A DNA stretch of 64,000 nucleotides. Origin: Moorella sp. Hama-1. Its GTDB lineage: Bacteria; Bacillota; DSM-521; Neomoorellales; Neomoorellaceae. Under the pieces are notes generated by a model. The model had not been told where the DNA came from, made no database searches, and saw nothing but the letters and a program-made list of their open reading frames with translations. The stretch is from positions 1,670,501 to 1,734,500 of the forward strand of contig NZ_AP024620.1 of the NCBI RefSeq assembly GCF_023734095.1, given 5' to 3'. The translations under genes were made by a program, and so were the position numbers. Below are positions 1 to 64,000 of the stretch, piece after piece. Numbering within the stretch: position 1 is the first letter of the stretch; every line of letters begins with the position of its first letter.

Positions 1-99
1 ACCCGCAAGGGTTGATGACTCCTACCAAGGAGCAATTCCTGGTAGGAGAATGTGCAATTGTCCCAACTCCTACCAGGTAGAATCTGGAGGAGTTTTTTT
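1..99 (+). promoter_or_regulatory. Fluoride (crcB) riboswitch, 3' part, with nested switch
   Basis: The window opens inside a crcB-type aptamer: the last hairpin (ACCC-gcaa-GGGT) and the signature TGATGACTCCTACC are present, while the 5' half lies outside. The 9-mer CTCCTACCA occurs at 19-27 and again at 67-75, and its exact complement TGGTAGGAG is at 40-48, so the middle segment can pair with either copy. The second copy also overlaps a terminator arm (65-71 with 88-94). Fluoride holding 19-27 inside the aptamer would free 40-48 to capture 67-75 and open the terminator. The family and the link to enolase are known; the switching order is inferred. Confidence 0.85.
65..99 (+). terminator. Riboswitch-controlled terminator overlapping the Shine-Dalgarno
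   Basis: AACTCCT (65-71) pairs with AGGAGTT (88-94), and inside it CCAG (73-76) pairs with CTGG (84-87). The stem runs into seven T at 93-99. The right arm contains the GGAGGAG ribosome-binding site of the next gene (ATG at 100), so the same hairpin could block both transcription and translation. Confidence 0.75.
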
Positions 100-1902
100 A
101 TGAGCCAGGTAAGAGAAGAATGGCAAGTAAAGGCAGTTCCCAAGGTCACAAAAGATCTACCTCTCCTTTTCCGGCAAACCCTGGAAGGTCTAAATAGCTT
201 GGGGCCAGACTTTGCTAACGAGAGGCAAAAGATCAAGGCCTTACAAGAGCGACTTGTAAACGAACGCTTTCACCTTGCCGTTCTCGGGCAGTTCAAGCGC
301 GGTAAAAGTACCTTTATAAACGCTCTTCTGGGCGATGAAGTGTTACCCACGGCCATCCTCCCCCTGACTGCCGTTCCCACCTTTCTTCTCTGGGGTCCCG
401 AGGCCCGTGTACGCGTTCTCCGCCAGGAAAGCCTTCAAAAAGAAGAATTTACAGGGCAGGACAATAGGGCTTTAACTGCTTTTCTGGCGCAATTCGTTAC
501 TGAAGCAGGGAATCCCAAAAATCATAAAAAGGTATCCCAGGTTGAAGTCTTCTACCCCTCCCCCCTTCTTCTTAAAGGAGTAGTCTTAATCGATACTCCC
601 GGCATCGGTTCCACTTTCCGGCATAACACTGAAGCCACCCTTAACTTCCTGCCCCAATGTGACGCTGCTTTATTTCTCGTTTCGGCAGATCCGCCGATCA
701 CCGAGGTAGAAGTGGAATTTCTGAAAGCGGTCCGTTCCAGGGTTACTCACCTTTTCTTTATTTTAAATAAGATAGACTATCTTAATAAGGAAGAAATAGC
801 ATCTCTCTTAACCTTCATTAAAAATGTTTTGCGGGAGCAAGTTGGTATAGAAGGAGCCCCTCCCATCTTCTGCGTATCGGCCCGTCTGGGACTTGAGGCT
901 CGCAAAACAAATGATACCACCCTCTGGAATCATAGCGGCCTGGAAGAAGTCTGGCGTTATCTTGTTGATTTTCTTGCTCGCGATAAAAACAACGCCCTGC
1001 AGGCAGCCCTGGCTAAAAAAGCCACCGATATAATTGCCGACATTATAATGCGCTTGCACCTTACCATTCGTTCCTTGGAGATGCCCCTGGCTGAACTGGA
1101 TGACCGCCTGCAAATATTTGAGAAAAAAATTCAGGAGGCTGAGCAGCAACGAGTCTTGCTGGGAGATCTCCTGGCCGGCGACCGGAAACGAATGGTGGCG
1201 TTTCTGGAAGAACAAGCTGAAACCTTACGTCAGAAGGCCCGGACTCACCTGCAAGGAATTGTCGAGGACCGTCTAGCCGGAATGGGGAACAGGTTTAATG
1301 ACAATACAATCCAGGAAACCCTGGCCAAGGTCATCCCTGATTTTTTTGAACATGAGCTCGGTGAAATGGCGCGTATTTTTGACCAGCGGGTTACCGAAAC
1401 GATGCGCCCCTACCAACAACGTGTCGATGAACTGATTGAGGCGGTGCGGAAAACAGCGGCCGAGCTTTTTGACGTTCCTTATCATGCTCCCAGTAGTTCC
1501 GGCGCTTTTGAGATGAAACGCCAGCCGTATTGGGTAACCCACAAGTGGGATTCCAGTTTTAGCCTTCTCCCGGAAGGTATATTTACCAGGCTTTTGCCAG
1601 CAGGAATACGCCGGGCAAAGATGATAAAACAATTGGGGCAACAAATTGAAGCATTAGTTTTGAACAACGTGGAAAACTTACGTTGGGCTACTTTGCAGAA
1701 TCTTGATCAAGCCTTCCGGCGTTTCGGATCCAGCCTCGATGAGCGTCTCCAAGCAACCGTCTTGGCTACCCAGGGAGCCATTCAGGCGGCCCGGTCGAAA
1801 CGCCAGGAGCAGAACCAAAACACGGTTCAAGGGATTAGCAGGTTCCGTTCCATCACCAAGGAATTCCAGGAGATCCAGGCCAAATTCAAGGCATTATATT
1901 AA
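100..1902 (+). CDS. Dynamin-like GTPase under fluoride control
   Basis: This 600-residue protein has a dynamin-family GTPase domain: P-loop GQFKRGKST near residues 63-71, switch motif DTPG near 165 and NKID near 223. A long helical region follows, with coiled-coil-like stretches from about 330 to 600. Bacterial dynamin-like proteins bind and remodel or protect membranes. I chose ATG 100 over an upstream GTG at 52 because GGAGGAG lies 7-8 bases before it and the GTG falls inside the riboswitch platform. The enolase gene starts 21 bases downstream, so the two form one operon. A membrane-protection role during fluoride stress is inference. Confidence 0.88.
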   Translation: MSQVREEWQVKAVPKVTKDLPLLFRQTLEGLNSLGPDFANERQKIKALQERLVNERFHLAVLGQFKRGKSTFINALLGDEVLPTAILPLTAVPTFLLWGPEARVRVLRQESLQKEEFTGQDNRALTAFLAQFVTEAGNPKNHKKVSQVEVFYPSPLLLKGVVLIDTPGIGSTFRHNTEATLNFLPQCDAALFLVSADPPITEVEVEFLKAVRSRVTHLFFILNKIDYLNKEEIASLLTFIKNVLREQVGIEGAPPIFCVSARLGLEARKTNDTTLWNHSGLEEVWRYLVDFLARDKNNALQAALAKKATDIIADIIMRLHLTIRSLEMPLAELDDRLQIFEKKIQEAEQQRVLLGDLLAGDRKRMVAFLEEQAETLRQKARTHLQGIVEDRLAGMGNRFNDNTIQETLAKVIPDFFEHELGEMARIFDQRVTETMRPYQQRVDELIEAVRKTAAELFDVPYHAPSSSGAFEMKRQPYWVTHKWDSSFSLLPEGIFTRLLPAGIRRAKMIKQLGQQIEALVLNNVENLRWATLQNLDQAFRRFGSSLDERLQATVLATQGAIQAARSKRQEQNQNTVQGISRFRSITKEFQEIQAKFKALY

Positions 1903-1923
1903 CTATAAGAAAGGGGACTATGT

Positions 1924-3201
1924 ATGAAAGGTAAAATCGTATCTATTCGCTCATTGGAAGTCCTAGACTCCCGCGGCAACCCTACACTTCGGGTTTATGT
2001 AAGTCTAGACAGCGGGATTACCACCTCGGCCTCAGTCCCATCCGGAGCTTCGACCGGGGAAAACGAGGCAGTTGAACTCCGCGATAAAGACCAAAAACGT
2101 TACGGCAGCAAAGGTGTCCTTAAAGCCGTTGCCAATGTCAACGAGGTTATTGCCCCAAAACTAATCGGTATGGACCCTGCTCAACAAGCCATTATCGACC
2201 GAATAATGCTCGAACTCGATGGAACTCCCAATAAAAATAATCTCGGTGCCAACGCTATCCTGGGTGTCTCCATGGCTGTAACACGTGCGGCGGCAGCGGC
2301 GGCAGGTTTGCCTCTCTATACTTACCTGGGTGGTCCTGGTGCGGTACGCCTCCCCGTTCCGATGATGAATATTTTAAACGGAGGCAAACACGCCGATAAT
2401 AGTGTGGACTTCCAGGAATTTATGATCATGCCAATTGGTGCACCTACTTTTGCCGAGGCATTACGTTACGGGGCTGAAACCTTTCATGCCCTTGGGAGTA
2501 TTCTCAAGAAAAAAGGTTACAATACCGGTGTCGGTGACGAAGGAGGCTTTGCTCCCAATTTAAAGAGTAACGACGAAGCCTGTGAGTTGATTGTTGAAGC
2601 CATTGAAACAGCAGGTTATGAGCCAGGAAAAGATGTAGCTATAGCTTTAGACCCTGCTGCAAGTTCCTTTTTCGAAAACGGAACCTACCATCTTTCCAAA
2701 TCCAAGCAGGGAACAAAAACAAGCACTGAACTAACGGAGCTCTACCAGTCCTGGGTTGAAAAATACCCTATTATCTCTCTTGAAGATGGATTTGCTGAAA
2801 ATGATTGGGATGGTTTCCGCGAACTTAATGCCAGGTTGGGTAAAAAGATCCAAATCGTTGGCGACGATCTATACGTGACTAATCCCCGCTTCATCGCCCG
2901 TGGCATAAAAGAAAAAAGTACCAATGCCGTGCTGATAAAATTAAACCAAATTGGTACCGTTACTGAAACCATAGAGGCCATTCATTTATGCCGCAAAGCT
3001 GGGTGGGGATTTGTGATCTCCCACCGCAGCGGGGAAACAGAAGATACTTTTTTGGCCGACTTTGCCGTTGCCATGGGTGGCGGGCAAATAAAAACCGGTT
3101 CCGTTTGCCGTAGCGAACGAATTGCTAAATACAACCGTTTGCTGGAAATTGAGGCGGAACTTCGGGATTCAGCCATATTCGAGAACCCTCTTCAAAGATG
3201 A
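1924..3201 (+). CDS. eno: Enolase (phosphopyruvate hydratase)
   Basis: The 425-residue product has normal enolase length and motifs: GNPT near the start, SGASTG in the first flexible loop, GDEGGFAP, the metal ligand in [15 protein letters not shown] with the catalytic lysine, and SHRSGETED. It interconverts 2-phosphoglycerate and phosphoenolpyruvate. Enolase is a classic fluoride target, inhibited by fluoride with phosphate and magnesium, and enolase genes are known members of the fluoride-riboswitch regulon. An AAAGGGG ribosome site precedes ATG 1924. It is probably a fluoride-induced extra copy beside a housekeeping enolase elsewhere, but that cannot be seen here. Confidence 0.95.
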
Positions 3202-3245
3202 TAAATTTCTTGTTTAGTCTAGGCAATTTACCTGCCGCCTATGTT

Positions 3246-3315
3246 GAGGGTCAAGGAGTCGGCCCCTAATATACCCCGGAAATGCACCGCTAACGCTGGT
3301 GCTGATGACTCCTGT
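3246..3315 (+). promoter_or_regulatory. Fluoride (crcB) riboswitch aptamer
   Basis: A first stem (GGGTC with GGCCC) encloses AAGGAGTC, which can form a pseudoknot with GACTCCT at the 3' end. A second stem GCACC/GGTGC is followed by TGATGACTCCTG. This is the crcB architecture and nearly repeats the element at 8268-8340. It points right, towards a broken gene at 3369, so it now appears to be orphaned. Confidence 0.85.
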
Positions 3316-3349
3316 CTGGGTTAGTAAAACAGGCAGGAGTCATTATTTT
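3305..3349 (+). terminator. Expression-platform terminator of fluoride riboswitch
   Basis: ATGACTCCTG pairs with CAGGAGTCAT across a loop and is followed by TATTTT. The left arm is also the aptamer's 3' pseudoknot strand, so fluoride binding and termination exclude each other. Confidence 0.8.
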
Positions 3350-3368
3350 AACTCTTGGAGGTAAAAAC

Positions 3369-3640
3369 GTGTCAATAGCGCGCCAGCTTATATTCAACTG
3401 GAAACAGCTTAAAAAAGCCCGGTTGCCCAATTAGCACGGTCGCCAAGGAGGTTGGCAGGCTCTATCGCGATAACCTGTTGTATGAGTATGTTCATGCCAA
3501 CCCATCCAATTTCCCTCCTACTCCTAACGGGGGCAGCGTCCCCATGCTTTTGAAGCGTAGTTCTCCAGCCGGTCTGGGTACCAAACTGGCTACTGCTCTG
3601 AACCCGACCAATCCCTATCCCGCCTGCAAGGCGGAATCGG
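3369..3640 (+). pseudogene. Frameshifted remnant behind fluoride riboswitch
   Basis: A GTG at 3369 has a GGAGG site eight bases upstream. Its frame reads VSIARQLIFNWKQLKKARLP and stops at about 3434. The +1 frame continues with ISTVAKEVGRLYRDN and a Pro/Asn/Gly-rich stretch containing NPSNFPPTPNGGS, until it runs into the 3' end of the opposite-strand MutS-like gene. One extra C near 3428 would explain the break. I do not recognise the family. It was probably the original target of the riboswitch just upstream. Confidence 0.45.
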
Positions 3641-3648
3641 TAATGAAT

Positions 3649-5151
3649 TTAATTGCTTTTCCCGAATATACTGTTATACAAATCTTCGCCATAACTAGTT
3701 TGCAAGGGTTCACCCTCGTTTATTTTATAAGTTCGTCTTCCGTCGGTTTGCCGTTCAGCCCGCAGGAAAAGGGCATTATCCATTTTTTTACTATAAAAAC
3801 CATGGGCGAATTCATACAAATGCGTAACAAAGAAAACCTTGATCTGCTTTTCCACTAAGGCGCTAACGATCTGCCTGGCAATCTCCGAGCCCTCCCTTTC
3901 GTTTGTCGCGGCAAAAGATTCGTTAAACAGCACTATGGAATTGGCTGTAATGTTGTCTACAATATCGCTCATTCTGCTTAGTTCCTCATCAAGTTTGCCG
4001 CTTTTCATGGTAACATCTTCTTCCCGTTTATAATGCGTGAAAAGGCCGTCGCAGACACTGGCACAGAAAGATTCAGCCGGCGCAAACATACCACATTGCA
4101 TCATTAATTGGGATAAACCTATGCTGCGCAAAAGAGTAGATTTGCCACCCTGGTTGGCACCTGTGATTATTACCAGGTCTTTATTGTCAGCATTCGCATC
4201 GTTCCCCACAGTTCTTTGTTCCAGGCTTAAAGCCAGGCAGACATCGTATAACCCTTTAAACGAATACCTGCGTTCGCCGGGAGCTGCGGGCAGGGGAAAG
4301 CACATGGGCTCCCCCTTTTGGGCAAGTTGCTCATGTAAATTCAAGCAACCAACGTAAAAGGCCAATTCAGTCCGCAAGGTAGTAAAAAAACTGAGAATAT
4401 GATCAGTGGATTGGGCGAGGGCATTGGCAGCAAGGTTGATCCCCCTGTCTCTTAATTCCGCTAGGGCTTTGGCGCCGCTTTCATCACGTTCACTGATATA
4501 AAAGGTGTAAACGGACGGTTTAGGGGCAAAGAGCCGCTCCATCCAACTCCGTTTTTCGTCTTGAGGTTTACGTAGTATATAATTGGTGCCTTTATTGCCC
4601 TTACCCAATTCTGCGCTGATTAAAACTCCATCGCGGAATTTAAGTTCCCGGAGATGATTTTGGACGCTGGCGAAATATTCGTCATCAAGTTCTTCGTTGA
4701 GCATCGCGAAAAACGCGGTAAAGCCTTCTGACTCAAATTTATTGGCATGTTCATCGGCGATTGTTCTTAGTTTTTGAAGCATACCCAGAAACATCTGCAA
4801 TACTTCTACCGCTCGATGCAGTATTGCATCGGGATAATTACGCAAAAATCCAAAGTAATACTTTTTCTCATTTGCAATTGATTCTACCGCGATATCGTAG
4901 ATAGCCCTGATAAGGGAGGAATTTCTCAGGCAATCTTTTAAGATATCCTGCCGGTATAATATGGTGTCCCGATCATTATTTAAACCGGACAAAATAGCTT
5001 TCTTGGCCACTTCAAATAAAAATTCGTCACCGCGCGCCATGGCGTTGAACAGCGTATTTAATTCCAGGTCTTGTGTCAGTGCTTGTTCATGCGATGGTAA
5101 TTTCTGCTGTAAATTAAAATTATGATCGCTATACATGAGAAAAACCTTCAT
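3649..5151 (-). CDS. MutS-like ATPase, second subunit of a pair
   Basis: This 500-residue protein has the helical core and ABC-type ATPase domain of the MutS family. The Walker A motif GANQGGKST is near residue 335, a Walker B-like segment IVLFNES lies near 400, and the conserved VTHLYE-type segment follows. The mismatch-recognition and connector domains of true MutS (about 850 residues) are missing, so ordinary mismatch repair is unlikely. Its start overlaps the stop of the upstream paralogue by 4 bases, which suggests coupled translation and a heterodimer. MutS-type genes have been reported near crcB RNAs. The function is unknown. Confidence 0.8.
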   Translation of the reverse strand: MKVFLMYSDHNFNLQQKLPSHEQALTQDLELNTLFNAMARGDEFLFEVAKKAILSGLNNDRDTILYRQDILKDCLRNSSLIRAIYDIAVESIANEKKYYFGFLRNYPDAILHRAVEVLQMFLGMLQKLRTIADEHANKFESEGFTAFFAMLNEELDDEYFASVQNHLRELKFRDGVLISAELGKGNKGTNYILRKPQDEKRSWMERLFAPKPSVYTFYISERDESGAKALAELRDRGINLAANALAQSTDHILSFFTTLRTELAFYVGCLNLHEQLAQKGEPMCFPLPAAPGERRYSFKGLYDVCLALSLEQRTVGNDANADNKDLVIITGANQGGKSTLLRSIGLSQLMMQCGMFAPAESFCASVCDGLFTHYKREEDVTMKSGKLDEELSRMSDIVDNITANSIVLFNESFAATNEREGSEIARQIVSALVEKQIKVFFVTHLYEFAHGFYSKKMDNALFLRAERQTDGRRTYKINEGEPLQTSYGEDLYNSIFGKSN

Positions 5152-6683
5152 AATTTTATCCGCTCCTTTAAACAGCTATATGTGAGTCGATACTTTTCGG
5201 CAATTGCTAGGGCATATGAAAGCCCATCAGCAGGTTTTCTTACGATCTTATATGTTCGCAAGGCTGGATTTTCGGGAACTACCGTGCTGACCATGCTGAC
5301 GGTTTTGTCGCTTAAAGAAGCCAATTCATCTATGAAGGTTACGCAAACGCACAGTAAATCCAGTTGTATTATCCTCTCCATTACCTTCTGGCTTAAATAA
5401 ATAGCATCTTTTAATGTTGTGGAAGTGAAAATCTCATTCATGATGATAATGCTGTTGGAAGTAGACTGGCTGAGGATATCATGAATTCTGATGAGGTCAT
5501 CTTGTAGTTTGCCCCGGAGATTTTTGATGTTCTCCTCTTTCTCAAAATGGGTAAAAAGCTTATCGAACAGGAAGAGCCGCGCTTCCCTGCCCGGGACGGG
5601 ACAGCCCAGGCTGGCCAAATAATGCAGCTGCCCAAAGGTGCGGGCGAAGGTTGTTTTACCGCCCTGGTTGGGACCGGTGACTACAAATATACGTTCTTCA
5701 CCCTTCAAGTAAAAATCATTGCAGACAACGGAAGAGTTTGCGCCCAGGAGTTTATAGGCCAGGGCTAAATCAAATCCTTCATAATCATAAACTTCCTTAC
5801 ATGTATTGGAAACCTGCGGATAGCAAAATTTTAATCCCTTTCGTTTGAATATCGCGACATACTCCAGGTAGGCAACGTAAAATTGTATCTCTCGATCAAA
5901 AGCGGCTATCATTTCATCCAGATAATTGCTGTTTTCCTCACAGTAATTATCAAGATGCCAAAATATATCAGGATACAATTGGGCAACCAACTCAAGTACT
6001 TTTGCTTCAACATGGTTCATATCCGGCCAGGCGGAAAATTGGGCTCGGTAATCCTTAACCGCCCCCTGTTTAAATCTCGCAAAGGTTTTTTCCACTTCCA
6101 CGCTGTAATCAATATCAGCTTCATATTTGCGGACTTTGATGCGGTTACCCTTAATGAGCAAGCAATATTTTACTGTAGCCAAATCGGCCTTTAGCTTTTT
6201 CGTTTCTGCCAGAAGTGATGTAAAATGCTCGGATTGGGTATAGTCCGTCAAATATTCGCGGAAGGCTAAAAAGCCGCGTGATTTTAGATCTATACGAGTT
6301 AACTCACCGGCCAGGCAATTAACGGCCTCGCAGTAAATTTCCACCGCATCTAAAAACCATCTTTCCTTTTGGTATTTATAGTAAAGCTTGTCTGCTTGGG
6401 CGAGATGTTCGCGCATTGTGCGCATGTTTTGGGCAAATGATTTTATATGATCAAATAAAGTATCATTCTCCAAATCACGCATTATTTCATGACGATAATT
6501 GATCATGTCGCTATCGTTCAAGGAAGTGTAAAAAAACGGTTTTAAATTATATTCCTCTTTGCCGGCCGTAATGGCGTCTATAATCTGATCCAGATTTAAA
6601 TCAACAAAAAAGATAGGCGCTTCAAGTGTCTCTTCCTTTATACTGTCTTCAGTCCTTTTAAATAGTATGCTGTGGAAAATCAT
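5148..6683 (-). CDS. MutS-like ATPase, first subunit of a pair
   Basis: The 511-residue product is a divergent paralogue of the next gene. It has a helical N-terminal core, Walker A GPNQGGKTT near residue 350, the segment KLFTHFEKEEN, a Walker B-like IIIMNEIF, and a C-terminal CVTFIDEL segment. The N-terminal mismatch-binding domains are absent. GAGAGG precedes ATG 6683. The two genes share a 4-base overlap and form an operon transcribed leftward. No fluoride aptamer is visible in the 334 bases upstream, unlike the other units of this island. Confidence 0.78.
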   Translation of the reverse strand: MIFHSILFKRTEDSIKEETLEAPIFFVDLNLDQIIDAITAGKEEYNLKPFFYTSLNDSDMINYRHEIMRDLENDTLFDHIKSFAQNMRTMREHLAQADKLYYKYQKERWFLDAVEIYCEAVNCLAGELTRIDLKSRGFLAFREYLTDYTQSEHFTSLLAETKKLKADLATVKYCLLIKGNRIKVRKYEADIDYSVEVEKTFARFKQGAVKDYRAQFSAWPDMNHVEAKVLELVAQLYPDIFWHLDNYCEENSNYLDEMIAAFDREIQFYVAYLEYVAIFKRKGLKFCYPQVSNTCKEVYDYEGFDLALAYKLLGANSSVVCNDFYLKGEERIFVVTGPNQGGKTTFARTFGQLHYLASLGCPVPGREARLFLFDKLFTHFEKEENIKNLRGKLQDDLIRIHDILSQSTSNSIIIMNEIFTSTTLKDAIYLSQKVMERIIQLDLLCVCVTFIDELASLSDKTVSMVSTVVPENPALRTYKIVRKPADGLSYALAIAEKYRLTYSCLKERIKL

Positions 6684-7017
6684 AGGAAGAACACCTCTCT
6701 ATCAAATAGTATGTCAATAATAGCATTATGCGCCATCATGAGTGCCTATTATATTTCAATTGCCTCTTAATCCCTACAACCCGTCAATTATATTTACAAC
6801 TTCTGCCCTTTGGCAGCATATATTCTTCCTCGACCTGCCAGGTGAGCGAAAAGAATTTATGCGCCAACAGGATTACCTTTTATTAACGAATCGCGTGGTC
6901 AGGAAAAGGATTCCTGGATAAGAAGTTTACACCTGCTGGCAGGTTATAAAACTTAAAGATTAAGCTTTTTCCCATTCATCCTCTGTTGGTATCATTCTGG
7001 ATGGTATAAGGGGGGAT
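6684..7017. other. Intergenic region between mutS-like operon and MFS gene
   Basis: AT-rich sequence with no gene. A TATAAT-like box on the minus strand near 6750 and an imperfect palindrome GCATTATGCG/CATGAGTGC (about 6722-6745) may be the mutS-like promoter and an operator. ACCTGC-ca-GCAGGT near 6930-6945 is a short hairpin downstream of the MFS gene. I found no crcB-like sequence here on either strand. Confidence 0.4.
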
Positions 7018-8208
7018 TCAACGAGAAGCATTTTTACCGACATAGAGCATAAGCAACACGGAAAGTAACTGGGTTACTACTGAAAATGCTACCACGTATC
7101 CTACTGACAGGTCGTAAAGCATCCCCATTAATGCGCTGCCCAGGAACCAGAATATACCATAACCGGTATTAAACACCCCGTAGGCTGTGCCACGCCTGTC
7201 AATGGATATCATATTGGCCACGGCAGCGCGTAAGACGGATTCCTGGGCCCCCATTCCTATGCCCCAAATTACCATCCCAACTAGAGCCATGGCGAAGCCT
7301 CCTAAAAATACCAGGGGGGCAAACAGGGATGAGACCAGACCAGCAATAGCCAAAACATAAATACCTATCCGGTCGAACAAATAACCAAATATTAAAGCAG
7401 CCAGGGCATCCGCCCCCATGGCTATGGCGTAAAGTATTGGAATCCAATTACTGGATACCAGGGAACTCTTGCCTAAATGAAAGGCAATTAAAGGATAATC
7501 AACGTAACCTGCCGCTATAAAAGCAACGGCTGCCAGGTAGAGCCAGAATGTTCTTGGCAATCCTCTACTCGCAGGGATAGCTGGGGTCACTTCCAGTTCC
7601 CGCGGCGTCGGGTATAAAAACCTGGCCACAACAAGAACCGTAAGCGCTAGGAAAGCCGGGATAAATAAGATGGCAAATCCTGTTTGGTAACCGCCCTTTA
7701 AGTAAAGTACTAAAGCAACAATGAGAGGGCCGGTAACGGCCCCAATTTGATCCAGAGCCTCGTGGAGGCCAAATCCCCACCCCCTTCCCACTTCGGAAGT
7801 AGCGTGGGAAAGCATGGCATCGCGGGCAGGGGTACGAATAGCCCTACCCACTCGCTCGGTAATCATTAAAATCGCCGCCAGCTGCCAGTTGCCTGCCAGG
7901 ACTAAAAAAGGTACGGCCAAAAGGTTGAGTATATATCCGAGAATAGTGATGGGCCAGTATTTCCCGGTACGATCGCTTAAATAGCCGGAAATCAGCCTTA
8001 CCCCGTAACCCAGCAATTCCCCCAGGCCAGCAACGAACCCGACGATTGCCCCGTTCGCCCCCAGCACTGCCAGGAAGGGGCCGGTAATGCTGCGCGCGCC
8101 TTCATAGGTCATATCAGAAAACAGGCTGACAATCCCCAATAAAATAATAAACTTAAATGCCTTTTGCAGCGATGGGGTTATTTTGTTCTCTCTGCTTTGT
8201 TGCTCCAC
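7018..8208 (-). CDS. MFS transporter, fluoride-riboswitch controlled
   Basis: A 396-residue major facilitator with about 12 hydrophobic segments. The first cytoplasmic loop carries the MFS signature in the form YLSDRTGKYWP, with a related half-repeat YLFDRIGIY in the second half. The start is GTG 8208 with GAGGAGG seven bases upstream. The substrate cannot be read from sequence. The leader upstream is a fluoride riboswitch, so it may export fluoride or a metabolite that accumulates under fluoride stress. Confidence 0.85.
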   Translation of the reverse strand: MEQQSRENKITPSLQKAFKFIILLGIVSLFSDMTYEGARSITGPFLAVLGANGAIVGFVAGLGELLGYGVRLISGYLSDRTGKYWPITILGYILNLLAVPFLVLAGNWQLAAILMITERVGRAIRTPARDAMLSHATSEVGRGWGFGLHEALDQIGAVTGPLIVALVLYLKGGYQTGFAILFIPAFLALTVLVVARFLYPTPRELEVTPAIPASRGLPRTFWLYLAAVAFIAAGYVDYPLIAFHLGKSSLVSSNWIPILYAIAMGADALAALIFGYLFDRIGIYVLAIAGLVSSLFAPLVFLGGFAMALVGMVIWGIGMGAQESVLRAAVANMISIDRRGTAYGVFNTGYGIFWFLGSALMGMLYDLSVGYVVAFSVVTQLLSVLLMLYVGKNASR

Positions 8209-8245
8209 CAGGAAGCCTCCTCATTCATGTTTCTAGCACAAGAAA

Positions 8246-8340
8246 ACAAATGACTCCTGCCGGAATTATCCAGACAGGAGTCATCAGCGCTCATGAGCGC
8301 ATTTTCGAGATTTCTCGGGGCCGACTCCTTGGCCTCGGCT
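8246..8340 (-). promoter_or_regulatory. Fluoride (crcB) riboswitch with terminator
   Basis: On the minus strand a GGCC-AAGGAGTC-GGCC stem-loop is followed by GCGCT-catg-AGCGC and then TGATGACTCCTG. AGGAGTC in the first loop can form the family's pseudoknot with GACTCCT. The expression platform is a 10-bp hairpin (ATGACTCCTG with CAGGAGTCAT, 8250-8285) followed by TTTGTTTTCTT. The element lies directly upstream of the MFS gene and matches the copy at 3246 closely. Confidence 0.88.
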
Positions 8341-8392
8341 TAAGCTATATACATTATTGTAGCCAATGCATAGCCTAAAAATCAGTCGTCCC

Positions 8393-8821
8393 TTATTTTT
8401 TGCCCTTAATTATTAACACCGGGCAGTTAGCCAACCTTATTAAAGCCTCCGAAACACTGCCCAAGAGGTAACGCTTGATACCACTTAACCCCCGGGCTCC
8501 CAATACCAGCAGATCATAGCCTTCCTCTTCCACCAGGCGGGCCAGGGTATCGGCCGGATGGCCCGGCACTACTCTGGTAGTTAATGTTGTCCCTTCACGG
8601 GTGGCCAGGTTTTGAGCTTCCGCCAAGGCTTGGGCAAAAAAGTTTTTGGCATCCTCTAGGACGCCGTTGACTTCGTCCCTGGTATCGGCAAAATCAGGCA
8701 CATGGGCCACGGAAACGGCCGTTATTGGCGCCCCGTATTTCTTAGCCAGGTTAAGGGCAGCAAGCAGGGCTTTCCTGGCATTAGGCGAACCATCGTAGCC
8801 TACTAAAATCTTGTTAAACAT
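8393..8821 (-). CDS. Universal stress protein, UspA family
   Basis: At 142 residues this is a normal single-domain UspA. It starts ILVGYDGSPNARKAL and ends with the ATP-binding signature GARGLSGIKRYLLGSVSEAL, with the family's G-x2-G-x9-G(S/T) spacing. It follows the antiporter gene after 3 bases and shares its fluoride riboswitch. Universal stress proteins are among the known gene types behind crcB RNAs. Confidence 0.92.
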   Translation of the reverse strand: MFNKILVGYDGSPNARKALLAALNLAKKYGAPITAVSVAHVPDFADTRDEVNGVLEDAKNFFAQALAEAQNLATREGTTLTTRVVPGHPADTLARLVEEEGYDLLVLGARGLSGIKRYLLGSVSEALIRLANCPVLIIKGKK

Positions 8822-8824
8822 GAT

Positions 8825-10003
8825 TTAATTACCCTCCTCTTTTTGTGGTATCAAAGCATGACGCCGCTTTTCTTGTTGGGGCGCCGGGACTCGGTCGGGC
8901 CGGAAAAAGGCCTGGGCAATCAGCGTCGGCACTACGGCACTGAGGATAACTACCGTTACTAAAATTGTATACTGGGTCTGGTTGATATAACCATGGTTGA
9001 GGCCGAACAACGAGGAAATGGTGCCGAAGGTCAGCCCGGTAGACATTAACAAGGTGGTATACATGCCCTCCCGCGGTTCAAATTTAAAGAAACGGGTTGT
9101 TGGCCAGACCCCAATGAATTTGGTCGCGATTTTAATCAAAAGCGCGATGATAATTATCCCGGCGCTGGCAACTACAGCCGGTAAGGACACAAACAAGCCC
9201 GCTTTCAAAAAATAAAAGGGTGTTAGGAAGGCAAAGGCCATGGTGCGCATGCGCAGGGCCATATTCTTTTCTTGGAGAAAGAAACCGGCTACTGCTAGAC
9301 CAATGAGGTACGCCGGTAAAACGGCTTCGCTGTTAGCCATGGACGCCAGCCCGCCAAGGAAGAAAAGCAGGAAGAAAAAGTATTTTACCTCCATCTGGCT
9401 GACGCGGTTGCCATAATGGGCAACATACCAGCGCGTGAAACGAGGCATAACAGCCAGTACAACAGCCGTGACAATGGCAAATAGAAGCATCCACAAATTA
9501 AAGTTAGCAAAGAGTATACCCAGGGCCACAACCGTACCAAGATCATTCACAAAACAGGCTGCTAAAATAATTTTACCTATCTCGCTTTCATTGAGACCCG
9601 TTTCTACCATTACAGCGTAAACCACCGCGACCGATGTAGTTGACAGGGCGATTCCCGCAATTTCCGCCGCCTGAAGGGTCCAGTGCAGGGCATTATAGGC
9701 ATATAACAGGACACCTGCAAAGGGTAAAAGGAAAGCAATGAAGCCAATACTCATGCTTTCCTTGAATTTTGTCCGTAAAACCACCGGATCGACCTCGGCC
9801 CCGGCTAGGAAGGTAAGTAAAATACTACCCACGCCTGCCAAAAAATCGATCCAAGGAGTAGTGTGTAAACCTAAAAAATTGCCGCCGAGCACACCTACGG
9901 CGATCTCCATCAAGGAAATTGAGACCCCGGTCCAGCCGGCCAACAAACCGCTCACTAAAGCTAAACCCAGCCATTCGGCCGCCACGAGCCACGTGTTTTC
10001 CAT
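8825..10003 (-). CDS. Na+/H+ antiporter (CPA family)
   Basis: The 392-residue membrane protein has about 11-12 hydrophobic segments and the layout of the Na+/H+ exchanger domain, including LTFLAGAEVDP and ILAACFVNDLGTVVALG with its buried Asn-Asp pair. The tail is short, basic and soluble, with no TrkA or Usp domain. It heads an operon with the Usp gene, 3 bases apart, behind a fluoride riboswitch and its terminator. Ion antiporters are known in the fluoride regulon. Direct fluoride transport is unproven. Confidence 0.88.
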   Translation of the reverse strand: MENTWLVAAEWLGLALVSGLLAGWTGVSISLMEIAVGVLGGNFLGLHTTPWIDFLAGVGSILLTFLAGAEVDPVVLRTKFKESMSIGFIAFLLPFAGVLLYAYNALHWTLQAAEIAGIALSTTSVAVVYAVMVETGLNESEIGKIILAACFVNDLGTVVALGILFANFNLWMLLFAIVTAVVLAVMPRFTRWYVAHYGNRVSQMEVKYFFFLLFFLGGLASMANSEAVLPAYLIGLAVAGFFLQEKNMALRMRTMAFAFLTPFYFLKAGLFVSLPAVVASAGIIIIALLIKIATKFIGVWPTTRFFKFEPREGMYTTLLMSTGLTFGTISSLFGLNHGYINQTQYTILVTVVILSAVVPTLIAQAFFRPDRVPAPQQEKRRHALIPQKEEGN

Positions 10004-10084
10004 GAGCTTAAACCCCCTTATATTAGACCAGGGACCGGCTCGAGCTTAAAAAGGGCCCACGGTAGCCGATGAGTTTCAGGCACT

Positions 10085-10165
10085 AAAAAACTCCTACCGA
10101 TCACTGGCCGCTTTCGGTAGGAGCTATTAGCTCATTGAGCATTAGGCGAGCTCCATCGCCGCTTA
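10085..10165 (-). promoter_or_regulatory. Fluoride (crcB) riboswitch with intrinsic terminator
   Basis: Read on the minus strand, this is the closest match to the crcB consensus: GGCGATGGAGCTCGCC as the first stem-loop, GCTC-aatg-AGC as the second stem, then CTCCTACC. GGAGCT in the first loop pairs with AGCTCC (pseudoknot). CTCCTACCG then pairs with CGGTAGGAG (10091-10123) and is followed by six T, a textbook terminator that competes with the aptamer. Confidence 0.92.
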
Positions 10166-10226
10166 TGAAAACGATTAAGATCTATGCTTAACCCCACCCC
10201 CTAGGATGTGCTACTGTTCAAAAATT

Positions 10227-10254
10227 ATTATAGCAGTAAAATGAATTATTACAA
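10227..10254 (-). promoter_or_regulatory. Promoter of antiporter-usp operon
   Basis: TTGTAA and TATAAT are separated by 16 bases on the minus strand, just upstream of the fluoride aptamer, so transcription would start shortly before the riboswitch. Confidence 0.6.
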
Positions 10255-10315
10255 GTCCTTTCTATCAAACCATGAGACATTTAAAGCTCGACTCTCATGC
10301 AACCGGTAAGATAAA

Positions 10316-12634
10316 TTAAGTGCGGCGGTCGCGGACGTAGACACTGCCCGGCAAAGATTTGGCGTACTTTTTCAGTTGGGCCGCCCTGGTGGCCAGTTCA
10401 TGATAACTGCCGGCATCCCGGCAGTCGACGATGGCCAGGGACACGGCTACCAGTGGCAACCATCCCTTATAGCCCTGGCGGTCCTGGCCGTAGAATCTAC
10501 CCTGGCCCCTGTCCTCCCGGGAGAAAAACCGCCGCACCAGCCGGTCGAAAAGGCGTACCGTGGCGCGGCTAATACCCTCGGTATATTCGGGCCGGGTAAT
10601 AACAATGAAATCATCACCGCCAATGTGGCCGACGAAGTCCCCCTCCCCGCCGTATTTTTTGACGGCATGAAGGATTATTTTCGCCAGGAGGACAATCATC
10701 CGGTCGCCGTTTTCAAAACCGTAGGCATCATTATAGGCCTTAAAACCATCCATATCGACATAAATAACGCTGAAGGCTTGTCCGGTCTTACTCCTTTCGG
10801 CCAGTTCCCCCTCAATGGCCACGTTCCCCGGCAGGCCGGTGAGGGGATTGGCCCCCCGGGCCAGTTCAACCTGGATCCGCGTCAGGGTATCCAGCATCCT
10901 CTGGACGGGCACCACCCCCACCAGGCTGTTATCTTCAACAACTACTAGGTCGTCATAGAGTTTTTCCGGTTCCCGCTGCATCGCCCTTTCGCTGGCCTGC
11001 TCCAGGGCTAAGCCGGCATTGACCATCAGGGGCGCAGGGTCCATGACCGCCTTTACCGGCCGGTGGGAATAGAGGGAGACGCCATACTGGGAACTCAAAA
11101 GGCGATCCAGGTTGTGGCGCATCACCAGTCCCACGGGGAGGCCATCTTTGACTACTACTACCCCGCTGAGGGGTTGCCTGGTGGCTTCCAACTTTTCTTT
11201 GACAGCAGCTACCGGCATGTTTTCCTCTACAACCATAGTTGGCGTCACCAGGTCGCCGATGGTTAAACCACGCCGCCAGCCCCGGTCGCCGTTCCGGGCG
11301 ATCTGCCGCCGGATATGGGCCACCACTTCTTCCGCCGCCCGGGGCTTGGGAAAGGCCGGCCGGGCCAGGAGGTAGCCCTGCCCGTAGTTAACCCCCAGGG
11401 CCAGGAGGGTGTTTAATTCGCCGTGGGTCTCAATCCCTTCGGCGATAACCAGGCAGTTGATCTTGGCAGCCAGGGTGATCAGGGCTTCCACCACCGCCCG
11501 CCGGGAGGGGTTGCTGTCGATATCCCGTACCAGGGACATGTCGATCTTAATAAATTCCGGTCGGATCTCCGCTATAGAATATAAGCCGGAGAAACCAGCC
11601 CCCACGTCATCCACCGCCACCTGGTAACCCTGGCTGCGGTAGTGTTCCAGGGTCCGTTTAAGGAAACCGTAGTCTGTAATGCTGTGGCGCTCCGTAATCT
11701 CAAACACAACGTTACGAGGGTCCAGGCCGAACTCCTGGAGCACCTCCAGGGTCTCCCCCTTAACAAAGTTGGGATCGCTCACCGTCCTGGGGTGGACATT
11801 AAGGAAGAGTTTCTGTTCCGGCCCTATCCCATCCACGCTGCTGATAGCCCCCAGGCGGCAAACCCTTTCCGTAGGATACAGGAGGCCGATCTCCTCGGCA
11901 AAGCTAAAGATGATATCTGGCGAGCGGAAATAACTGTCCGCCGGCCCCCTGGTTAAAGCCTCCCAGCCCAGGAGTTCTCCTGATTTAAAGGAAACAATAG
12001 GCTGAAAAACAGCCTGCAGGCGCCTTTCGGCCAGGATTTCTTTAAATTCCTGGCTTAGCTTCAGGGTATGTAAATCCAGGGCCCCCCTGGCCATTTTTTG
12101 GGCCTCTTTCAAGGCCATATATAACTGGATCTCAGCCTTGAGCTCCCGGTTAGCTTCGATCATACTATAGCCCACGTGTAGTTCCAGTTCCTTTCCTACC
12201 AGGTGCATGAATTCCATGTTTAAACTATCTTTCAGCGACAGGCGCAGGGCCACCACCAGTTCCAGGAGCTTTTCCGGCGCCACTGTCTCCGGTAAGGTAA
12301 ACAAGATAACAAAATCATCAGCCCAGAGGTTCTCCACCGCCAGGATATTGGCGCGGGGGAAAAACCGGTCTATTTTCCCCCGCCAAGTCTTTTCAACCAA
12401 AGACAAAATCCGGGCTGCCCCTATGGTGCCGTATAAAAACTGGACTTCATGAAACCTGGCAATGTCTAAATAGATGATTCCTGTGGGTTCCCCTTTTATC
12501 AGGGACCGGTTAAGCTTGGCGACCAGTGATGTCTCTCTGATAGAATGATTAAGGAACAGGTTGCCACTCGTCCTTAACTTCAGGGCTTCATTAACGACCC
12601 CGTAGATATTCTGCAGGCCACTAATTACCCCCAT
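10316..12634 (-). CDS. c-di-GMP EAL phosphodiesterase with CBS pair and GGDEF-like domains
   Basis: The 772-residue cytoplasmic protein has four parts. An N-terminal GGDEF-like domain is degenerate (WADDF near 105). An EAL domain at about 190-430 keeps the catalytic set (EALTR, the Asn of LFLNVHP, EITER, VDDVGAG, IKID, AEGIET). A CBS pair spans about 450-590, and a C-terminal GGDEF domain has GGDDF in place of GGDEF. Active c-di-GMP hydrolysis is plausible, with the CBS pair sensing nucleotides and the GGDDF site either active or a GTP sensor. The gene stands alone, with a weak GGAG before ATG 12634. Confidence 0.88.
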   Translation of the reverse strand: MGVISGLQNIYGVVNEALKLRTSGNLFLNHSIRETSLVAKLNRSLIKGEPTGIIYLDIARFHEVQFLYGTIGAARILSLVEKTWRGKIDRFFPRANILAVENLWADDFVILFTLPETVAPEKLLELVVALRLSLKDSLNMEFMHLVGKELELHVGYSMIEANRELKAEIQLYMALKEAQKMARGALDLHTLKLSQEFKEILAERRLQAVFQPIVSFKSGELLGWEALTRGPADSYFRSPDIIFSFAEEIGLLYPTERVCRLGAISSVDGIGPEQKLFLNVHPRTVSDPNFVKGETLEVLQEFGLDPRNVVFEITERHSITDYGFLKRTLEHYRSQGYQVAVDDVGAGFSGLYSIAEIRPEFIKIDMSLVRDIDSNPSRRAVVEALITLAAKINCLVIAEGIETHGELNTLLALGVNYGQGYLLARPAFPKPRAAEEVVAHIRRQIARNGDRGWRRGLTIGDLVTPTMVVEENMPVAAVKEKLEATRQPLSGVVVVKDGLPVGLVMRHNLDRLLSSQYGVSLYSHRPVKAVMDPAPLMVNAGLALEQASERAMQREPEKLYDDLVVVEDNSLVGVVPVQRMLDTLTRIQVELARGANPLTGLPGNVAIEGELAERSKTGQAFSVIYVDMDGFKAYNDAYGFENGDRMIVLLAKIILHAVKKYGGEGDFVGHIGGDDFIVITRPEYTEGISRATVRLFDRLVRRFFSREDRGQGRFYGQDRQGYKGWLPLVAVSLAIVDCRDAGSYHELATRAAQLKKYAKSLPGSVYVRDRRT

Positions 12635-12797
12635 CTCTCCGGCTCCCTTCCCCCTGTAACCGGCGAGCCGCCGCCAGGCCCCGAAGACTCTGGGTTACGG
12701 AGCCCGTCCCTATAACTGGCGGGATGGGCAAGACCCCGAAACTTACCTGAAGCCCCGCGGGCCAGTAATCGGGCCCGCCATAACAGGGCGCTCCATC
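12635..12797. other. GC-rich structured spacer
   Basis: Several hairpins are visible: GTAACC/GGTTAC closing at 12656-12698, and GCGGGC-n10-GCCCGC at about 12757-12780. Neither has a T-run. The spacing suggests an RNA leader of the EAL gene or the 3' end of the next gene's transcript. It does not match the c-di-GMP riboswitch signatures I know. Confidence 0.3.
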
Positions 12798-13613
12798 TCA
12801 AACCTCGCCCATAGCCGACCCGGCCTGGTAAACGGTTTGCATGCGGTGGACATCAGCCAGGAGGCGGTTGGGTCGGGTTTCCTCGTTGTACTCAAGGATT
12901 AATGCCGGTGGCGCCGGCAACAGGGCCAGGGCTTCTTTAATCAACCGCCAGTTGATGCTGCCCATACCGATGGGTAAATGCTCGTCAGCCTGGCCGTGGT
13001 TATCGTGCAGGTGCAGGGCTACCAGCTTATCTCCCAACTGCCAGATCACCCGGGGGATGTCCCAGCCGTTTAGAAAGGCATGGCCAATATCCAGGAGGGC
13101 ATAAACGCCTGCCAATTCCCGAAAAAGGTGAACATACTCCTCAGAATCAAAGAGTTGCGTCGGGCCGCGGCCGATGTTTTCCACCGCCAGCTTGACCCCG
13201 GCCTGGCGGGCGCTGGCCGCCAGCAGGGGCAGGAGGTTTTTTACTCTCTGGCGGGTCTGGGCCGGGTCATAAATGGGGCAGGTATAGGCATGGGTATGAA
13301 TGACGGCATGCTCGCAATGGAGTTCGGCGGCTACCCCCAGGAACTGTTTGTAAGTAGCCAGGGTTAAATCTCGGAGGGCGGGATAATTCTCTGAGGCCAG
13401 GTTGAGATCGTAAAAGGGCAGGTGCAGGCTTAAAGGTCCGTTATAGCCACGGAGGAGTGTCCGGGTAAGCCGGAGGCCATTTTCCGGGTCACGCCACCTG
13501 GGGCCTTCGGCGAAAATCTCCAGGCCGGCACCGGCTGCCAGCAAAGTCTTAACGTCCAGTGGTCGCGCCAGGGGTAGGGAACTTACAAAGATGCGCCCGT
13601 TCCAGAAGGTCAC
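12798..13613 (-). CDS. Sugar phosphate isomerase/epimerase-like TIM barrel
   Basis: The 271-residue protein has the xylose isomerase-like (AP endonuclease 2) barrel with likely metal ligands on successive strands: VIHTHAY, AVENIGRG, ALLDIGHAF, LVALHLHDNHG and ILEYNEE. These would bind divalent metal for sugar or cyclitol isomerisation, or for endonuclease IV-like phosphodiester cleavage. It is short for endonuclease IV. The start is GTG 13613 with TAAGGAGGGG upstream. The substrate is unknown. Confidence 0.75.
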   Translation of the reverse strand: MTFWNGRIFVSSLPLARPLDVKTLLAAGAGLEIFAEGPRWRDPENGLRLTRTLLRGYNGPLSLHLPFYDLNLASENYPALRDLTLATYKQFLGVAAELHCEHAVIHTHAYTCPIYDPAQTRQRVKNLLPLLAASARQAGVKLAVENIGRGPTQLFDSEEYVHLFRELAGVYALLDIGHAFLNGWDIPRVIWQLGDKLVALHLHDNHGQADEHLPIGMGSINWRLIKEALALLPAPPALILEYNEETRPNRLLADVHRMQTVYQAGSAMGEV

Positions 13614-13754
13614 AATGACACCCCTCCTTATTTACTTCGGGTTTAAAATAGATTTTACTACAGTTTTACTAAGTTACCGCTAAGGAGCAGTTAAATTCCT
13701 GTTAAATTTTTCATAAATATGCCTTAATCATTAGGGTAAAGTCTCTCGTCAGGC

Positions 13755-13783
13755 AGGAATTTGGCTATAAATCGCGAAGAATC
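13755..13783 (+). promoter_or_regulatory. Sigma-H-like promoter of LCP gene
   Basis: AGGAATTT is followed after 11 bases by GCGAAG, close to the sigma-H pattern (AGGAWWW, 11-12 bases, GAAT). One base of the -10 box deviates. It lies about 120 bases before the LytR-CpsA-Psr gene. Confidence 0.45.
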
Positions 13784-13818
13784 TCCATAAAACCCTTGTG
13801 GGAAGGGCCAGCCCTAAC

Positions 13819-13884
13819 CTGAAACTGGCTTAGCCAGTTCCGACAAGCATCCCACCTCTCTCCTCCCACTTCTGACATCCATTT
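13819..13884 (+). repeat. Dispersed leader repeat, copy A (ends in RBS)
   Basis: The copy holds the inverted repeat AACTGGCT-tag-CCAGTT, then a pyrimidine tract of CCCACCTC-type repeats, and ends in TTTTCGGAGG, which is the ribosome-binding site of the LCP gene. Related copies are at 20803, 26508, 45795 and 50893. Confidence 0.7.
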
Positions 13885-13900
13885 TCGGAGGAATTTACTT

Positions 13901-15163
13901 ATGTTAAGGGGTAAATTAAAGCTTATTATTGCGTCTTTCCTGGTATTCGGTATTATGGCGAGCGGCGGTTACTTGGCCGCCCGGAAGTTTCTGACCCCGC
14001 CTGTGTCAGCCGGCCAAGGGGACCTGGCAAATGGTAATACCCCGGACATTCCTGGTACCCTGAATGTTTTACTTCTGGGCTCTGACGCCCGGCCTGGCGA
14101 AAAAGTGGGTAACACAGACACCATTATAGTGGCCCATTTTGATCAGGATAGGATCGCCCTCCTGTCCATTCCCCGCGACACCAGGGTAAACATCCCCGGC
14201 CATGGCCCGGATAAAATAAATGCCGCCTTTAGTATCGGCGGCCCGGAAATGACGGCCAGTATCGCCGGTGATCTCCTGGGTGTGCCTATCAACAAGTATG
14301 CCCTGGTTCGCTGGGACGGTTTCATGAAGATAGTTGATCTTCTGGGGGGCGTTACCGTAGACATCCCGCGGAATATGTACTACTACGATCCGGTGGACGG
14401 GCCCCAGTATAAAATCAACCTGAAGAAGGGGCTTCAGCACCTGGATGGTCGCCAGGCCCTGGCCTTTGTACGTTTCCGGGAAGAAGCCCTGGGAGACATC
14501 GACCGCACCGGACAGCAGCAGGCACTCCTGAAAGCCCTCTTTGAAAAGGTCAAGCAGCCGGCTACCCTGCTAAAATTACCCCGGCTGCTTCCTGAGATCC
14601 ACCGTAATGTCGAAACCAATATGGGCCTGGATGAAATGCTGACCCTGGCCAAAGCAGGGATCAACCTTAAAAATATGAACCTGGTAACCCAAACCCTACC
14701 AGGGTACTTCTTGACCTTAAAGGGCATCAGTTACTGGGGGGTCGACCCGGGGCAAGCGCGGCAGGTGGCCCAGGCCCTCTTTGATTACGGGCAGACAACT
14801 AAACAAGTCGTACTGGATACCCCATCCACCCAGGTCTCCGGCAGTAGTAAAGGGACAATCCCCACAAATAAAAGCTCTCTCTCTAAAGGAACTACTACTG
14901 GTACGCGGGTACCCAGCCGCCCACCTGTGGTAAAGGAAATGACCGTCACCACGCCGACAACAGGTTCAGGGTCGAACCGTCCGCCGGCCAATAATATCCC
15001 GCCCAGTAAACAACCTGGTTCGGGTACGACGAATAACAGCAAGGAACCCCCCACCAGTCAACCCGGGGGTAATAGTGGCGCCAACCCAAGCGGTATTCCC
15101 GATTCAACTGCGGGTAATACAACCGGAGGGGCGGTCAAACCGGGGCAAGTAAATAACTCCTAA
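13901..15163 (+). CDS. LytR-CpsA-Psr (LCP) family glycopolymer transferase
   Basis: A 420-residue membrane-anchored protein with one N-terminal transmembrane helix (about 6-28). The extracellular LCP domain, at about 55-240, includes LLGSDARPG, NTDTIIVAHF, SIPRDTRVNIPG, DKINAAF, and a late LAFVRFRE/DRTGQQQ segment with the conserved arginines. The family transfers lipid-linked glycopolymers to peptidoglycan. The last 110 residues are a low-complexity Ser/Thr/Pro/Asn/Gly tail, probably an unstructured wall-spanning region. GGAGG precedes ATG 13901. Confidence 0.9.
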   Translation: MLRGKLKLIIASFLVFGIMASGGYLAARKFLTPPVSAGQGDLANGNTPDIPGTLNVLLLGSDARPGEKVGNTDTIIVAHFDQDRIALLSIPRDTRVNIPGHGPDKINAAFSIGGPEMTASIAGDLLGVPINKYALVRWDGFMKIVDLLGGVTVDIPRNMYYYDPVDGPQYKINLKKGLQHLDGRQALAFVRFREEALGDIDRTGQQQALLKALFEKVKQPATLLKLPRLLPEIHRNVETNMGLDEMLTLAKAGINLKNMNLVTQTLPGYFLTLKGISYWGVDPGQARQVAQALFDYGQTTKQVVLDTPSTQVSGSSKGTIPTNKSSLSKGTTTGTRVPSRPPVVKEMTVTTPTTGSGSNRPPANNIPPSKQPGSGTTNNSKEPPTSQPGGNSGANPSGIPDSTAGNTTGGAVKPGQVNNS

Positions 15164-15175
15164 CTTTGGCCTGGT

Positions 15176-15209
15176 CTTACCCCCGGCAAATAGCTGGGGG
15201 TAACTTTAT
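15176..15209 (+). terminator. Terminator of LCP gene
   Basis: TTACCCCC and GGGGGTAA pair across a short loop 13 bases after the stop codon and are followed by CTTTAT. Confidence 0.65.
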
Positions 15210-15223
15210 GGACTCGGGCATAA

Positions 15224-15258
15224 TAAAAAACGGGCGGATTATTTACCCGTCCGTTAAC
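15224..15258 (-). terminator. Terminator of the 15292-16299 gene
   Basis: On the minus strand AACGGaCGGG pairs with CCGcCCGTT and runs into TTTTTTATT, 34 bases downstream of the leftward gene's stop. Confidence 0.75.
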
Positions 15259-15291
15259 CCCTGGTTGATCCGGCCAGATCCGGTAGGATCA

Positions 15292-16299
15292 CTACTTCTG
15301 CCCTATCCCCAGGGCCCGCCGGGCTTCTGCCAGGAGGTCGGGGAAGTCGGGCAGGGGCTGCGGTCCACCCCGCCCCGCTGCCCGGGCGATCCGATTTAAA
15401 GCCCGCCAGTGCTGCTGCATCCGGGCGTACAGGGAGGCCACATAATCCTCCAGGTTACTATCTATCCAGGTGCGGAGGTAGTTGCCAGCATATTCCCCGG
15501 TAGCCGCATCCTGGAGTTTGTAATAAGCGGCATGGGTACCCCGGGCCCGGCCGCTGGTGGTATAGGGCAGCCACCAGGGCCGGTAGGCTTCCTCGCCACT
15601 GTCGCTTTGGAGGAAGCGAATCTGCCGGTTGTCGGTAAGCACTGCCAGGGCTGATTTCAGCCAGAAACGGGCACCGGCGCTGACATACAGGGAACGACCT
15701 TCACCCAGCAGGAGCAATTGCCACTGGGTCGACCGGGCCTGCCGCAGGTAGACCTGACCCCTGGGTGAAGAGAAGCCCTGGAGTTGGAGGATGGCCGCCT
15801 CAACTGGGGAGAGTCCCCCCTCCAGGGCCTGGCGGGCTGTGGTAAAGTCGACGCCTTCCGGCCCTTCCCCCCTTATATCCCCCTGACCAACTGTGCCCTC
15901 CCCTTTGCCTTCCAGGGGTCCATCGACAACTGGTGCTTCCTGTGCAGCGGCAGTAGCCGCAACCTCCCCGTTATCTACCACCGCATCATTCTCGTCCTTA
16001 ACCCTTTGCAGGTCCAGGAGAGCCTGCTGGACTTCCGGTTCCAGTTCCGGCCAGTGGATATCTCCCCGGTCCTTCCAATCGGGACCGAGTTTGCTTTTCA
16101 CCCGTTCCAGCTGGGACTTAACGGTACCCTTCTGGATATCCATGACGGTGGCTACCTCCCAGCGCCTTAAGCCGCTCCGGGAAAGGAGGGCTATCTGGAG
16201 TTCCAGGCGAGACAACGTCAGGCGGGCATCGACTTTTTCCTGCACAGGTTCGTCGCTCCTCCAAAAAATAGGCTTCTGCCAAATCAAAGGATCATTCAT
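15292..16299 (-). CDS. Unrecognised protein with sigma-like HTH
   Basis: I cannot name this 335-residue protein. Residues 25-75 (LSRLELQIALLSRSG, then WEVATVMDIQKGTVKSQL) look like a sigma-70 region 4 helix-turn-helix. An acidic, low-complexity linker at about 90-150 follows. The C-terminal half is Trp/Tyr/Arg rich (RSTQWQLLLLGEGRSLYVS, PWWLPYTTSGRARG, LEDYVASLYARM) and may be a ligand- or DNA-binding module. There is no transmembrane segment. It stands alone with its own terminator. Confidence 0.55.
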   Translation of the reverse strand: MNDPLIWQKPIFWRSDEPVQEKVDARLTLSRLELQIALLSRSGLRRWEVATVMDIQKGTVKSQLERVKSKLGPDWKDRGDIHWPELEPEVQQALLDLQRVKDENDAVVDNGEVAATAAAQEAPVVDGPLEGKGEGTVGQGDIRGEGPEGVDFTTARQALEGGLSPVEAAILQLQGFSSPRGQVYLRQARSTQWQLLLLGEGRSLYVSAGARFWLKSALAVLTDNRQIRFLQSDSGEEAYRPWWLPYTTSGRARGTHAAYYKLQDAATGEYAGNYLRTWIDSNLEDYVASLYARMQQHWRALNRIARAAGRGGPQPLPDFPDLLAEARRALGIGQK

Positions 16300-16373
16300 T
16301 AAGTTGGTCGTTATTAGATTAGCATTCGTCAGCGACAGCAGGATTCCTTGTCAAAAAGTTGCCGCAATAACGC

Positions 16374-16424
16374 CAAACAGGTAATGATCCGCCCTGCTAC
16401 AAACGGTCATTACCTGCTTTTTAA
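16374..16424. terminator. Hairpin between DUF3343 operon and HTH gene
   Basis: CAGGTAATGA and TCATTACCTG form a 10-bp stem around a 20-base loop. TTTTT follows on the plus strand, and the minus-strand side is weaker. On the minus strand it lies between the HTH gene's start and the end of the desulfurase operon. Confidence 0.4.
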
Positions 16425-16465
16425 TGGCAACCTTAATGTATAGAAGGCCGGCCGAAATTCGGGTA

Positions 16466-16729
16466 TTAAGGTATATCCCTTATATCCTTAAAGCAGGGCC
16501 CCTCCTTTACTGCCTGTACCCTTCTTTCCGGCTCAATGCCCCTCGCCCGGAGCAGGTACAGGGCCCGGGCGGTTTCAGCCGGGTCCAGTTCCAGGGCCAG
16601 GCCACAGAGGGAACTCAGTTCCCGGGGTACGGGGATCAACCTTCCCTTAAGGCCGGCCTCCTGGACCATTTTTTCCGCCCTGAGGGCATAAAAAGTGGAA
16701 GGAAAGGTCAAAAGGACCAGCTCAGGCAT
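16466..16729 (-). CDS. DUF3343 protein, putative Se/S carrier
   Basis: The 87-residue protein matches DUF3343 in form: a start with LLTFPSTFYALRAEKMVQEAG, then RLIPVPRELSSLCGLAL carrying the conserved cysteine that is a proposed sulfur/selenium carrier site. Its start overlaps the end of the desulfurase gene by 8 bases, so the two are co-translated. DUF3343 genes usually sit beside this desulfurase type in genomes using selenium, which fits the selenoprotein candidate at 19973-20515. Confidence 0.8.
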   Translation of the reverse strand: MPELVLLTFPSTFYALRAEKMVQEAGLKGRLIPVPRELSSLCGLALELDPAETARALYLLRARGIEPERRVQAVKEGPCFKDIRDIP

Positions 16730-17873
16730 TATGCATCACCCCCACCAGCTCTGTGATGGCCGTCAGGGTGGCATCGATGTCGGCAGTGGTATTAAAGAAA
16801 CCTGGGCTCAATCTTAAGGTGCCAGTCTGCAGGGTGCCAATGGTCCGGTGGGCCAGGGGAGCACAGTGCAGACCAGAACGGGTAACTAAATCGTAGTGCT
16901 CCGCCAGCCAGGCGCTAGCCTCGCCCGGGGAAAGGCCGCAGATATTTAGGGAGACCACCGGTACCCGCTCACCGGTGTTTAAGGGGCCATAAAGGGTTAC
17001 CCCCCGCAGGCGGCGCAATCCTTCCAGGAGCCGAGCCGTCAACTCCGTAGTATGGCGGCGGATATTATCCAGCCCCGTCTCCCGGATAAACCTGATCCCG
17101 GCCCCCAGGGCGGCGATGGCCGGGGCGTTGATGGTGCCGCTCTCGTACTTATCGGGCAGGATTTCTGGCTGGGTAAGGAGTTCGGACCGGCTGCCGGTAC
17201 CGCCAAAGATTAGGGGCCGTACGGTCTCGGGATAACGGATATAAAGCCCGCCGGTGCCGGGAGGTCCCAACAGACCCTTGTGGCCGGTGAAGGCCAGCAG
17301 GGTAACCCCGGCGGCCTCTACATCCACCGGTATCTCTCCGGCCGTCTGGGCTGTGTCCACCAGGTACTGGAGGTGATGCTGCCGGGCGATCTCCCCCACC
17401 TCGTTGACGGGCAGGAGGGTACCAATTACATTGGAGGCATGAGTCAAACAGATCAGCCTGGTCCGGGGGCCAATAGCCCTTTCCACATCACGTGGGTTGA
17501 GGCGGCCGTAGGGGTCGCAGTTAACAACAGTATACTCAATACCATTATCGTGAAGGGCGTACAGGGGCCGTGCTACGGCGTTATGCTCCAAGCTACTGAT
17601 TACCACGTGGTCGCCTGCTGCCAGCAGCCCCTGAAGGGCCAGGTTGAGGGCTTCGGTGGCATTGGCCGTGAAGATGACTTGCTCCGGTTCCCGGATGTTA
17701 AAAAAATCCGCCACTAGTTCCCTGGTCTCCAGGATCGCCCGGCCGGCATCCAGGGTGGCCCCGCCGGCGCCGCGGTTGACGCTGCCGCTCAAGTGACGCA
17801 GGTAGGCATCGTGGGTCTGGTAGACAACCTCCGGTTTGGGCCAGGAGGTGGCGGCATTATTGAGATAAATCAT
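16722..17873 (-). CDS. Cysteine desulfurase family protein (class V aminotransferase)
   Basis: A 383-residue PLP enzyme. YLNNAATSWPKP opens the fold, the PLP lysine is in LLAFTGHKGLLGPPGTGG, and the likely persulfide cysteine is in TRSGLHCAP. It should release sulfur (or selenium) from cysteine or selenocysteine as a persulfide, probably passed to the DUF3343 partner. ATG 17873 was chosen over the adjacent GTG. The ribosome site (GGGGAT) is weak. A hairpin CCCGGCC/GGCCGGG at 17896-17916 lies in the leader. Confidence 0.88.
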   Translation of the reverse strand: MIYLNNAATSWPKPEVVYQTHDAYLRHLSGSVNRGAGGATLDAGRAILETRELVADFFNIREPEQVIFTANATEALNLALQGLLAAGDHVVISSLEHNAVARPLYALHDNGIEYTVVNCDPYGRLNPRDVERAIGPRTRLICLTHASNVIGTLLPVNEVGEIARQHHLQYLVDTAQTAGEIPVDVEAAGVTLLAFTGHKGLLGPPGTGGLYIRYPETVRPLIFGGTGSRSELLTQPEILPDKYESGTINAPAIAALGAGIRFIRETGLDNIRRHTTELTARLLEGLRRLRGVTLYGPLNTGERVPVVSLNICGLSPGEASAWLAEHYDLVTRSGLHCAPLAHRTIGTLQTGTLRLSPGFFNTTADIDATLTAITELVGVMHNA

Positions 17874-18024
17874 CACCCGATCCCCAGCTTTCTCCCTCCC
17901 GGCCGGGGGCGGCCGGGATTTTTGTTCCCTGTATATTATTCTATTTTCTTTCTCCTTGACCTGTAGCCATAGTATGCCTTTTTGTTATAGTATGGCACAA
18001 CCTTCCCCCATCTTTGACCCGGTC

Positions 18025-18054
18025 TAAACTTTATGCCTGCCGGCATAAAGTTTA
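18025..18054. promoter_or_regulatory. Palindromic operator for DtxR-type regulator
   Basis: TAAACTTTATGCC and GGCATAAAGTTTA are perfect 13-base arms around TGCC. It lies 33 bases before the dtxR-like gene and in the divergent region with the desulfurase operon, so it may control either or both. Autoregulation by a DtxR/MntR protein is the likeliest role. Confidence 0.7.
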
Positions 18055-18087
18055 GGTATAAGGAAACACCGACGGGAGGGGATGAGC

Positions 18088-18561
18088 ATGTTAACCGAAA
18101 GCATGGAGGACTACCTGGAAATGATCTTCCGGATAATCCAGGAAAAGGGATATGTACGGGCCGTCGACCTGGCCGGGGCCCTGAATATTCAACCTTCATC
18201 CGTTACCAGGATGATCCAGAAACTCCACGAAGGCGGCTTTGTCGCCTATGAGAAGTACCGCCACATCGCCCTGACTGATAAAGGCCGGCGGACAGGTTAT
18301 TTCCTCGTCTGGCGTGACGAGATGCTCAAAGACTTCCTCACCCTCTTCAACGCTCGGGTCGGGGTGGAGGAACAGGTCGAGGGTATCGAGCATTATATCA
18401 CCCCGCCCACCATGTGCCTCTTCCGCAACCTGGTCCAGTATTTCCGCGCCCATCCGGAATATCTGGATGAGCTCCTGGCCCTGAGCCGCCTCAACAAGTA
18501 TCCCGAAGGGGAAAAATTGGAGGAACTGCGAGCCTGGCTATTCCGCCACGGCAGCGACTAA
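18088..18561 (+). CDS. DtxR/MntR-family metal-dependent regulator
   Basis: The 157-residue protein begins MLTESMEDYLEMIF, the standard start of this family with an Asp/Glu metal-ligand pair. A winged helix follows (VRAVDLAGALNIQPSSVTRMIQKL). The second metal-site motif is VEEQVEGIEHYI. The SH3 domain of classical DtxR is absent, as in MntR. I chose ATG 18088 because GGGAGGGG lies seven bases before it, whereas ATG 18082 would be almost on top of it. Metal specificity is unknown. Confidence 0.85.
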   Translation: MLTESMEDYLEMIFRIIQEKGYVRAVDLAGALNIQPSSVTRMIQKLHEGGFVAYEKYRHIALTDKGRRTGYFLVWRDEMLKDFLTLFNARVGVEEQVEGIEHYITPPTMCLFRNLVQYFRAHPEYLDELLALSRLNKYPEGEKLEELRAWLFRHGSD

Positions 18562-18577
18562 GGTTGACCGACAAAAC

Positions 18578-18606
18578 AGCCCCGGAAGTTTCTTCCGGGG
18601 CCGGCA
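18578..18606. terminator. Bidirectional terminator between dtxR and trxB-like genes
   Basis: CCCCGGAAG-ttt-CTTCCGGGG is a perfect hairpin between two convergent genes. The minus-strand side continues CTGTTTTG. Confidence 0.6.
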
Positions 18607-18660
18607 AGCAGACCGCTCTCTAAACAATTTACTATCTGTCGTCCCGGCGTAACGGCTGAC

Positions 18661-19899
18661 TCAGGCCGCCAACTGCCTGATCCGGGCTTCAATAAGTTCC
18701 GGGGTCAAATTGTCCAGGTCCAGGACCTCGGTAACCTGGCCGTCCTGCATTAAAACCAGACAGGCATCCCCCTGAAGACCCAGGCGCAGGGCCATACTCT
18801 TACCTTTATAAACATCGATCTTGCTGAGTTTTACTTCCGGGTGCTTTTGCAGGATGCTCTCAACGGCGGTCATCATTTCCCGGCAGCGGGCCTCGGTGGG
18901 ATCGTAACAAAACACCAGCTGCGGCCCTTTAACCTGCCGGAACTCCCGGTCAAAGTACTCACTTTCGGCTATATAACGTTCGGCCATAAAGCCGGCCACG
19001 GCCCCATCACCAACGGCCGTGGCCACCTGGCGCAGGACTTTATCCCGCACATCGCCGGCGGCAAAGACCCCCGGGATGTTGGTCTCCATCTGCTCATTGG
19101 TGATAATGTAACCGCGTTCGTTTATATTGATGATATCGCGGAAGAGTTCGGTGTTGGGCAGGTAGCCGATAAAGAGGAAGCAGCCCTCAACCCTGACGGG
19201 TATTCTCGCTCCCGTCTTGACATTCTTCAAGATTACCGTGTCCAGGCGTTCGTCACCGGTAAACTCGTCAACCATGGTGTTCCAGATGAAGTGCAGCTTT
19301 TCATTCTGTCGCGCCTGTTCCTGGGCCACCTTGTTGGCGTCCATGATGCCCTCGTCGTGGATGACGGAGATATAAACCTTGCTGGCGAATTTGGTCAGGA
19401 AGATGGCTTCTTCAATGGCGGCGTCGCCGCTGCCGATGACCATTACTTCTTTGCCGGTGTAGTAGGCCGCATCACAGGTGGCACAGAAGGAGATGCCCTT
19501 GTCATAGAGAAACTTCTCCTCCCCCTTGGCCCCTGTCAGGCGCGGTTTACCGCCGGTGGCGATGACTACGGCTTTGGCGTGGTAATCGGTACGGAAGGTC
19601 CTGACGACCTTAGTTTCGCCCTCCAGGTCGACACCCTGGACGTCGGCCAGTTTAACCTTGACGTTGAACTTCTTAGCCTGGCGTTCGAATAGCTGCATTA
19701 AGCCCAAACCGCTGTTCCCCTCGGGGAAACCGGGGTAGTTTTCGATTTCGTTGGTATAGGTGGCCAGGCCGCCCGGCAGGGATTTTTCGATCATAATGGT
19801 TTTCAAGCGGGCGCGGCCGGCATAAATGGCGGCCGTCATCCCGGCGGCACCGCCGCCGATGACAACGACATCGTATTCCTCGATTTTCTTTTCCCGCAT
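18661..19899 (-). CDS. Thioredoxin reductase-like flavoprotein with C-terminal thioredoxin-fold domain
   Basis: Residues 1-310 are a thioredoxin reductase: FAD motif GGGAAG, redox-active FCATCDAA, NAD(P) motif GSGDAA, and the late FAAGDVR. About 95 further residues (LVFCYDPTEARC to the end) resemble a thioredoxin or glutaredoxin fold whose cysteines are spread as C-x7-C instead of CxxC. It is the last gene of the yeeE-tusA operon and could supply reducing power for persulfide or selenide handling. ATG 19899 follows AAAGGGG at better spacing than the GTG at 19908. Confidence 0.85.
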   Translation of the reverse strand: MREKKIEEYDVVVIGGGAAGMTAAIYAGRARLKTIMIEKSLPGGLATYTNEIENYPGFPEGNSGLGLMQLFERQAKKFNVKVKLADVQGVDLEGETKVVRTFRTDYHAKAVVIATGGKPRLTGAKGEEKFLYDKGISFCATCDAAYYTGKEVMVIGSGDAAIEEAIFLTKFASKVYISVIHDEGIMDANKVAQEQARQNEKLHFIWNTMVDEFTGDERLDTVILKNVKTGARIPVRVEGCFLFIGYLPNTELFRDIININERGYIITNEQMETNIPGVFAAGDVRDKVLRQVATAVGDGAVAGFMAERYIAESEYFDREFRQVKGPQLVFCYDPTEARCREMMTAVESILQKHPEVKLSKIDVYKGKSMALRLGLQGDACLVLMQDGQVTEVLDLDNLTPELIEARIRQLAA

Positions 19900-19972
19900 T
19901 CCTGGCACCCCTTTCCCTATAAGACGGGCAGCGGGGAAACCCCACTGCCATTATCATTTAGTTATATAAACC

Positions 19973-20515
19973 TTAGATAAGGTATTTGGTTAAAATCTTG
20001 GCTCCAAAGAAAGCGCCGACCAGCAGGAAGATGGCAAACACCCAACCGTGAAGCGACATCGAAGCCGTGCCGCTAAATAAAGCACCGATGTTTCAGCCAT
20101 AGGCAATCCTGGCGCCGTAACCCATCAACAACCCCCCGGCCACGGCCCCCACAACCTGCTTGTAGTTCTTGATCTTTTTGATGCGAAACTGGGAAGCCAG
20201 CAACGTGGCCAGGAGGGCTCCCAGGATAATACCCACGTCCAGGATAGAACCACCGTCGTTCAAGAAACCCCCGGCCAGCATTTTAGCGTTGGCCGGCGAT
20301 TGGTAGAAGGCCCACTTCTCTGGGTGGAAACCCAGAGCCTGGACAACCCAGGCACCCCAGTTGGCAAAGGCGGTGGTGATCCCCCAGGGCGCGCCGAAGG
20401 TGGCAAAGTGGACGACGTTCAGGACGCCCAGGAAAATACCCCCTAGCCAGTAGGGAAACGCATCCTTTAAGATGGCGTTCTTGAGCTTTAACGCCTCTTC
20501 CTGGTACCTGCTCAT
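19973..20515 (-). CDS. YeeE/YedE transporter C-terminal half, candidate selenoprotein (UGA as Sec)
   Basis: The reading frame runs from ATG 20515 to a TGA at 20093-20095 (codon 141) and continues in frame for 39 more codons to TAA at 19973. The segment around the TGA reads YGARIAYG-U-NIGALFSG, then SLHGW; other YeeE/YedE proteins have Cys at this spot (GCNIGA). The downstream residues keep the family pattern and a transmembrane helix, so this is not a chance extension. A SECIS-like hairpin starts 18 bases after the TGA. The product (180 residues) is the second half of a YeeE, whose first half is at 20932-21603. YeeE proteins import thiosulfate through conserved cysteines. Confidence 0.8.
20052..20074 (-). 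promoter_or_regulatory. SECIS-like hairpin for UGA recoding
   Basis: AGCGGCA pairs with TGTCGCT (one G-U) around a 9-base loop CGGCTTCGA whose 5' side contains GG. The apical loop lies about 25 bases after the UGA, inside the range for bacterial SECIS elements. It is inside the coding frame, as required in bacteria. Confidence 0.6.
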
Positions 20516-20569
20516 GATAATCCTCCCTTCCCTATTTAAAATTATTACGAGTCGATATTTCCGGGGGGA

Positions 20570-20797
20570 CTACTTGGTTTTCTCGATAATTACATCCCAG
20601 CGTCCTTCTTCGATTTCTTCCAGTTCTACGTTATACCCCTGCTTGCGCGCCCATTCCGGGACGTTCTTCATGGCGCAACTATGGTCAATCTCCACAATCA
20701 GGATATCCCCAACTTTTAACTCCTTCATTTTCTTCTCCGTGCGGATTAAAGGCACCGGGCAGGCTTCGCCCAGGGCATCCAGGGTATATTCGGCCAT
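20570..20797 (-). CDS. TusA-like sulfur/selenium carrier
   Basis: The 75-residue protein has the TusA fold with the active CPVP motif (LGEACPVPLIRTEKKMKEL), where the cysteine carries a persulfide. It lies between the two halves of a split YeeE transporter in one operon, which suggests that it receives sulfur (or selenium) from the transporter. GGAGG before ATG 20797 comes from the end of dispersed repeat copy B. Confidence 0.9.
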   Translation of the reverse strand: MAEYTLDALGEACPVPLIRTEKKMKELKVGDILIVEIDHSCAMKNVPEWARKQGYNVELEEIEEGRWDVIIEKTK

Positions 20798-20802
20798 GGT
20801 AA

Positions 20803-20911
20803 ATCAACCTCCGATATTAGATGTGAGATGTGGGAGGTGCGAGGTGGGATGCTTACCTCTCATTTCTCCCGTTTGCTGGCGGCGCGTGCCGCCATGGGTG
20901 ACTCCTCATAA
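20803..20911 (-). repeat. Dispersed leader repeat, copy B
   Basis: This copy carries the GGCGGCACGCGCCGCC hairpin, the CACCTCC-type pyrimidine tract and the terminal ATATCGGAGG that forms the TusA ribosome site. It lacks the AACTGGCT inverted repeat found in the other copies. Confidence 0.65.
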
Positions 20912-20931
20912 CAACCAGCAAAGTCTTGCCT

Positions 20932-21603
20932 TTAATCTGCCTTGCGGTACTCCCACCAGGTGGCCAGCCAGTACAGGCCGCCCAGGAGGGCCAGTTGTAA
21001 CAACAGGGCCAGGGGCCAACCCAGAACATTGGGCAAAAATACCGCCGGCGAGGATTTCATGGAAAAGCCCTGCCACCAGCCAAACTGGTAGGCACCCAGG
21101 GCCGAACCGGCGACAAAGAAGACCAGGGTGAGCATCAGCATGATAAAGCCTTCGCCGACCCGCATCAGGGTCCCCGAAGCGCAGCCGCCGGCAATAACCA
21201 TACCAACCCCGAATAAAATGGCGCCGATAACGGTATGGATACCCACCGGGCTGATGAAACCGGGAATGGGTTTACCGGCCATATAAGCGGAGAACTGGAT
21301 ACCGGCAAAGCCGACGGTGGCCACAGCAATAGCTATAATCACGGCCCGGGTTAAAGAGGTGCTGCCCGTCAGGACCGGGTCGCGCATGGATGCGGTAAAG
21401 CAAAAACGGGAGCGTTGCAAAACAAAGCCAAAGGCGATGCCGAAGATCCACTTGGCGGCCAGGTCGATTTTCAGGCTCCCCAGGAAAACGCCCAGGATGA
21501 TCACCAGGGCCAGGACCAGGAGGGCATAACCGAGCTGGCTCTTTTTTGGGGCTTTAGCTCGCGTACCTACCCGGGACCGGAGGGAAACCTCACTTTGTGC
21601 CAT
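20932..21603 (-). CDS. YeeE/YedE transporter N-terminal half
   Basis: A 223-residue membrane protein with about five hydrophobic segments. It carries the first two cysteine motifs of the family: RSRFCFTASMRD near residue 70 and AGGCASGTLMRVGEG near 145. The third conserved cysteine position is supplied by the separate downstream gene as the UGA codon. Together they add up to a normal YeeE (about 400 residues). ATG 21603 has GGAGG upstream. The operon also holds tusA and a trxB-like gene. Thiosulfate import is the known role of YeeE; selenium transport is possible. Confidence 0.82.
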   Translation of the reverse strand: MAQSEVSLRSRVGTRAKAPKKSQLGYALLVLALVIILGVFLGSLKIDLAAKWIFGIAFGFVLQRSRFCFTASMRDPVLTGSTSLTRAVIIAIAVATVGFAGIQFSAYMAGKPIPGFISPVGIHTVIGAILFGVGMVIAGGCASGTLMRVGEGFIMLMLTLVFFVAGSALGAYQFGWWQGFSMKSSPAVFLPNVLGWPLALLLQLALLGGLYWLATWWEYRKAD

Positions 21604-21628
21604 GTTCCCACCTCCATTAAGCTCAGGT

Positions 21629-21648
21629 ATAGTGAAGGCCTTCACTAT
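21629..21648. promoter_or_regulatory. Perfect 20-bp palindrome upstream of yeeE
   Basis: ATAGTGAAGGCCTTCACTAT is self-complementary and lies 26 bases before the yeeE start, in the likely 5' leader. It could be a repressor operator or an RNA hairpin. Confidence 0.55.
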
Positions 21649-21691
21649 CACCAGTTTAAGATATTTAGGTGCAGTTGTAAACTTAGCTTCA

Positions 21692-21707
21692 CTTATGCTA
21701 CTATAAG
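21692..21707. promoter_or_regulatory. LysR-type box between yeeE and lysR
   Basis: CTTAT-n6-ATAAG fits the T-N11-A pattern recognised by LysR regulators and lies in the divergent intergenic region. Confidence 0.5.
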
Positions 21708-21866
21708 GGTAGCTTATATTGAACTGTATCCATAAAATCCGTATTCCAGCCAAAGGCCGGTTGAATCAGGCGTTCGGGCTAAATTGTCCGGTAACCATAT
21801 AGCCAAAACTTGCCTAACTTGTCGGTCGGTTACAGGTTCTGCACTTGCCACCGGGAGGGAACATCA

Positions 21867-22769
21867 ATTAACCTTAATAACCTGCGGGTTTTTGCCACCG
21901 TTGCTGAAACTGGTAGCCTCTCGGAGGCGGCCGAGCGCCTCTTCCTGACCCAGCCGGCCGTGACCCAGCAGATTAAACACCTGGAGAACCATTTTGCCAT
22001 CCAACTCCTGGAACGCACCAACCGGGGGGTGACCCTCACCGATGCCGGCGAGGTTTTAAGGGACTACGCGCGGCAAATAGTTTCCCTGTATGACGAGCTG
22101 GAAAGCAACCTGGAAAACCTGCGGGCTTCCGTCAGCGGTCACCTGACCGTCGGCGCTACCTCCACCATCGGCGGCTACGCTGTCCCCTGCAGTATCTGTA
22201 TATTTAAAGAGAAATTCCCGGAAGCCGTCTTAAAGCTCAAAGTAGCCAACCTTACCCAGATTAGCAATGACCTGAAGGAAGGGCAGATCGACATCGCCAT
22301 TATTGAAGGCCAGGATTTAAGTGGCCCCTTTATTAAGTGGGAGCTAGCCACCGACCGGCTGGTGGTCATCGCTCCCAATCGCAAGCCCTGGGCCGGCCGT
22401 ACCAGCATCAGTATAGAGGAATTGAAAATACAGCCCTTTATCATCAGGGAAGCCGGCTCGGGTACCCGCCAGGTTATCGAAGAGGCCCTGGCTTCTATCG
22501 GGATCGATTTATCCCAGCTTAACATCGTAGTTGAGCTGGCCAGCGTCGACTCCATCAAAGCCGCCGTTGAAGCCGGAGTGGGCATCTCAATTATGTCACG
22601 ACTGGCCCTGCGGAAGGAGCTGCATACCCGTACCCTGCTGGCCCTGGAACTCGAAGGCCTTTCCCTCGAGCAAAAAATATACCTGGCCTATAACCGCGAA
22701 AGAGTACAGACCAGGCTGGGCAAAGCCTTCATCAACTTCTTGCGTTCCCCGAACCGGGGGTTCTGTTAA
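21867..22769 (+). CDS. LysR-family regulator (CysB-like), possible ATT start
   Basis: The 301-residue protein has an N-terminal winged HTH (TGSLSEAAERLFLTQPAVTQQIKHLE) and a LysR substrate-binding domain. It is divergent from the yeeE-tusA operon and likely controls it in response to a sulfur signal. Family members start just before NLNNLRVFATVAE. Here that codon is ATT 21867, with GGGAGGG seven bases upstream. The nearest in-frame ATG is 21810 and has no good ribosome site. ATT starts are rare, so the exact start is uncertain. Confidence 0.85.
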   Translation: MNLNNLRVFATVAETGSLSEAAERLFLTQPAVTQQIKHLENHFAIQLLERTNRGVTLTDAGEVLRDYARQIVSLYDELESNLENLRASVSGHLTVGATSTIGGYAVPCSICIFKEKFPEAVLKLKVANLTQISNDLKEGQIDIAIIEGQDLSGPFIKWELATDRLVVIAPNRKPWAGRTSISIEELKIQPFIIREAGSGTRQVIEEALASIGIDLSQLNIVVELASVDSIKAAVEAGVGISIMSRLALRKELHTRTLLALELEGLSLEQKIYLAYNRERVQTRLGKAFINFLRSPNRGFC

Positions 22770-22997
22770 CTATTTCACCCGCCGCACAGATACTTGCCAG
22801 ATGCCTGTATCAATCTCCTTGACTGCCGTCTTATAACCCTTCCGCCGCATTTCATTACTAATAGTTATGCAGGCGCAACTATGATCGGTTTCCAGGATGA
22901 TGGCGTCGCCTATATCCAGTTCTTTGAGCTTTTCCCGGATCCTAATATTAGGCACCGGGCACATTTCACCCAGGGCGTCGATAAAATATTCAGCCAC
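22770..22997 (-). CDS. TusA-like sulfur/selenium carrier, second copy
   Basis: A 75-residue TusA paralogue with LGEMCPVPNIRIREKLKELDIGD. It is close in length and sequence to the copy at 20570. The start is GTG 22997 with GAGGTGA upstream. Its stop abuts the convergent lysR stop. It has a sigma-H-like promoter of its own. Confidence 0.88.
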   Translation of the reverse strand: MAEYFIDALGEMCPVPNIRIREKLKELDIGDAIILETDHSCACITISNEMRRKGYKTAVKEIDTGIWQVSVRRVK

Positions 22998-23019
22998 AAT
23001 GGCTCACCTCAGTTGGCTT

Positions 23020-23046
23020 ATTTCGCACCTCAAAGGCAAAATTCCT
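23020..23046 (-). promoter_or_regulatory. Sigma-H-like promoter of second tusA
   Basis: On the minus strand AGGAATTT is followed after 12 bases by GCGAAA. This is one base off the sigma-H -10 pattern. Confidence 0.4.
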
Positions 23047-23093
23047 GCCCGTAACCATCCTCGTCGGCCACTGTCATACAAATGGCTTATGAC

Positions 23094-23122
23094 AAAAAAA
23101 GAACCGGGAAAAAATTCCCGGC
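23094..23122 (-). terminator. Terminator of DUF5320 gene
   Basis: CCGGGAA/TTCCCGG hairpin followed on the minus strand by seven T. Confidence 0.8.
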
Positions 23123-23142
23123 CCTGGCTTTTAACCCGTTCT

Positions 23143-23535
23143 CTACAGATCTTCTTCCTGACCAGGTGCATCTTGATCACGGTTATCCTGCTGCCTGGCC
23201 TTCAGTTGTTCCTTAACGGCCTGTAACTGGCTTTCCAGCATGGCGGCCTGCTGCTTCAAGAATTCCACCTCAGGCGCCGTGCCTTGCGGAGGAACCGCAC
23301 CGGGAAAGGGTGCGCCCCACCAGCCTGCCGGTAACCAACCATAAGCTGGCGGGAAAAACCCCCAGGCCAATCTACGACCCAAACCCGGCCCGCGGCCGCG
23401 ACCCAGACCCAGTCCCCGTCCAAAGCCGGGGGTTGGATTCATAAAGCCCGGTACAGGGAAACCGTTACAATACCCGGCACCGCGACCGGTCCGGGGTCCC
23501 AGTCCCCAGGGACCCGTCCTATCACCACGTGGCAT
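23143..23535 (-). CDS. DUF5320 family protein
   Basis: The 130-residue protein opens MPRGDRTGPWGLGPRTGRGAGYC, the DUF5320 signature. A Gly/Arg/Pro-rich stretch with tryptophans follows, then a C-terminal coiled coil (VEFLKQQAAMLESQLQAVKEQLK). The family often accompanies NifX/NifB-like or Fe-S genes. It has its own promoter, which shares an operator-like block with the iscU-like gene 600 bases away. Confidence 0.8.
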   Translation of the reverse strand: MPRGDRTGPWGLGPRTGRGAGYCNGFPVPGFMNPTPGFGRGLGLGRGRGPGLGRRLAWGFFPPAYGWLPAGWWGAPFPGAVPPQGTAPEVEFLKQQAAMLESQLQAVKEQLKARQQDNRDQDAPGQEEDL

Positions 23536-23571
23536 CTTCCTTGCCCTCCTTTCGGTCCTATGTTCATTATT

Positions 23572-23600
23572 AGTATATGACTATTTTGGTCATAAGTCAA
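23572..23600 (-). promoter_or_regulatory. Promoter with operator of DUF5320 gene
   Basis: TTGACT and TATACT are 17 bases apart on the minus strand. The spacer holds the inverted repeat TATGAC-n7-GTCATA (23576-23594). Nearly the same block recurs at 24201-24229. Confidence 0.7.
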
Positions 23601-23635
23601 TAATAAATGCAAAAAAATATGCTAAGGAACAGCCC

Positions 23636-23770
23636 TTACCGGCAAATTAATTGGTTAGGGTGTTCCCGGGATAATTCCAGAAAGGCCTTAAGCACCGACT
23701 GGCGCTGGGGGGTTAAACGCCGCTCGCTCTTTTTAAACTTTTCCGGATCCAGGGCTACCCCGGCGACCAT
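23636..23770 (-). pseudogene. Fur-family regulator, N-terminal fragment
   Basis: Only 44 residues remain: KKSERRLTPQRQSVLKAFLEL, the start of a Fur/PerR winged helix, then a stop where the DNA-recognition helix should continue. It overlaps the 3' end of the iscU-like gene. A full Fur has about 140 residues, so this copy is dead unless the fragment has another role. Confidence 0.65.
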
Positions 23771-24152
23771 TTTCCTGACCCCCCGCCTGCATTTTTGCCT
23801 GGTAGTTACGGATTGCATCATGGAGGGCGCTGGCGCCCAGGTTGGAGCAGTGCAGTTTAACTTCCGGCAAACCGCCGATGGCTGCCGCTACATCAGCGTC
23901 GGTAATGCGCAAGCCCTCCTCTAAAGTTTTTCCGCGGGCCATCTCCGTAAGGATGCTGCTGGTGGCTATGGCTGCCGGGCAACCATGCACCTGAAACTTA
24001 ACATCGACCAGGCGGTTATCCCGGACCTTGATATAGATGCACAGGTAATCGCCACACCCGGGATCGCCTATAGCACCTATGCCATCGGCATCTTCTATAC
24101 GTCCCACATTACGTGGATTAAGAAAATGATCTATAACCAGGTCGCCATACAT
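23733..24152 (-). CDS. IscU/NifU-type Fe-S scaffold protein
   Basis: The 139-residue product has the three scaffold cysteines: GDPGCGD, VHGCPAAIATSS and KLHCSNLGASALHDAI. The C-terminal 20 residues are a polar extension. It assembles Fe-S clusters with sulfur from a desulfurase. No iscS is adjacent; the desulfurase at 16722 is a different subfamily. Confidence 0.9.
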   Translation of the reverse strand: MYGDLVIDHFLNPRNVGRIEDADGIGAIGDPGCGDYLCIYIKVRDNRLVDVKFQVHGCPAAIATSSILTEMARGKTLEEGLRITDADVAAAIGGLPEVKLHCSNLGASALHDAIRNYQAKMQAGGQENGRRGSPGSGKV

Positions 24153-24200
24153 TGACTTTTACCCCCAGGAAGATGGTTTAGGATTACTAAATCTATTGAC

Positions 24201-24229
24201 ATTATAGACCTGTTTTGGCCATACGTCAA
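24201..24229 (-). promoter_or_regulatory. Promoter with operator of iscU-like gene
   Basis: TTGACG and TATAAT are 17 bases apart on the minus strand. The spacer TATGGCCAAAACAGGTC parallels that of the DUF5320 promoter, pointing to one shared regulator. Confidence 0.7.
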
Positions 24230-24293
24230 TAACAACATGGACTTAATTCTTCGCGTTGACTTGACCTATGGCAATAATGCCAGTCGACCCGCA

Positions 24294-24327
24294 AAAATCT
24301 AAAGGGGCGGGTAATCCCGCCCCTTCC
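24294..24327 (-). terminator. Terminator of activase gene
   Basis: GGGGCGGG-atta-CCCGCCCC on the minus strand is followed by TTTAGATTTTT, just after the activase stop. Confidence 0.75.
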
Positions 24328-24347
24328 AACGGCCATTTCACTGACCC

Positions 24348-25130
24348 CTAATTATGTGCGACCGCTCCGCCGTTTCCTTCCCAGGCGATAATGGCAGCTC
24401 CCAGGGCGCCGGTAATCTGGGGTTCTGCCGGCACCATCACCTCTACTCCCAGTTCGGCCGCCAGGGCGCGGCGCAGGCCCTCGTTCTTCGCCCCGCCGCC
24501 GGTAAAAACCACCGTAGCCGGAGCAGTGTTTTTCAGCATGCTTTTTACCCGGCGGGCCACGGCCCGGTGCAGGCCGGCGACAATCTCTTCCCTGGCCGCC
24601 CCGCCGGCCAGGAGGCTAATGACCTCGGATTCGGCAAAGACGGTGCACATGCTGCTGATGTTGACCGGGTTAACATTCTTCGGCAAACTCCCCAGTTCGT
24701 CCACATCCATTCCCATAGCCGTGGCCATTACTTCCAGGAAGCGCCCGGTACCGGCGGCGCACTTGTCATTCATCACGAAATCAACTACTTTGCCTTGCTC
24801 ATTGACCGTTATCACTTTGGTGTCCTGACCGCCGATATCGATAATGGTCCCTGCCTTGCCGGTCAGGTAATTAATACCCCGCGCCTGGCAGGTAATCTCA
24901 GTTACAGCCTGGTCGATAAAGTTTAGGGCCACTCGCCCGTAGCCGGTGCCGACGATATAGGCCACCTCCCGGCGGCTTAAGCCCGCCTTATCCAGGATCT
25001 CGGCCAGGACTTCTGCGCCGGCCTCCCTGGGGCTCCAGCCGGTGGGCCGGATGGCATACACCTTTATCCGGCCGTCGAAAAGAACCGCTTTCGCCGAAGT
25101 AGAACCGACATCAATGCCAACTACTAACAA
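24348..25130 (-). CDS. 2-hydroxyacyl-CoA dehydratase-type activase (archerase)
   Basis: A 260-residue ATPase of the BadF/HgdC family: IDVGSTSAKAVLFDG phosphate motif, IDIGGQDTKVI, the cluster-binding cysteines in NDKCAAGTGRF and SSMCTVFAESE, and TGGGAKNEG. A dimer holding one 4Fe-4S cluster uses ATP to fire electrons into its partner reductase. It lies 97 bases downstream of the reductase gene. TTG 25130 is the likely start. Confidence 0.9.
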   Translation of the reverse strand: MLVVGIDVGSTSAKAVLFDGRIKVYAIRPTGWSPREAGAEVLAEILDKAGLSRREVAYIVGTGYGRVALNFIDQAVTEITCQARGINYLTGKAGTIIDIGGQDTKVITVNEQGKVVDFVMNDKCAAGTGRFLEVMATAMGMDVDELGSLPKNVNPVNISSMCTVFAESEVISLLAGGAAREEIVAGLHRAVARRVKSMLKNTAPATVVFTGGGAKNEGLRRALAAELGVEVMVPAEPQITGALGAAIIAWEGNGGAVAHN

Positions 25131-25226
25131 TACCCTGCACCCCGTTCAACCATCCTTTACCTTTGTTCCCGGCGTTATCCTTCACGCCGGCGATAGCCCG
25201 GCAGCGCCGCCAGGGCGTTGTCGCGG

Positions 25227-26504
25227 CTAGGAAGCGATCATTTCCAGGAAGGCCTCGATCCGCGTCTTGAGCTGGGCTACGTCTTCCTCGCTGTAGTCAC
25301 TTTCCAGGCGCAGCACCGGCACACCTGCCTCCTGGAGGGCCCTTTCCACCAGCCGCCCCTCGACGCCAAAGGGCTGGCAGAACTGGAGGGAGAAATAGAT
25401 CACCCCATCGGCTCTGGCATCCCTTACCAGGCGCAGGATATCCTCCACCCGGTCCTTGTTGGGTGTAAAGCAGGCGCAGTTAATGGCCGTCAGCCGCCGG
25501 GCCAAATCTTTCACCTGATCCTCTACCGTCCGGCCGTCTTCCGCCACCCGGCCGGCAAAATACCTGGTGCCGGTGCAGGTCTCCTCGCCGACGATTACCG
25601 CCCCGCTTGTCTCTACCAGGTGGTGTAATTTCCAGTAAGGTAGGGCCATGGGCGTCCCGGTAACCAGGATGCGCGGTGCCCCTTTCCTGGTGACGCCTTC
25701 GCCCCTGGCAATGCGATCCTCCAGCTCGTCGCAAAGACTGTTTACCTGTGCCGTAAAGCGTTCCGGGTCATCAAAGAAAGCAAGCTGGGAGATGAGCAGG
25801 GCGTCCTTACCGCTGATGGGAACGGGGTCGGCCCAGCGGGCCCGGTAGAGGCGCGCCAGGGCGTCCCGGCGGGCGTTGGCCATTTTAATCCCTGACGCCA
25901 GCCGGTCCGCGGTGATCTCCCGGCCGGAGCGGTGCTCGATCTCTTCCTTGAGGCGGTGAATCTCCCCCTCCCAGAGGGTCAGATCGGCCGCTCCTTTTTT
26001 CTGGGGTAGCTCCATAACGTAAGTCGGGACGTATTCGTTGAGGATTTCCCAGGTCTTCTTCTTGCCGTCGCAAGTAGTCTCGCCGATGAGAAAGTCGACG
26101 GCCTGGAAATAGGGGCAGATGCGATCCAGTTTAAAGCCCATAGCCGATTTAATCAGCGGGCACAGGTTACGGGGCAGTACCTGCTCGCCGGTGGGAACGG
26201 TAAACTGGGCCCCGCCGCAAAGGCCGATGCTGATGCCGTCCACGGCGAAGATAAGTTCTTCCGGGGCAAAGACGCAGAAGGTGCCGGCAACCATCCTTCC
26301 GGCCTTTTTCCCCGCCAAGATTTCCTGGATCCGGCCGCCGTGGGCCTCGGCCAGGGCATTGTCGAAATAAGCCATCCCGGCCGGCCGGTTTTCCTGCCGC
26401 AAGAAAACTTCACCAAAGGCCACCGGCAGGGCCCCCAGGAAAACGTCGTGTTTCTCCAGGTCCATATCCAGTTCGCGCCACATTTCCCGGTAAGTGTCGC
26501 TCAA
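25227..26504 (-). CDS. Double-cubane-cluster anaerobic reductase (HgdB/YjiM family)
   Basis: The 425-residue protein is a single-subunit member of the 2-hydroxyacyl-CoA dehydratase family. Cysteines lie in GLCGGAQF, PRNLCPL, RICPYF, GETTCDG, GEETCTGTRYF, TAINCACFTPN and SLQFCQPFG, enough for a double-cubane 8Fe-9S cluster. With one matching activase and no second dehydratase subunit, it fits the double-cubane reductases that drive low-potential reductions of small molecules. TTG 26504 has GGAGGAG nine bases upstream. The substrate is unknown. Confidence 0.82.
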   Translation of the reverse strand: MSDTYREMWRELDMDLEKHDVFLGALPVAFGEVFLRQENRPAGMAYFDNALAEAHGGRIQEILAGKKAGRMVAGTFCVFAPEELIFAVDGISIGLCGGAQFTVPTGEQVLPRNLCPLIKSAMGFKLDRICPYFQAVDFLIGETTCDGKKKTWEILNEYVPTYVMELPQKKGAADLTLWEGEIHRLKEEIEHRSGREITADRLASGIKMANARRDALARLYRARWADPVPISGKDALLISQLAFFDDPERFTAQVNSLCDELEDRIARGEGVTRKGAPRILVTGTPMALPYWKLHHLVETSGAVIVGEETCTGTRYFAGRVAEDGRTVEDQVKDLARRLTAINCACFTPNKDRVEDILRLVRDARADGVIYFSLQFCQPFGVEGRLVERALQEAGVPVLRLESDYSEEDVAQLKTRIEAFLEMIAS

Positions 26505-26507
26505 GGG

Positions 26508-26662
26508 GATCAACTCCTCCGAAATGAGATGTGTGAGATGGGAGGTGAGAGGTGGGATGCTCGTCGAAACTGGCTGCGCCAGTTTCAGATTAAAGCTTGC
26601 TCGCCTCTCATTTCTTCCCTTCGTTGGTGGCGGCCCGCCATCATGGGTGGCTCCTCCGTATT
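26508..26662 (-). repeat. Dispersed leader repeat, copy C
   Basis: A full-length copy. On the minus strand it runs from GGAGGAGCCACCCATG, past a GGCGGGCCGCC stem, GAAATGAGAGG, the inverted repeat AACTGGC-n5-GCCAGTT and the CACCTCC tract, to TTTCGGAGGAG, the reductase ribosome site. Confidence 0.75.
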
Positions 26663-26689
26663 ATTTTCGTGTTGCTTAAAAACCATCTT

Positions 26690-26908
26690 TTAGCCCTCGC
26701 TCGTCAACACCAGCTTCCATTCGCCTGGGGTTGTTCTTTCTTCCGTTACTGCATAATTCCTGTTTTCGGCCAAGCGGGTGATATTCTCCCGTGCCGCCGG
26801 GGTGTCGCCGTGGACTTTGATCTCGGTAGCGCCGCGATCCATCACCGCCTTCACCTTCATGAGCGGCAACGGGCAACTGAGGCCGCGCACATCCACCCTT
26901 TCGCCCAT
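26690..26908 (-). CDS. TusA-like protein, YedF N-domain type
   Basis: The 72-residue product has VDVRGLSCPLPLMKVKAVM, the CPxP sulfur-carrier motif. It resembles the first domain of YedF but lacks the DsrE-like second domain. It is followed 16 bases upstream by a YedE-type transporter gene in the same operon, a pairing typical of selenium metabolism. Confidence 0.85.
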   Translation of the reverse strand: MGERVDVRGLSCPLPLMKVKAVMDRGATEIKVHGDTPAARENITRLAENRNYAVTEERTTPGEWKLVLTSEG

Positions 26909-26924
26909 TTTATCCTCGCCCCCT

Positions 26925-27995
26925 TTACACTTCCCGGTAAACCAAACCTATGGCCCCGGTGATGATAATACCCAGTACCACGGCAACCTGCCCATAAAAG
27001 GTCGGGCCGGTAGGAGAACTGGCTAACATGAAGTTATGGGCCAGGGCGGCGCCCGCCACCATGCCGAAAACGGCCATGGCGGCGTCAGTGTCACCCTCCC
27101 CGGCCAGGATTAGTTGCCTTAAAGGACAGCCGCCAAGGAGTATGGCGCAAAGACCTACCAGGAAAAGGCCGAGGAAATTCCAGACAAAACTGGTGTGAGC
27201 AACAGGTTGGTTGAGAAAGCCCGGTTTAAACTGGCCGAGGATGATATTGAGGATGAGGGCTACCAGGAAAATCAGGCCATACCCTTTGAGCAGGTATGTA
27301 TCCCTGACCAGGAAAAAATCGCGAAAACCGCCGCTTAAACAGAGCCTGGTCCGCTGGGCCAGGAACCCACCGGCAAGACCGGCCAGTAGGGCTAATAATA
27401 CCGGGGCGTGTAAGGAACCCGGTGGCGCTTGACTGAAGAAAAGGGGGCCGCCGGCCTTGACATCGAAAACAGGTTTTATAACTAACAGCAATAATAATCC
27501 TACGGAAACTAGCGGCAGTACGTAACCTCCCGCCCGAAACTTACTTACGGAGGACCGCCCCAGGTTAAAACCACGCTTCAGAAACTGGAGGCCGGCCGCT
27601 ACGCCGGCTATAAAGCCTGCCAGCCCCACCAGGGCGTTCAGGTCCCCGCCTGCCAGGCGCAAAATCCCCCGCAAGGGGCAACCCAGGAAAACGAGAGCGC
27701 CGATCATCATCAGGGCTCCCAGGACAAAGCGGACCAGGGGTGCAGACCCCTCGCGGACGCGAAACTCCCCGGCCGCCAACGCAGTCACAAAGGCACCCAA
27801 CACCAGGCCGCTAATTTCCGGCCGGATGTACTGGACGTTGGCCGCCCGGTGCAGGCCAAGGGCACCGGTAATATCGCGGATAAAGCAGGCAATGCAGTAA
27901 CCCATGTTGCCGGGGTTGCCCAGTTTGACCAGCAGGGCGCCAAAAAGACCGATGGTCGCCCCGGTAAGGATAATCCAGGCGTTTTGATTCTTCAT
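26925..27995 (-). CDS. YedE-type membrane transporter (selenium-metabolism type)
   Basis: A full two-repeat YedE of 356 residues with about 10-11 hydrophobic segments. Each half carries a GCPLR motif (FLGCPLRGILRLAGGD near 110 and LLGGCPLRQLILAGEGD near 300). The GCPxR form distinguishes the selenium-linked YedE group from YeeE. It is co-transcribed with a TusA-like gene and lies upstream of the double-cubane reductase genes. ATG 27995 was chosen, with AAGGAGG upstream. Selenium uptake or export is inference. Confidence 0.82.
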   Translation of the reverse strand: MKNQNAWIILTGATIGLFGALLVKLGNPGNMGYCIACFIRDITGALGLHRAANVQYIRPEISGLVLGAFVTALAAGEFRVREGSAPLVRFVLGALMMIGALVFLGCPLRGILRLAGGDLNALVGLAGFIAGVAAGLQFLKRGFNLGRSSVSKFRAGGYVLPLVSVGLLLLLVIKPVFDVKAGGPLFFSQAPPGSLHAPVLLALLAGLAGGFLAQRTRLCLSGGFRDFFLVRDTYLLKGYGLIFLVALILNIILGQFKPGFLNQPVAHTSFVWNFLGLFLVGLCAILLGGCPLRQLILAGEGDTDAAMAVFGMVAGAALAHNFMLASSPTGPTFYGQVAVVLGIIITGAIGLVYREV

Positions 27996-28124
27996 TGGCA
28001 ATAGTTCCTCCTTTTCTGCAAGGTTCCTTAAACACCAGTTCTCACATCCACGCAGGAAACATTAAAACTCACCCTGGGGGTATGGTGCTTTCCCTGCCGG
28101 GTTTCAGCCTCTGCATCTACATCT

Positions 28125-28142
28125 TTTACCTGTACAGGTAAA
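28125..28142. promoter_or_regulatory. Perfect 18-bp palindrome upstream of yedE
   Basis: TTTACCTGTACAGGTAAA sits just downstream of a weak minus-strand promoter (TTGCAA, 17 bases, TATGGC). It is well placed to act as a repressor site for the yedE operon. Confidence 0.55.
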
Positions 28143-28201
28143 TGCCATACTAAGATAATTCGCCATTTGCAACACATATCCTTCATATTTTATATTCCTA
28201 T

Positions 28202-28484
28202 TCGTTATGATCTAGTACACACCTGGCTACCTTTTGGCAAGAGGTGGCTTTGCAAAGCCAGCCCGCCCTCTGCCTTTTAGAAGGGTTATAGGCAGCTTCT
28301 TTCCGACAAGAGAGTTTTCCTGTAACTATAAAGCCCCACTAAAGAAGGTGGGGCTTAGAGATAGCCGTAATCTGGTGGTTACCGCAACATCCTTAATACG
28401 AGCTTATATAAAGTTAATTCGGCTTATCGCCATCTGGCATTATATAACGACCTGAAATTCCTACTAAGTCCAATTAAGGTGTAA
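28202..28484. other. Intergenic region with riboswitch-platform remnant
   Basis: AAGCCCCAC and GTGGGGCTT (28331-28356) form a terminator-like hairpin that reads TTTATAG on the minus strand. The 60 bases before it (GGCTATC, TGCGGT) resemble the platform of the Moco-like riboswitch at 34183-34355, but no aptamer is present here; the methyltransferase gene takes its place. No gene is visible. Confidence 0.45.
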
Positions 28485-29081
28485 TTAAACCTTAACCCCC
28501 AGCGCCAGGTAAAAATCCGGTCCCCCGTTAACCTCGATATTTACCAGTCCCGCAGCTGCCAGCAGGGCTTCCATTTCCGTACGGGGCGGGATCTGGTCGC
28601 CGGCTACAACGCCGCCAATGGAACGGTGCAGATGATTGATGGCCTCCCGTGCTGCCGGATGGCAGATAATCACCCGCCCGCCGGGTTTGGTCACCCGGGC
28701 CATCTCGTTTAGCGCCTCCAATTTCCGGGGAAAGTGGGGAAAGGCCGAGTTACAGATAACCTCGTCAAAGGTAGCCGCCGGAAAGGGAATCTCCATAACG
28801 TCGGCACAAATAAACTCCACATTGGCGGGGAAGCCTTTACTTTGCGCCTGTTTAAGCATGCTCTCGGCTATATCCAGGGCCACCACCCGGCCGGCAGGGC
28901 CTACGGCCGCTTGCAAATAGGGAATAAGAATGCCCGTACCACAGCCTACATCTAATATCGTGCCGCCCGGCGCCAGGTTCAACCCTTTAACGATGGATTC
29001 CAGTTTGGACCGCTTTTCCGGCGTGACCAGGCTATCCCAGATAGCCGCCTTGCTATTAAAATACTCACGATGGGTAAACAC
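28485..29081 (-). CDS. Class I SAM-dependent methyltransferase, copy 1
   Basis: A 198-residue methyltransferase with motif I ILDVGCGTGILIP and the later VICNSAFPHFP and GGRVIICHP segments. It is a close paralogue of the gene at 39278-39883. GTG 29081 (VFTHREYFNSKAAIWDSL) matches the start of that copy and follows AGGAGG. The substrate is unknown. Confidence 0.82.
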   Translation of the reverse strand: MFTHREYFNSKAAIWDSLVTPEKRSKLESIVKGLNLAPGGTILDVGCGTGILIPYLQAAVGPAGRVVALDIAESMLKQAQSKGFPANVEFICADVMEIPFPAATFDEVICNSAFPHFPRKLEALNEMARVTKPGGRVIICHPAAREAINHLHRSIGGVVAGDQIPPRTEMEALLAAAGLVNIEVNGGPDFYLALGVKV

Positions 29082-29165
29082 TTGCGTTATATCCTCCTGT
29101 AGTAACTTATTTCCGCGATGAAGGTCCGCCCTTTTGCTGTTTGTCATCGGCTGCAACCTCTGTCA

Positions 29166-29235
29166 TCAAGCATCTCCTTGCCACTGCTTCACTTTGCGTT
29201 TCGGGGAGAAAATAGTTGCCAGGACTATGGCCGCC
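29166..29235 (-). pseudogene. znuB-like permease, 3' remnant
   Basis: The frame reads AAIVLATIFSPKRKVKQWQ and stops, matching the very end of the znuB-like permease at 39923. A stop codon cuts it off upstream. The same order (znuB end, then methyltransferase) occurs at 39.3-40.0 kb, so this is one side of a segmental duplication. Confidence 0.7.
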
Positions 29236-29525
29236 GAACGTCAAGAAAAAATACCTAACATCTACCTCCCGGTTTTTTATGCAGCTCCGGCCCGGAGCTT
29301 TTCCTGGCAAACAAAAAACCATGGAAGCAGCTTCACGCCGGCGAAGAACCTCCAGGGTTCACTTTCTACAAAATTAAAGTTTAAAGCTTACCCTGGCTCC
29401 CTGCCAGGTAATTTACAGTTAGTTATATTCGGGCATGGGTTCAAAAAATCCTCTTGCCTTACCCACAAATTTTGCAACGTCATGTTCCGGCCGGAAAACT
29501 GCGGGACGGTAAACCCGCCCCTTCT
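29236..29525. other. Intergenic hairpins downstream of ABC operon
   Basis: GCGGG-n8-CCCGC (29501-29518) with AGTTTT on the minus strand is the likely terminator of the ABC operon. GGTTTTTT and AAAAAACC (about 29273-29321) enclose a second stem AGCTCCG/CGGAGCT. No gene is seen. Confidence 0.45.
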
Positions 29526-30653
29526 TTATTTCCCCTTGGCCCCAGCCAGAAGGGCATCAGCTTCCTGATCGGATAAGTTATAGTGGTAGAACCTGGCATA
29601 AAAATCCTTGACCGTTGCCACCAGGTCATAATCAAAAACATCCGGGTAAAGGAGGTTGGCCAGCCACTTAACCCCGATGATGCGGTTGACAGAAGGCGGC
29701 CGGTCGAACCAGTTGAAGGGTCCGTGGGGAACCTGATAGACGCGATGGCTTTTCACAGCTCTAAGGTTCTGCCATTTTGGGTCTTTAAGGATAGTTTCGT
29801 AGGCGCCTCCCTGGGCTACGTTCCAGGAGAGAATCACATCGGGATCCCAGGATAGCACCTGTTCCAAAGAGACGGAGCTCATCCCCATGCCCCCTGGGCC
29901 GCGCTGGGGTGGAATGGCCGCCACGTTGATGCCGCCGACAAAATCCAGCACCTGGGTATGCTGGGAAGAAGCGGGATCCGTTTGCAGCCCGGTAGGACCT
30001 TCGGCGTAGTAAACTCGGACCTTCCTGTTCGCCGGCATCGCTTTAACTTTAGCGGCAGCTTCATTGATAGTGTCCCGGCAGTAACCCGCCAGTTCCTTGG
30101 CTCTTTGTTTCTCTCCCAGCAGGTCGCCCATAAACTCATAAGCCTGGTCCAGTTTCGTGAGTTCGCCGTCAACCATCACCACCGGTATCTGCAACTGTTT
30201 CTGGATCTGTTCGGCCTGGGAAAGGGCCGTGTTGTCCATGTAGCCCATGGAAACGATAACATCGGGGCGAACCTTTAAGATCTCTTCGATATTGGCCGTG
30301 TTTTTAGCATACCAGCCCCCCAGGTTGGGCAATTTCTGGTACTCGGGCAGGATAAACTTCTTCTCTACCTCATTTAAATCATAGTTCCATCCCGCCAGTT
30401 TCTCCGGCGCCAGGGTGTAGACCAGAATGCTCCCCACCGGGCTGGTGGCAAATACCTTCTCGATCTCGCCCGGGACGGTAACCTGGCGGCCGGCCATGTC
30501 GGTTATTGTCCGCTCGGTCGCTGCTTGACCGGCAGGAGCCTGGCCGGTTGCCTTCTGGCCACTCCCTTGCGAGCCGCAACCCGGCAGGGTGGCAGTCAAG
30601 ATCAGGATAGCCAGGAGCAAACTGACCCATTTACAGGTAAAACGTTTCAACAT
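29526..30653 (-). CDS. ABC transporter substrate-binding lipoprotein (FecB/BtuF type)
   Basis: A 375-residue lipoprotein: signal peptide with lipobox LPGC near residue 25, a Ser/Gln/Ala linker, then the cluster-A binding-protein fold (TITDMAGRQVTVPGEIEKV, EEILKVRPDVIVSMG). It captures a metal chelate or oxyanion for the permease upstream. The Moco-like riboswitch and FmdE gene at the operon head point to molybdate or tungstate, as in the MolABC systems, which also use BtuCD-type permeases. Confidence 0.85.
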   Translation of the reverse strand: MLKRFTCKWVSLLLAILILTATLPGCGSQGSGQKATGQAPAGQAATERTITDMAGRQVTVPGEIEKVFATSPVGSILVYTLAPEKLAGWNYDLNEVEKKFILPEYQKLPNLGGWYAKNTANIEEILKVRPDVIVSMGYMDNTALSQAEQIQKQLQIPVVMVDGELTKLDQAYEFMGDLLGEKQRAKELAGYCRDTINEAAAKVKAMPANRKVRVYYAEGPTGLQTDPASSQHTQVLDFVGGINVAAIPPQRGPGGMGMSSVSLEQVLSWDPDVILSWNVAQGGAYETILKDPKWQNLRAVKSHRVYQVPHGPFNWFDRPPSVNRIIGVKWLANLLYPDVFDYDLVATVKDFYARFYHYNLSDQEADALLAGAKGK

Positions 30654-30687
30654 GATTTTACCCTCCCGTTAATTTTTTTTATAACAT

Positions 30688-31470
30688 TCATTTGCTCACC
30701 GGGATGCACACCCGGGTCTCACTGCAACCCGGTAATTCGGCCCGGATTATTTTTACGTCTACACCGTAGAGGTTCTTTAGGCTTTCTTCAGTCACCGTCT
30801 CCTCCGGCCGACCCTGGCTGTGGACCCATCCCTGTTTTAACATCAACACCCGGGTGGCATAGAGGAGGGCGTGGTCTGGAAAGTGGGAAGCCATGATGAT
30901 GGCCAGCCCCATCTGCGCCAGCCGCTTGATGTGGCTTAAGACCAGGAGCTGATTGCCGAAGTCCAGAGCCGAGGTGGGTTCGTCCATAATGAGGAGCCGG
31001 GGCTCCTGGGCCAGGGCGCGGGCGATGAGAACCAGTTGCCGCTCACCACCGCTGATCTCCGTATAGATCCGGTCTTCCAGGTGGGAGATATTGAGGGTGG
31101 CGATGGCCCGGCGGGCGATGGCCACATCCTCTCGGTCCGGCGCGGCCATGGTGCCCAGGTGGGCAGTGCGGCCCATGAGGACCACGTCCAGGACTTTGAA
31201 GGGAAAGGGCGGGTTATGGGCCTGGGGAATGTAGCCCATCACCCGGGCCAGCCTGACCCGCGGCCAGCGGCTGATATCCTCGCCGTCCAGGAGGATCTGC
31301 CCTCCCTGCAGCCGGATAAGCCCCAGGATAGTCTTAAAGAGGGTCGTCTTGCCGGAACCGTTGGGCCCCAGCAGGCATAAAACCTCGCCGTCAGTCACAA
31401 CCAGGGAGATCCCCCGAATCAGGGTGCGGTGGCCGTAGCCGCTGGCGACTTCCTTAAGCTCCAGCCTCAT
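30688..31470 (-). CDS. ABC transporter ATPase (FecE/BtuD type)
   Basis: The 260-residue ATPase has Walker A LLGPNGSGKTT, the Q-loop in IPQAHN, signature ISGGERQLVLIARALA, Walker B LLIMDEP and the switch His in ASHFPDH. ATG 31470 overlaps the permease stop by 4 bases (ATGA), which fixes the start. A C-terminal extension of about 30 residues carries a Cys-rich end. Confidence 0.93.
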   Translation of the reverse strand: MRLELKEVASGYGHRTLIRGISLVVTDGEVLCLLGPNGSGKTTLFKTILGLIRLQGGQILLDGEDISRWPRVRLARVMGYIPQAHNPPFPFKVLDVVLMGRTAHLGTMAAPDREDVAIARRAIATLNISHLEDRIYTEISGGERQLVLIARALAQEPRLLIMDEPTSALDFGNQLLVLSHIKRLAQMGLAIIMASHFPDHALLYATRVLMLKQGWVHSQGRPEETVTEESLKNLYGVDVKIIRAELPGCSETRVCIPVSK

Positions 31471-32513
31471 ACCCATCCCCTCCGGGCGTTCAAGAGGAGG
31501 TAAAGGAAAAAGGGGGCGCCGATGATGGAAGTCAGAATACCCAGGGGGATTTCCACTGAAGTCAGGACCCGGGCCAGGTCATCCACCAGCAGCAGGTAGG
31601 CGCTGCCGATGAGGATGGCGGCCGGCAATAACTCCCGGTAGTTGGGGCCGACGAGCATCCGCGCCAGGTGGGGGATAATCAACCCCACCCAGCCGATCAT
31701 ACCGCTGATAGCGACGGAGGCCGCTGTTATCAAGGTGGAACAGAGGATCACTATAAGCCGCAAACGTCCGGTATCCAGGCCCAGGGAGCGGGCTTCCTCC
31801 TCGCCCAGGGAGAGAACGTTGAGGCGCCAGCGGAGCAGGTACAGGGGCAGCGTACCTACAAGAATGGGCACCAGGGCCGTCCAGACATCCCGGGGTGCAA
31901 TGGCCGCCAGGCTGCCCATGAGCCAGAAGGTAATGGCCGGCAGCTTATCGTAGGGGTCGGCCACATACTTGATCAAAGAAGTGCCGGAAGAAAACAGGGT
32001 CCCCATGAGAATGCCGGCCAGGACCAGGATGAGGACCGGGTCTTGGCGGATGCGGCTGCTTAACGTCCAGGTCAGGCCCACGGCCAGGAGGCCGAAGAGA
32101 AAGGCGCTGACCTGGATGCCGATTACCCCCAGGGAGAAATAGATGGCCAGGGCGGCGCCGAAACCGGCGCCGGCCGAGGCCCCCAGGATGTCCGGTGAGA
32201 CCAGGGGATTCTTAAACATGCCCTGGTAGGCGGCGCCGGCAGTAGCCAGGGCCGCCCCCACCAGCATGGCCGCCAGCATCCGCGGCAGCCGGACCTGGAA
32301 GACCACCGTCTCCAGGGTAGCCGGCCAGGTAGGCGCGATGGGAAATAACTTCGCCGCCAATATAGTCAGCAACTGGCCGGGAGCGATAGGATAACGGCCC
32401 AGGGGAAGGGAGAAAAGAAAGACCAGCAGCGGCAGGGCCAGCAAAGCGATTTCTCTCCAGCGGTACCCCCTGGCCAGGGGTATATCAGGCGAAGTTTTCC
32501 TGGCCAGCGCCAA
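31467..32513 (-). CDS. ABC transporter permease (FecCD/BtuC type)
   Basis: A 348-residue membrane protein with about 10 hydrophobic segments. Typical FecCD segments are present: RLPRMLAAMLVGAALATAGAAYQGMFKNPLVSPDILGASAGAGFGA and, near the end, GLIIPHLARMLVG. It overlaps the DUF364 gene upstream by 29 bases and the ATPase by 4, so the operon is tightly coupled. Confidence 0.93.
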   Translation of the reverse strand: MALARKTSPDIPLARGYRWREIALLALPLLVFLFSLPLGRYPIAPGQLLTILAAKLFPIAPTWPATLETVVFQVRLPRMLAAMLVGAALATAGAAYQGMFKNPLVSPDILGASAGAGFGAALAIYFSLGVIGIQVSAFLFGLLAVGLTWTLSSRIRQDPVLILVLAGILMGTLFSSGTSLIKYVADPYDKLPAITFWLMGSLAAIAPRDVWTALVPILVGTLPLYLLRWRLNVLSLGEEEARSLGLDTGRLRLIVILCSTLITAASVAISGMIGWVGLIIPHLARMLVGPNYRELLPAAILIGSAYLLLVDDLARVLTSVEIPLGILTSIIGAPFFLYLLLNARRGWV

Positions 32514-33330
32514 GCGAAGTAAACCCCCTCCCCATCGTTACCGGAACGGCCTGTTCCCAGACCTGCCTGCTCCTGGCAACAGACAACCCTTCATCCCGGG
32601 TCACCTGTACCATACGGCCACCACGCTTGAATATCTCCAGACAACCGCCTTCCTGAACCACCCGCTGGATCATCTTCGGTTCCACAACCACCGTCCCCGC
32701 CAGGGTAGCAACACCATGGTGGAACAACGCGGGAGTCATAGGGGTACTGGGGCCTACCAGGATCACCCATGCCCGGCGGCTGAGCTCCAGGAGCCGGGGA
32801 AGGGTTTTATTGATCAGAGTGGTAGCGGTGATAAAGACATAGTCCTGCTCCGGGAGGATATACTCACAGGCCGGGTCGGGCAAATCGCCCTCGCGGGGGC
32901 GGCGTTCCAAAATGGTGAGTTTGCAGTTACGCGCCAGGGATTCTAGATCAGGAAAATGGCCGATGACGGTTACCCTTTTGCCCTTAACCTGTTCCTGAAA
33001 GTAGGTAAAGGCGTTCACTTGGGGCTGGCTGCTTAAAGACCGGCCGCAGAGACCCTCTACTTGTTCCGGCGTGTTTAAAACCGAATTTATGGCCGCCAGG
33101 CCCAGGGCGGCCTCGAAATTGTGCCAGGATTTGATATACCCGGCCAGTTCCCGCACGGGCATGCCCTTTATTCCCCCGGCCAGCTTGATGCGGGGATGCC
33201 CTTCCAGGGGTGTCATCACCAGGCCGGTACCCCGGGAGCGGACCAGGATCCAGTTAAGGCCGACGATGCATTCTTCTACCTGTAGATCCGGCGGCACCGC
33301 CGCGATTAATTCATCATAGACCTCCCACAT
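32485..33330 (-). CDS. DUF4213/DUF364 putative heavy-metal chelation protein
   Basis: The 281-residue protein has an N-terminal DUF4213-like part (IVGLNWILVRSRGTGLVMTP, ALGLAAINSVLNTPEQ) and a C-terminal DUF364 domain (VTVIGHFPDLESLAR, LILVGPSTPMTPALF-like segment, VVVEPKMIQ). The family is associated with metal transporters and proposed to bind metals. It lies between fmdE and the ABC genes. AAGGAGG precedes ATG 33330. Confidence 0.85.
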   Translation of the reverse strand: MWEVYDELIAAVPPDLQVEECIVGLNWILVRSRGTGLVMTPLEGHPRIKLAGGIKGMPVRELAGYIKSWHNFEAALGLAAINSVLNTPEQVEGLCGRSLSSQPQVNAFTYFQEQVKGKRVTVIGHFPDLESLARNCKLTILERRPREGDLPDPACEYILPEQDYVFITATTLINKTLPRLLELSRRAWVILVGPSTPMTPALFHHGVATLAGTVVVEPKMIQRVVQEGGCLEIFKRGGRMVQVTRDEGLSVARSRQVWEQAVPVTMGRGFTSLGAGQENFA

Positions 33331-33342
33331 AACATTGCCTCC

Positions 33343-33897
33343 TTATATTGGCTCTGCCATCTGGTAGTAAGCCCCCCGGGCGCAGGCCCGGCACAGTACC
33401 CCGCCGTCCACCACCAGTTCCCGGCAGTCGTGGATCCGCTCGCCGCAGCGGCTGCAGGTTACCGTACGGCGGGGCTTGCCCGGTAAGTCTTCCGGAGGGA
33501 TATCCACCCGTACTGGTTGCCACTTAAATATCTCGGCGTCAGGCATGTCCTTCCAAAAAATCGGCGGGTCGGCCCCTTCCGGGGGACGCTGGGAACCCCA
33601 GGCGGCTACCCGTACCGCCCGGCCGCTGGCCAGATCCACAAAGGAGGCGGCCATTTTGCCGTAATCGACGATCTTCAGCCGCCGCCGGCCCGGGGTGCAG
33701 CCGGTGACAACCCCCACGGCGTCGGTGGCGCAGCGGTCCATTTCCACATAGACGATAAGATCCCGGTAGTTAAGGGGGTCGTCGATTCCCAGTTCGCGCA
33801 GGCCCAGGCGAGCCATCCGGACGCCCAGGATCATGCCGCTGCAGAGGTGGCCGTGATAGGCCACCGCCGCCTGCAGGTCTTCATCAATGGTCCGCAT
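33343..33897 (-). CDS. FmdE family protein with C-terminal zinc ribbon
   Basis: The 184-residue protein has the FmdE domain (YHGHLCSGMILGVRMA, DRCATDAVGVVTGCTPG) and a C-terminal zinc-binding CSRCGE...CRAC motif. FmdE was first described beside molybdenum formylmethanofuran dehydrogenase. It is the first gene of the ABC operon and lies behind a Moco-like riboswitch. ATG 33897 follows AAAGGGTGG. The biochemical role is not established. Confidence 0.85.
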   Translation of the reverse strand: MRTIDEDLQAAVAYHGHLCSGMILGVRMARLGLRELGIDDPLNYRDLIVYVEMDRCATDAVGVVTGCTPGRRRLKIVDYGKMAASFVDLASGRAVRVAAWGSQRPPEGADPPIFWKDMPDAEIFKWQPVRVDIPPEDLPGKPRRTVTCSRCGERIHDCRELVVDGGVLCRACARGAYYQMAEPI

Positions 33898-34182
33898 AGG
33901 ATCCACCCTTTCTTATCACCCTTTTTTGTTAACATAAATTGCGGCACTGCTACCGCCTGGTTCGGTCGGCTACTTAACCAGGCCTTTAAATGGCCGCACT
34001 CAAGCATTCCGAGCCGTTTCCGGCCGAGAACCCCATACCCTCCGCATAATGTTCCATAATGGAGCTTTTTGCGATGACAGAGAAACCAGGTAGGACAACA
34101 GGCCTCCAGTATTGCTAAACTGCTTTCATAAAAGCTCCGAAAATAACTTCCCAGCCATTTTCACCTTTTAGCGATAATAATT
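33898..34182. other. Leader between riboswitch and fmdE
   Basis: No gene is visible. The stretch is presumably untranslated leader of the fmdE operon, beyond the riboswitch terminator at 34183. Confidence 0.35.
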
Positions 34183-34208
34183 AAGCCCCACCACAGGGGA
34201 TGGGGCTT
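34183..34208 (-). terminator. Expression-platform terminator of Moco-like riboswitch
   Basis: On the minus strand AAGCCCCA pairs with TGGGGCTT and is followed by AATTATTATC. It lies about 50 bases after the aptamer. Confidence 0.65.
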
Positions 34209-34261
34209 AAGGATAGCCAGAAACAGGCATCCAACCGCCACCTCCTTATACACGAACCTGG

Positions 34262-34355
34262 GAAGGCATACCCGTTTCCCGGTATACCCCGTGGGCCTCG
34301 CAGCCCAGGCCGGCCACCATAGATCGCTCCTTAGGTTAAACCGGCTCGGAGATGT
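34262..34355 (-). promoter_or_regulatory. Moco/Tuco-like riboswitch upstream of fmdE-ABC operon
   Basis: The minus strand reads CTCCGAGCC, a CCTAAGGAG return strand, ATGGTGGCC, a GGCC-type stem and ACCGGGAAACGGGTATGCC. The layout resembles the molybdenum-cofactor RNA. A near-identical copy is at 52751-52844 and a shorter relative at 40903-40980. The gene context (FmdE, BtuCD-type transporter) agrees with molybdenum or tungsten. I assign the family from memory of its layout, not from a covariance search. Confidence 0.65.
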
Positions 34356-34393
34356 TGATATTTTATTTTATGCTCGTGAGTCTAATCAAACAT

Positions 34394-34418
34394 ATTCAAC
34401 ATACGCTCGAAAATTCCT
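34394..34418 (-). promoter_or_regulatory. Sigma-H-like promoter
   Basis: AGGAATTT, 11 bases, TTGAAT on the minus strand, about 40 bases before the riboswitch. Confidence 0.6.
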
Positions 34419-34563
34419 GCCTATCTGCATAAAAAAAGTAAATTAAACAGCAAGGAGCCTGTTGATCATGCCCGCCAGGCACAACCAACAATGAAAATTA
34501 ACCCTATCCTTTTAGCGCAACTTATCTCTACCGTTAAAAATGCGGTCTGGTAATATCGCATTG

Positions 34564-34596
34564 CAAAAAAAGCCCCCCTGCCAAAAAGAGGGGCCA
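34564..34596 (-). terminator. Terminator of flavoprotein remnant
   Basis: GGCCCCTCT and AGGGGGGCT form a stem with seven T after it on the minus strand. Confidence 0.75.
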
Positions 34597-34642
34597 CCGC
34601 GGTAAAATTACCCTTGCTGAAGAAAAGCCTTAAACTGGTAAA

Positions 34643-35290
34643 TTAGCTTCTGAGCTTAAGCACGGCGTCCTCGGCCGCATTCGTAACTTGATAGGCGATA
34701 GGCGAAGCGGTAAGGGCCGGGTGGGTCCCTACCTGCATGGTTTCCAGCTCGTCGGCCCGCATCTTGTGCTGCACGGCAGCCGCCAGCAGGTTGGTGAGCT
34801 CACCTACCGCAGTACCGCCGTAAGCCTGCCCGCCTATGATTACACCCGTATCTTTAGTAAAGATCAACTTTACGCCCAGCTCTCTGGTCCCCGGCATACT
34901 CCCCGGATGCCTGTCAGGCGCCTTGGCGGTACCGGTTACGACCTCAATACCCGCTTCCCGGGCCGCTCTTTCCGTCAGGCCTACCGACCCCAGGGCCAGG
35001 TCGCCGACAATTGTTGAAAACACTCCTACCGCCGCCCCCCTGGCCCGCCTGAGGCCGAACAGATTGGCCCCTGCCACCCGGGCTTCATGGGTGGCTACGG
35101 AAGCCAGTTTGATGAGAGACGGCCCGTGACCGAAAAACGAGCTTTTTTCGGCGCAATCGCCAATGGCGAAGATACTGGCGTCACTGGTGCGCATATAATC
35201 ATCGACCGTAAGGGATGCCGCAGGGCACCAAAACCTGATATCATGCAAATGGGCGGCACCTTTTAGACCAATTTTCCTGGCATTAGTTAA
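34643..35290 (-). pseudogene. CoA-disulfide reductase/NADH oxidase-like, C-terminal remnant
   Basis: About 215 residues of the C-terminal half remain: DDYMRTSDASIFAIGDCAE, the FAD-binding stretch and dimerisation domain ending TNAAEDAVLKLRS. The N-terminal FAD and NAD domains are missing. The frame enters through TNARKIGLKGAAHLHD with no start codon of its own. A related intact protein is at 48148-49380. Confidence 0.75.
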
Positions 35291-35496
35291 ATCATGCTTA
35301 ACTCCCGATCCTCCATATTATTCCCGCTTTTTCTCCACGAATTAAATCCGTTACAATTAAATCCGCTTTTGTGCCTATTTTCACGATTAAGTATAACTTA
35401 ACCATCTTCTGCTGGCAAACCGCCTCCTCTGCCTATGATGAACCCGGGCAAGCAACTTGCTGCATCTTTTCTCGGCCTTTTAACCTTTATTCAAGG

Positions 35497-35838
35497 TTAA
35501 AGGGCTTTTTTAATAGGGTTGGTGTCGACATTCTTGCCGGCCAGGCGGCGGCAGCGCCATCTGGTCTTTGTTATTTCTTCCCAGGGAAGGGGGTCACTAA
35601 TAAAAAGCAGCTCCCACAGCCGCAAGGTAGGTTCCGGCAGGCTCCGCAGGCCATAGTAATCCTCCCGGAAAACCTCCCGCACTCTATGATAGCCATAATA
35701 TTTAAAAAGCCATAATATTTGCTCCCACGTACCCCGGGCGAGGACAGTCTTGATGATTAAAGGGGGCTGGTTTTCCAGGTCAAGGGTATCGGCATCATAG
35801 TTGGAGAAAAAAGAAGCCAAGTCATCTGGTAGTTTCAT
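35497..35838 (-). CDS. Putative antitoxin (DUF6922-like) of AbiEii-type pair
   Basis: The 113-residue protein has LASFFSNYDADTLDL near the start and GTWEQILWLFKYYGYHRVREVFREDYYG. This small family accompanies AbiEii nucleotidyltransferase toxins. Its start overlaps the toxin gene's stop by 4 bases. Here the partner is the second gene, unlike many pairs where the antitoxin is first. Confidence 0.65.
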   Translation of the reverse strand: MKLPDDLASFFSNYDADTLDLENQPPLIIKTVLARGTWEQILWLFKYYGYHRVREVFREDYYGLRSLPEPTLRLWELLFISDPLPWEEITKTRWRCRRLAGKNVDTNPIKKAL

Positions 35839-36554
35839 TGGACTCGTTCCCCATCCCCTATTTGCCGCTTGAGAAAAGAGCGGACCTGTTCCTTAAAATA
35901 AGCGGTTATTGTTTCGATATCAGGCCGGGGTTCTAGCACCATATTCAAGACAGCACCTTTATCCTCCAAATCCTGCGTATACACCAATTGCTCTAAAAAC
36001 AGGCGGCTGTCAAAAAGTGGTTCGCCGTTTAACACAAATTTTTTAGTGGCCCCGTCAATCAGGCCTTCCAGGGTTATTACCCCCTGGGTTAACAAAAAAT
36101 ATAGATCAACATAATCCCGAAAGGTAGCTCGTCGTCCAAGGGCATAAGCTTTCATCAAAGCGATTTCTGCTGGGGATGCCAGGTTTATTCCCTGCAAGAT
36201 CGGGCTGATAATTTCTCCAGCAACAAGTTTATGTAACAAAGGAAAAGGGTACGTCAAGAACGTTGCCTTGACCCCTTTTATCTCCCACATGGCCTGATCG
36301 ACTTGTCTGGATACGAGTTGCAAGTCCGCGGTCATAAAGGTGTTCTTTAATTCACGTGATAACGGGTTAAATTTAAGTTTTTCTTCTGTTCCTGCCTGGA
36401 AAAAATCCAGGTCGAAGGAACGGCGGTGCCATATTTGCAAAGCCAGGCCCGTACCCCCGGCCAGATAAAACTGCCTGGCAATTTTACTTGCAGCCAATAC
36501 TTGTAAAACCGCCTTTGTCCTGTCACCTAAAATGTTTTCCCAGGTTGCAGTCAT
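35835..36554 (-). CDS. AbiEii/AbiGii-type nucleotidyltransferase toxin
   Basis: A 239-residue protein with the nucleotidyltransferase motif LAGGTGLALQIWHRRSFDLDFF (metal-binding Asp-x-Asp) and the later SPAEIALMKAYALGRRATFRDYVDLYFLL. Such toxins modify tRNA or other targets in phage defence and plasmid maintenance. ATG 36554 has AGGAG eight bases upstream. The first 150 bases and promoter recur as a duplicate at 40480-40640. Confidence 0.82.
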   Translation of the reverse strand: MTATWENILGDRTKAVLQVLAASKIARQFYLAGGTGLALQIWHRRSFDLDFFQAGTEEKLKFNPLSRELKNTFMTADLQLVSRQVDQAMWEIKGVKATFLTYPFPLLHKLVAGEIISPILQGINLASPAEIALMKAYALGRRATFRDYVDLYFLLTQGVITLEGLIDGATKKFVLNGEPLFDSRLFLEQLVYTQDLEDKGAVLNMVLEPRPDIETITAYFKEQVRSFLKRQIGDGERVQ

Positions 36555-36598
36555 GGTAATACTCCTAAAAACTTTTAACATCAATATAGCATAAGTAA

Positions 36599-36910
36599 CT
36601 ATAAATTACCAGCCGTGAAACCCTTTAGGGTCTGGTCTTTTTCCAGTTTTCTAATGGCCTGCGCCTCTGCCCAGGCACCGGGCAGGTGGTCCCGGGGGAG
36701 GACGAACATAAAGTCCAAATGAAGATGCCGGCATTGAGCCATAATCGGTCCATTGGCATACAAGCCGTCAGCCACAACCATAATCCGTAATTTAGGAAAC
36801 ATCTGGCGCAGGCGTATAAGTAGCCGTTTGCCGGCTTTTTGTTCGCGGGCCAGGTCAGTTCCCGATCGGCTTCCCTCGTATAGCTTATTTCTCCCTTCCT
36901 GGGGCCGGGT
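36599..36910 (-). pseudogene. Transposase remnant (DDE type)
   Basis: The segment NKLYEGSRSGTDLAREQKAGKRLLIRLRQMFP with MVVADGLYANGPIMAQC resembles the middle of a DDE transposase, with the second catalytic Asp in DGLYA. Both ends are lost. I do not recognise the insertion sequence family. Confidence 0.6.
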
Positions 36911-37123
36911 AAACCCGGATAACCAGCCTGCTGCCCCGAAAAAAACGCCGTAAAATATTCCCTTTGCCTGCAGGTATATTGGGGTAAATAGCGAATTTCT
37001 ATTACCAATTTCAAACTGTGATTGATAATATAATAGGGTAACCGCCGCAGAGAGGGCCGGCCGTCCCGCCCTCGCGACAGCGGGAGATCCGGCCGTCGCC
37101 AAAAACTTTAGGAGAGATAGGGG

Positions 37124-37564
37124 ATGTCTTTAAAAACAAAAGTGTTGCTTGTTTTCTGCGCCGTCTTTGCCCTTCTTGCCCTTATTTTTTTCGCGGTTTC
37201 CTATGTTATAACAGGGAATATTGCAGGCAAGCTGGAAAACGAAAGTATCCAGGGTAATGTGGAGGTGGCCCTGCAGGCCCTGGAAAGGGAATTAACGGCG
37301 CTGGATAAATCTGCTGCCGACTGGGCCATCTGGGACGACACTTATAGCTTCGTGGAGGACAGGAACCGGGAATATCTTAAGAAAAACCTGGGCAATAACA
37401 CGTTTAAAATTTTAGGGTTCAATTATGCTGTTTTCCTAAATACCAGGGGAGAAATAGTATACGCCAGGGGTTACGACCCTGAGGCGGGAAAAGAAATACC
37501 CTTACCTCCCGGCATAGTTTTTGCCGCTCATAACCAAACAGGCGCCATAAAGGTGTGTTGGTGA
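37124..37564 (+). pseudogene. CHASE4 sensor protein, N-terminal fragment
   Basis: The frame has an N-terminal membrane helix (about 5-28) and a CHASE4-type sensor domain with SAADWAIWDDTYSFV. It stops at 37564. The CHASE4 sequence resumes one frame over (LVTPQGPLLVAARPVLKSDG), so a small indel near 37550 broke the gene. AGGAGAG precedes ATG 37124. Confidence 0.75.
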
Positions 37565-38955
37565 CGCCGCAAGGGCCGTTGCTGGTAGCCGCCAGGCCCG
37601 TCTTAAAAAGTGACGGCAGCGGTCCCGCCCGGGGGACCCTTATCTTCGGCCGCGCCTTCAGGGATAAAGATGTAAAAGAGCTCTCGGAGATTACCCGCCT
37701 CCCCCTCTCCCTTCGCCCCCCGGGTGCCGTCGACTTCCGCGAGCTCCAACCAGCAGGCTTACTTAAAGACGGAGAACCCTTTTACGTAAAAATTCTTTCC
37801 CCGAAAGAGAGCGTTGGCTTTGCCGTCATTAAGGATTTGCAAGGTGAAAGGGCCTTAATCCTCCAGGTGAACTCTTACCCGCGCGCCGTTCAGGCGTTCC
37901 TGGCCGCAAGACGAGCCTTCGGCCTCTTTCTTGCGCTGGCGGCGGCTTTATGCTGCCTAAAAAAGAGCTACCGTATAGCCCTCTCTTCACCCGACCTGAC
38001 CGGCGTGGCGGATTTAATCTTAATGCATCACGAAAGATGGGACGGTAAAGGATACCCTCACGGGATAAAAGGTGAAGAGATACCAGTAGAATGCCGTATC
38101 TTAGCAATAGCTGATGCCTTTGATGTCATGACCAGCGAGCGGCCTTACAGAGAAGCCGATGTCGTCTACCGGCTTAAAAACAGGGATAAAAACGTCATCT
38201 TTTACATCCTGCTGGAGCTTCAGTCAACGGTAGACTACCTGATGCCCTTCCGCCTTTTGCTCTATATGGTGGAGATCTGGCGGGAAATCTACAACAACAC
38301 CCCGCAGCACGAGCGGGAGAGCAAGACTTTCCGCCTGCCGCCCATCGTCCCGGCGGTGCTCTACAACGGCACCGGCTCCTGGACGGCGGCACTTTCCTTC
38401 AAAGAGATGTTAGACAGTTACCAGGAGTTCAACGGGCATCTCCTGGACTTCCATTACCTGCTGTTCGATGTCAATCGCTACAGCGAAGAAGAACTCGTCA
38501 AAGCCGCCAATGTAAGCGCCAGCATATTTTTACTGGACCAAAAAGCCAAGCCGGAAAAGCTGGTAATACGCCTCCAAAAACTGGCGGGAGCAATAAAGAC
38601 CATGACTCCCGATGAGTTCCGCCATATAACAACCTGGCTGAAGCACGTTATCAAACCTAAAATGCCTGCTGGCATACAGGCAAAAGTGGACTGCATCCTG
38701 GATGCCAACAACCCCCTGGAGGTGGAACAGATGATTAGCAACCTGGAAATCGCTCTGGATGAAATGAAGCAAGAGATTTTATTGCAAGGAAAGCTGGAAG
38801 GGAAATTAGAAGGAAAGCTGGAAGGGAAGTTAGAAGGAAAGTTAGAAGTAGCCAAGAACTTACTCCTGCTAAACGTCGACATCAACACCATTATTAAGGC
38901 CACGGGGCTTAACCTGGAAGAGATAAACGCCCTAAGAAGGCAACTGGAACATTGA
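37555..38955 (+). pseudogene. Mosaic: CHASE4 end + HD-GYP fragment + Rpn nuclease C-part
   Basis: Three parts follow in one open frame. The first (to about 37960) is the rest of the CHASE4 domain and a second membrane helix. The second (about 37965-38160) is the late part of an HD-GYP phosphodiesterase, HHERWDGKGYP to ERPYREA, without the HD catalytic start. The third (from DVVYRLKNRDKNVIFYILLELQSTVDYLMPFRLL) is a recombination-promoting nuclease/PD-(D/E)XK transposase-like protein lacking its first 30-40 residues. The last junction lies at a REA-DVVYR overlap shared by both families. Confidence 0.75.
38788..38847 (+). repeat. Five 12-bp in-frame repeats
   Basis: Five units of GGAAAGCTGGAA or its variants encode GKLE repeats near the C-terminus of the Rpn part, a common feature of that family. 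Confidence 0.85.
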
Positions 38956-39014
38956 ACTTTTCTGGCTTCTTGTCTATTTTAACCGTATTTTTACCATATA
39001 GCTTTCGTAGCTTT

Positions 39015-39046
39015 AAAAAGGGATAAGCATTTGCCTATCCCTTTCC
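39015..39046 (+). terminator. Terminator after Rpn mosaic
   Basis: AAAGGGATAaGC and GCcTATCCCTTT pair around ATTT. Confidence 0.6.
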
Positions 39047-39149
39047 TACATGCTCTATTTATATTGCTATTCCTGCTTGTGTTTTGCCGGCACCCGTTTG
39101 AGAACGACCATGGCTTTCGCTTAGGTGACATTGCCATCCGGCTTAGCTG

Positions 39150-39235
39150 ACCGTTTACCAGGAGTTTGCCGGATACATCCTGGACTTTAGTTGCCTGCTT
39201 TTGATGTCAACCGCCACTGTGACGAAGGCTCAGGT
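39150..39235 (+). pseudogene. Second Rpn remnant
   Basis: TACCAGGAGTTTGCCGG onwards parallels positions 38418-38500 of the Rpn part (YQEF, LLDF, LLFDVNR) but with frame breaks. It is a decayed duplicate. Confidence 0.5.
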
Positions 39236-39277
39236 TCTTCGCTACAAAAAGGCAAAATCCTGCTGGTAGTTTGTCGA

Positions 39278-39883
39278 TTACTCATACCTCGGCTTGACCC
39301 CAGATGCCAGGTAATAATCAGGACCATCGTCAATCTCGATTTCCGTTAGCCCGGCAGCTACCAGCATACCCATCATTTCGTTGCCCGACGGGATCTGGTC
39401 CCCGGCCACAACGCCCCCCAGGGATTTATGCAAACTATTTATGGTTTCCCGTGCTTTCGTATGGCAGATAACCACCCTCCCGCCCGGTTTTACCACCCGG
39501 GCCATCTCTTTTAAGGCCTTAAGTTTATGGGGAAAATGGGGGAAAGCCGAGTTGCAGATGACCTCGTCGAAAGTAGCATCCGGATAGGGTATGGAAACAA
39601 CGTCGGCGCAAATAAACTCCACATTAGCGGAGAGCCCTTTACTTTGCGCCCGTTCCAGCATGGCCTCGGCTATATCCAGGGCCACTATCCGGCCGGCGGG
39701 TCCCACGGCAGCCAGTAAATAGGGAATTAATATCCCCATGCCGCAACCCACATCTAACACCGTGCTGCCAGGCGCAATTTTTAATCCTTTAATAATTGTT
39801 TCCAGTTTGGCTTTTTCTTCCGTCGCACACAGGCTGTCCCAAATATCAGCCTTGCTGTTAAAATACTCGCGGTGGCTAAGCAT
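39278..39883 (-). CDS. Class I SAM-dependent methyltransferase, copy 2
   Basis: A 201-residue paralogue of the protein at 28485, with VLDVGCGMGILIPYL, VICNSAFPHFP and GGRVVICHT. Most residues are shared. ATG 39883 has AGGAGGGAG upstream. It follows the znuB-like sequence in the same order as copy 1, so the two arose by segmental duplication. Confidence 0.82.
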   Translation of the reverse strand: MLSHREYFNSKADIWDSLCATEEKAKLETIIKGLKIAPGSTVLDVGCGMGILIPYLLAAVGPAGRIVALDIAEAMLERAQSKGLSANVEFICADVVSIPYPDATFDEVICNSAFPHFPHKLKALKEMARVVKPGGRVVICHTKARETINSLHKSLGGVVAGDQIPSGNEMMGMLVAAGLTEIEIDDGPDYYLASGVKPRYE

Positions 39884-39922
39884 ATAACTCCCTCCTGAGC
39901 TCGCATATTGTTTAACCCGCAA

Positions 39923-40591
39923 TCACTCATTTTCTTGCCACTGTTTTACCTTCCGTTTCGGGGAGAAAATTGTTGCCAGGACAAAAATAACGGCCGAAGT
40001 AAGGACTATCGCCGCCCCGCTGGGAACATCCAGGATATAAGAAACACCAAGCCCGGCCCAGCAGGAAAGGACACCAAAAAGCGCCGCCAGGAAAAACATG
40101 TATTTCAAGCTATAGGTGAGCTGGTAAGCAGCTGCGGCCGGATTTAAAATCAGATTAAAAATTAATAGGCCGCCAATGCTGCGCAGGGAAGCGGTTACAG
40201 TAGCGCCGGTAAGAAAAAGGATACTGTAAAAGATGGCATCGGCCGGTATGCCTACCGCCCGGGCCATCTCGCGATGAAAGATAACCGCCTGGATCTCTTT
40301 AAAAAATAGCACGGCCAGCCCGGTAATTACGACAGCTACAACTGCCAGAAGCCAGATATCGCTCCCGGTGATTGTCAAGATACTACCCCAGAGAAGTTCT
40401 AAAGCCCGGGTTTTAGGACCGGGTAACAGGCCCAGGTTATTACCCAGGTCGAACGAACCGCTGGTGCCATATCTGTAGAGCCAGTCCTGTACCAGCGGCC
40501 AGATAAAATTGCCGGGTATTTTACTTGAGGCCAATACCTGTAAAACCGCCTTTGTCCTGTCGCCCAAAGTGTTTTCCCAGGCTGCAGCCAT
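39923..40591 (-). pseudogene. Fusion of AbiEii start and znuB-like permease
   Basis: The first about 45 residues (AAAWENTLGDRTKAVLQVLASSKI) copy the start of the AbiEii toxin at 36554. Then GSFDLGNNLGLLPG joins in frame to an ABC-3 (ZnuB-type) permease lacking its N-terminal helices, with FFKEIQAVIFHREMARAVG, SIGGLLIFNLILNPAAAAYQL and a C-terminal helix. The AbiEii promoter and ribosome site are copied too, so the fusion may be expressed, but a working transporter is unlikely. Confidence 0.7.
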
Positions 40592-40837
40592 TATAATGCT
40601 CCTGTAAAACCATTTTAACATCAATATAGCATAAGGGCCCGTAAATTACCAGTTAACTGGAGGAAGGTCCCACTGAAAACTGTCCAAATACTAAATTTAA
40701 CACCAGGGCAATCAGGCCCCTTGTGCCATCTTCCCCTCCCCCTCGAAAAATGGTCATGAAGCCATCTCCGGCAACTTTGATAGATACTAGGACGACCGGA
40801 AGAGCTTTTTCCCGGCCGCGTCAGGATCCAAACGCCA

Positions 40838-40873
40838 CGGGGGTGTTTATGCAGGAAAGCATAAACACCCCCG
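40838..40873. repeat. Perfect 15-bp hairpin
   Basis: CGGGGGTGTTTATGC and GCATAAACACCCCCG are exact inverted arms around AGGAAA. It lies downstream of the riboswitch at 40903 on the minus strand and could be its terminator, although no T-run follows. Confidence 0.6.
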
Positions 40874-40902
40874 GTATTTACATGCTCTCCTTTCCATAAC
40901 GG

Positions 40903-40980
40903 GGGGCCTGGCGGTTTCCCGCGCGACCCAATGCCCCGACAACCATACCTGTTAGTATTCAGGTTGCCAGGCTCGGAGAA
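40903..40980 (-). promoter_or_regulatory. Compact Moco/Tuco-like riboswitch candidate
   Basis: The minus strand reads TCTCCGAGCC, a hairpin ACCTG-n8-CAGGT, TATGG and GCGGGAAACCGCCAGGCC. These are the start and end blocks of the copies at 34262 and 52751, without their internal GGCC stem. Loss of one stem is the feature described for the tungsten-cofactor variant. The downstream gene is the broken AbiEii-znuB fusion. Confidence 0.5.
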
Positions 40981-41500
40981 GGCCATGTTATATTTTCTCT
41001 ATTCCCTTTATTTTATTTCGACATGGTTTTAATTCCTGCCGGCATATCTTTTGAAAGCCGGCAGTTACCCGGTTCCCGTCCTGCTGGTACATGTGGCAAA
41101 CTGTACAGTACCCGTCCCGGGACCCGGGCAATACTGCGACAGGTAGGTTACACCGTACGCACCAGGTATAGACCCCGGCAGATAGCTTCCAATACGCGCC
41201 GGTACTTGTCTAGCATCACCTCCTCCGGTGTCAGACCGGAGCCTGGCATGCATGTTGCATATAGGTAAAGAAAGGAAAGGGTGTCTTCGTCCGGCCGTTC
41301 CGGCCGGGGCCAGGAGGGGCCAGGCGGTCCCCCGGAGCGGGCCGGAAGCCGGAACCTACCGGGGAGTACACTCCCCATGAGAGTTAAGAACTGGAGGTGA
41401 GGCGATCAACGTTATAAATGGTGCTAACCGGTGCCTTTTAACACAATCGGTTGTGTAGCCTGACCCTATTAAAAATTAGTACCAAAAGGAGGGCTGGGTA
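40981..41500. other. Intergenic region, no clear gene
   Basis: A minus-strand frame near 41150-41300 reads LTPEEVMLDKYRRVLEAICRGL and may be a gene fragment, but it has no ribosome site. GGGGAGTACACTCCCC (41363-41378) is a perfect palindrome. AGGAATTA/TCGAAA near 41015-41035 is a spaced-down version of the sigma-H-like promoters. Confidence 0.35.
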
Positions 41501-41884
41501 ATGCAAAAACCTATGGATGAAAGCTACAAGCTTTATATCGACGGAAAATGGATAGACGGCAAGGATGGTAAGACCTTTAAGTCTTATTGTCCCGCCAATG
41601 GAGAGTTCCTGGCGTCCTGCGTCGATGCGGGCAAAGAAGATGTGGACATGGCTGTGCAGGCGGCCTGGAAGTCCTTTGAAACCTGGAAGGATGTCAGCCC
41701 CCAGGAACGTTCCGCCATGCTGCTAAAGATCGCCGACCTGATCGACGAAAACGCCGAAAAACTGGCGATGGTGGAAACCATGGACAACGGCAAGCCGATC
41801 CGGGAGACCATGGCCATCGATGTCCCCTATACTTTAGATTGCTGCGATGGCCGCCGTATTAACCGTTCAAATCGAAAAGCATAA
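41501..41884 (+). pseudogene. Aldehyde dehydrogenase, N-terminal fragment
   Basis: The first 115 residues (YKLYIDGKWIDG, ETMDNGKPIRETMAIDVP) are a standard aldehyde dehydrogenase start. The NAD-binding core and catalytic Cys are missing and the frame ends in an unrelated tail after DVPYTLD. A full protein has about 490 residues. AGGAGGG precedes ATG 41501. The cut coincides with the truncated target of the orphan cobalamin riboswitch on the other strand. Confidence 0.85.
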
Positions 41885-41939
41885 CCAAAATCATGAAAAC
41901 CCGAGGGCTATTTTCATATTAAATAATCCCCTCCCTGAA

Positions 41940-41973
41940 TTAAAACCCCGGCCACACCGGCGTGGCTGGGGTA
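41940..41973 (-). terminator. Platform terminator of cobalamin riboswitch
   Basis: On the minus strand CCCCaGCCAC pairs with GTGGCcGGGG, followed by TTTTAATT. A GGGAGGGG site and an ATG (41917) follow, but the frame stops after eight codons. Confidence 0.75.
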
Positions 41974-42024
41974 AACTTCTCCCTTACCTCACCTTCACCA
42001 TGACCGTGGTTTAACGGTGCAATC

Positions 42025-42255
42025 CCACGGGCAGGTCTCCTGGCTCGGGTTCAACGCTCCCTGCCGCCTTCCCAACCCCGTCCCCCAACAGTTATCCCCT
42101 CGCTACAGGGCTCCTTCTGAAAGCCAAAAAGTACCCCCTCAAGGCAATAATAACAGCTTGCGGACAGGACAGATGGCCTTCCTGGCAGGTGCTCCCCCTC
42201 ACAGTGGCGGCACCGCGCCGGACTTGCACCGGCTTCCCTGGCACCCGTGAGAACG
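42025..42255 (-). promoter_or_regulatory. Cobalamin riboswitch, orphaned
   Basis: On the minus strand the signature GCCAGGGAAGCCGGTGCAAG, then GCCGCCACTGTGA (the B12 box region) and later GAGCCAGGAGACCTGCC are intact. The gene that should follow has been deleted: only an eight-codon start remains, then the opposite-strand aldehyde dehydrogenase fragment. Confidence 0.92.
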
Positions 42256-42277
42256 TCTTTAATGTTTTGCTGGTAAT

Positions 42278-42303
42278 ATTCGACAAAGAAGAAGAAAATT
42301 CCT
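42278..42303 (-). promoter_or_regulatory. Sigma-H-like promoter of cobalamin riboswitch
   Basis: AGGAATTT, 12 bases, TCGAAT on the minus strand, about 25 bases before the riboswitch. Confidence 0.65.
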
Positions 42304-42392
42304 GCCTGGGCGGGTGATTCTTTGAGGCCGGCCGGCTTAAATATGACGTCGCAGCCGGTACTGGTGCTTGAGGCGCGTTAAGTGGTAAAGCT

Positions 42393-42776
42393 TTACTTCG
42401 TTTCCGGGTTTTTATAGGGGCATCTGCTGCAAAGGGAGGGATCGTCAAAGGAGATCTGGCAATAAGTACCTTCCTCCTTCCAGCAGGGCTTGGCGCAGCC
42501 GATGCGCTCGGTTTTATGGGAACAGGCCGGGCAATCCTCGTACAGCCAGCAGGGATAAAAAGCCAGGTAGTGCTTAAGGGAATTTAAATTGAAGCCTTTA
42601 TCAATGAGTTTTTGGATAAACCGCAAGCGCTTCAAGTCGTTGTTGGAGTATAAGCGCCGCCCGTTTTTACGAGCGGGCCGGATGAGTTTATGCCGCTCCC
42701 AGACCCGTAGGGTACCCGGCTGGATGCCTAACAAATCAGCGATAACGCTAATGGGATATAGCATTTGTTCCGTCAC
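42393..42776 (-). CDS. MerR-family regulator with Cys-rich tail
   Basis: The 127-residue protein has a MerR winged helix (PISVIADLLGIQPGTLRVWERHKLIRPARKNGRRLYSNNDL). Its C-terminal half carries about nine cysteines (PCWLYEDCPACS, GCAKPCWKEEGTYC, SLCSRCPY), likely a metal or Fe-S sensor. It is divergent from a paralogue and the hdr genes. Confidence 0.85.
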   Translation of the reverse strand: MTEQMLYPISVIADLLGIQPGTLRVWERHKLIRPARKNGRRLYSNNDLKRLRFIQKLIDKGFNLNSLKHYLAFYPCWLYEDCPACSHKTERIGCAKPCWKEEGTYCQISFDDPSLCSRCPYKNPETK

Positions 42777-43032
42777 GGAAAACCGCCTGCCTTGGGAATA
42801 ATTTAAAGCGGTATAGGTGCCTCACCTGGTAATCAGGCCTTCATAATTCTTTACATCTTTATTTTACGTTAACTTACCATGGAACTCAAGGTTTTTCGCA
42901 ATCGTATTCAAGAACATACCTTGCAATGTAATATAAGTTATTTGTAATTTTTTTTATAAGTTTATTGACACCATGATATACAGGAATTATGATGTAAGTG
43001 AAAACAATATTAAGCGGAGCGAAGGAGGGCCA

Positions 43033-43347
43033 ATGTATCCTATCGGTATGGTTGTTCAGGTTTTAGCTATCTCTCCCAACCGCTTGCGACGCTGGGAAGA
43101 AAGGGGCCTGGTCGTTCCCAAACGGAAAAACGGCCGGCGCTGTTATTCAGAACTGGACCTGCAACGCCTGATGTTGATTAAACGCCTACTGGATAGCAGG
43201 GAATACACCCTCATCTCCCTCCCGGAGCACCTGGACCTTTACCCCTGCTGGCAGGACGGGGAATGCCGGGCCGGGGGTCCCGTGGCCGTGGAACCGCCGG
43301 AGGGGCGCCCCTGCTGGCAAAGAAAAAACAAATATTGCCCGGGCTAA
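43033..43347 (+). CDS. MerR-family regulator, divergent paralogue
   Basis: The 104-residue protein parallels the 42393 gene: PIGMVVQVLAISPNRLRRWEERGLVVPKRKNGRRCYSELDL, then a shorter Cys-containing tail (YPCWQDGECRAGG, PCWQRKNKYCPG). ATG 43033 has GGAGG upstream. It lies 32 bases before hdrCB and likely belongs to its transcript. Confidence 0.82.
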   Translation: MYPIGMVVQVLAISPNRLRRWEERGLVVPKRKNGRRCYSELDLQRLMLIKRLLDSREYTLISLPEHLDLYPCWQDGECRAGGPVAVEPPEGRPCWQRKNKYCPG

Positions 43348-43379
43348 GAAGCTCACATCTCATACAGGAGGAACCTTTT

Positions 43380-44618
43380 ATGTCCGTTTCACTACCCCTG
43401 GAAGTACCCACCCTGTCGCCCTATTATCAAAAATTACATGAAAAAATAGTTAGCGCCCTGGGAGAAGCTACTTTGCCGTCCTGCCTCTCCTGCGGCGTCT
43501 GCAGCGGCGGCTGCCCTACCGGTAATATCGGTGCCCCCGTCGACCCCCGCAAGATTGTCCGCCAGCTCCTGTGGGGGATGGAGGATAAAGCCTTAGGGGC
43601 GGATATGCTTTGGCTCTGTACCATGTGCGGCCGCTGTACCGTTTACTGCCCGGTAGGAGTGAACATGGGCGACCTGGTCCGGGCCCTGCGTACTCAACTG
43701 GCGGAAGAAAGGCGAGTCCCGGAAAATCTACAGAAGGTAGTTGACCTGGCTATCGACTCCGGTAACAATATGGGCATCAGCCGGGAGGATTACCTGGACA
43801 CCCTGGACTGGATGCAGGAGGAACTCCAGGCGGAGTTTGGCCCGGAAGCAGGGATACCAGTCGACCAAAAAGGCGCCCGGGTGATGTACGTCATTAACCC
43901 CCGGGAAGCCAAGTTCTTCCCCCTCTCCATCCTGGCGGCGGCCAAAGTATTCCAGGCTGCCGGCGAAAGCTGGACCCTCTCCAGCCAGGCCTGGGACGCG
44001 ACTAACTACGCCCTTTTTTCCGGTGATGAGCAAGCCGGGGGCATCCTGGTGCAACGCCTGGCTGATGAAGTGGCCCACCTGGGCTGCCAGGAACTCATTA
44101 TGACCGAGTGCGGCCACGCCTTCCGCGCCATCCGCTGGGGGCCGGAGCACTGGCTGGGGCATAAACTCCCCTTCCCCGTCCGCAGCATTGTCCAGTTGAT
44201 GGATGAATACCTGGCTGCCGGACGGATCCGCCTGGACCCCTCCCGCAACAGCGAACTGGTAACCTACCATGACCCCTGCAACCTGGGCCGTAAAGAGGGC
44301 ATTTTTGAAGAGCCGCGGCGGGTACTGCGGGCAGCCGTCACTAATTTCGTCGAAATGACCCCCAACCGCGCGAACAACTACTGCTGTGGCGGCGGTGGCG
44401 GCATGCTCTCTTTAAGCGAGTTCGGCCAGGAACGCCTGGCTAAAGGCCAAGTTAAAGTAGAGCAAATCCAACGCACCGGGGCCGCCATCGTCGCCACCCC
44501 CTGCCACAACTGTGTCGATCAGCTCAATGACCTCTGCCGCCATTATCACCTTAAGGTCAAGGTAAAGAACCTGGTCGAACTGGTAGCCGATGCTCTGGTC
44601 CTGGACCATAAGGAGTGA
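43380..44618 (+). CDS. HdrCB fusion (heterodisulfide reductase-like Fe-S subunit)
   Basis: The 412-residue protein joins HdrC and HdrB. Two 4Fe-4S motifs lie at CLSCGVCSGGCP (near 34) and CTMCGRCTVYCP (near 82). The HdrB part has two CCG-type cysteine modules: one around ECGHAFRAI and one with YHDPCNLGRK, NNYCCGGGGG and TPCHNCVDQL, which bind non-cubane clusters in HdrB. It probably reduces a disulfide or another acceptor with HdrA, whose gene follows after 10 bases. Confidence 0.85.
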   Translation: MSVSLPLEVPTLSPYYQKLHEKIVSALGEATLPSCLSCGVCSGGCPTGNIGAPVDPRKIVRQLLWGMEDKALGADMLWLCTMCGRCTVYCPVGVNMGDLVRALRTQLAEERRVPENLQKVVDLAIDSGNNMGISREDYLDTLDWMQEELQAEFGPEAGIPVDQKGARVMYVINPREAKFFPLSILAAAKVFQAAGESWTLSSQAWDATNYALFSGDEQAGGILVQRLADEVAHLGCQELIMTECGHAFRAIRWGPEHWLGHKLPFPVRSIVQLMDEYLAAGRIRLDPSRNSELVTYHDPCNLGRKEGIFEEPRRVLRAAVTNFVEMTPNRANNYCCGGGGGMLSLSEFGQERLAKGQVKVEQIQRTGAAIVATPCHNCVDQLNDLCRHYHLKVKVKNLVELVADALVLDHKE

Positions 44619-44628
44619 TACCTTCATA

Positions 44629-47600
44629 ATGCCAAACGCGACATTGCCTGTAGCCGTGCTGGGAGCCGGTATCGCCGGAGTCCAGGCGTCCCTGGATCTA
44701 GCCCGCCTGGGGCACCGGGTGTTCCTTTTGGAACGCGCCACCCGGCCGGGGGGTAAACTAGCGATCCTACCTAAAACCTTTCCCACTAATGATTGCAGTG
44801 CCTGCGCTTTAACGCCGCCGGACAGCTTCTTTTGCATCCGTTCGCCCCATTTCATCCAGCAGGCCGGAGCAAATAATATTACCCTTCTTACCGGTGTCGA
44901 AATACGAAAATTAACGGGAGATGCTGGTAGTTTCACCCTGCACCTTCTCCAGGAAGGTCGGGAGGAAGAGTTAGAAGTAGCGGCTATCCTCCTCTGCCCC
45001 GGTTACGAGGAATACCTCCCCCCCAGCCTCCCTGACCGCTATGGTTACGGGCGCTACCCGGGCGTAGTAACCGGCCTGGAACTGGAGCAGCACCTGGCGG
45101 CCAGCGGCTACCCGCAGCGCCCGGGAGACAATAACCCGGTACAGCGGGTGGCCTTCGTCCAGTGCGCCGGCTCCCGCGACCCGGCCCATGGGATGGCTTA
45201 TTGTTCAGCCGTCTGCTGCATGTATGCCCTTAAGGAAGCCTTAATGCTCTACGAGGCGGCCACGGCTCAGCATCTACCCCAGCCGGAAATAACTGTTTTC
45301 TATATGGACCTGCGTACTTACGGCCAGGCCTACGAGGATTACTTGACCCGGGTGCGGCAGGAGTACGGCCTGCAACTGGTGCGCTCCCGCATTCATAGTA
45401 TTATCCAGGTACCGGCCAACCCCCGCCTTACCATCCGCTACGCCCTGGAAGACGGCCCGGCCAGGGTAGAGGAATTCGACCTGGCGGTGCTGGCTACAGG
45501 ACTGAGGCCGCCGGATGGCGCCCGGGAACTGGCTACTACCCTGGGAATTGAACTGGACCAGGCCGGCTTCTGTTTGACGCCTGCCCTGGCCCCGGTTTCC
45601 ACGTCGCGTCCCGGCATCTTTGTCGCCGGCGCCTTCAAGGGCCCCTGCGATGTCATCGACGCCGTCACCCAGGGTTCGGCCGCAGCCGCCACCTGTGCCG
45701 CCTGGCTGCGAGAAAAGGAATCGTCTCCCAAGGTAGACCTTTATACCACGCGAGTGGTACCAGCGGAGGACCAAGGTGAAAATATTCCTGGCTTCCTATC
45801 CGGAACAACTGGCGGAGCCAGTTCCTCCCAACCTCCCACCTCCAAACCCTCACCTCCCACCTCTAGTACCAGGGTAGGTGTGTTTATCTGCACCTGCGAC
45901 CAGCTGGTTACCGGCCTGGACCTGGATGAGTTGGAGAAATACTGTCGTAATCTGCCTGGCGTAGCCAGGGTACAGAGGTTATCCCTCTGCGACCCGGCCG
46001 CTGGCGCGGAACTACAGCAGGCTATCGCCGCCTCCGGCCTGAACCGCGTAGTGGCGGCGGCCTGCAGTGCCCGCGCCCTGGAACCGATCCTCAGGGGGCA
46101 CCTGGTCCGGGCGGGCCTTGCCGGGATGCCTATTTATAAGGTAGTTAACCTCCTTGATCATGCAGTCCGGCTTTACAGCAACCATCCCGAACTTGCCACC
46201 CGAAAGGCCCGGGACCTGGTACGCATGGCGGTAGCTAGTTTAAACGTTGCTACCCCGCAGGGAGAAGAAAAGATCACGATAACCCCGGCCGCCCTGGTAA
46301 TCGGCGGTGGTCTGGCTGGGATGGTTACCGCCCTTACCCTGGGCGACCTGGGTTATAAAGTACATCTGGTAGAAAAAGAAGGGCAACTGGGCGGCTACGG
46401 CCGTCGTTTGGGCCATACCCTGACCGGCGCCGACGTACAGGCCTACCTGAAAGGGCTCGACCGGCGCCTCACGCAACACCCCCATATCCATCTCCACCTC
46501 GACGCTAAAATCATAGCCACAGCCGGCCACCAGGGCGGCTTCCAGACGGAGATTGAGATTGCCGGGGAAAGGAGGGAAATCATCGGCCACGGCGTTACTA
46601 TCCTGGCAACAGGTGCCGGGGAAAAGAAGCCGCAACAGTACCTCTACGGCCAGCACCCGGCGGTAGTGACCGGGTTGGAGTTGGAAGACCTGCTTAAAAA
46701 CCCCGTCAGGCTGGCCGGCCTGGAGCAGGTGGTATTCATCCAATGTGTCCATTCCCGCGATGCCGACCACCCCTATTGCAGCCGTACCTGTTGCAGCGAA
46801 GCTATTAAAAGCGCCCTGGAACTCAAGAAGATCAATCCGGCGATCCAAATTTACGTTCTCAACCGGGATATCATGACCTACGGCCGGCAGGAAGAGAGGT
46901 ACACGGCCGCCCGTTCCCAGGGCGTCCTCTTCCTGCGCTACCAGCCGGAAAACCCGCCCCGGGTAACTGCTGCCGCGGTAGGCACGGGAACCGGGCGCAG
47001 GGTGCAGGTACGGGCCTATGATTCTATCCTTGGTGAGGAAGTTATTATTAACGCCGACCTGCTGGTCCTGGCCACCGGCATGGAACCCCGGGTGGACAAT
47101 GCGCAGCTGGCCTCCCTGTTCCAGGTGCCCCTGGATGATCATGGCTTTTTTGCCACCAGCAACCCCAAATTAAAACCCGTGGAAACGCCGGTGCCCGGCG
47201 TCTTTACCTGCGGCCTGGCGGCAGGGCCCAAGAATCTGGAGGAAACCATAGCCTCGGCCCGGGCCGCAGCCGGCAAAGCGGCGGCCATCCTGGCCCGGGA
47301 GAGCTACGCGGTCACCCACCAGGTCGCCCGGGTCGAAGGCGCCTGCGCCGCCTGCCTCACCTGCGTGCGCATCTGCCCCCACGGCGCCCCGGCCATCAAG
47401 GATCACCGTTCCCATATTGATCCCCTCCTCTGCCAGGGCTGCGGCGCCTGCGTAGCCGCCTGCCCGGCCGGGGCCATTACCTTGGCGGGCTGCACCCAGG
47501 CTGAAGTAGCCGCCGAACTCCAAACCCTTAGCGGGGCATCGGAGGAGACAGCGGGTACTGTTATCTTTACTTGCAGTTACTGCGCCTACGCCAATTTTGA

Positions 47601-47952
47601 AAATGCTTCCGGGATCGACTGCCAGGACGATGTCTCCGTGTTGCATGTACCCTGTTTAAGCCGGATCGGCACCCTGGAGGTGCTGCAGGCCGTCGAGGCG
47701 GGGGCTCGGGAAATCGTGCTGACGGGCTGCGTCGAAGGCCAGTGCCACTTCCGCCCGGCCCGCAACTACGGCAGCAAACCTAACCGCCCTGACCCCATGT
47801 TGTGCCAGGAACAGGCCTGGCACCGGGCCCGGCAGATACTGGACGAAATCGGTTTTGACACCGGTATGGTCAAGGTCTTACGCCTCCCTCCCCCCCTTCC
47901 CGGTCAGGGCCAGACACCGATCAATTGCCTGGCAGGCAAAGCCATGTTGTAA
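44629..47952 (+). CDS. Double HdrA-MvhD fusion, electron-bifurcating flavoprotein
   Basis: The 1107-residue protein has two HdrA modules. The first has AVLGAGIAGVQASLDLARLGHRV near residue 8; the second has HdrA N-domain cysteines (GVFICTCDQ near 415) and ALVIGGGLAGM near 555. Two ferredoxin motifs follow (CAACLTCVRICP, CQGCGACVAACP), then an MvhD-like domain with CSYCAYANF and GCVEGQCHF. The protein would bifurcate electrons with the adjacent HdrCB. ATG 44629 has AAGGAG upstream. Residues about 389-413 are encoded by a dispersed repeat. Confidence 0.85.
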   Translation: MPNATLPVAVLGAGIAGVQASLDLARLGHRVFLLERATRPGGKLAILPKTFPTNDCSACALTPPDSFFCIRSPHFIQQAGANNITLLTGVEIRKLTGDAGSFTLHLLQEGREEELEVAAILLCPGYEEYLPPSLPDRYGYGRYPGVVTGLELEQHLAASGYPQRPGDNNPVQRVAFVQCAGSRDPAHGMAYCSAVCCMYALKEALMLYEAATAQHLPQPEITVFYMDLRTYGQAYEDYLTRVRQEYGLQLVRSRIHSIIQVPANPRLTIRYALEDGPARVEEFDLAVLATGLRPPDGARELATTLGIELDQAGFCLTPALAPVSTSRPGIFVAGAFKGPCDVIDAVTQGSAAAATCAAWLREKESSPKVDLYTTRVVPAEDQGENIPGFLSGTTGGASSSQPPTSKPSPPTSSTRVGVFICTCDQLVTGLDLDELEKYCRNLPGVARVQRLSLCDPAAGAELQQAIAASGLNRVVAAACSARALEPILRGHLVRAGLAGMPIYKVVNLLDHAVRLYSNHPELATRKARDLVRMAVASLNVATPQGEEKITITPAALVIGGGLAGMVTALTLGDLGYKVHLVEKEGQLGGYGRRLGHTLTGADVQAYLKGLDRRLTQHPHIHLHLDAKIIATAGHQGGFQTEIEIAGERREIIGHGVTILATGAGEKKPQQYLYGQHPAVVTGLELEDLLKNPVRLAGLEQVVFIQCVHSRDADHPYCSRTCCSEAIKSALELKKINPAIQIYVLNRDIMTYGRQEERYTAARSQGVLFLRYQPENPPRVTAAAVGTGTGRRVQVRAYDSILGEEVIINADLLVLATGMEPRVDNAQLASLFQVPLDDHGFFATSNPKLKPVETPVPGVFTCGLAAGPKNLEETIASARAAAGKAAAILARESYAVTHQVARVEGACAACLTCVRICPHGAPAIKDHRSHIDPLLCQGCGACVAACPAGAITLAGCTQAEVAAELQTLSGASEETAGTVIFTCSYCAYANFENASGIDCQDDVSVLHVPCLSRIGTLEVLQAVEAGAREIVLTGCVEGQCHFRPARNYGSKPNRPDPMLCQEQAWHRARQILDEIGFDTGMVKVLRLPPPLPGQGQTPINCLAGKAML
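45795..45867 (+). repeat. Dispersed leader repeat, copy E, in frame inside hdrA
   Basis: AACTGGCGGAGCCAGTT and a CCCACCTC-type tract match the core of the intergenic copies. Here they encode a Ser/Pro/Thr linker (SSSQPPTSKPSPPTSS) between the two HdrA modules. The terminal GGAGG is absent. Confidence 0.7.
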
Positions 47953-48147
47953 AAGCCGGGATTCAGTGCGGGCCTTAGAATTACCACCATACCTCATATC
48001 CTTATCTTTTATGGCAACAAACAATCTCCCGTTTTCGCCACCCTCCCAGGCCACGCTAATAAGATGCAAGGTGAGACGACAACCCTGCTGGAGAGTCTGT
48101 AAACCGGATGGGGTAACTTTTCAGAAAGCAGAAAGGGGTGTGCTGGA

Positions 48148-49380
48148 ATGCAATATACGGATATTCTAGTTGTCGGCGGGGGGATTGCCGGACATACGGC
48201 GGCCCTGGCTGCCCGGCGGTATTACCATAATAAAAAGGTTACCCTGGTGCGTAAAGAGGTCCGGGCGCTGATCCCCTGGGGTCTCGCTTACGCCTGTGCC
48301 GCCGGGACCCTGAATAGATTTGTCCTGGGCGACGCCTGGCTCCAGCAAGCGGGAGTTAAACTGGTAATCGATGCGGTTACGACAATTGACCGCCGGAGCC
48401 GGCGCGTCGCCACCGCCTGCGGGGAAGAAATCAGCTATGCAAAAATGATCCTGGCTACCGGTTCCTCCCCGGCACCTTTTCCCCTTAAAGGGGCCGACCT
48501 GCCCGGTGTCTTTGTCCTCAAAAAAGAGTTGCCCTACCTGAAAGAAATCCAGCAACGCCTGGCTGAGGCCGGAAACCTGGTCATTATCGGCGGAGGTCTG
48601 AACGGCGTTGAACTGGCCCTGGCCTGTAGCACCAGGCCCCAGCAGCGCGTTACCCTGGTGGAGCTGCTCCCCCACTGCCTGGCCCGGGTCTTTAGCGAGG
48701 AGCTCTGCGAGCTGGCAGAAGAAAAGCTTCGCCAGCGGGGCGTGGAGATTATCACCGCTGCCGGCGTGGCAGAATTGCTGGGCGGTGACCGGGTGGAACA
48801 GGTAAGGCTCAGCAATGGCCTTACTTTACCCGCCGATGTTGTTATCCTGGCTAATGGCGCTCTACCCCGTACCGATTTAGCCCGGCAGGCCGGTCTGGAA
48901 ACCGACGCCCAGGCTGGCATCCTGGTGGATGACTATCTGCGGACCAGTGATGCCGCCATCTTTGCTGCCGGTGACTGCGCTGCACCTCGTTCCCATGCTG
49001 TTCCGGGGGTTCCCCTTCCCCGGCAGGCCCGTATGGCCGGCCAGGAAGCGCGGGTGGCTGCCGCCAACCTCTTTACCCTCCAACGCCGCCGGGAGAGCAC
49101 CATCGCCAGGTTCGCCATCGCTATCGGAGACCTGACCCTGGGTGCCGTGGGTCCGGTAATAAATCCGGCTGCAGGGGCCGGGACCGAAGAGCCAGCATCA
49201 GCCGTTTCCACTATGGTGGCCAGCGATCTGGCGGTTAAGGTGGCTTATGCCCGGGAGAACGGAGTAGCCCTGGCCGCCCAGATCCAGGGCCAACCCCTGG
49301 CCCGGGTGCGGGAAACCATGGCTTATCTGGCAGCCGCTATCGAGCAGCAAACACCCTTCACCGAGCTGGCCCTGGCCTGA
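48148..49380 (+). CDS. FAD/NAD(P) oxidoreductase (CoA-disulfide reductase/NADH oxidase-like)
   Basis: A 410-residue flavoprotein: FAD motif VVGGGIAGHTAALAARR, NAD motif IIGGGLNGVELALAC, and the second FAD motif TSDAAIFAAGDCA. The active-site cysteine segment of CoA-disulfide reductases (SFxxCGxP) is replaced by IPWGLAYACAAG, so the redox partner may differ. It follows the hdr operon after 195 bases. AAAGGGG precedes ATG 48148. Confidence 0.8.
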   Translation: MQYTDILVVGGGIAGHTAALAARRYYHNKKVTLVRKEVRALIPWGLAYACAAGTLNRFVLGDAWLQQAGVKLVIDAVTTIDRRSRRVATACGEEISYAKMILATGSSPAPFPLKGADLPGVFVLKKELPYLKEIQQRLAEAGNLVIIGGGLNGVELALACSTRPQQRVTLVELLPHCLARVFSEELCELAEEKLRQRGVEIITAAGVAELLGGDRVEQVRLSNGLTLPADVVILANGALPRTDLARQAGLETDAQAGILVDDYLRTSDAAIFAAGDCAAPRSHAVPGVPLPRQARMAGQEARVAAANLFTLQRRRESTIARFAIAIGDLTLGAVGPVINPAAGAGTEEPASAVSTMVASDLAVKVAYARENGVALAAQIQGQPLARVRETMAYLAAAIEQQTPFTELALA

Positions 49381-49414
49381 CGAACCTGGCCGTCCTGTCG
49401 AAGACCTGCCCGCT

Positions 49415-49447
49415 AAAAAAGTGGCGCCGCAAGGTGCCACTTTTAGT
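49415..49447. terminator. Terminator between flavoprotein and feoB
   Basis: AAAAGTGGCgCC and GGtGCCACTTTT pair around GCAA between two convergent genes. It has T and A runs on both sides. Confidence 0.75.
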
Positions 49448-49497
49448 ATCCTATTGATTGAATTGATTGCCGGAATGGACGAGCTCATTTCCTTAAT

Positions 49498-50892
49498 CTA
49501 TAGCGCGGCTCCTAATAGATTTGCCAACAGTTTTACCAGGAAGCAGATAGCAAGGCCGAGAAGGGTCGGTACTGCTGCCGCCAGGAGGGGCCACTTCAGG
49601 CTTTTTGTTTCTTTATAAATGGTCAGCAGGGTGGTGCCGCAGGGCCAGTGCATCAAGGAAAAAAGCATGACATTAAGGGCGGTAAGCCAGGTCCACCCGT
49701 GGCGCACCAGGATTTCTCCCAGGGCAGACAGGCTATCCACCTCGGTAAGCATACCCGTTGAGAGGTAGCTCATCAACAGGATGGGGATGACGATCTCGTT
49801 AGCTGGCAGACCCAGGATGAAGGCCAGGAGGATGTAACCATCCAGGCCCACTGCTTTGCCCAGGGGTTGCAGCCAGCCAGCCAGGTGATCAATAACACTA
49901 AAGTCCCCCAGGTAGACATTGGCCAGGGTCCAGGTAAAGGCTCCGGCTGGGGCGGCTACCAGTGCAGCCCTGGCCAGTACATAAATGGTCCGGTCCAGGA
50001 CGGAGCGGGTGATCACCCGTAACACCTGGGGCGGCCGGTAGGGAGGCAATTCCATGGCAAAGGAGGAGGGTACACCCTTCAGGATGGTCCGGGAAAGTAG
50101 CCAGGAAGTAAAAAACATCATGACAATTCCCAGCAGGACAATCACGGCCACGGTGAGGGTTGCCAGGAGTGTTCCTGACGCTGTAGTGAGGAAACCGCCC
50201 ATAAAGATAGCTGCCAGGGTGATTAGCGCCGGAAAACGCCCGTTGCAGGGGGAAAAATTGTTGGTCAGGATGGCCAGCAGCCGTTCCCGCGGGGAATCTA
50301 TGATGCGGCAGCCCACGACGCCGGCAGCATTGCACCCGAAGCCCATGCACATGGTCAAGGCCTGCTTGCCGTGGGCGCCAGCCTTTTTAAAGAAATTGTC
50401 CAGGTTAAAGGCAATACGCGGCAGGTAGCCTAGATCCTCCATGATGGTAAACAGGGGGAAGAAGATAGCCATGGGCGGCAGCATGACGGCAACCACCCAG
50501 GCCAGGGTACGGTACATGCCCAGGACCACCAGGCCATGTAACCAGTCAGGGGCTCCCAGCCGGTGGAATAAGCTGGAAAGTATATCCTGACCCGTAAAAA
50601 GCCAGTCAGATAACAAGGCGGAGGGGTAATTGGCCCCCTTGAGGGTCAACCAGAAGACAGCGGCCAGCAAGGCCAGCATAATGGGGTAACCCCAGAGCCT
50701 GGAGGTTAAAATGGCATCCAGCCGCCAATCAAAATCCCGCTGCGGCCCGGGCGCCTTCTTAACAGCCCGGGAAGTAATGGCTTCCGCCCGGGCATACAGG
50801 GTTGCCACAATCCGGTCTTTGTAAGAATCCTCCAGGTCACCGGCCAGGCGCCAGGCCTCACTAAGTACCAGGTCGGTTTTCGCACCAGTCAT
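49498..50892 (-). CDS. feoB: FeoB transport domain (separate gene)
   Basis: A 464-residue membrane protein corresponding to the transport part of FeoB. DFDWRLDAILTSRLWGYPIML starts the membrane part, with two Gate motifs (VVAVMLPPMAIFFPLFTIMEDLGYLPR and GLPANEIVIPILLM), GFGCNAAGVVGCRII and ERLLAILTNNFSPCNGRFP. The GTPase part is encoded by the gene just upstream. ATG 50892 follows GGAGG; an upstream in-frame extension is only translated repeat DNA. It imports ferrous iron. Confidence 0.9.
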   Translation of the reverse strand: MTGAKTDLVLSEAWRLAGDLEDSYKDRIVATLYARAEAITSRAVKKAPGPQRDFDWRLDAILTSRLWGYPIMLALLAAVFWLTLKGANYPSALLSDWLFTGQDILSSLFHRLGAPDWLHGLVVLGMYRTLAWVVAVMLPPMAIFFPLFTIMEDLGYLPRIAFNLDNFFKKAGAHGKQALTMCMGFGCNAAGVVGCRIIDSPRERLLAILTNNFSPCNGRFPALITLAAIFMGGFLTTASGTLLATLTVAVIVLLGIVMMFFTSWLLSRTILKGVPSSFAMELPPYRPPQVLRVITRSVLDRTIYVLARAALVAAPAGAFTWTLANVYLGDFSVIDHLAGWLQPLGKAVGLDGYILLAFILGLPANEIVIPILLMSYLSTGMLTEVDSLSALGEILVRHGWTWLTALNVMLFSLMHWPCGTTLLTIYKETKSLKWPLLAAAVPTLLGLAICFLVKLLANLLGAAL

Positions 50893-51066
50893 TATACCGG
50901 CACCTCCGAATAGGATGCGAGATGTTGGAGGTGAGAGGTGGGAGACTTGTCGGAACTGGCTCAAGCCAGTTCCTAAATTAAAATCTGCCACGACTCGTTT
51001 TCTCCCCTACGCTGGTGGTGGTGTGCCGCCAGAGTTGCGACATGCCACCATGAGCGTCTCCGACTG
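50893..51066 (-). repeat. Dispersed leader repeat, copy D, splitting feoB
   Basis: A full-length copy filling the whole gap between the two feoB genes. On the minus strand it runs GGAGACGCTCATGGTGGC, GGCGGCACACCACC, the inverted repeat AACTGGCTTGAGCCAGTT, the CACCTC tract, and TATTCGGAGG, the ribosome site of the second gene. Confidence 0.78.
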
Positions 51067-51897
51067 TTACTTCCTACCCGCCAGGGCCGCCCAAGGAGTA
51101 TGGGTTATAGAAGCATGGGCTTCAGGTAATGATAGCCTTGAAGCAGGCTCCCTCAGTTCTATATCCAAAAAACGTTCTATAACCGGCAATAAAGTTCTGT
51201 CGCCTTCCAGCAGGCGCAGGGCCACCCAGCGGGCTGGGAGCCGGCCCTTTAAAAGGGGCTGCAACTGCCCTGCCAGCCGCCCGACGGCGGCTTCAATATC
51301 GTCGTCATAAATAACAGGAGAGGGAGCCGGTCGAAGTGCCCCCGTAGCTACGGCAGCAATAACATCCTTTAACCGGGCCAGCCCCTCACCCTTTCTGGCA
51401 GCTGTAGGTACCACCGGGACCCCCAGTTCGTCTGCCAGGAGTGGTACGTCAATGACAATATTTTTGCGCCGGGCTTCGTCCATGAGATTCAAGCAGACTA
51501 CCACTGCCTCCGTTGTTTCTATTACCTGGAGAATCAGGTTGAGGTTGCGTTCCAGGCAGGTGGCATCGACGACCACCACGGTGACATCGGGCCGGCCAAA
51601 ACAGATAAAATCCCGGGCCACCTGTTCTTCAACGGAGTTGGCCTGTAAGGAATACGTACCGGGGAGGTCCACCAAGGTAAAGACCTGGCCTTGATGGGTA
51701 AATTGGCCCCGGGCTTGCAAAACCGTTTTCCCTGGCCAGTTGCCGGTATGTTGCCTTAAGCCAGTCAAGGCATTAAAAACCGTACTCTTACCGGCATTGG
51801 GATTCCCGGCCAGGGCTACCACGTATCCGGTGCCGCCGGCCGGGAGAAAGTCTTCCCGTAAAATAGAAAACCCTGTCGCTTGCTTGGTGAGCCCCAT
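51067..51897 (-). CDS. feoB: FeoB GTPase domain (separate gene)
   Basis: The 276-residue protein is the G domain and spacer of FeoB: G1 GNPNAGKST, switch I HTGNWPGKT, G3 DLPGTYSL, G4 NLMDEA and a spacer with ARWVALRLLEGD. It ends before any membrane helix. Normal FeoB carries both parts in one chain of about 650-750 residues. ATG 51897 has GGAGG nine bases upstream. feoA lies 17 bases before it. Confidence 0.9.
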   Translation of the reverse strand: MGLTKQATGFSILREDFLPAGGTGYVVALAGNPNAGKSTVFNALTGLRQHTGNWPGKTVLQARGQFTHQGQVFTLVDLPGTYSLQANSVEEQVARDFICFGRPDVTVVVVDATCLERNLNLILQVIETTEAVVVCLNLMDEARRKNIVIDVPLLADELGVPVVPTAARKGEGLARLKDVIAAVATGALRPAPSPVIYDDDIEAAVGRLAGQLQPLLKGRLPARWVALRLLEGDRTLLPVIERFLDIELREPASRLSLPEAHASITHTPWAALAGRK

Positions 51898-51914
51898 TCT
51901 AGCCACCCTCCTGT

Positions 51915-52151
51915 TTATAATAGCCGTACCAAGACCTGCTGTCCTTCTTCCCGCCGCAGGGCAATGGTTGCCCCGCGGATAAAAAAGGCTGTAGGATCAC
52001 CACTGGGACTGCGGCGTAAGGCCATCACCCTGGTACCCGGTACCAGCCCGAGGTCCAGGAGGCGGCGCCGGACCAGGCCCCTCGCCTGTAAAAAAATCAC
52101 TTCGCCGGAACTACCCGGTTTGAGGTTATCCAGGCTGGTAATTGCCGCCAT
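51915..52151 (-). CDS. feoA: FeoA
   Basis: A 78-residue SH3-like FeoA: ITSLDNLKPGSSGEVIFL, RRRLLDLGLVPGTRVMALRRSP and GATIALRREEG. ATG 52151 has GAGGGGGG upstream; an in-frame TTG at 52178 is less likely. It heads the split feoAB operon. Confidence 0.9.
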   Translation of the reverse strand: MAAITSLDNLKPGSSGEVIFLQARGLVRRRLLDLGLVPGTRVMALRRSPSGDPTAFFIRGATIALRREEGQQVLVRLL

Positions 52152-52376
52152 TGGCGCCCCCCTCTTCTTGCCTGGCAACTGCTACCCGGCTTCCCAGCCG
52201 GGCTACCCGGAATTGCCAGCAACCCACATTTTTGCTTACCTCACAATCCCTTGCCAGAAAGCAACTTTCTGCTATCAGGCTATGCCGGTTATCCGGCCGT
52301 TGTTACCCCTGCTGTGTCCTTTATGCCGGAAGAAAAACATTGGCTTATAAAAAAATGTGACAAGTACCGGGTAAAA

Positions 52377-52406
52377 TTAAAAGGCCCTGAGTTTTACTCA
52401 GAGCCT
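52377..52406 (-). terminator. Terminator upstream of feoA
   Basis: On the minus strand AGGCtCTGAGT pairs with ACTCAGgGCCT, followed by TTTAATTTT. Confidence 0.75.
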
Positions 52407-52469
52407 CGCTCATTCCCCGGGCCGGTTCCCGTTTTACTGTACTTGACCTGCGAGATTTCCTTTACTTTT

Positions 52470-52544
52470 TTAGCCTGATCGCCTGGCCGCCAGGGCCACC
52501 AGTTTAGCCCGGGTTTCATTGCTAATTTCAATGGTAGTGCGCAT
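52470..52544 (-). pseudogene. Ribbon-helix-helix antitoxin remnant
   Basis: A 24-codon frame reads RTTIEISNETRAKLVALAARRSG, the start of a ribbon-helix-helix antitoxin, then stops. The next frame continues KKVKEISQVK, suggesting a frameshift. GAGG precedes the ATG. TAAGTATT-n10-AATACTTA (52561-52586) just upstream looks like its operator. Confidence 0.55.
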
Positions 52545-52590
52545 ATTTAATTACCTCATATAAGTATTCTAGTATGCCAATACTTATATG

Positions 52591-52656
52591 TCAATAATAT
52601 CTTAAAATGACGCCGGTATCTCTGGCAAAAACCAGTTTTACGCCCGCTTTTTTCAT
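52591..52656 (-). pseudogene. Flavoprotein remnant
   Basis: A 21-codon frame reads KKAGVKLVFARDTGVI, matching GVKLIFTKDTGVIIGG in the remnant at 34643-35290. It is a scrap of the same gene family behind the riboswitch at 52661-52850. Confidence 0.4.
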
Positions 52657-52660
52657 ATTG

Positions 52661-52850
52661 TTAAACAACACCCCAACCGGATCGAGCGGGGTTTAACTAT
52701 AAAAAGCCAGAGCTCTCTCTTATAGCTAACCCCCTCCTTTTCAATACCTGGAAGGCATACCCGTTTCCCGGTATACCCCGTGGACCAGCGGTCCAGGCCA
52801 GCCTGCCATGGGTTGCTCCTTTAGGCCCGGATGGCTCGGAGGATGTAAAT
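52661..52850 (-). promoter_or_regulatory. Moco/Tuco-like riboswitch with terminator, orphaned
   Basis: The aptamer (52751-52844) repeats the 34262 copy: CCTCCGAGCC, GCCTAAAGGAG, CCATGGCAGG, a GGCCTGGACC stem, ACCGGGAAACGGGTATGCC. AAACCCC/GGGGTGTTGTTT at 52661-52696 is the likely platform. The downstream sequence holds only remnants before feoA. Confidence 0.62.
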
Positions 52851-52875
52851 ATATATCATATGTTCTTTATATATT

Positions 52876-52900
52876 ATTCGCTGTAAGAAAGCAAATTCCT
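52876..52900 (-). promoter_or_regulatory. Sigma-H-like promoter
   Basis: AGGAATTT, 11 bases, GCGAAT on the minus strand, just before the Moco-like riboswitch. Confidence 0.62.
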
Positions 52901-52983
52901 GCCGTTAGCCTTAATTTTATAGTACCGCCTAAAACTGATCTCCTCGTGCTGCTGTAGAAGATCGCCTTTGAACCTGTTCAAAT

Positions 52984-53014
52984 AACCCCTGGCTCATATT
53001 CTACCAGGGGTTTC
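52984..53014. terminator. Hairpin ACCCCTGG/CCAGGGGT
   Basis: An 8-bp stem with short T-runs on both strands, between two opposite transcription units. Confidence 0.5.
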
Positions 53015-53066
53015 ATCGTGTTTTACCGGCACACGTTTGAGCACGGCCGACCTCATAATTTTAAGA

Positions 53067-53095
53067 TTGACGCCGTCTCTTAAATGATCTAAAAT
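53067..53095 (+). promoter_or_regulatory. Promoter of tetR-mqn operon
   Basis: TTGACG, 17 bases, TAAAAT. It lies 55 bases before the TetR start. Confidence 0.6.
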
Positions 53096-53149
53096 GGCAA
53101 TCGAAGAATTGAATTGCAGATCATTGCTTGAAAATTGGGGGAAGGTTTT

Positions 53150-53782
53150 TTGGTTTACCGGCGGACGAAAAAGGTAGATCAAAAGCTGGAGGCACGCCTG
53201 CAGGCCATTATGCAGGCGGCGAGGGAGGAATTTGCCCGCAACGGTTTTTATGGTACTTCGGTTAAAGATATCGCTCGCCGGGCGGGGGTGGGCATCGGCA
53301 CGATTTACTTATATCTGCGTAATAAAGAAGCCCTCTTTACCGCCCTGGTCAACGAAGCCTATGGGATGGTCCTGGAACGTATTGCCCAGGCCCGCAAAAA
53401 CGCCGCCGGTGGACGCCAAAAACTCCAGGTCTCGATGGAGGCAGCCCTGGCGGTCTTGCAGGAGAACCGTGACCTGGCCCGGGTAATGCTGGTCCAATCG
53501 CCGGCGGGCCACCCGGAGGTGGCAGAACACGTCTACGACCTGTTACGACGTCTAACCAAGCTTGTAGAGGAAGACGTGCTGGAGGGCATTCAGAGGAAGG
53601 AGCTACCGCCCCAGGATGCCCAGGTCGCCGCTTTAGCCTTTGTAGGGACCTTTTACCAGGTTGTCATTAGCTGGCTGCAAGAGGGCATTCCTTCTGATCT
53701 GACGGCGGCGGGGAAAGAGCTGGTAGCCTATAACTTGCGCGGTCTGGGCTATCACCTGGAAGGAGACATTGGGAATGGTTGA
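53150..53782 (+). CDS. TetR-family regulator of menaquinone operon
   Basis: The 210-residue protein has a TetR HTH (EEFARNGFYGTSVKDIARRAGVGIGTIYLYLRNKEALF) and a helical ligand domain. TTG 53150 has GGGGGAAGG upstream; an earlier in-frame TTG at 53135 lacks a site. It overlaps the next gene by 8 bases, so it is co-translated with menaquinone genes and may sense a quinone or fatty-acid signal. Confidence 0.85.
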   Translation: MVYRRTKKVDQKLEARLQAIMQAAREEFARNGFYGTSVKDIARRAGVGIGTIYLYLRNKEALFTALVNEAYGMVLERIAQARKNAAGGRQKLQVSMEAALAVLQENRDLARVMLVQSPAGHPEVAEHVYDLLRRLTKLVEEDVLEGIQRKELPPQDAQVAALAFVGTFYQVVISWLQEGIPSDLTAAGKELVAYNLRGLGYHLEGDIGNG

Positions 53783-54620
53783 AGAAAAGATACAGGCGGA
53801 TATTGGCTTTATCGGTGGCTCGGGCACCTTTAGCTTGAATTTTCCCGAAGCATTAAAGGATTCTGGAACAGAGATTCTGGCCCGGGATGTGGTTTTGGCT
53901 ACTCCCTGGGGCCCCAGTGCACCTTTAACCCTTTTTCGCACCGGAAACCCGCCGCGCCGGGTGCTGGCGGCCAAGATGCACGGACGAATTCCCGGAGTCT
54001 CCTGGGGCGAGAGTTCGCAGCGCCTGTTCCACGCCTTTATGCAGGCTAAAGTCCGGAAGATCATTGCTGAGGGCGGTGTGGGAAGCGTAAATCACCTCCT
54101 GGATCTCCGGGACATTCTCGTGGTAACCGATTACATTGATTTTTCCCTGCGCCGGGATGTGGGGCTGCAGGAGGGCTACCTGTCGATAATGCGCCAGCCT
54201 ATCTGCCCTTCCCTGCACTGGACTTTGGTAGAAACGGCGCGAGAAACCCCTCTGGGGCGGGTCTTTGACCGCGGCGTTTACCTGGTGACAGATGGGCGCC
54301 ACTTTGAAAGCGTAGCCGAAGTAAACATGTTTCGCCAGTGGGGGGCGGATGTCGTAGGCCAGACCCTCTGCCCCGAGGTTTACCTGGCGAGGGAAATGGG
54401 GGCCTGTTACGCCGGCATCTACCTGGTAGTAAATTACGGGGAAGGTGTGGTGAAACCCTGGGAACACCGGGAGTTAAAAGAGATCTTTTTTGAGGATGCC
54501 CCGGCCTTCGGCCGCATTATCCTGAAGGCCCTGGGACGAGTGAGTTTTAATGAGGATTGTGGTTGCGCTACGCTGCGTAAACCAACCCTTTTGCGCCCGG
54601 AGAATATCGGTAAGTCTTAA
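53775..54620 (+). CDS. MTA phosphorylase-like protein, probable futalosine-pathway nucleosidase
   Basis: A 281-residue member of the methylthioadenosine/purine nucleoside phosphorylase family: IGFIGGSGTF, the phosphate-loop-like segments, GVGSVNHLLDLRDILVVTDYIDFS, and DVVGQTLCPEVYLAREMGACYAGI in place of the usual DVVGMTxxPE. It is followed directly by mqnE, mqnA and mqnC, so it may remove adenine from aminodeoxyfutalosine in place of MqnB. ATG 53775 follows GAAGGAG. Confidence 0.75.
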   Translation: MVEEKIQADIGFIGGSGTFSLNFPEALKDSGTEILARDVVLATPWGPSAPLTLFRTGNPPRRVLAAKMHGRIPGVSWGESSQRLFHAFMQAKVRKIIAEGGVGSVNHLLDLRDILVVTDYIDFSLRRDVGLQEGYLSIMRQPICPSLHWTLVETARETPLGRVFDRGVYLVTDGRHFESVAEVNMFRQWGADVVGQTLCPEVYLAREMGACYAGIYLVVNYGEGVVKPWEHRELKEIFFEDAPAFGRIILKALGRVSFNEDCGCATLRKPTLLRPENIGKS

Positions 54621-54652
54621 TTATAAGCCACCAGAAGGGAGTTTAACAGGTC

Positions 54653-55771
54653 TTGTCTGCCATTGAAAAAAATACCAGGACGGAACTCTCCCGGGGAGAA
54701 TTGGCGGCCGTAGCTGCCAGGGTGTATGCCGGGGAAAGGCTGAGCCGGGAAGACGGTATTCGTCTGTTTGAGAGCCAGGACCTCCTGGGCATCGGCTTCC
54801 TCGCTGACCTGGCTCGACGGCGGGCGTGGGGGGATGACGTGTACTTTATTAATAATGCCCACATTAATCATACTAATGTTTGCCAAAATCTCTGTGATTT
54901 ATGTGCTTTTGGTAAACAGGCAGGTAGTCCGGAGGCTTACACCCTTACCCTGGATGAAGTCGAGGCAAAGGCCCGGGCGGCGGCTGCCGCAGGAGTCACC
55001 GAGATGCACATTGTCGGAGGTTTAAATCCGGAACTGCCGTATGATTACTACCTGGACCTGCTCCGTACAGTGCGCGAGGCAGCACCCCAAGCCTGTATCC
55101 AGGCCTTTGACGCCGTAGAAATTGACTTTATAGCGACCCAGGCCGGCCGGCCTGTAGCCGACGTCCTCCAGGAGCTCCGGCAGGCGGGCCTGGATTCCCT
55201 TCCCGGCGGCGGGGCCGAGATCTTTGCCCCGGAGGTGCGCCGGCGCCTTTGTGCCAAAAAGATTGACGGCCAGAGGTGGCTCCTGGTCCACGAGACGGCC
55301 CACCGGCTGGGTATACCCACCAACGCTACCATGCTCTACGGCCACCTGGAGACGGCGGCCGACCGGGTGGACCACCTCCTGGCCCTCCGGGAACTCCAGG
55401 ACCGGACGGGGGGCTTCCTGGCCTTTATCCCCCTGGCCTTTCACCCGGCCAACACGGCCTTTAGCAACCTGCCGGGAACCACCGGGGTGGAAGACCTGAA
55501 GATGCTGGCCATCAGCCGCCTGCTCCTGGACAACTTCCGTCATATCAAGGCCTTCTGGATCATGTTGGGACCGAAATTAGCCCAGGTGGCCCTGCATTTC
55601 GGGGTCAACGACCTGGATGGTACTGTACGGGAAGAGCATATTTTTCATGACGCGGGGGCCGCTACGCCCCAGTACCAGCCTGCCGCAAGCTTTTTGCGCA
55701 GCATCCGGGCCGCCGGCCGGATACCGGTGGAACGGGACACTTTATACCGGGAGGTCCGCCGTTATGCCTGA
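54653..55771 (+). CDS. mqnE: Aminofutalosine synthase MqnE
   Basis: A 372-residue radical SAM enzyme with NHTNVCQNLCDLCAF (the cluster CxxxCxxC), MHIVGGLNPELPY, DSLPGGGAEIF and the MqnE-type HIKAFWIMLGPKLAQVALHFGVNDLDGTV. It joins the chorismate-derived enolpyruvyl benzoate to SAM, the first committed radical step. TTG 54653 follows AAGGGAG. Confidence 0.92.
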   Translation: MSAIEKNTRTELSRGELAAVAARVYAGERLSREDGIRLFESQDLLGIGFLADLARRRAWGDDVYFINNAHINHTNVCQNLCDLCAFGKQAGSPEAYTLTLDEVEAKARAAAAAGVTEMHIVGGLNPELPYDYYLDLLRTVREAAPQACIQAFDAVEIDFIATQAGRPVADVLQELRQAGLDSLPGGGAEIFAPEVRRRLCAKKIDGQRWLLVHETAHRLGIPTNATMLYGHLETAADRVDHLLALRELQDRTGGFLAFIPLAFHPANTAFSNLPGTTGVEDLKMLAISRLLLDNFRHIKAFWIMLGPKLAQVALHFGVNDLDGTVREEHIFHDAGAATPQYQPAASFLRSIRAAGRIPVERDTLYREVRRYA

Positions 55772-56639
55772 AATGGGTATGGAATGGCCGCGGCTGGGCC
55801 GGGTGAGTTACCTGAACTGCCTCCCTCTTTTTTACGCCCTGGAGACAGGACAGGTAAAAGTACCGGCCAAAATAGTCGCCGACCACCCTGCCGTTTTAAA
55901 TAAAGCCTTTCGTCAAGGGGAACTGGAGGTTACGGCTGTCTCTTCCCTGGCTTACGGGCAGTTTGCGGAAGAAGCCCTGGTTCTGCCGGGATTATCTATC
56001 GCCTGCCACGGCAGGGTTGGCAGCGTGGTCCTGGTGAGCCGGGTACCGGTGGCGGAACTCGGGGGCCGGCCCCTTTCCCTTACACCATATTCGGCCACCA
56101 GTGTGGTTTTGTTGCGTATCCTCCTGCAACGGCTTTATCGCGTTGCGCCAGACCTTTTTATTCGCCCGGCCGGCAGCCCCCTGGATTGGGGCCAGCCGGA
56201 AGCCTTGCTTGCTATTGGGGATGAAGCCCTGCAGGTTGTCCGGGCAGGTCGCTACCCCTTTGTTTATGACCTGGGGGAAGAGTGGCGCCAATTAACCGGC
56301 AAGCCCATGGTCTTTGCCCTCTGGGTCGCCAGGAGGGACTTTGCCAGTATGTACCCGGAGGAACTGGCCGGTATCTGGCAGGCTTTACAGGCAGCCCGGG
56401 CCTGGGGAAAAAGGCACCCGGGGACCCTGGCGGCAGTAGGAGCCCAAAGGCTGGGGGTGGAGCCGGAATTCATCGAGGATTATTTTGCCGTATTAAACTA
56501 TGACCTGGATTGGCCCCACCTGGAGGGGCTTTTAACCTTCTACCGCCTGGCCCATGCTGAGGGCTTACTACTACATCCGGTAGCTCTGGAAATCTGGGGA
56601 GGAGAAGATGAAGGAAACTATCGCCTGCAAAGTGCTTGA
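55764..56639 (+). CDS. mqnA: Chorismate dehydratase MqnA
   Basis: The 291-residue protein has RLGRVSYLNCLPLFYALE near the start and SLTPYSATSVVLLRILL and DLGEEW in the core, typical of MqnA. It dehydrates chorismate to 3-enolpyruvylbenzoate. ATG 55764 overlaps the mqnE stop by 8 bases and has GGGAGG nine bases upstream. Confidence 0.92.
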   Translation: MPEMGMEWPRLGRVSYLNCLPLFYALETGQVKVPAKIVADHPAVLNKAFRQGELEVTAVSSLAYGQFAEEALVLPGLSIACHGRVGSVVLVSRVPVAELGGRPLSLTPYSATSVVLLRILLQRLYRVAPDLFIRPAGSPLDWGQPEALLAIGDEALQVVRAGRYPFVYDLGEEWRQLTGKPMVFALWVARRDFASMYPEELAGIWQALQAARAWGKRHPGTLAAVGAQRLGVEPEFIEDYFAVLNYDLDWPHLEGLLTFYRLAHAEGLLLHPVALEIWGGEDEGNYRLQSA

Positions 56640-57678
56640 CGGTGAGCGTTTGAGTTTTCATGAAGCGGAGCGCCTTTATCAAGAGGCCGACTTGCTGGAA
56701 CTGGGTTACCTGGCCAACCAGGTCCGCCAGAAGCTGCACCCCGAAGGGACGGTCACCTTTGTCGTAGACCGGAATATCAACTATACCAATATCTGCGTCA
56801 ACGCCTGCCGTTTCTGCGCCTTCTATCGCCCGCCTGGCCACCCGGAAGGTTACGTCCTCAGCCGAGAGGAGATCGGACGTAAAATAGAGGCGACCCTGGC
56901 TGCCGGTGGGACCCAGATCCTGATGCAGGGGGGCCTGCATCCCGAACTTGGCCTGGCCTGGTTTGAGGACCTCTTTTCCTGGATTAAATCCCGCTATCCG
57001 GTCACCCTTCATTCCCTATCCCCCGTAGAAATCGACGACCTGGCCCGAAAGGAACGGCTACCGGTGGCCGAGGTTTTGCAGCGGCTGCAGAAAGCGGGTC
57101 TCGATTCCTTGCCCGGCGGAGGGGCGGAGATCCTGGTCGACAGGGTTCGTAACCGGGTTAGCCCTAAAAAGACCTCCACGGCCCGCTGGCTGGAGGTGAT
57201 GCGCGCCGCCCATGCCCTGGGAATGAAATCAACGGCCACCATGGTTTTCGGGTTGGGAGAAACTATCGGTGAAAGAATTGCCCACCTGGAGGCTATCCGG
57301 CAGCTGCAGGATGAAACCGGTGGCTTCACGGCCTTTATTCCCTGGAGTTTCCAACCCGGCAATACCGACCTGGGTGGTGAGGAGGCAGGCGCCTGCGAAT
57401 ACCTGCGGATACTCGCCCTTTCCCGGATTTACCTGGATAACTTCCCCAATATCCAGGTCTCCTGGGTAACCCAGGGAACCAAGATAGCCCAGACGGCCCT
57501 TTTCTTTGGCGCCAACGATTTCGGTTCCACTATGCTGGAGGAAAACGTAGTCCGGGCGGCAGGGGCTTCCTTCCACGCCGATCAGGAGGAGCTCCTCCGC
57601 TGCATCCGGGCGGCCGGTTTCCGGCCCGCCCAACGCGATAATGAGTATCATATTTGGCGCTCCTTCCAGGCAGGGTAG
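56608..57678 (+). CDS. mqnC: Cyclic dehypoxanthinyl futalosine synthase MqnC
   Basis: The 356-residue radical SAM enzyme has NYTNICVNACRFCAFYR, QILMQGGLHPELGL, DSLPGGGAEILVDRVRN and TATMVFGLGETIGERI. It cyclises dehypoxanthine futalosine. It starts inside the end of mqnA (32-base overlap) with GGGAGGAG upstream. mqnD and the later genes are not in the window. Confidence 0.93.
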   Translation: MKETIACKVLDGERLSFHEAERLYQEADLLELGYLANQVRQKLHPEGTVTFVVDRNINYTNICVNACRFCAFYRPPGHPEGYVLSREEIGRKIEATLAAGGTQILMQGGLHPELGLAWFEDLFSWIKSRYPVTLHSLSPVEIDDLARKERLPVAEVLQRLQKAGLDSLPGGGAEILVDRVRNRVSPKKTSTARWLEVMRAAHALGMKSTATMVFGLGETIGERIAHLEAIRQLQDETGGFTAFIPWSFQPGNTDLGGEEAGACEYLRILALSRIYLDNFPNIQVSWVTQGTKIAQTALFFGANDFGSTMLEENVVRAAGASFHADQEELLRCIRAAGFRPAQRDNEYHIWRSFQAG

Positions 57679-57756
57679 TAATCAGCGCCAGCCCAGGCGC
57701 TTATGGCACCGCCAAGGCCAGCGTTAATGTGGGCGTAACCAGCAGCAGGCGCGTAA

Positions 57757-58175
57757 TTATTTCTTAATTAAGGGACCCCGTTCTACAAGGCAAGGGCTGG
57801 CCTGATAGCGGCTAATGCCAAGATCTTTACGGATAATTTTACCATTTGGCTGTTCAATGGTAACCCAGGAACGAACGGTAATACCATCATGTCCGGGAAA
57901 AATTACCTTTTCTGTCCCGGGGGGTAAGGAAAGATTGTATTTATATTCCGTCCAGGTTTTAGTTTGCTCTAGAATTTCATGGTGCCAGGTTACCCTGGGT
58001 GGCTTTTCCCGGCCGTAAAAGGCAATGTAGAGGGTATCGCCATAAGTATCAGCCCAGATGACCACGGGGCTGGTAGTATTGTTACGAAAACTAAAATCAT
58101 ATATGCCATAGGCAACCGTAGCATCCTGACCTGAAGGTACGTAGGGCACTGTTAATGAGTGGGGGTAACGCTATT
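57757..58175 (-). pseudogene. VanW-family protein, C-terminal remnant
   Basis: About 135 residues remain: RYPHSLTVPYVPSGQDATVAYGIYDFSFRNNTTSPVVIWA, the VanW domain end, then a G5-like beta region. A TAG lies directly before RYPHSL and the N-terminal part is missing. Confidence 0.8.
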
Positions 58176-58304
58176 TGGCCATTACTCCCTAACTGTAATT
58201 TCTGATTACCAGGCGTCAGGCCTGATTTCCATAAAACTCTATGGGCAAATTTAGTAAAAAAGGTTATAATAGATGAAGTGTTTTAGAAGGAAAGGAGGAT
58301 ATTT

Positions 58305-58670
58305 TTGTTACCCCGGGAAGCATCCCGCGTACCAGAACCGGTGCGTAAAGCTGATGTCACCATAAAATTGTCTGAATTTGAAATCCCGCCCATGCAGGAC
58401 ATCTTGCTCGTCGGTAAAAGAGCACCTATCGGTCCCGAAGCCGTTAGACGCATGGTTGATGCGGTCTCGCCGGAACAATACGAGATAGTCCGCCTCAACC
58501 ATGAAATTTTTGAAGCTGTGGTAGTAAAAATATCTCTTTTAAGGCTCCTGCCCAAAGAGAAGCTTTTGCCAATCGTAATTGAAGAAGGCAACCGCATTGC
58601 CAACGACAACATGGTGGTAAAGGCCCAGATCAATATTACCATCCAAATTAGCAGGACGGTGGATTTGTAG
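58305..58670 (+). CDS. Small unrecognised protein preceding CBS-GGDEF
   Basis: I do not recognise this 121-residue protein. It is soluble and mostly helical in its second half (EEGNRIANDNMVVKAQINITIQIS). The TTG start follows AAAGGAGG, and its stop overlaps the next gene's GTG by one base, so the two are translationally coupled. A partner or regulator of the CBS-GGDEF protein is the natural guess. Confidence 0.65.
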   Translation: MLPREASRVPEPVRKADVTIKLSEFEIPPMQDILLVGKRAPIGPEAVRRMVDAVSPEQYEIVRLNHEIFEAVVVKISLLRLLPKEKLLPIVIEEGNRIANDNMVVKAQINITIQISRTVDL

Positions 58671-59542
58671 TGCCCACAGTAGAAGGCCTTATCAGCCAGC
58701 AGCTATATACCATTGACCCCCTAGCCAGTGTCGGCCGGGCGGCAACTATTATGGAACGTCATGGCATAGGTAGTCTACCGGTAGTAGAAGAGGGGAAACT
58801 GGTAGGCATTATCACTTCCAGGGATATAAGAAGGTCCCACCCCAACCGCCTGGTCGCCGATGCCATGACCCGCAAAGTGATCACTATACCGCCAACAGTG
58901 TCCCTTACAGAAGCGCAAAAATTAATGGTAAAGTATAAAATTGAACGGCTGGTAGTTACTAAAGGAAAAGATATTATCGGCATGGTTACATATACCCAAA
59001 TCATGTCGGAATTGGGTAAATATACCGATAGCCTTACCGGGTTAATTAAAGCCGAAATCTTTTACGAAAAGGCCCTGGCCCTATTAAAAGAAGGCCGGGA
59101 GATTGCGATAATCTTCCTTGATTTGGATAACTTTGGCTTTATAAATAAAGAATACGGCCATATTTTCGGCGACAATGTCCTGCGCCAGACTGCTTTAACC
59201 TTAAATAGCTTAATCGACAGTAATGAGGATACTTTATGCCGTTATGCCGGGGACGAATTCGCTATCGTTACCACTAAATCTCTGGCCGAAGCTGAAAAAC
59301 TGGCCCGGCAAATAGTTCTGAACCTTGCCAATGAACATTGGCCCGGTAAAATAAATGTCGCTATTTCTGCTGGTGTAGCCGGGGGCCGCCGCTCTCAAAT
59401 ACGCCATCCCGAGGAAGACAGCAGTTATATTGTCAAGAACCTGCTCAATATGGCCAGCCTGGCTTCCACCAAAGCCAAAAAACTGAAAAAAAAGGTGGTT
59501 GTTGTTGAGGCCATTGAGTTTAAAGAAACTGCAAGTATATAA
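58670..59542 (+). CDS. CBS pair-GGDEF protein
   Basis: The 290-residue protein has two CBS domains (IDPLASVGRAATIMERHGIGSLPVV, AMTRKVITIPPTVSLTEAQKLM) and a GGDEF domain with IIFLDLDNFGFINKEYGHIFGDNVL. The active motif is CRYAGDEFAIV, with the first Gly replaced by Ala, so activity is uncertain. The CBS pair probably binds adenine nucleotides. Confidence 0.85.
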   Translation: MPTVEGLISQQLYTIDPLASVGRAATIMERHGIGSLPVVEEGKLVGIITSRDIRRSHPNRLVADAMTRKVITIPPTVSLTEAQKLMVKYKIERLVVTKGKDIIGMVTYTQIMSELGKYTDSLTGLIKAEIFYEKALALLKEGREIAIIFLDLDNFGFINKEYGHIFGDNVLRQTALTLNSLIDSNEDTLCRYAGDEFAIVTTKSLAEAEKLARQIVLNLANEHWPGKINVAISAGVAGGRRSQIRHPEEDSSYIVKNLLNMASLASTKAKKLKKKVVVVEAIEFKETASI

Positions 59543-59681
59543 TTGCGTGCCACCTTTAACGGCAAAAACCGGGTCACCATAAGAGAGGGGCGGCAAGTCC
59601 CTTTCATTTACACAAAGTGATTTGCACTCCCCTCAACCACGGCGACTGCATAAAAGCCCCCTGCTGCAGGCGTTGCTCGCT

Positions 59682-60266
59682 CTAAGCCCTGACTGCCACT
59701 TCATCCACAAAGGGCCACAGTTTTGCGGCTATAGCCCTTAAAGTTGCCCCGGAGTAAGGAGGGAGGTCCCGGAACCCGGCCTCCAGCAGGGTGTTGCCGG
59801 GCCGGAATTGCTGTAAACAAAAGCGCCGCGCCCCGGCCAGCAGCCCGCCCGTGGCCAGGAGATCTTCCTCCCGTAACAGGCCGGGAACTACCGTGGTACG
59901 GAATTCGTAAGCAACCCGGCTGTTTTTAATGAGAGCAATACTTTCCCTTACTGCCTCCAGGTCCGCCCTGGTGCCGGTTAAAAGGTCATCCTTCTCCGGC
60001 GGCCCTTTCATGTCCATGGCCACGTAGTCCAGCAGGCCCCTGGCCAGCAGCCGGGCGATAACTTCCGGTCTGGTGCCGTTAGTATCCAGTTTGACTCTGA
60101 AGCCGCATCCCTTCAACCGGCGGATAAAGTCCTCCAGGCCGGCCAGGTCGGTTATCTTCGTTCTGGGTGCCCCTGCCTCCTGCGCAGGAGCTTTGGGCCC
60201 GCAACCCGCCAGGAGAAATAATGCTATCAACAAAGTTATAGACAGGTAAAATAGCTTCTTCAACAC
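59682..60266 (-). pseudogene. Fusion of lipoprotein signal and radical-SAM activase C-part
   Basis: Residues 1-43 are a lipoprotein signal (lipobox LAGC near 20) ending APRTKITDLAG, like the start of a FecB-type binding protein (compare TITDMAG at 30653). From LEDFIRRLKGCGFRVKLDTNGTRPEVI onwards it is the C-terminal part of an NrdG/PflA-type activase, with no radical SAM cysteines. The joint lies in the shared DLAG/DLxG segment. Neither function should survive. Confidence 0.72.
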
Positions 60267-60269
60267 TCA

Positions 60270-60595
60270 TCCTGGTCTAAAAAAGTTAACTATTTTTCAA
60301 CAGCAACCCGGCCTTCCCACGACCAGGCTTTCGCTCCTTTCAGATTTGATTTGCCTGCCCCTGGGAGCAGACTTTACGACGGGAAGACCTGGGCTCCGGG
60401 AGTCCCGCCCGGACGGGAGAACGGCGCTTGAACCGGGCACCAGATACGGTCTTATGGGAAATTTTGGGGCTTCCATCTGATGTTGACCGCTAAACGAAGC
60501 CTGCGGCTTTGCCTCCCGTGACCTGTTAGGTACAGCCTGCCGGTTTGTCCGCACTCCGGCTAACGGGGTCACTTCGCCACGCACGTAAGAAAGGC
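60270..60595. other. Structured or decayed non-coding stretch
   Basis: A minus-strand frame without a clear start runs through this region, and GC-rich stems such as GGGACTCCCGGAGCCC are present. It could be a remnant of a group II intron 5' region or of a deleted operon. I see no firm gene. Confidence 0.3.
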
Positions 60596-61222
60596 TCAAG
60601 CAGGAAATGTAACGCCCCAGCCGCGGCTGTATTGCTCCGCGCAGGGGATGCAGGCCGGGCGGCCTTCCCTGATCCTGGCCCGTACTTCCGCCACCGGTTC
60701 GCCGCAAAAGGCGCAGGTCACGGAATGAAAAAGGCGGGCCCGGGGTGGCAGGTCCAGCTCAACCTGCTCCACCTTAAATAATTCCCCTTCCGGCGCCGTC
60801 AGGATTTGTTGCCACCGCTGTTCCTGGCAGCGGCTATAAGCCTCCCTTTCCTCCGGTTTCGCCTGGCCGCTAAAGACCCTGGCCCGCAAATTCTTGTACT
60901 CCTCGTCCTCCTGCCAGGTACCGCCGTTGAAGGCCACCCGGACAGCAGCACCCGATTTCCTATCGCCAAGGGTAAAGACGTGCTTGCCATAATCCCGGTA
61001 GATAAGATTGCCTTTACCCAGGGTACAGCCGGTCAGGATCTGGATGGCATCCACGCCGCAGGCGTCGGTTTCGACGATAGCCACCAGCTCTTCATCGGCC
61101 GCCCGGCTGGCAGCCAGTTCCCGCAGGGCAATTTTAGCCGCCCGGTACCCGATGGCCAGTCCGGGGCAGGTATGCCCGTGAAAGGCCGCCGCCCTTTTCC
61201 AATCATCTGGTAAGGAATTCAT
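60596..61222 (-). CDS. FmdE family protein with zinc ribbon, second copy
   Basis: The 208-residue protein has AAAFHGHTCPGLAIGYRAAK, ETDACGVDAIQILTGCTLGKGN and a C-terminal CAFCGE...CIPC zinc ribbon. It is related to the protein at 33343. ATG 61222 was chosen; an in-frame TTG lies at 61231. A sigma-H-like promoter and a hairpin-terminator leader precede it. Confidence 0.85.
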   Translation of the reverse strand: MNSLPDDWKRAAAFHGHTCPGLAIGYRAAKIALRELAASRAADEELVAIVETDACGVDAIQILTGCTLGKGNLIYRDYGKHVFTLGDRKSGAAVRVAFNGGTWQEDEEYKNLRARVFSGQAKPEEREAYSRCQEQRWQQILTAPEGELFKVEQVELDLPPRARLFHSVTCAFCGEPVAEVRARIREGRPACIPCAEQYSRGWGVTFPA

Positions 61223-61249
61223 TGTTACCAATCCCTTTCTCCGTAAAAT

Positions 61250-61306
61250 AATAAAAAATAACCACTCCAGGTACCCCTACAGGGGGTTTTAGTACCCTTC
61301 GTGGTT
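61250..61306 (-). terminator. Attenuator-like terminator in fmdE leader
   Basis: On the minus strand three nested stems are seen: AACCAC/GTGGTT, GGTAC/GTACC and CCCC/GGGG. They are followed by ATTTTTTATT, all between the promoter and the fmdE start. That layout suggests conditional termination by an unknown signal. Confidence 0.6.
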
Positions 61307-61336
61307 ACATCCACAACCTTCATGGCTGCCTTTACT

Positions 61337-61748
61337 TTATTCGCTATACAAGCCCAAATTCCTGCTGGTAAAAACGTCTTCCAGGTTAGTAGCGCGAATT
61401 AAAACATTCCCTGTTACTTTGCGGGCGTAATCCATAGCCTCCTCCCGGGTGGAAAAGAGTTTATAGCCTGTTTCCGTACCCGCAAATGACTCAACAGCAA
61501 CTTCCCCCACCTTTTGTTTCAGCTCTCCGGGCGTACCCAGAGCAATTAATTGGCCCCGGTCCATAATACCTACCCGGTGGCAGAGCATTTCGGCTTCTTC
61601 AATGTAATGGGTGGTCAAGAGTACGGTCATCCCCTCAGTGTTCATCCGCCGGATTAAATCCCAGATTTTCCGGCGGGTCTGGGGGTCCAGGCCCACCTAC
61701 GGCCGTAATATTACCATAATGCTTGGTAAGTCCCTGGATTTCAATCAC
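61337..61748 (-). pseudogene. ABC-2 type ATPase with internal deletion
   Basis: The start VIEIQGLTKHYGNITAVG is followed directly, out of frame, by GLDPQTRRKIWDLIRRMNTEGMTVLLTTHYIEEAEMLCHRVGIMDRG. Everything from Walker A to the ABC signature (about 130 residues) is missing. Confidence 0.82.
61339..61363 (-). promoter_or_regulatory. Sigma-H-like promoter of fmdE copy 2
   Basis: AGGAATTT, 11 bases, GCGAAT on the minus strand. Confidence 0.62.
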
Positions 61749-61830
61749 TTTACCAGTACCTCCCGGAGTTTCGCCTGGTCGACATGCATCTCCTGGAACG
61801 GCTGGCGGCGCATGCGGTGAGTAGTTACAT

Positions 61831-62916
61831 TCAATCATCCACTCGATCAACTACAACCCGGTTTATCACTCTGATAAACAGCCTGCTCAAAGTACCGACC
61901 GGATCCCCTCCGTCCACCGCAGCCAAAAAGGCTTCCCCGCCGCCATATCCCTGCAATAACCTTATGCCGACCGCGATAACTGCTTCACCCGGGAGCAACC
62001 CCCATTCATATTCGTCCCACAGGTGGACAAGGCTGGCGGCCAGGGCCGCCAGGCCCGGCTCATCATGAATGTACTGCAGACACATTAGATAGCTATCCCG
62101 GTCGAGTCCCAGGCCTTCCTCCCTGGCCTGGGACCAGAAGTCTTCCACAGTGACGCCGTACCGCTCCAGGCGCGCCAGAAAGCTGCACTGGCGCCGGGGA
62201 TTCAGGCCGGTCTGCTTTTCCAGGGCGATTTTTACGGCTTCCTTCACTGTCACGCCGATTAATTCCCCCAGTTTGGCATGCTTACCGGCGTCTACAAAAT
62301 GGTGGTGATTTTCGCTATTGGCGATGGCAATGATATGGTCAGTACCCGAGCCGGTGGCAATCCCTCGGGAATAACGGCTGGGCGCCATAAGTTCCTGTAA
62401 GGCGGCAGCTTTGGCTTCCGTAGCCGTAACTATGGAGCGCACCAGGGCCTGGGGAGACAGGTTGCCGTCTATCAACAGGATAATATTAATAGTGCCGGGG
62501 ACAAAATCCCACTGCCCATCTATTTCGTAATAATTGGCCCTATCTCCGGCCCGTCCACCATTAACGTCGATTCCACCGGTGACAATAGCTGTGACTGCTA
62601 ATTCACGAAACTTGTTGGTTTTGATAGCAGCGTTTTCCATCCTGGCGGCGGTAAGCAAACCGGCGGTATGACGGCAGGGCAGGTCGAGTTTGCCGGCCAG
62701 ATACTCCAGGTACCCCTCCACGCTGCCTCCCGGAAGGTTGGCCGGATCATGCTGATCGGGCGGCAGGTGGTGGTTAAAGACCGCCTGCAAGTCTTCCCGG
62801 TAGCCGCCGTTCACCCAGGCCGTGCTGACCACTCGGCGCGGCCCGGGAAAACTGACTATAAGGGTGTCATCCCGCCGATAAACTTTTTCCCCGCCTGACA
62901 ATTCTTCAAGTAACAC
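61831..62916 (-). CDS. cbiZ: Adenosylcobinamide amidohydrolase CbiZ
   Basis: The 361-residue protein has the CbiZ domain in its first 230 residues: GPRRVVSTAWVNGG, TAARMENAAIK, TGGIDVNGGRAGD, GTINIILLIDGNLS and ATGSGTDHIIAIA. It cleaves the side chain of cobinamides so the corrinoid can be rebuilt. About 130 helical residues follow. GTG 62916 has AAGGAG six bases upstream and was preferred over an earlier GTG at 62961. Confidence 0.87.
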   Translation of the reverse strand: MLLEELSGGEKVYRRDDTLIVSFPGPRRVVSTAWVNGGYREDLQAVFNHHLPPDQHDPANLPGGSVEGYLEYLAGKLDLPCRHTAGLLTAARMENAAIKTNKFRELAVTAIVTGGIDVNGGRAGDRANYYEIDGQWDFVPGTINIILLIDGNLSPQALVRSIVTATEAKAAALQELMAPSRYSRGIATGSGTDHIIAIANSENHHHFVDAGKHAKLGELIGVTVKEAVKIALEKQTGLNPRRQCSFLARLERYGVTVEDFWSQAREEGLGLDRDSYLMCLQYIHDEPGLAALAASLVHLWDEYEWGLLPGEAVIAVGIRLLQGYGGGEAFLAAVDGGDPVGTLSRLFIRVINRVVVDRVDD

Positions 62917-62969
62917 TTTTATCTCCTTCCAGGCAATTTTATTTTGTGATGGACAAGCCACTGTAGTAC

Positions 62970-63719
62970 TTAATGAACACCAGTCATACTCGTTACCTTT
63001 TCATGGATGTTTGCCGGCAGTAATGTGACTGCCAGTTTGCGGCGATAACGTTGCAGTATCTTTACAAAGCTGGGGCCAAAAAACAGGTAAAAGGCGGCGT
63101 TGCCCAGGGCATGCAAGGTATCGAACCAGAAGCTGGCGGCATAGGCGGCTATAAAGGACTGCCAGTTCAAAGGATGGATAAAGGCCGTCCAAAACCATAG
63201 GTTCATAATCCAGCCAAAAAGGTAGCCCCAGAGAAAGCTAAATGCCGTCATCGCCTTGACACCGGCATGGGGTAAGATAAACTTCATCGCCCCTGCCGTG
63301 GTGCCGGCCAGGCCCCAAGCAAACATCTGCCAGGGCGTCCACGGGCCCTGACCCAGGAAAAAGTTAGATACCAGGGCCGCAGTAGATCCGACCATAAACC
63401 CGGCCCGCGATCCAAAAACGAAACCGGAAATAATCACCATAAAGGTGGTCGGCTGGATATTGGGCAAGCCAGCAAAGGGAACCCGGCCGACGGCGGCAAT
63501 GGTGCCCAGCATGGCGATGACGGCCACTTCCCGGGTAGAAACCCGGCCCTGTTCAAAGCCCCAGTACAGCAGGCCCAGGGCCATAATGATTATCACCGAA
63601 GCGAGCAACCCCCACCCCTGGCCCCAAAGCAGGGCGTTAAACTTAACACTGGCTAGCAGCAGGCCCAGGATCAGCGCCAGGGCCAGCGGAAACAGGATTT
63701 TCCGGCAGTAAGAGAGCAT
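62970..63719 (-). CDS. ECF transporter substrate-binding (S) component, CbrT-like
   Basis: A 249-residue membrane protein with about seven hydrophobic segments. VAVIAMLGTIAAVGRVPFAGLPNIQPTTFMVIISGFVFGSRAGFMVGS carries the S-component pattern seen in cobalamin-type ECF proteins. The CbiZ gene follows 54 bases downstream and an ECF ATPase lies upstream, so corrinoid uptake is likely. Confidence 0.85.
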   Translation of the reverse strand: MLSYCRKILFPLALALILGLLLASVKFNALLWGQGWGLLASVIIIMALGLLYWGFEQGRVSTREVAVIAMLGTIAAVGRVPFAGLPNIQPTTFMVIISGFVFGSRAGFMVGSTAALVSNFFLGQGPWTPWQMFAWGLAGTTAGAMKFILPHAGVKAMTAFSFLWGYLFGWIMNLWFWTAFIHPLNWQSFIAAYAASFWFDTLHALGNAAFYLFFGPSFVKILQRYRRKLAVTLLPANIHEKVTSMTGVH

Positions 63720-63833
63720 GTAATTTATCCTCCATTAATTAGTCCTCAGGCATTTTGCTATCTGGCTTCGCCTGGAGCCTTTTGGCCGGTGCTGCCGTTA
63801 CCAGATGTTCCCCAGGAGCGCATCTTGCCAGGT

Positions 63834-64000
63834 TTAACCCGAAACCGCCTGCCTGGCCGGCTGTACAGGTGCCAGCCGGGCCAGGGCCTCCGGTAAGGTC
63901 AGGACGCCGTCCACATAGCCGCGGCACATCTTGCCAATCTGGGTGGAATAAAAGACCGACTCGCCCAAAACCTGGTGTTTGGGGCCATCGGCGACGACCC
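63834..64000 (-). CDS. ECF transporter ATPase, C-terminal end (partial)
   Basis: The frame open to the window edge reads ADGPKHQVLGESVFYSTQIGKMCRG and ends ALARLAPVQPARQAVSG. This is the tail of an ECF-type ATPase subunit. Only the last 54 residues are visible. Confidence 0.65.
   Translation of the reverse strand, partial: VVADGPKHQVLGESVFYSTQIGKMCRGYVDGVLTLPEALARLAPVQPARQAVSG

Follow-up and report, generated by a model that had tools for sequence, protein, structure and literature searches.

Moorella sp. Hama-1, a thermophilic anaerobe, carries a YeeE/YedE-type transporter gene that is split in two, and one half is crossed by an in-frame UGA. Is this codon read as selenocysteine (Sec), and if so, what would a selenol do inside a transporter? 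The window analyzed here, meaning the whole 64,000-nucleotide stretch of DNA (G000:C1:1670501-1734500), belongs to a 3.32 Mb genome whose relatives are Moorella species.

An in-frame UGA in one half of a split transporter

The gene in question, yeeE_C (19973–20515, minus strand), codes for the C-terminal half of a YeeE/YedE transporter; with the UGA counted as Sec (U141), the product has 180 amino acids. The N-terminal half is encoded by yeeE_N (20932–21603, minus strand), and both halves score above the gathering score of the Sulf_transp family PF04143 (116.8 and 101.4 bits versus 27). The UGA is codon 141 of yeeE_C (20095–20093, minus strand) in the context GYGARIAYG-U-NIGALFSG, and 39 sense codons follow it before a TAA at 19975–19973. 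The preliminary description had placed the UGA at the conserved cysteine of a GCNIGA motif, with 39 codons of family sequence beyond it and a hairpin starting 18 bases downstream. All three features are present: intact homologues align a cysteine to this position, the match to Sulf_transp (residues 6–169, E 1.9e-33) runs unbroken across the UGA, and the hairpin lies at 20074–20052.

These features have to be read against their background rates. In the window, at least 39 open codons follow 235 of 1452 TGA stops, and 22 of 60 random TGAs are followed by a hairpin that falls inside the published limits for bacterial SECIS elements (bSECIS). Because long open stretches and hairpins are both common by chance, neither is evidence on its own, and the case rests on comparison.

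Conservation of the codon and of the downstream hairpin

TGA is found at the identical codon in ten genomes, six from the same family (G000, G003, G004, G006, G013 and G017) and four from another family (G098, G133, G166 and G240). In all intact homologues inspected, close and distant, the same column holds TGC or TGT and never a tryptophan codon, which answers the proposed alignment with Cys homologues. The sole other codon among the non-Sec homologues inspected is a TAC in a broken Cys-form YeeE copy (G013:C21, L025/L034), found in a genome that also keeps the Sec form. The preliminary description held that homologues ending at the same UGA would speak against it; among those inspected none do so, and the terminal stop itself differs among the Sec genomes, being TAA or TAG. 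Furthermore, dN is far below dS on both sides of the UGA (for example, 0.107/1.358 before and 0.114/1.314 after), a pattern indicating that selection restrains amino-acid change before and after this codon. One weak match, a distant short Sulf_transp-like gene (L206, G357:C1:2383000-2386000), was dropped, as its in-frame TGA lies away from the conserved cysteine.

The putative SECIS element is a 23-nt hairpin (20052–20074, minus strand) of 9 bp with one bulge and the loop GCUU. Folding places it within the limits given for bSECIS elements (PMC13188914), with a 4-nt loop that starts with G, a spacing of 27 nt from the UGA to the apical loop and a free energy of about −10 kcal/mol. The folding check called for in the preliminary description thus succeeded as to the presence and form of the hairpin, but its stability is unremarkable: the free-energy z-score is −2.8 for a 25-nt core and about 0, which is not significant, for 62 nt. 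An Rfam search returned nothing relevant. Conservation is more telling. Among the aligned Sec sequences the hairpin is invariant but for one loop base, at roughly 67–70% protein identity between two families. At codons +6 to +15, 7 of 8 degenerate sites of invariant residues are identical, whereas ahead of the UGA 7 of 74 are; comparing codons +5 to +15 with the rest gives a Fisher p of about 2e-5. The hairpin codons are thus almost frozen even at synonymous sites. The hairpin varies too little for covariation to speak for or against its pairing.

The machinery for Sec insertion, on which the preliminary description had made its claim depend, is in place. The window genome contains selB, selD and the tRNA-Sec gene selC, together with a recognizable selA-like ORF adjoining selB (L159). 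Its genes for SelD and for the alpha subunit of formate dehydrogenase (Fdh) each carry one UGA themselves. SelB is encoded in all same-family genomes except the 58%-complete G009, and in 10 of 10 genomes with the Sec form.

Could the UGA be something other than a Sec codon? For most genes UGA does mean stop, and long open stretches past stops are common in the window, so one might picture a 140-residue product or a decaying gene. Such a stop would have to coexist with a low dN/dS beyond it, with frozen synonymous sites and with a codon that ten genomes share although their terminal stops differ, and we regard it as very improbable. Least probable of all is SelB-independent read-through as tryptophan or cysteine, for which no supporting evidence was found; the cysteine, never tryptophan, in the aligned column, the conserved hairpin and the presence of SelB in every Sec-form genome all argue against it. 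Judged from these comparisons, the UGA at 20093–20095 is very probably a genuine Sec insertion site.

In a tree of the concatenated cassette, all Sec forms fall in one clade (support 100), which includes the Cys forms of G350, G309, G263 and G057 as well. G350, a close relative with TGC at the codon, retains the hairpin apart from a single TCG-to-TCC change, which loses the C-G pair closing its apical part; in G309, a Cys form whose genome is without selB, the hairpin is decayed. The simplest reading would be that Sec was gained once and that Cys came back several times, the G350 hairpin being a remnant. Since support within the clade is moderate (73–79), we infer this order of gain and loss rather than observe it.

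The putative sulfur path and the gene cassette

Residues 92–175 of yeeE_C align ungapped to residues 244–327 of the S. thermophila YeeE (PDB 6leo and 8j4c, E about 2e-11). U141 thereby falls at C293, which is reported as the first cysteine of the relay in that protein. The suggestion that the replaced cysteine lines the YeeE relay path is therefore borne out by the alignment. The equivalents of the other two relay cysteines, C22 and C91, lie in yeeE_N (Sulf_transp at residues 1–152; 6leo, E 1.9e-15), so that all three relay positions are accounted for. AlphaFold models the isolated yeeE_C half with low confidence (mean pLDDT 60). Against the TsuA equivalogs NF052577 and NF041049 the halves score 60.4 and 76.6 bits, below the cut-off of 400, although the split itself lowers such scores. 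With the seleno_YedE model TIGR04112 (cut-off 200 bits) yeeE_N reaches 42 bits and yeeE_C has no match. The best NCBIfam model, YedE/FdhT of selenium metabolism (NF033796), is far below its cut-off for both halves.

As noted in the preliminary description, the transporter has TusA and thioredoxin reductase-like neighbors, and both are conserved in the cassette. Between the two halves lies tusA1 (20570–20797, minus strand), a TusA/YeeD-like sulfur carrier with a CPVP motif (Pfam TusA, E 3.2e-24). Downstream is trxR (18661–19908, minus strand), a thioredoxin reductase-like protein with a CATC motif and a degenerate C-terminal thioredoxin-like domain (Pfam Thioredoxin at 315–394), whose TIGR01292 score of 343.6 is barely above the cut-off of 343.45. 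A divergent LysR regulator (21867–22769, plus strand) is of the selenium-metabolism type (NF040786, 265.3 bits, cut-off 250). Its start is probably a rare ATT at 21867, 7 bases past GGGAGGG; the nearest listed start, a TTG at 21810, would add 19 residues (21810–21869, plus strand). It is followed by tusA2 (22770–22997, minus strand), encoding a second TusA-like protein (E 2.8e-14) that adjoins the LysR gene in close relatives. The order LysR (divergent), yeeE_N, tusA, yeeE_C, trxR is kept in most Sec and Cys loci, while G263 and G057 are without tusA1 and trxR. The LysR proteins of L188, L189, L190 and L196 also pass the NF040786 cut-off; those of more distant Cys cassettes fall below it.

The surrounding region is rich in genes of selenium metabolism. 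A seleno_YedE putative selenium transporter (26925–28001, minus strand; TIGR04112, 487 bits, cut-off 200) stands beside a YedF-N/TusA-like protein (26690–26908, minus strand; TusA E 8.1e-17, best NCBIfam match YedF, below cut-off). On the other side of the cassette are a Se/S carrier of the DUF3343 type (16466–16729, minus strand; PF11823, E 5.1e-21) and a cysteine desulfurase/selenocysteine lyase family enzyme (16722–17876, minus strand) that scores 465 bits on TIGR01977, over the cut-off, and below cut-off on the SclA model. Seleno_YedE, the Se/S carrier and the Sec-lyase family enzyme correspond to a previously described selenium gene set (Lin et al., 2015; PMC5322559). Adjoining the YedF/YedE pair are an acyl-CoA dehydratase-type activase and a double-cubane-cluster reductase (24348–26513, minus strand), an arrangement reported in selenium gene clusters. 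Elsewhere in the window, a pyridine nucleotide-disulfide oxidoreductase remnant (34643–35248, minus strand) comprises the end of an NAD(P)/FAD domain and a dimerization domain, with no intact upstream part.

In a hand count, about 62 genomes gave matches stronger than about 1e-38, and about 9 of these genomes are without selD; selenium is therefore not a requirement of the cassette itself. The cassette is commoner in genomes with selD (p about 2e-4), an association in which lifestyle and gaps in the hand counting are confounders. Two genomes, G004 and G006, each carry both a split Sec form and a fused Cys form.

Function, rival readings and relation to known systems

We propose that SelB decodes the UGA at 20093–20095 as Sec through the hairpin at 20052–20074, and that the resulting 180-residue YeeE_C and YeeE_N would together make up a single YeeE-type channel. 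The U141 selenol would replace the outermost of the three relay cysteines and catch incoming sulfane sulfur, as thiosulfate or a similar anion. The sulfur would then pass along the two YeeE_N cysteines to TusA1, and the TrxR-like enzyme would supply the electrons that reset the carrier. Direct reduction of the Sec by TrxR is doubtful, since TrxR is expected in the cytoplasm and the C293 position is at the entrance of the path. We give this proposal as a whole a probability of roughly 0.7. The recoding signature, the SECIS constraint, the Sec machinery, the position in the fold and the conserved cassette are read from sequence; we infer the assembly of the halves, the substrate, the direction of transport and what TrxR does. 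Homology with YeeE-YeeD makes a sulfur relay the likeliest action, and a sulfur substrate is somewhat favored.

The regulator and the neighborhood hint at selenium metabolism, and the same selenoprotein might instead move a selenium compound in the service of Sec synthesis, or export excess selenium. The divergent LysR does pass the LysR_Sec_metab cut-off in the Sec and near-Cys forms, the Lin et al. gene set is at hand, and the top NCBIfam model, distant as it is, belongs to selenium metabolism. Against this reading, Cys-form cassettes are also found where selD or selB is missing, a dedicated selenium transporter is not known, and deletion of YedE in M. maripaludis caused no clear uptake defect; we consider it rather unlikely. 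The UGA might also act as a switch set by selenium status, with translation stopping at the UGA and the channel left incomplete when selenium is low, the channel being made when it is present, and Sec and Cys copies swapped under the selenium-type LysR as in Methanococcus. The paired forms of G004 and G006 fit such a switch, as does the LysR beside the G004 Cys copy, which at 237.7 on NF040786 is just under the cut-off. Many genomes carry only one of the two forms, though, and we hold the switch to be a little less likely still than selenium transport.

How does the proposed sulfur-relaying selenoprotein compare with known systems? The S. thermophila YeeE (TsuA)-YeeD system (PDB 6leo, 8j4c and 8k1r) shares the alignment of both halves, the three relay positions and a TusA-like partner. 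That system is a single Cys-containing chain whose thiosulfate uptake has been measured; here Sec occupies the C293 position in one of two chains with a putative transport function, accompanied by TrxR and LysR. PmpA/PmpB are likewise split YeeE halves proposed to pair, but are shorter, without the central helix and with Cys only; a separate adjacent pair of short Sulf_transp genes is present in the window genome (C1:2698117-2699195). The YedE selenium transporter (TIGR04112) and YedE/FdhT (NF033796) belong to the same superfamily, and the window has a true TIGR04112 member at a distance of 6 kb, but yeeE_C and yeeE_N are far below both cut-offs. The Sec split and Cys fused pairs of G004 and G006 recall the Methanococcus Sec/Cys pairs under HrsM control.

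A YeeE/YedE thiosulfate transporter family selenoprotein, WP_012471001.1, with the motif GUxSG is listed in reviews from 2022 and 2026 (PMC9312934; PMC13188914). Like yeeE_C, it belongs to PF04143 and has a single Sec at a conserved cysteine; compared by listed motif alone, it differs from the GUNIG found here in a separate C-terminal half. The later review assigns proteins to separate subfamilies when their Sec position or motif differs (PMC13188914), and since GUNIG does not fit GUxSG, yeeE_C is counted as a variant of an already listed selenoprotein family. The 2006 list of M. thermoacetica selenoproteins (SelD, two FdhA, HdrA, FrhD and a glutaredoxin) does not include yeeE_C, YeeE is absent from the deep-Sep paper, and we found no paper in the open-licence literature describing a GUNIG YeeE selenoprotein. 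What is new is thus the Sec position, a split cassette that comes with a selenium-type LysR, and Sec/Cys exchanges that can be traced, while the selenoprotein family is not. Of the preliminary description, Sec in a split YeeE half stands, given the UGA/Cys alignment and the machinery; the notion of a new kind of selenium-dependent sulfur import is not supported as worded, given the listed family, the selenium-type LysR and the Cys cassettes in genomes without selD.

Most known selenoproteins are soluble redox enzymes. As a more speculative and tentative idea, a selenol in the transport path may bind its cargo covalently as it crosses the membrane, through a selenenyl-sulfur or selenenyl-selenium intermediate. 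Under the same idea, a selenium-sensing LysR could let selenium supply turn the system on or off, with Cys copies as a reserve. A clade with Sec/Cys exchange and a remnant SECIS is useful for the study of Sec gain and loss. Furthermore, Sec on the route through a transporter whose Cys relatives have solved structures directly raises the question of whether YeeE proteins bind their cargo covalently, a question made approachable because selenium alters nucleophilicity and is visible by mass and by X-ray.
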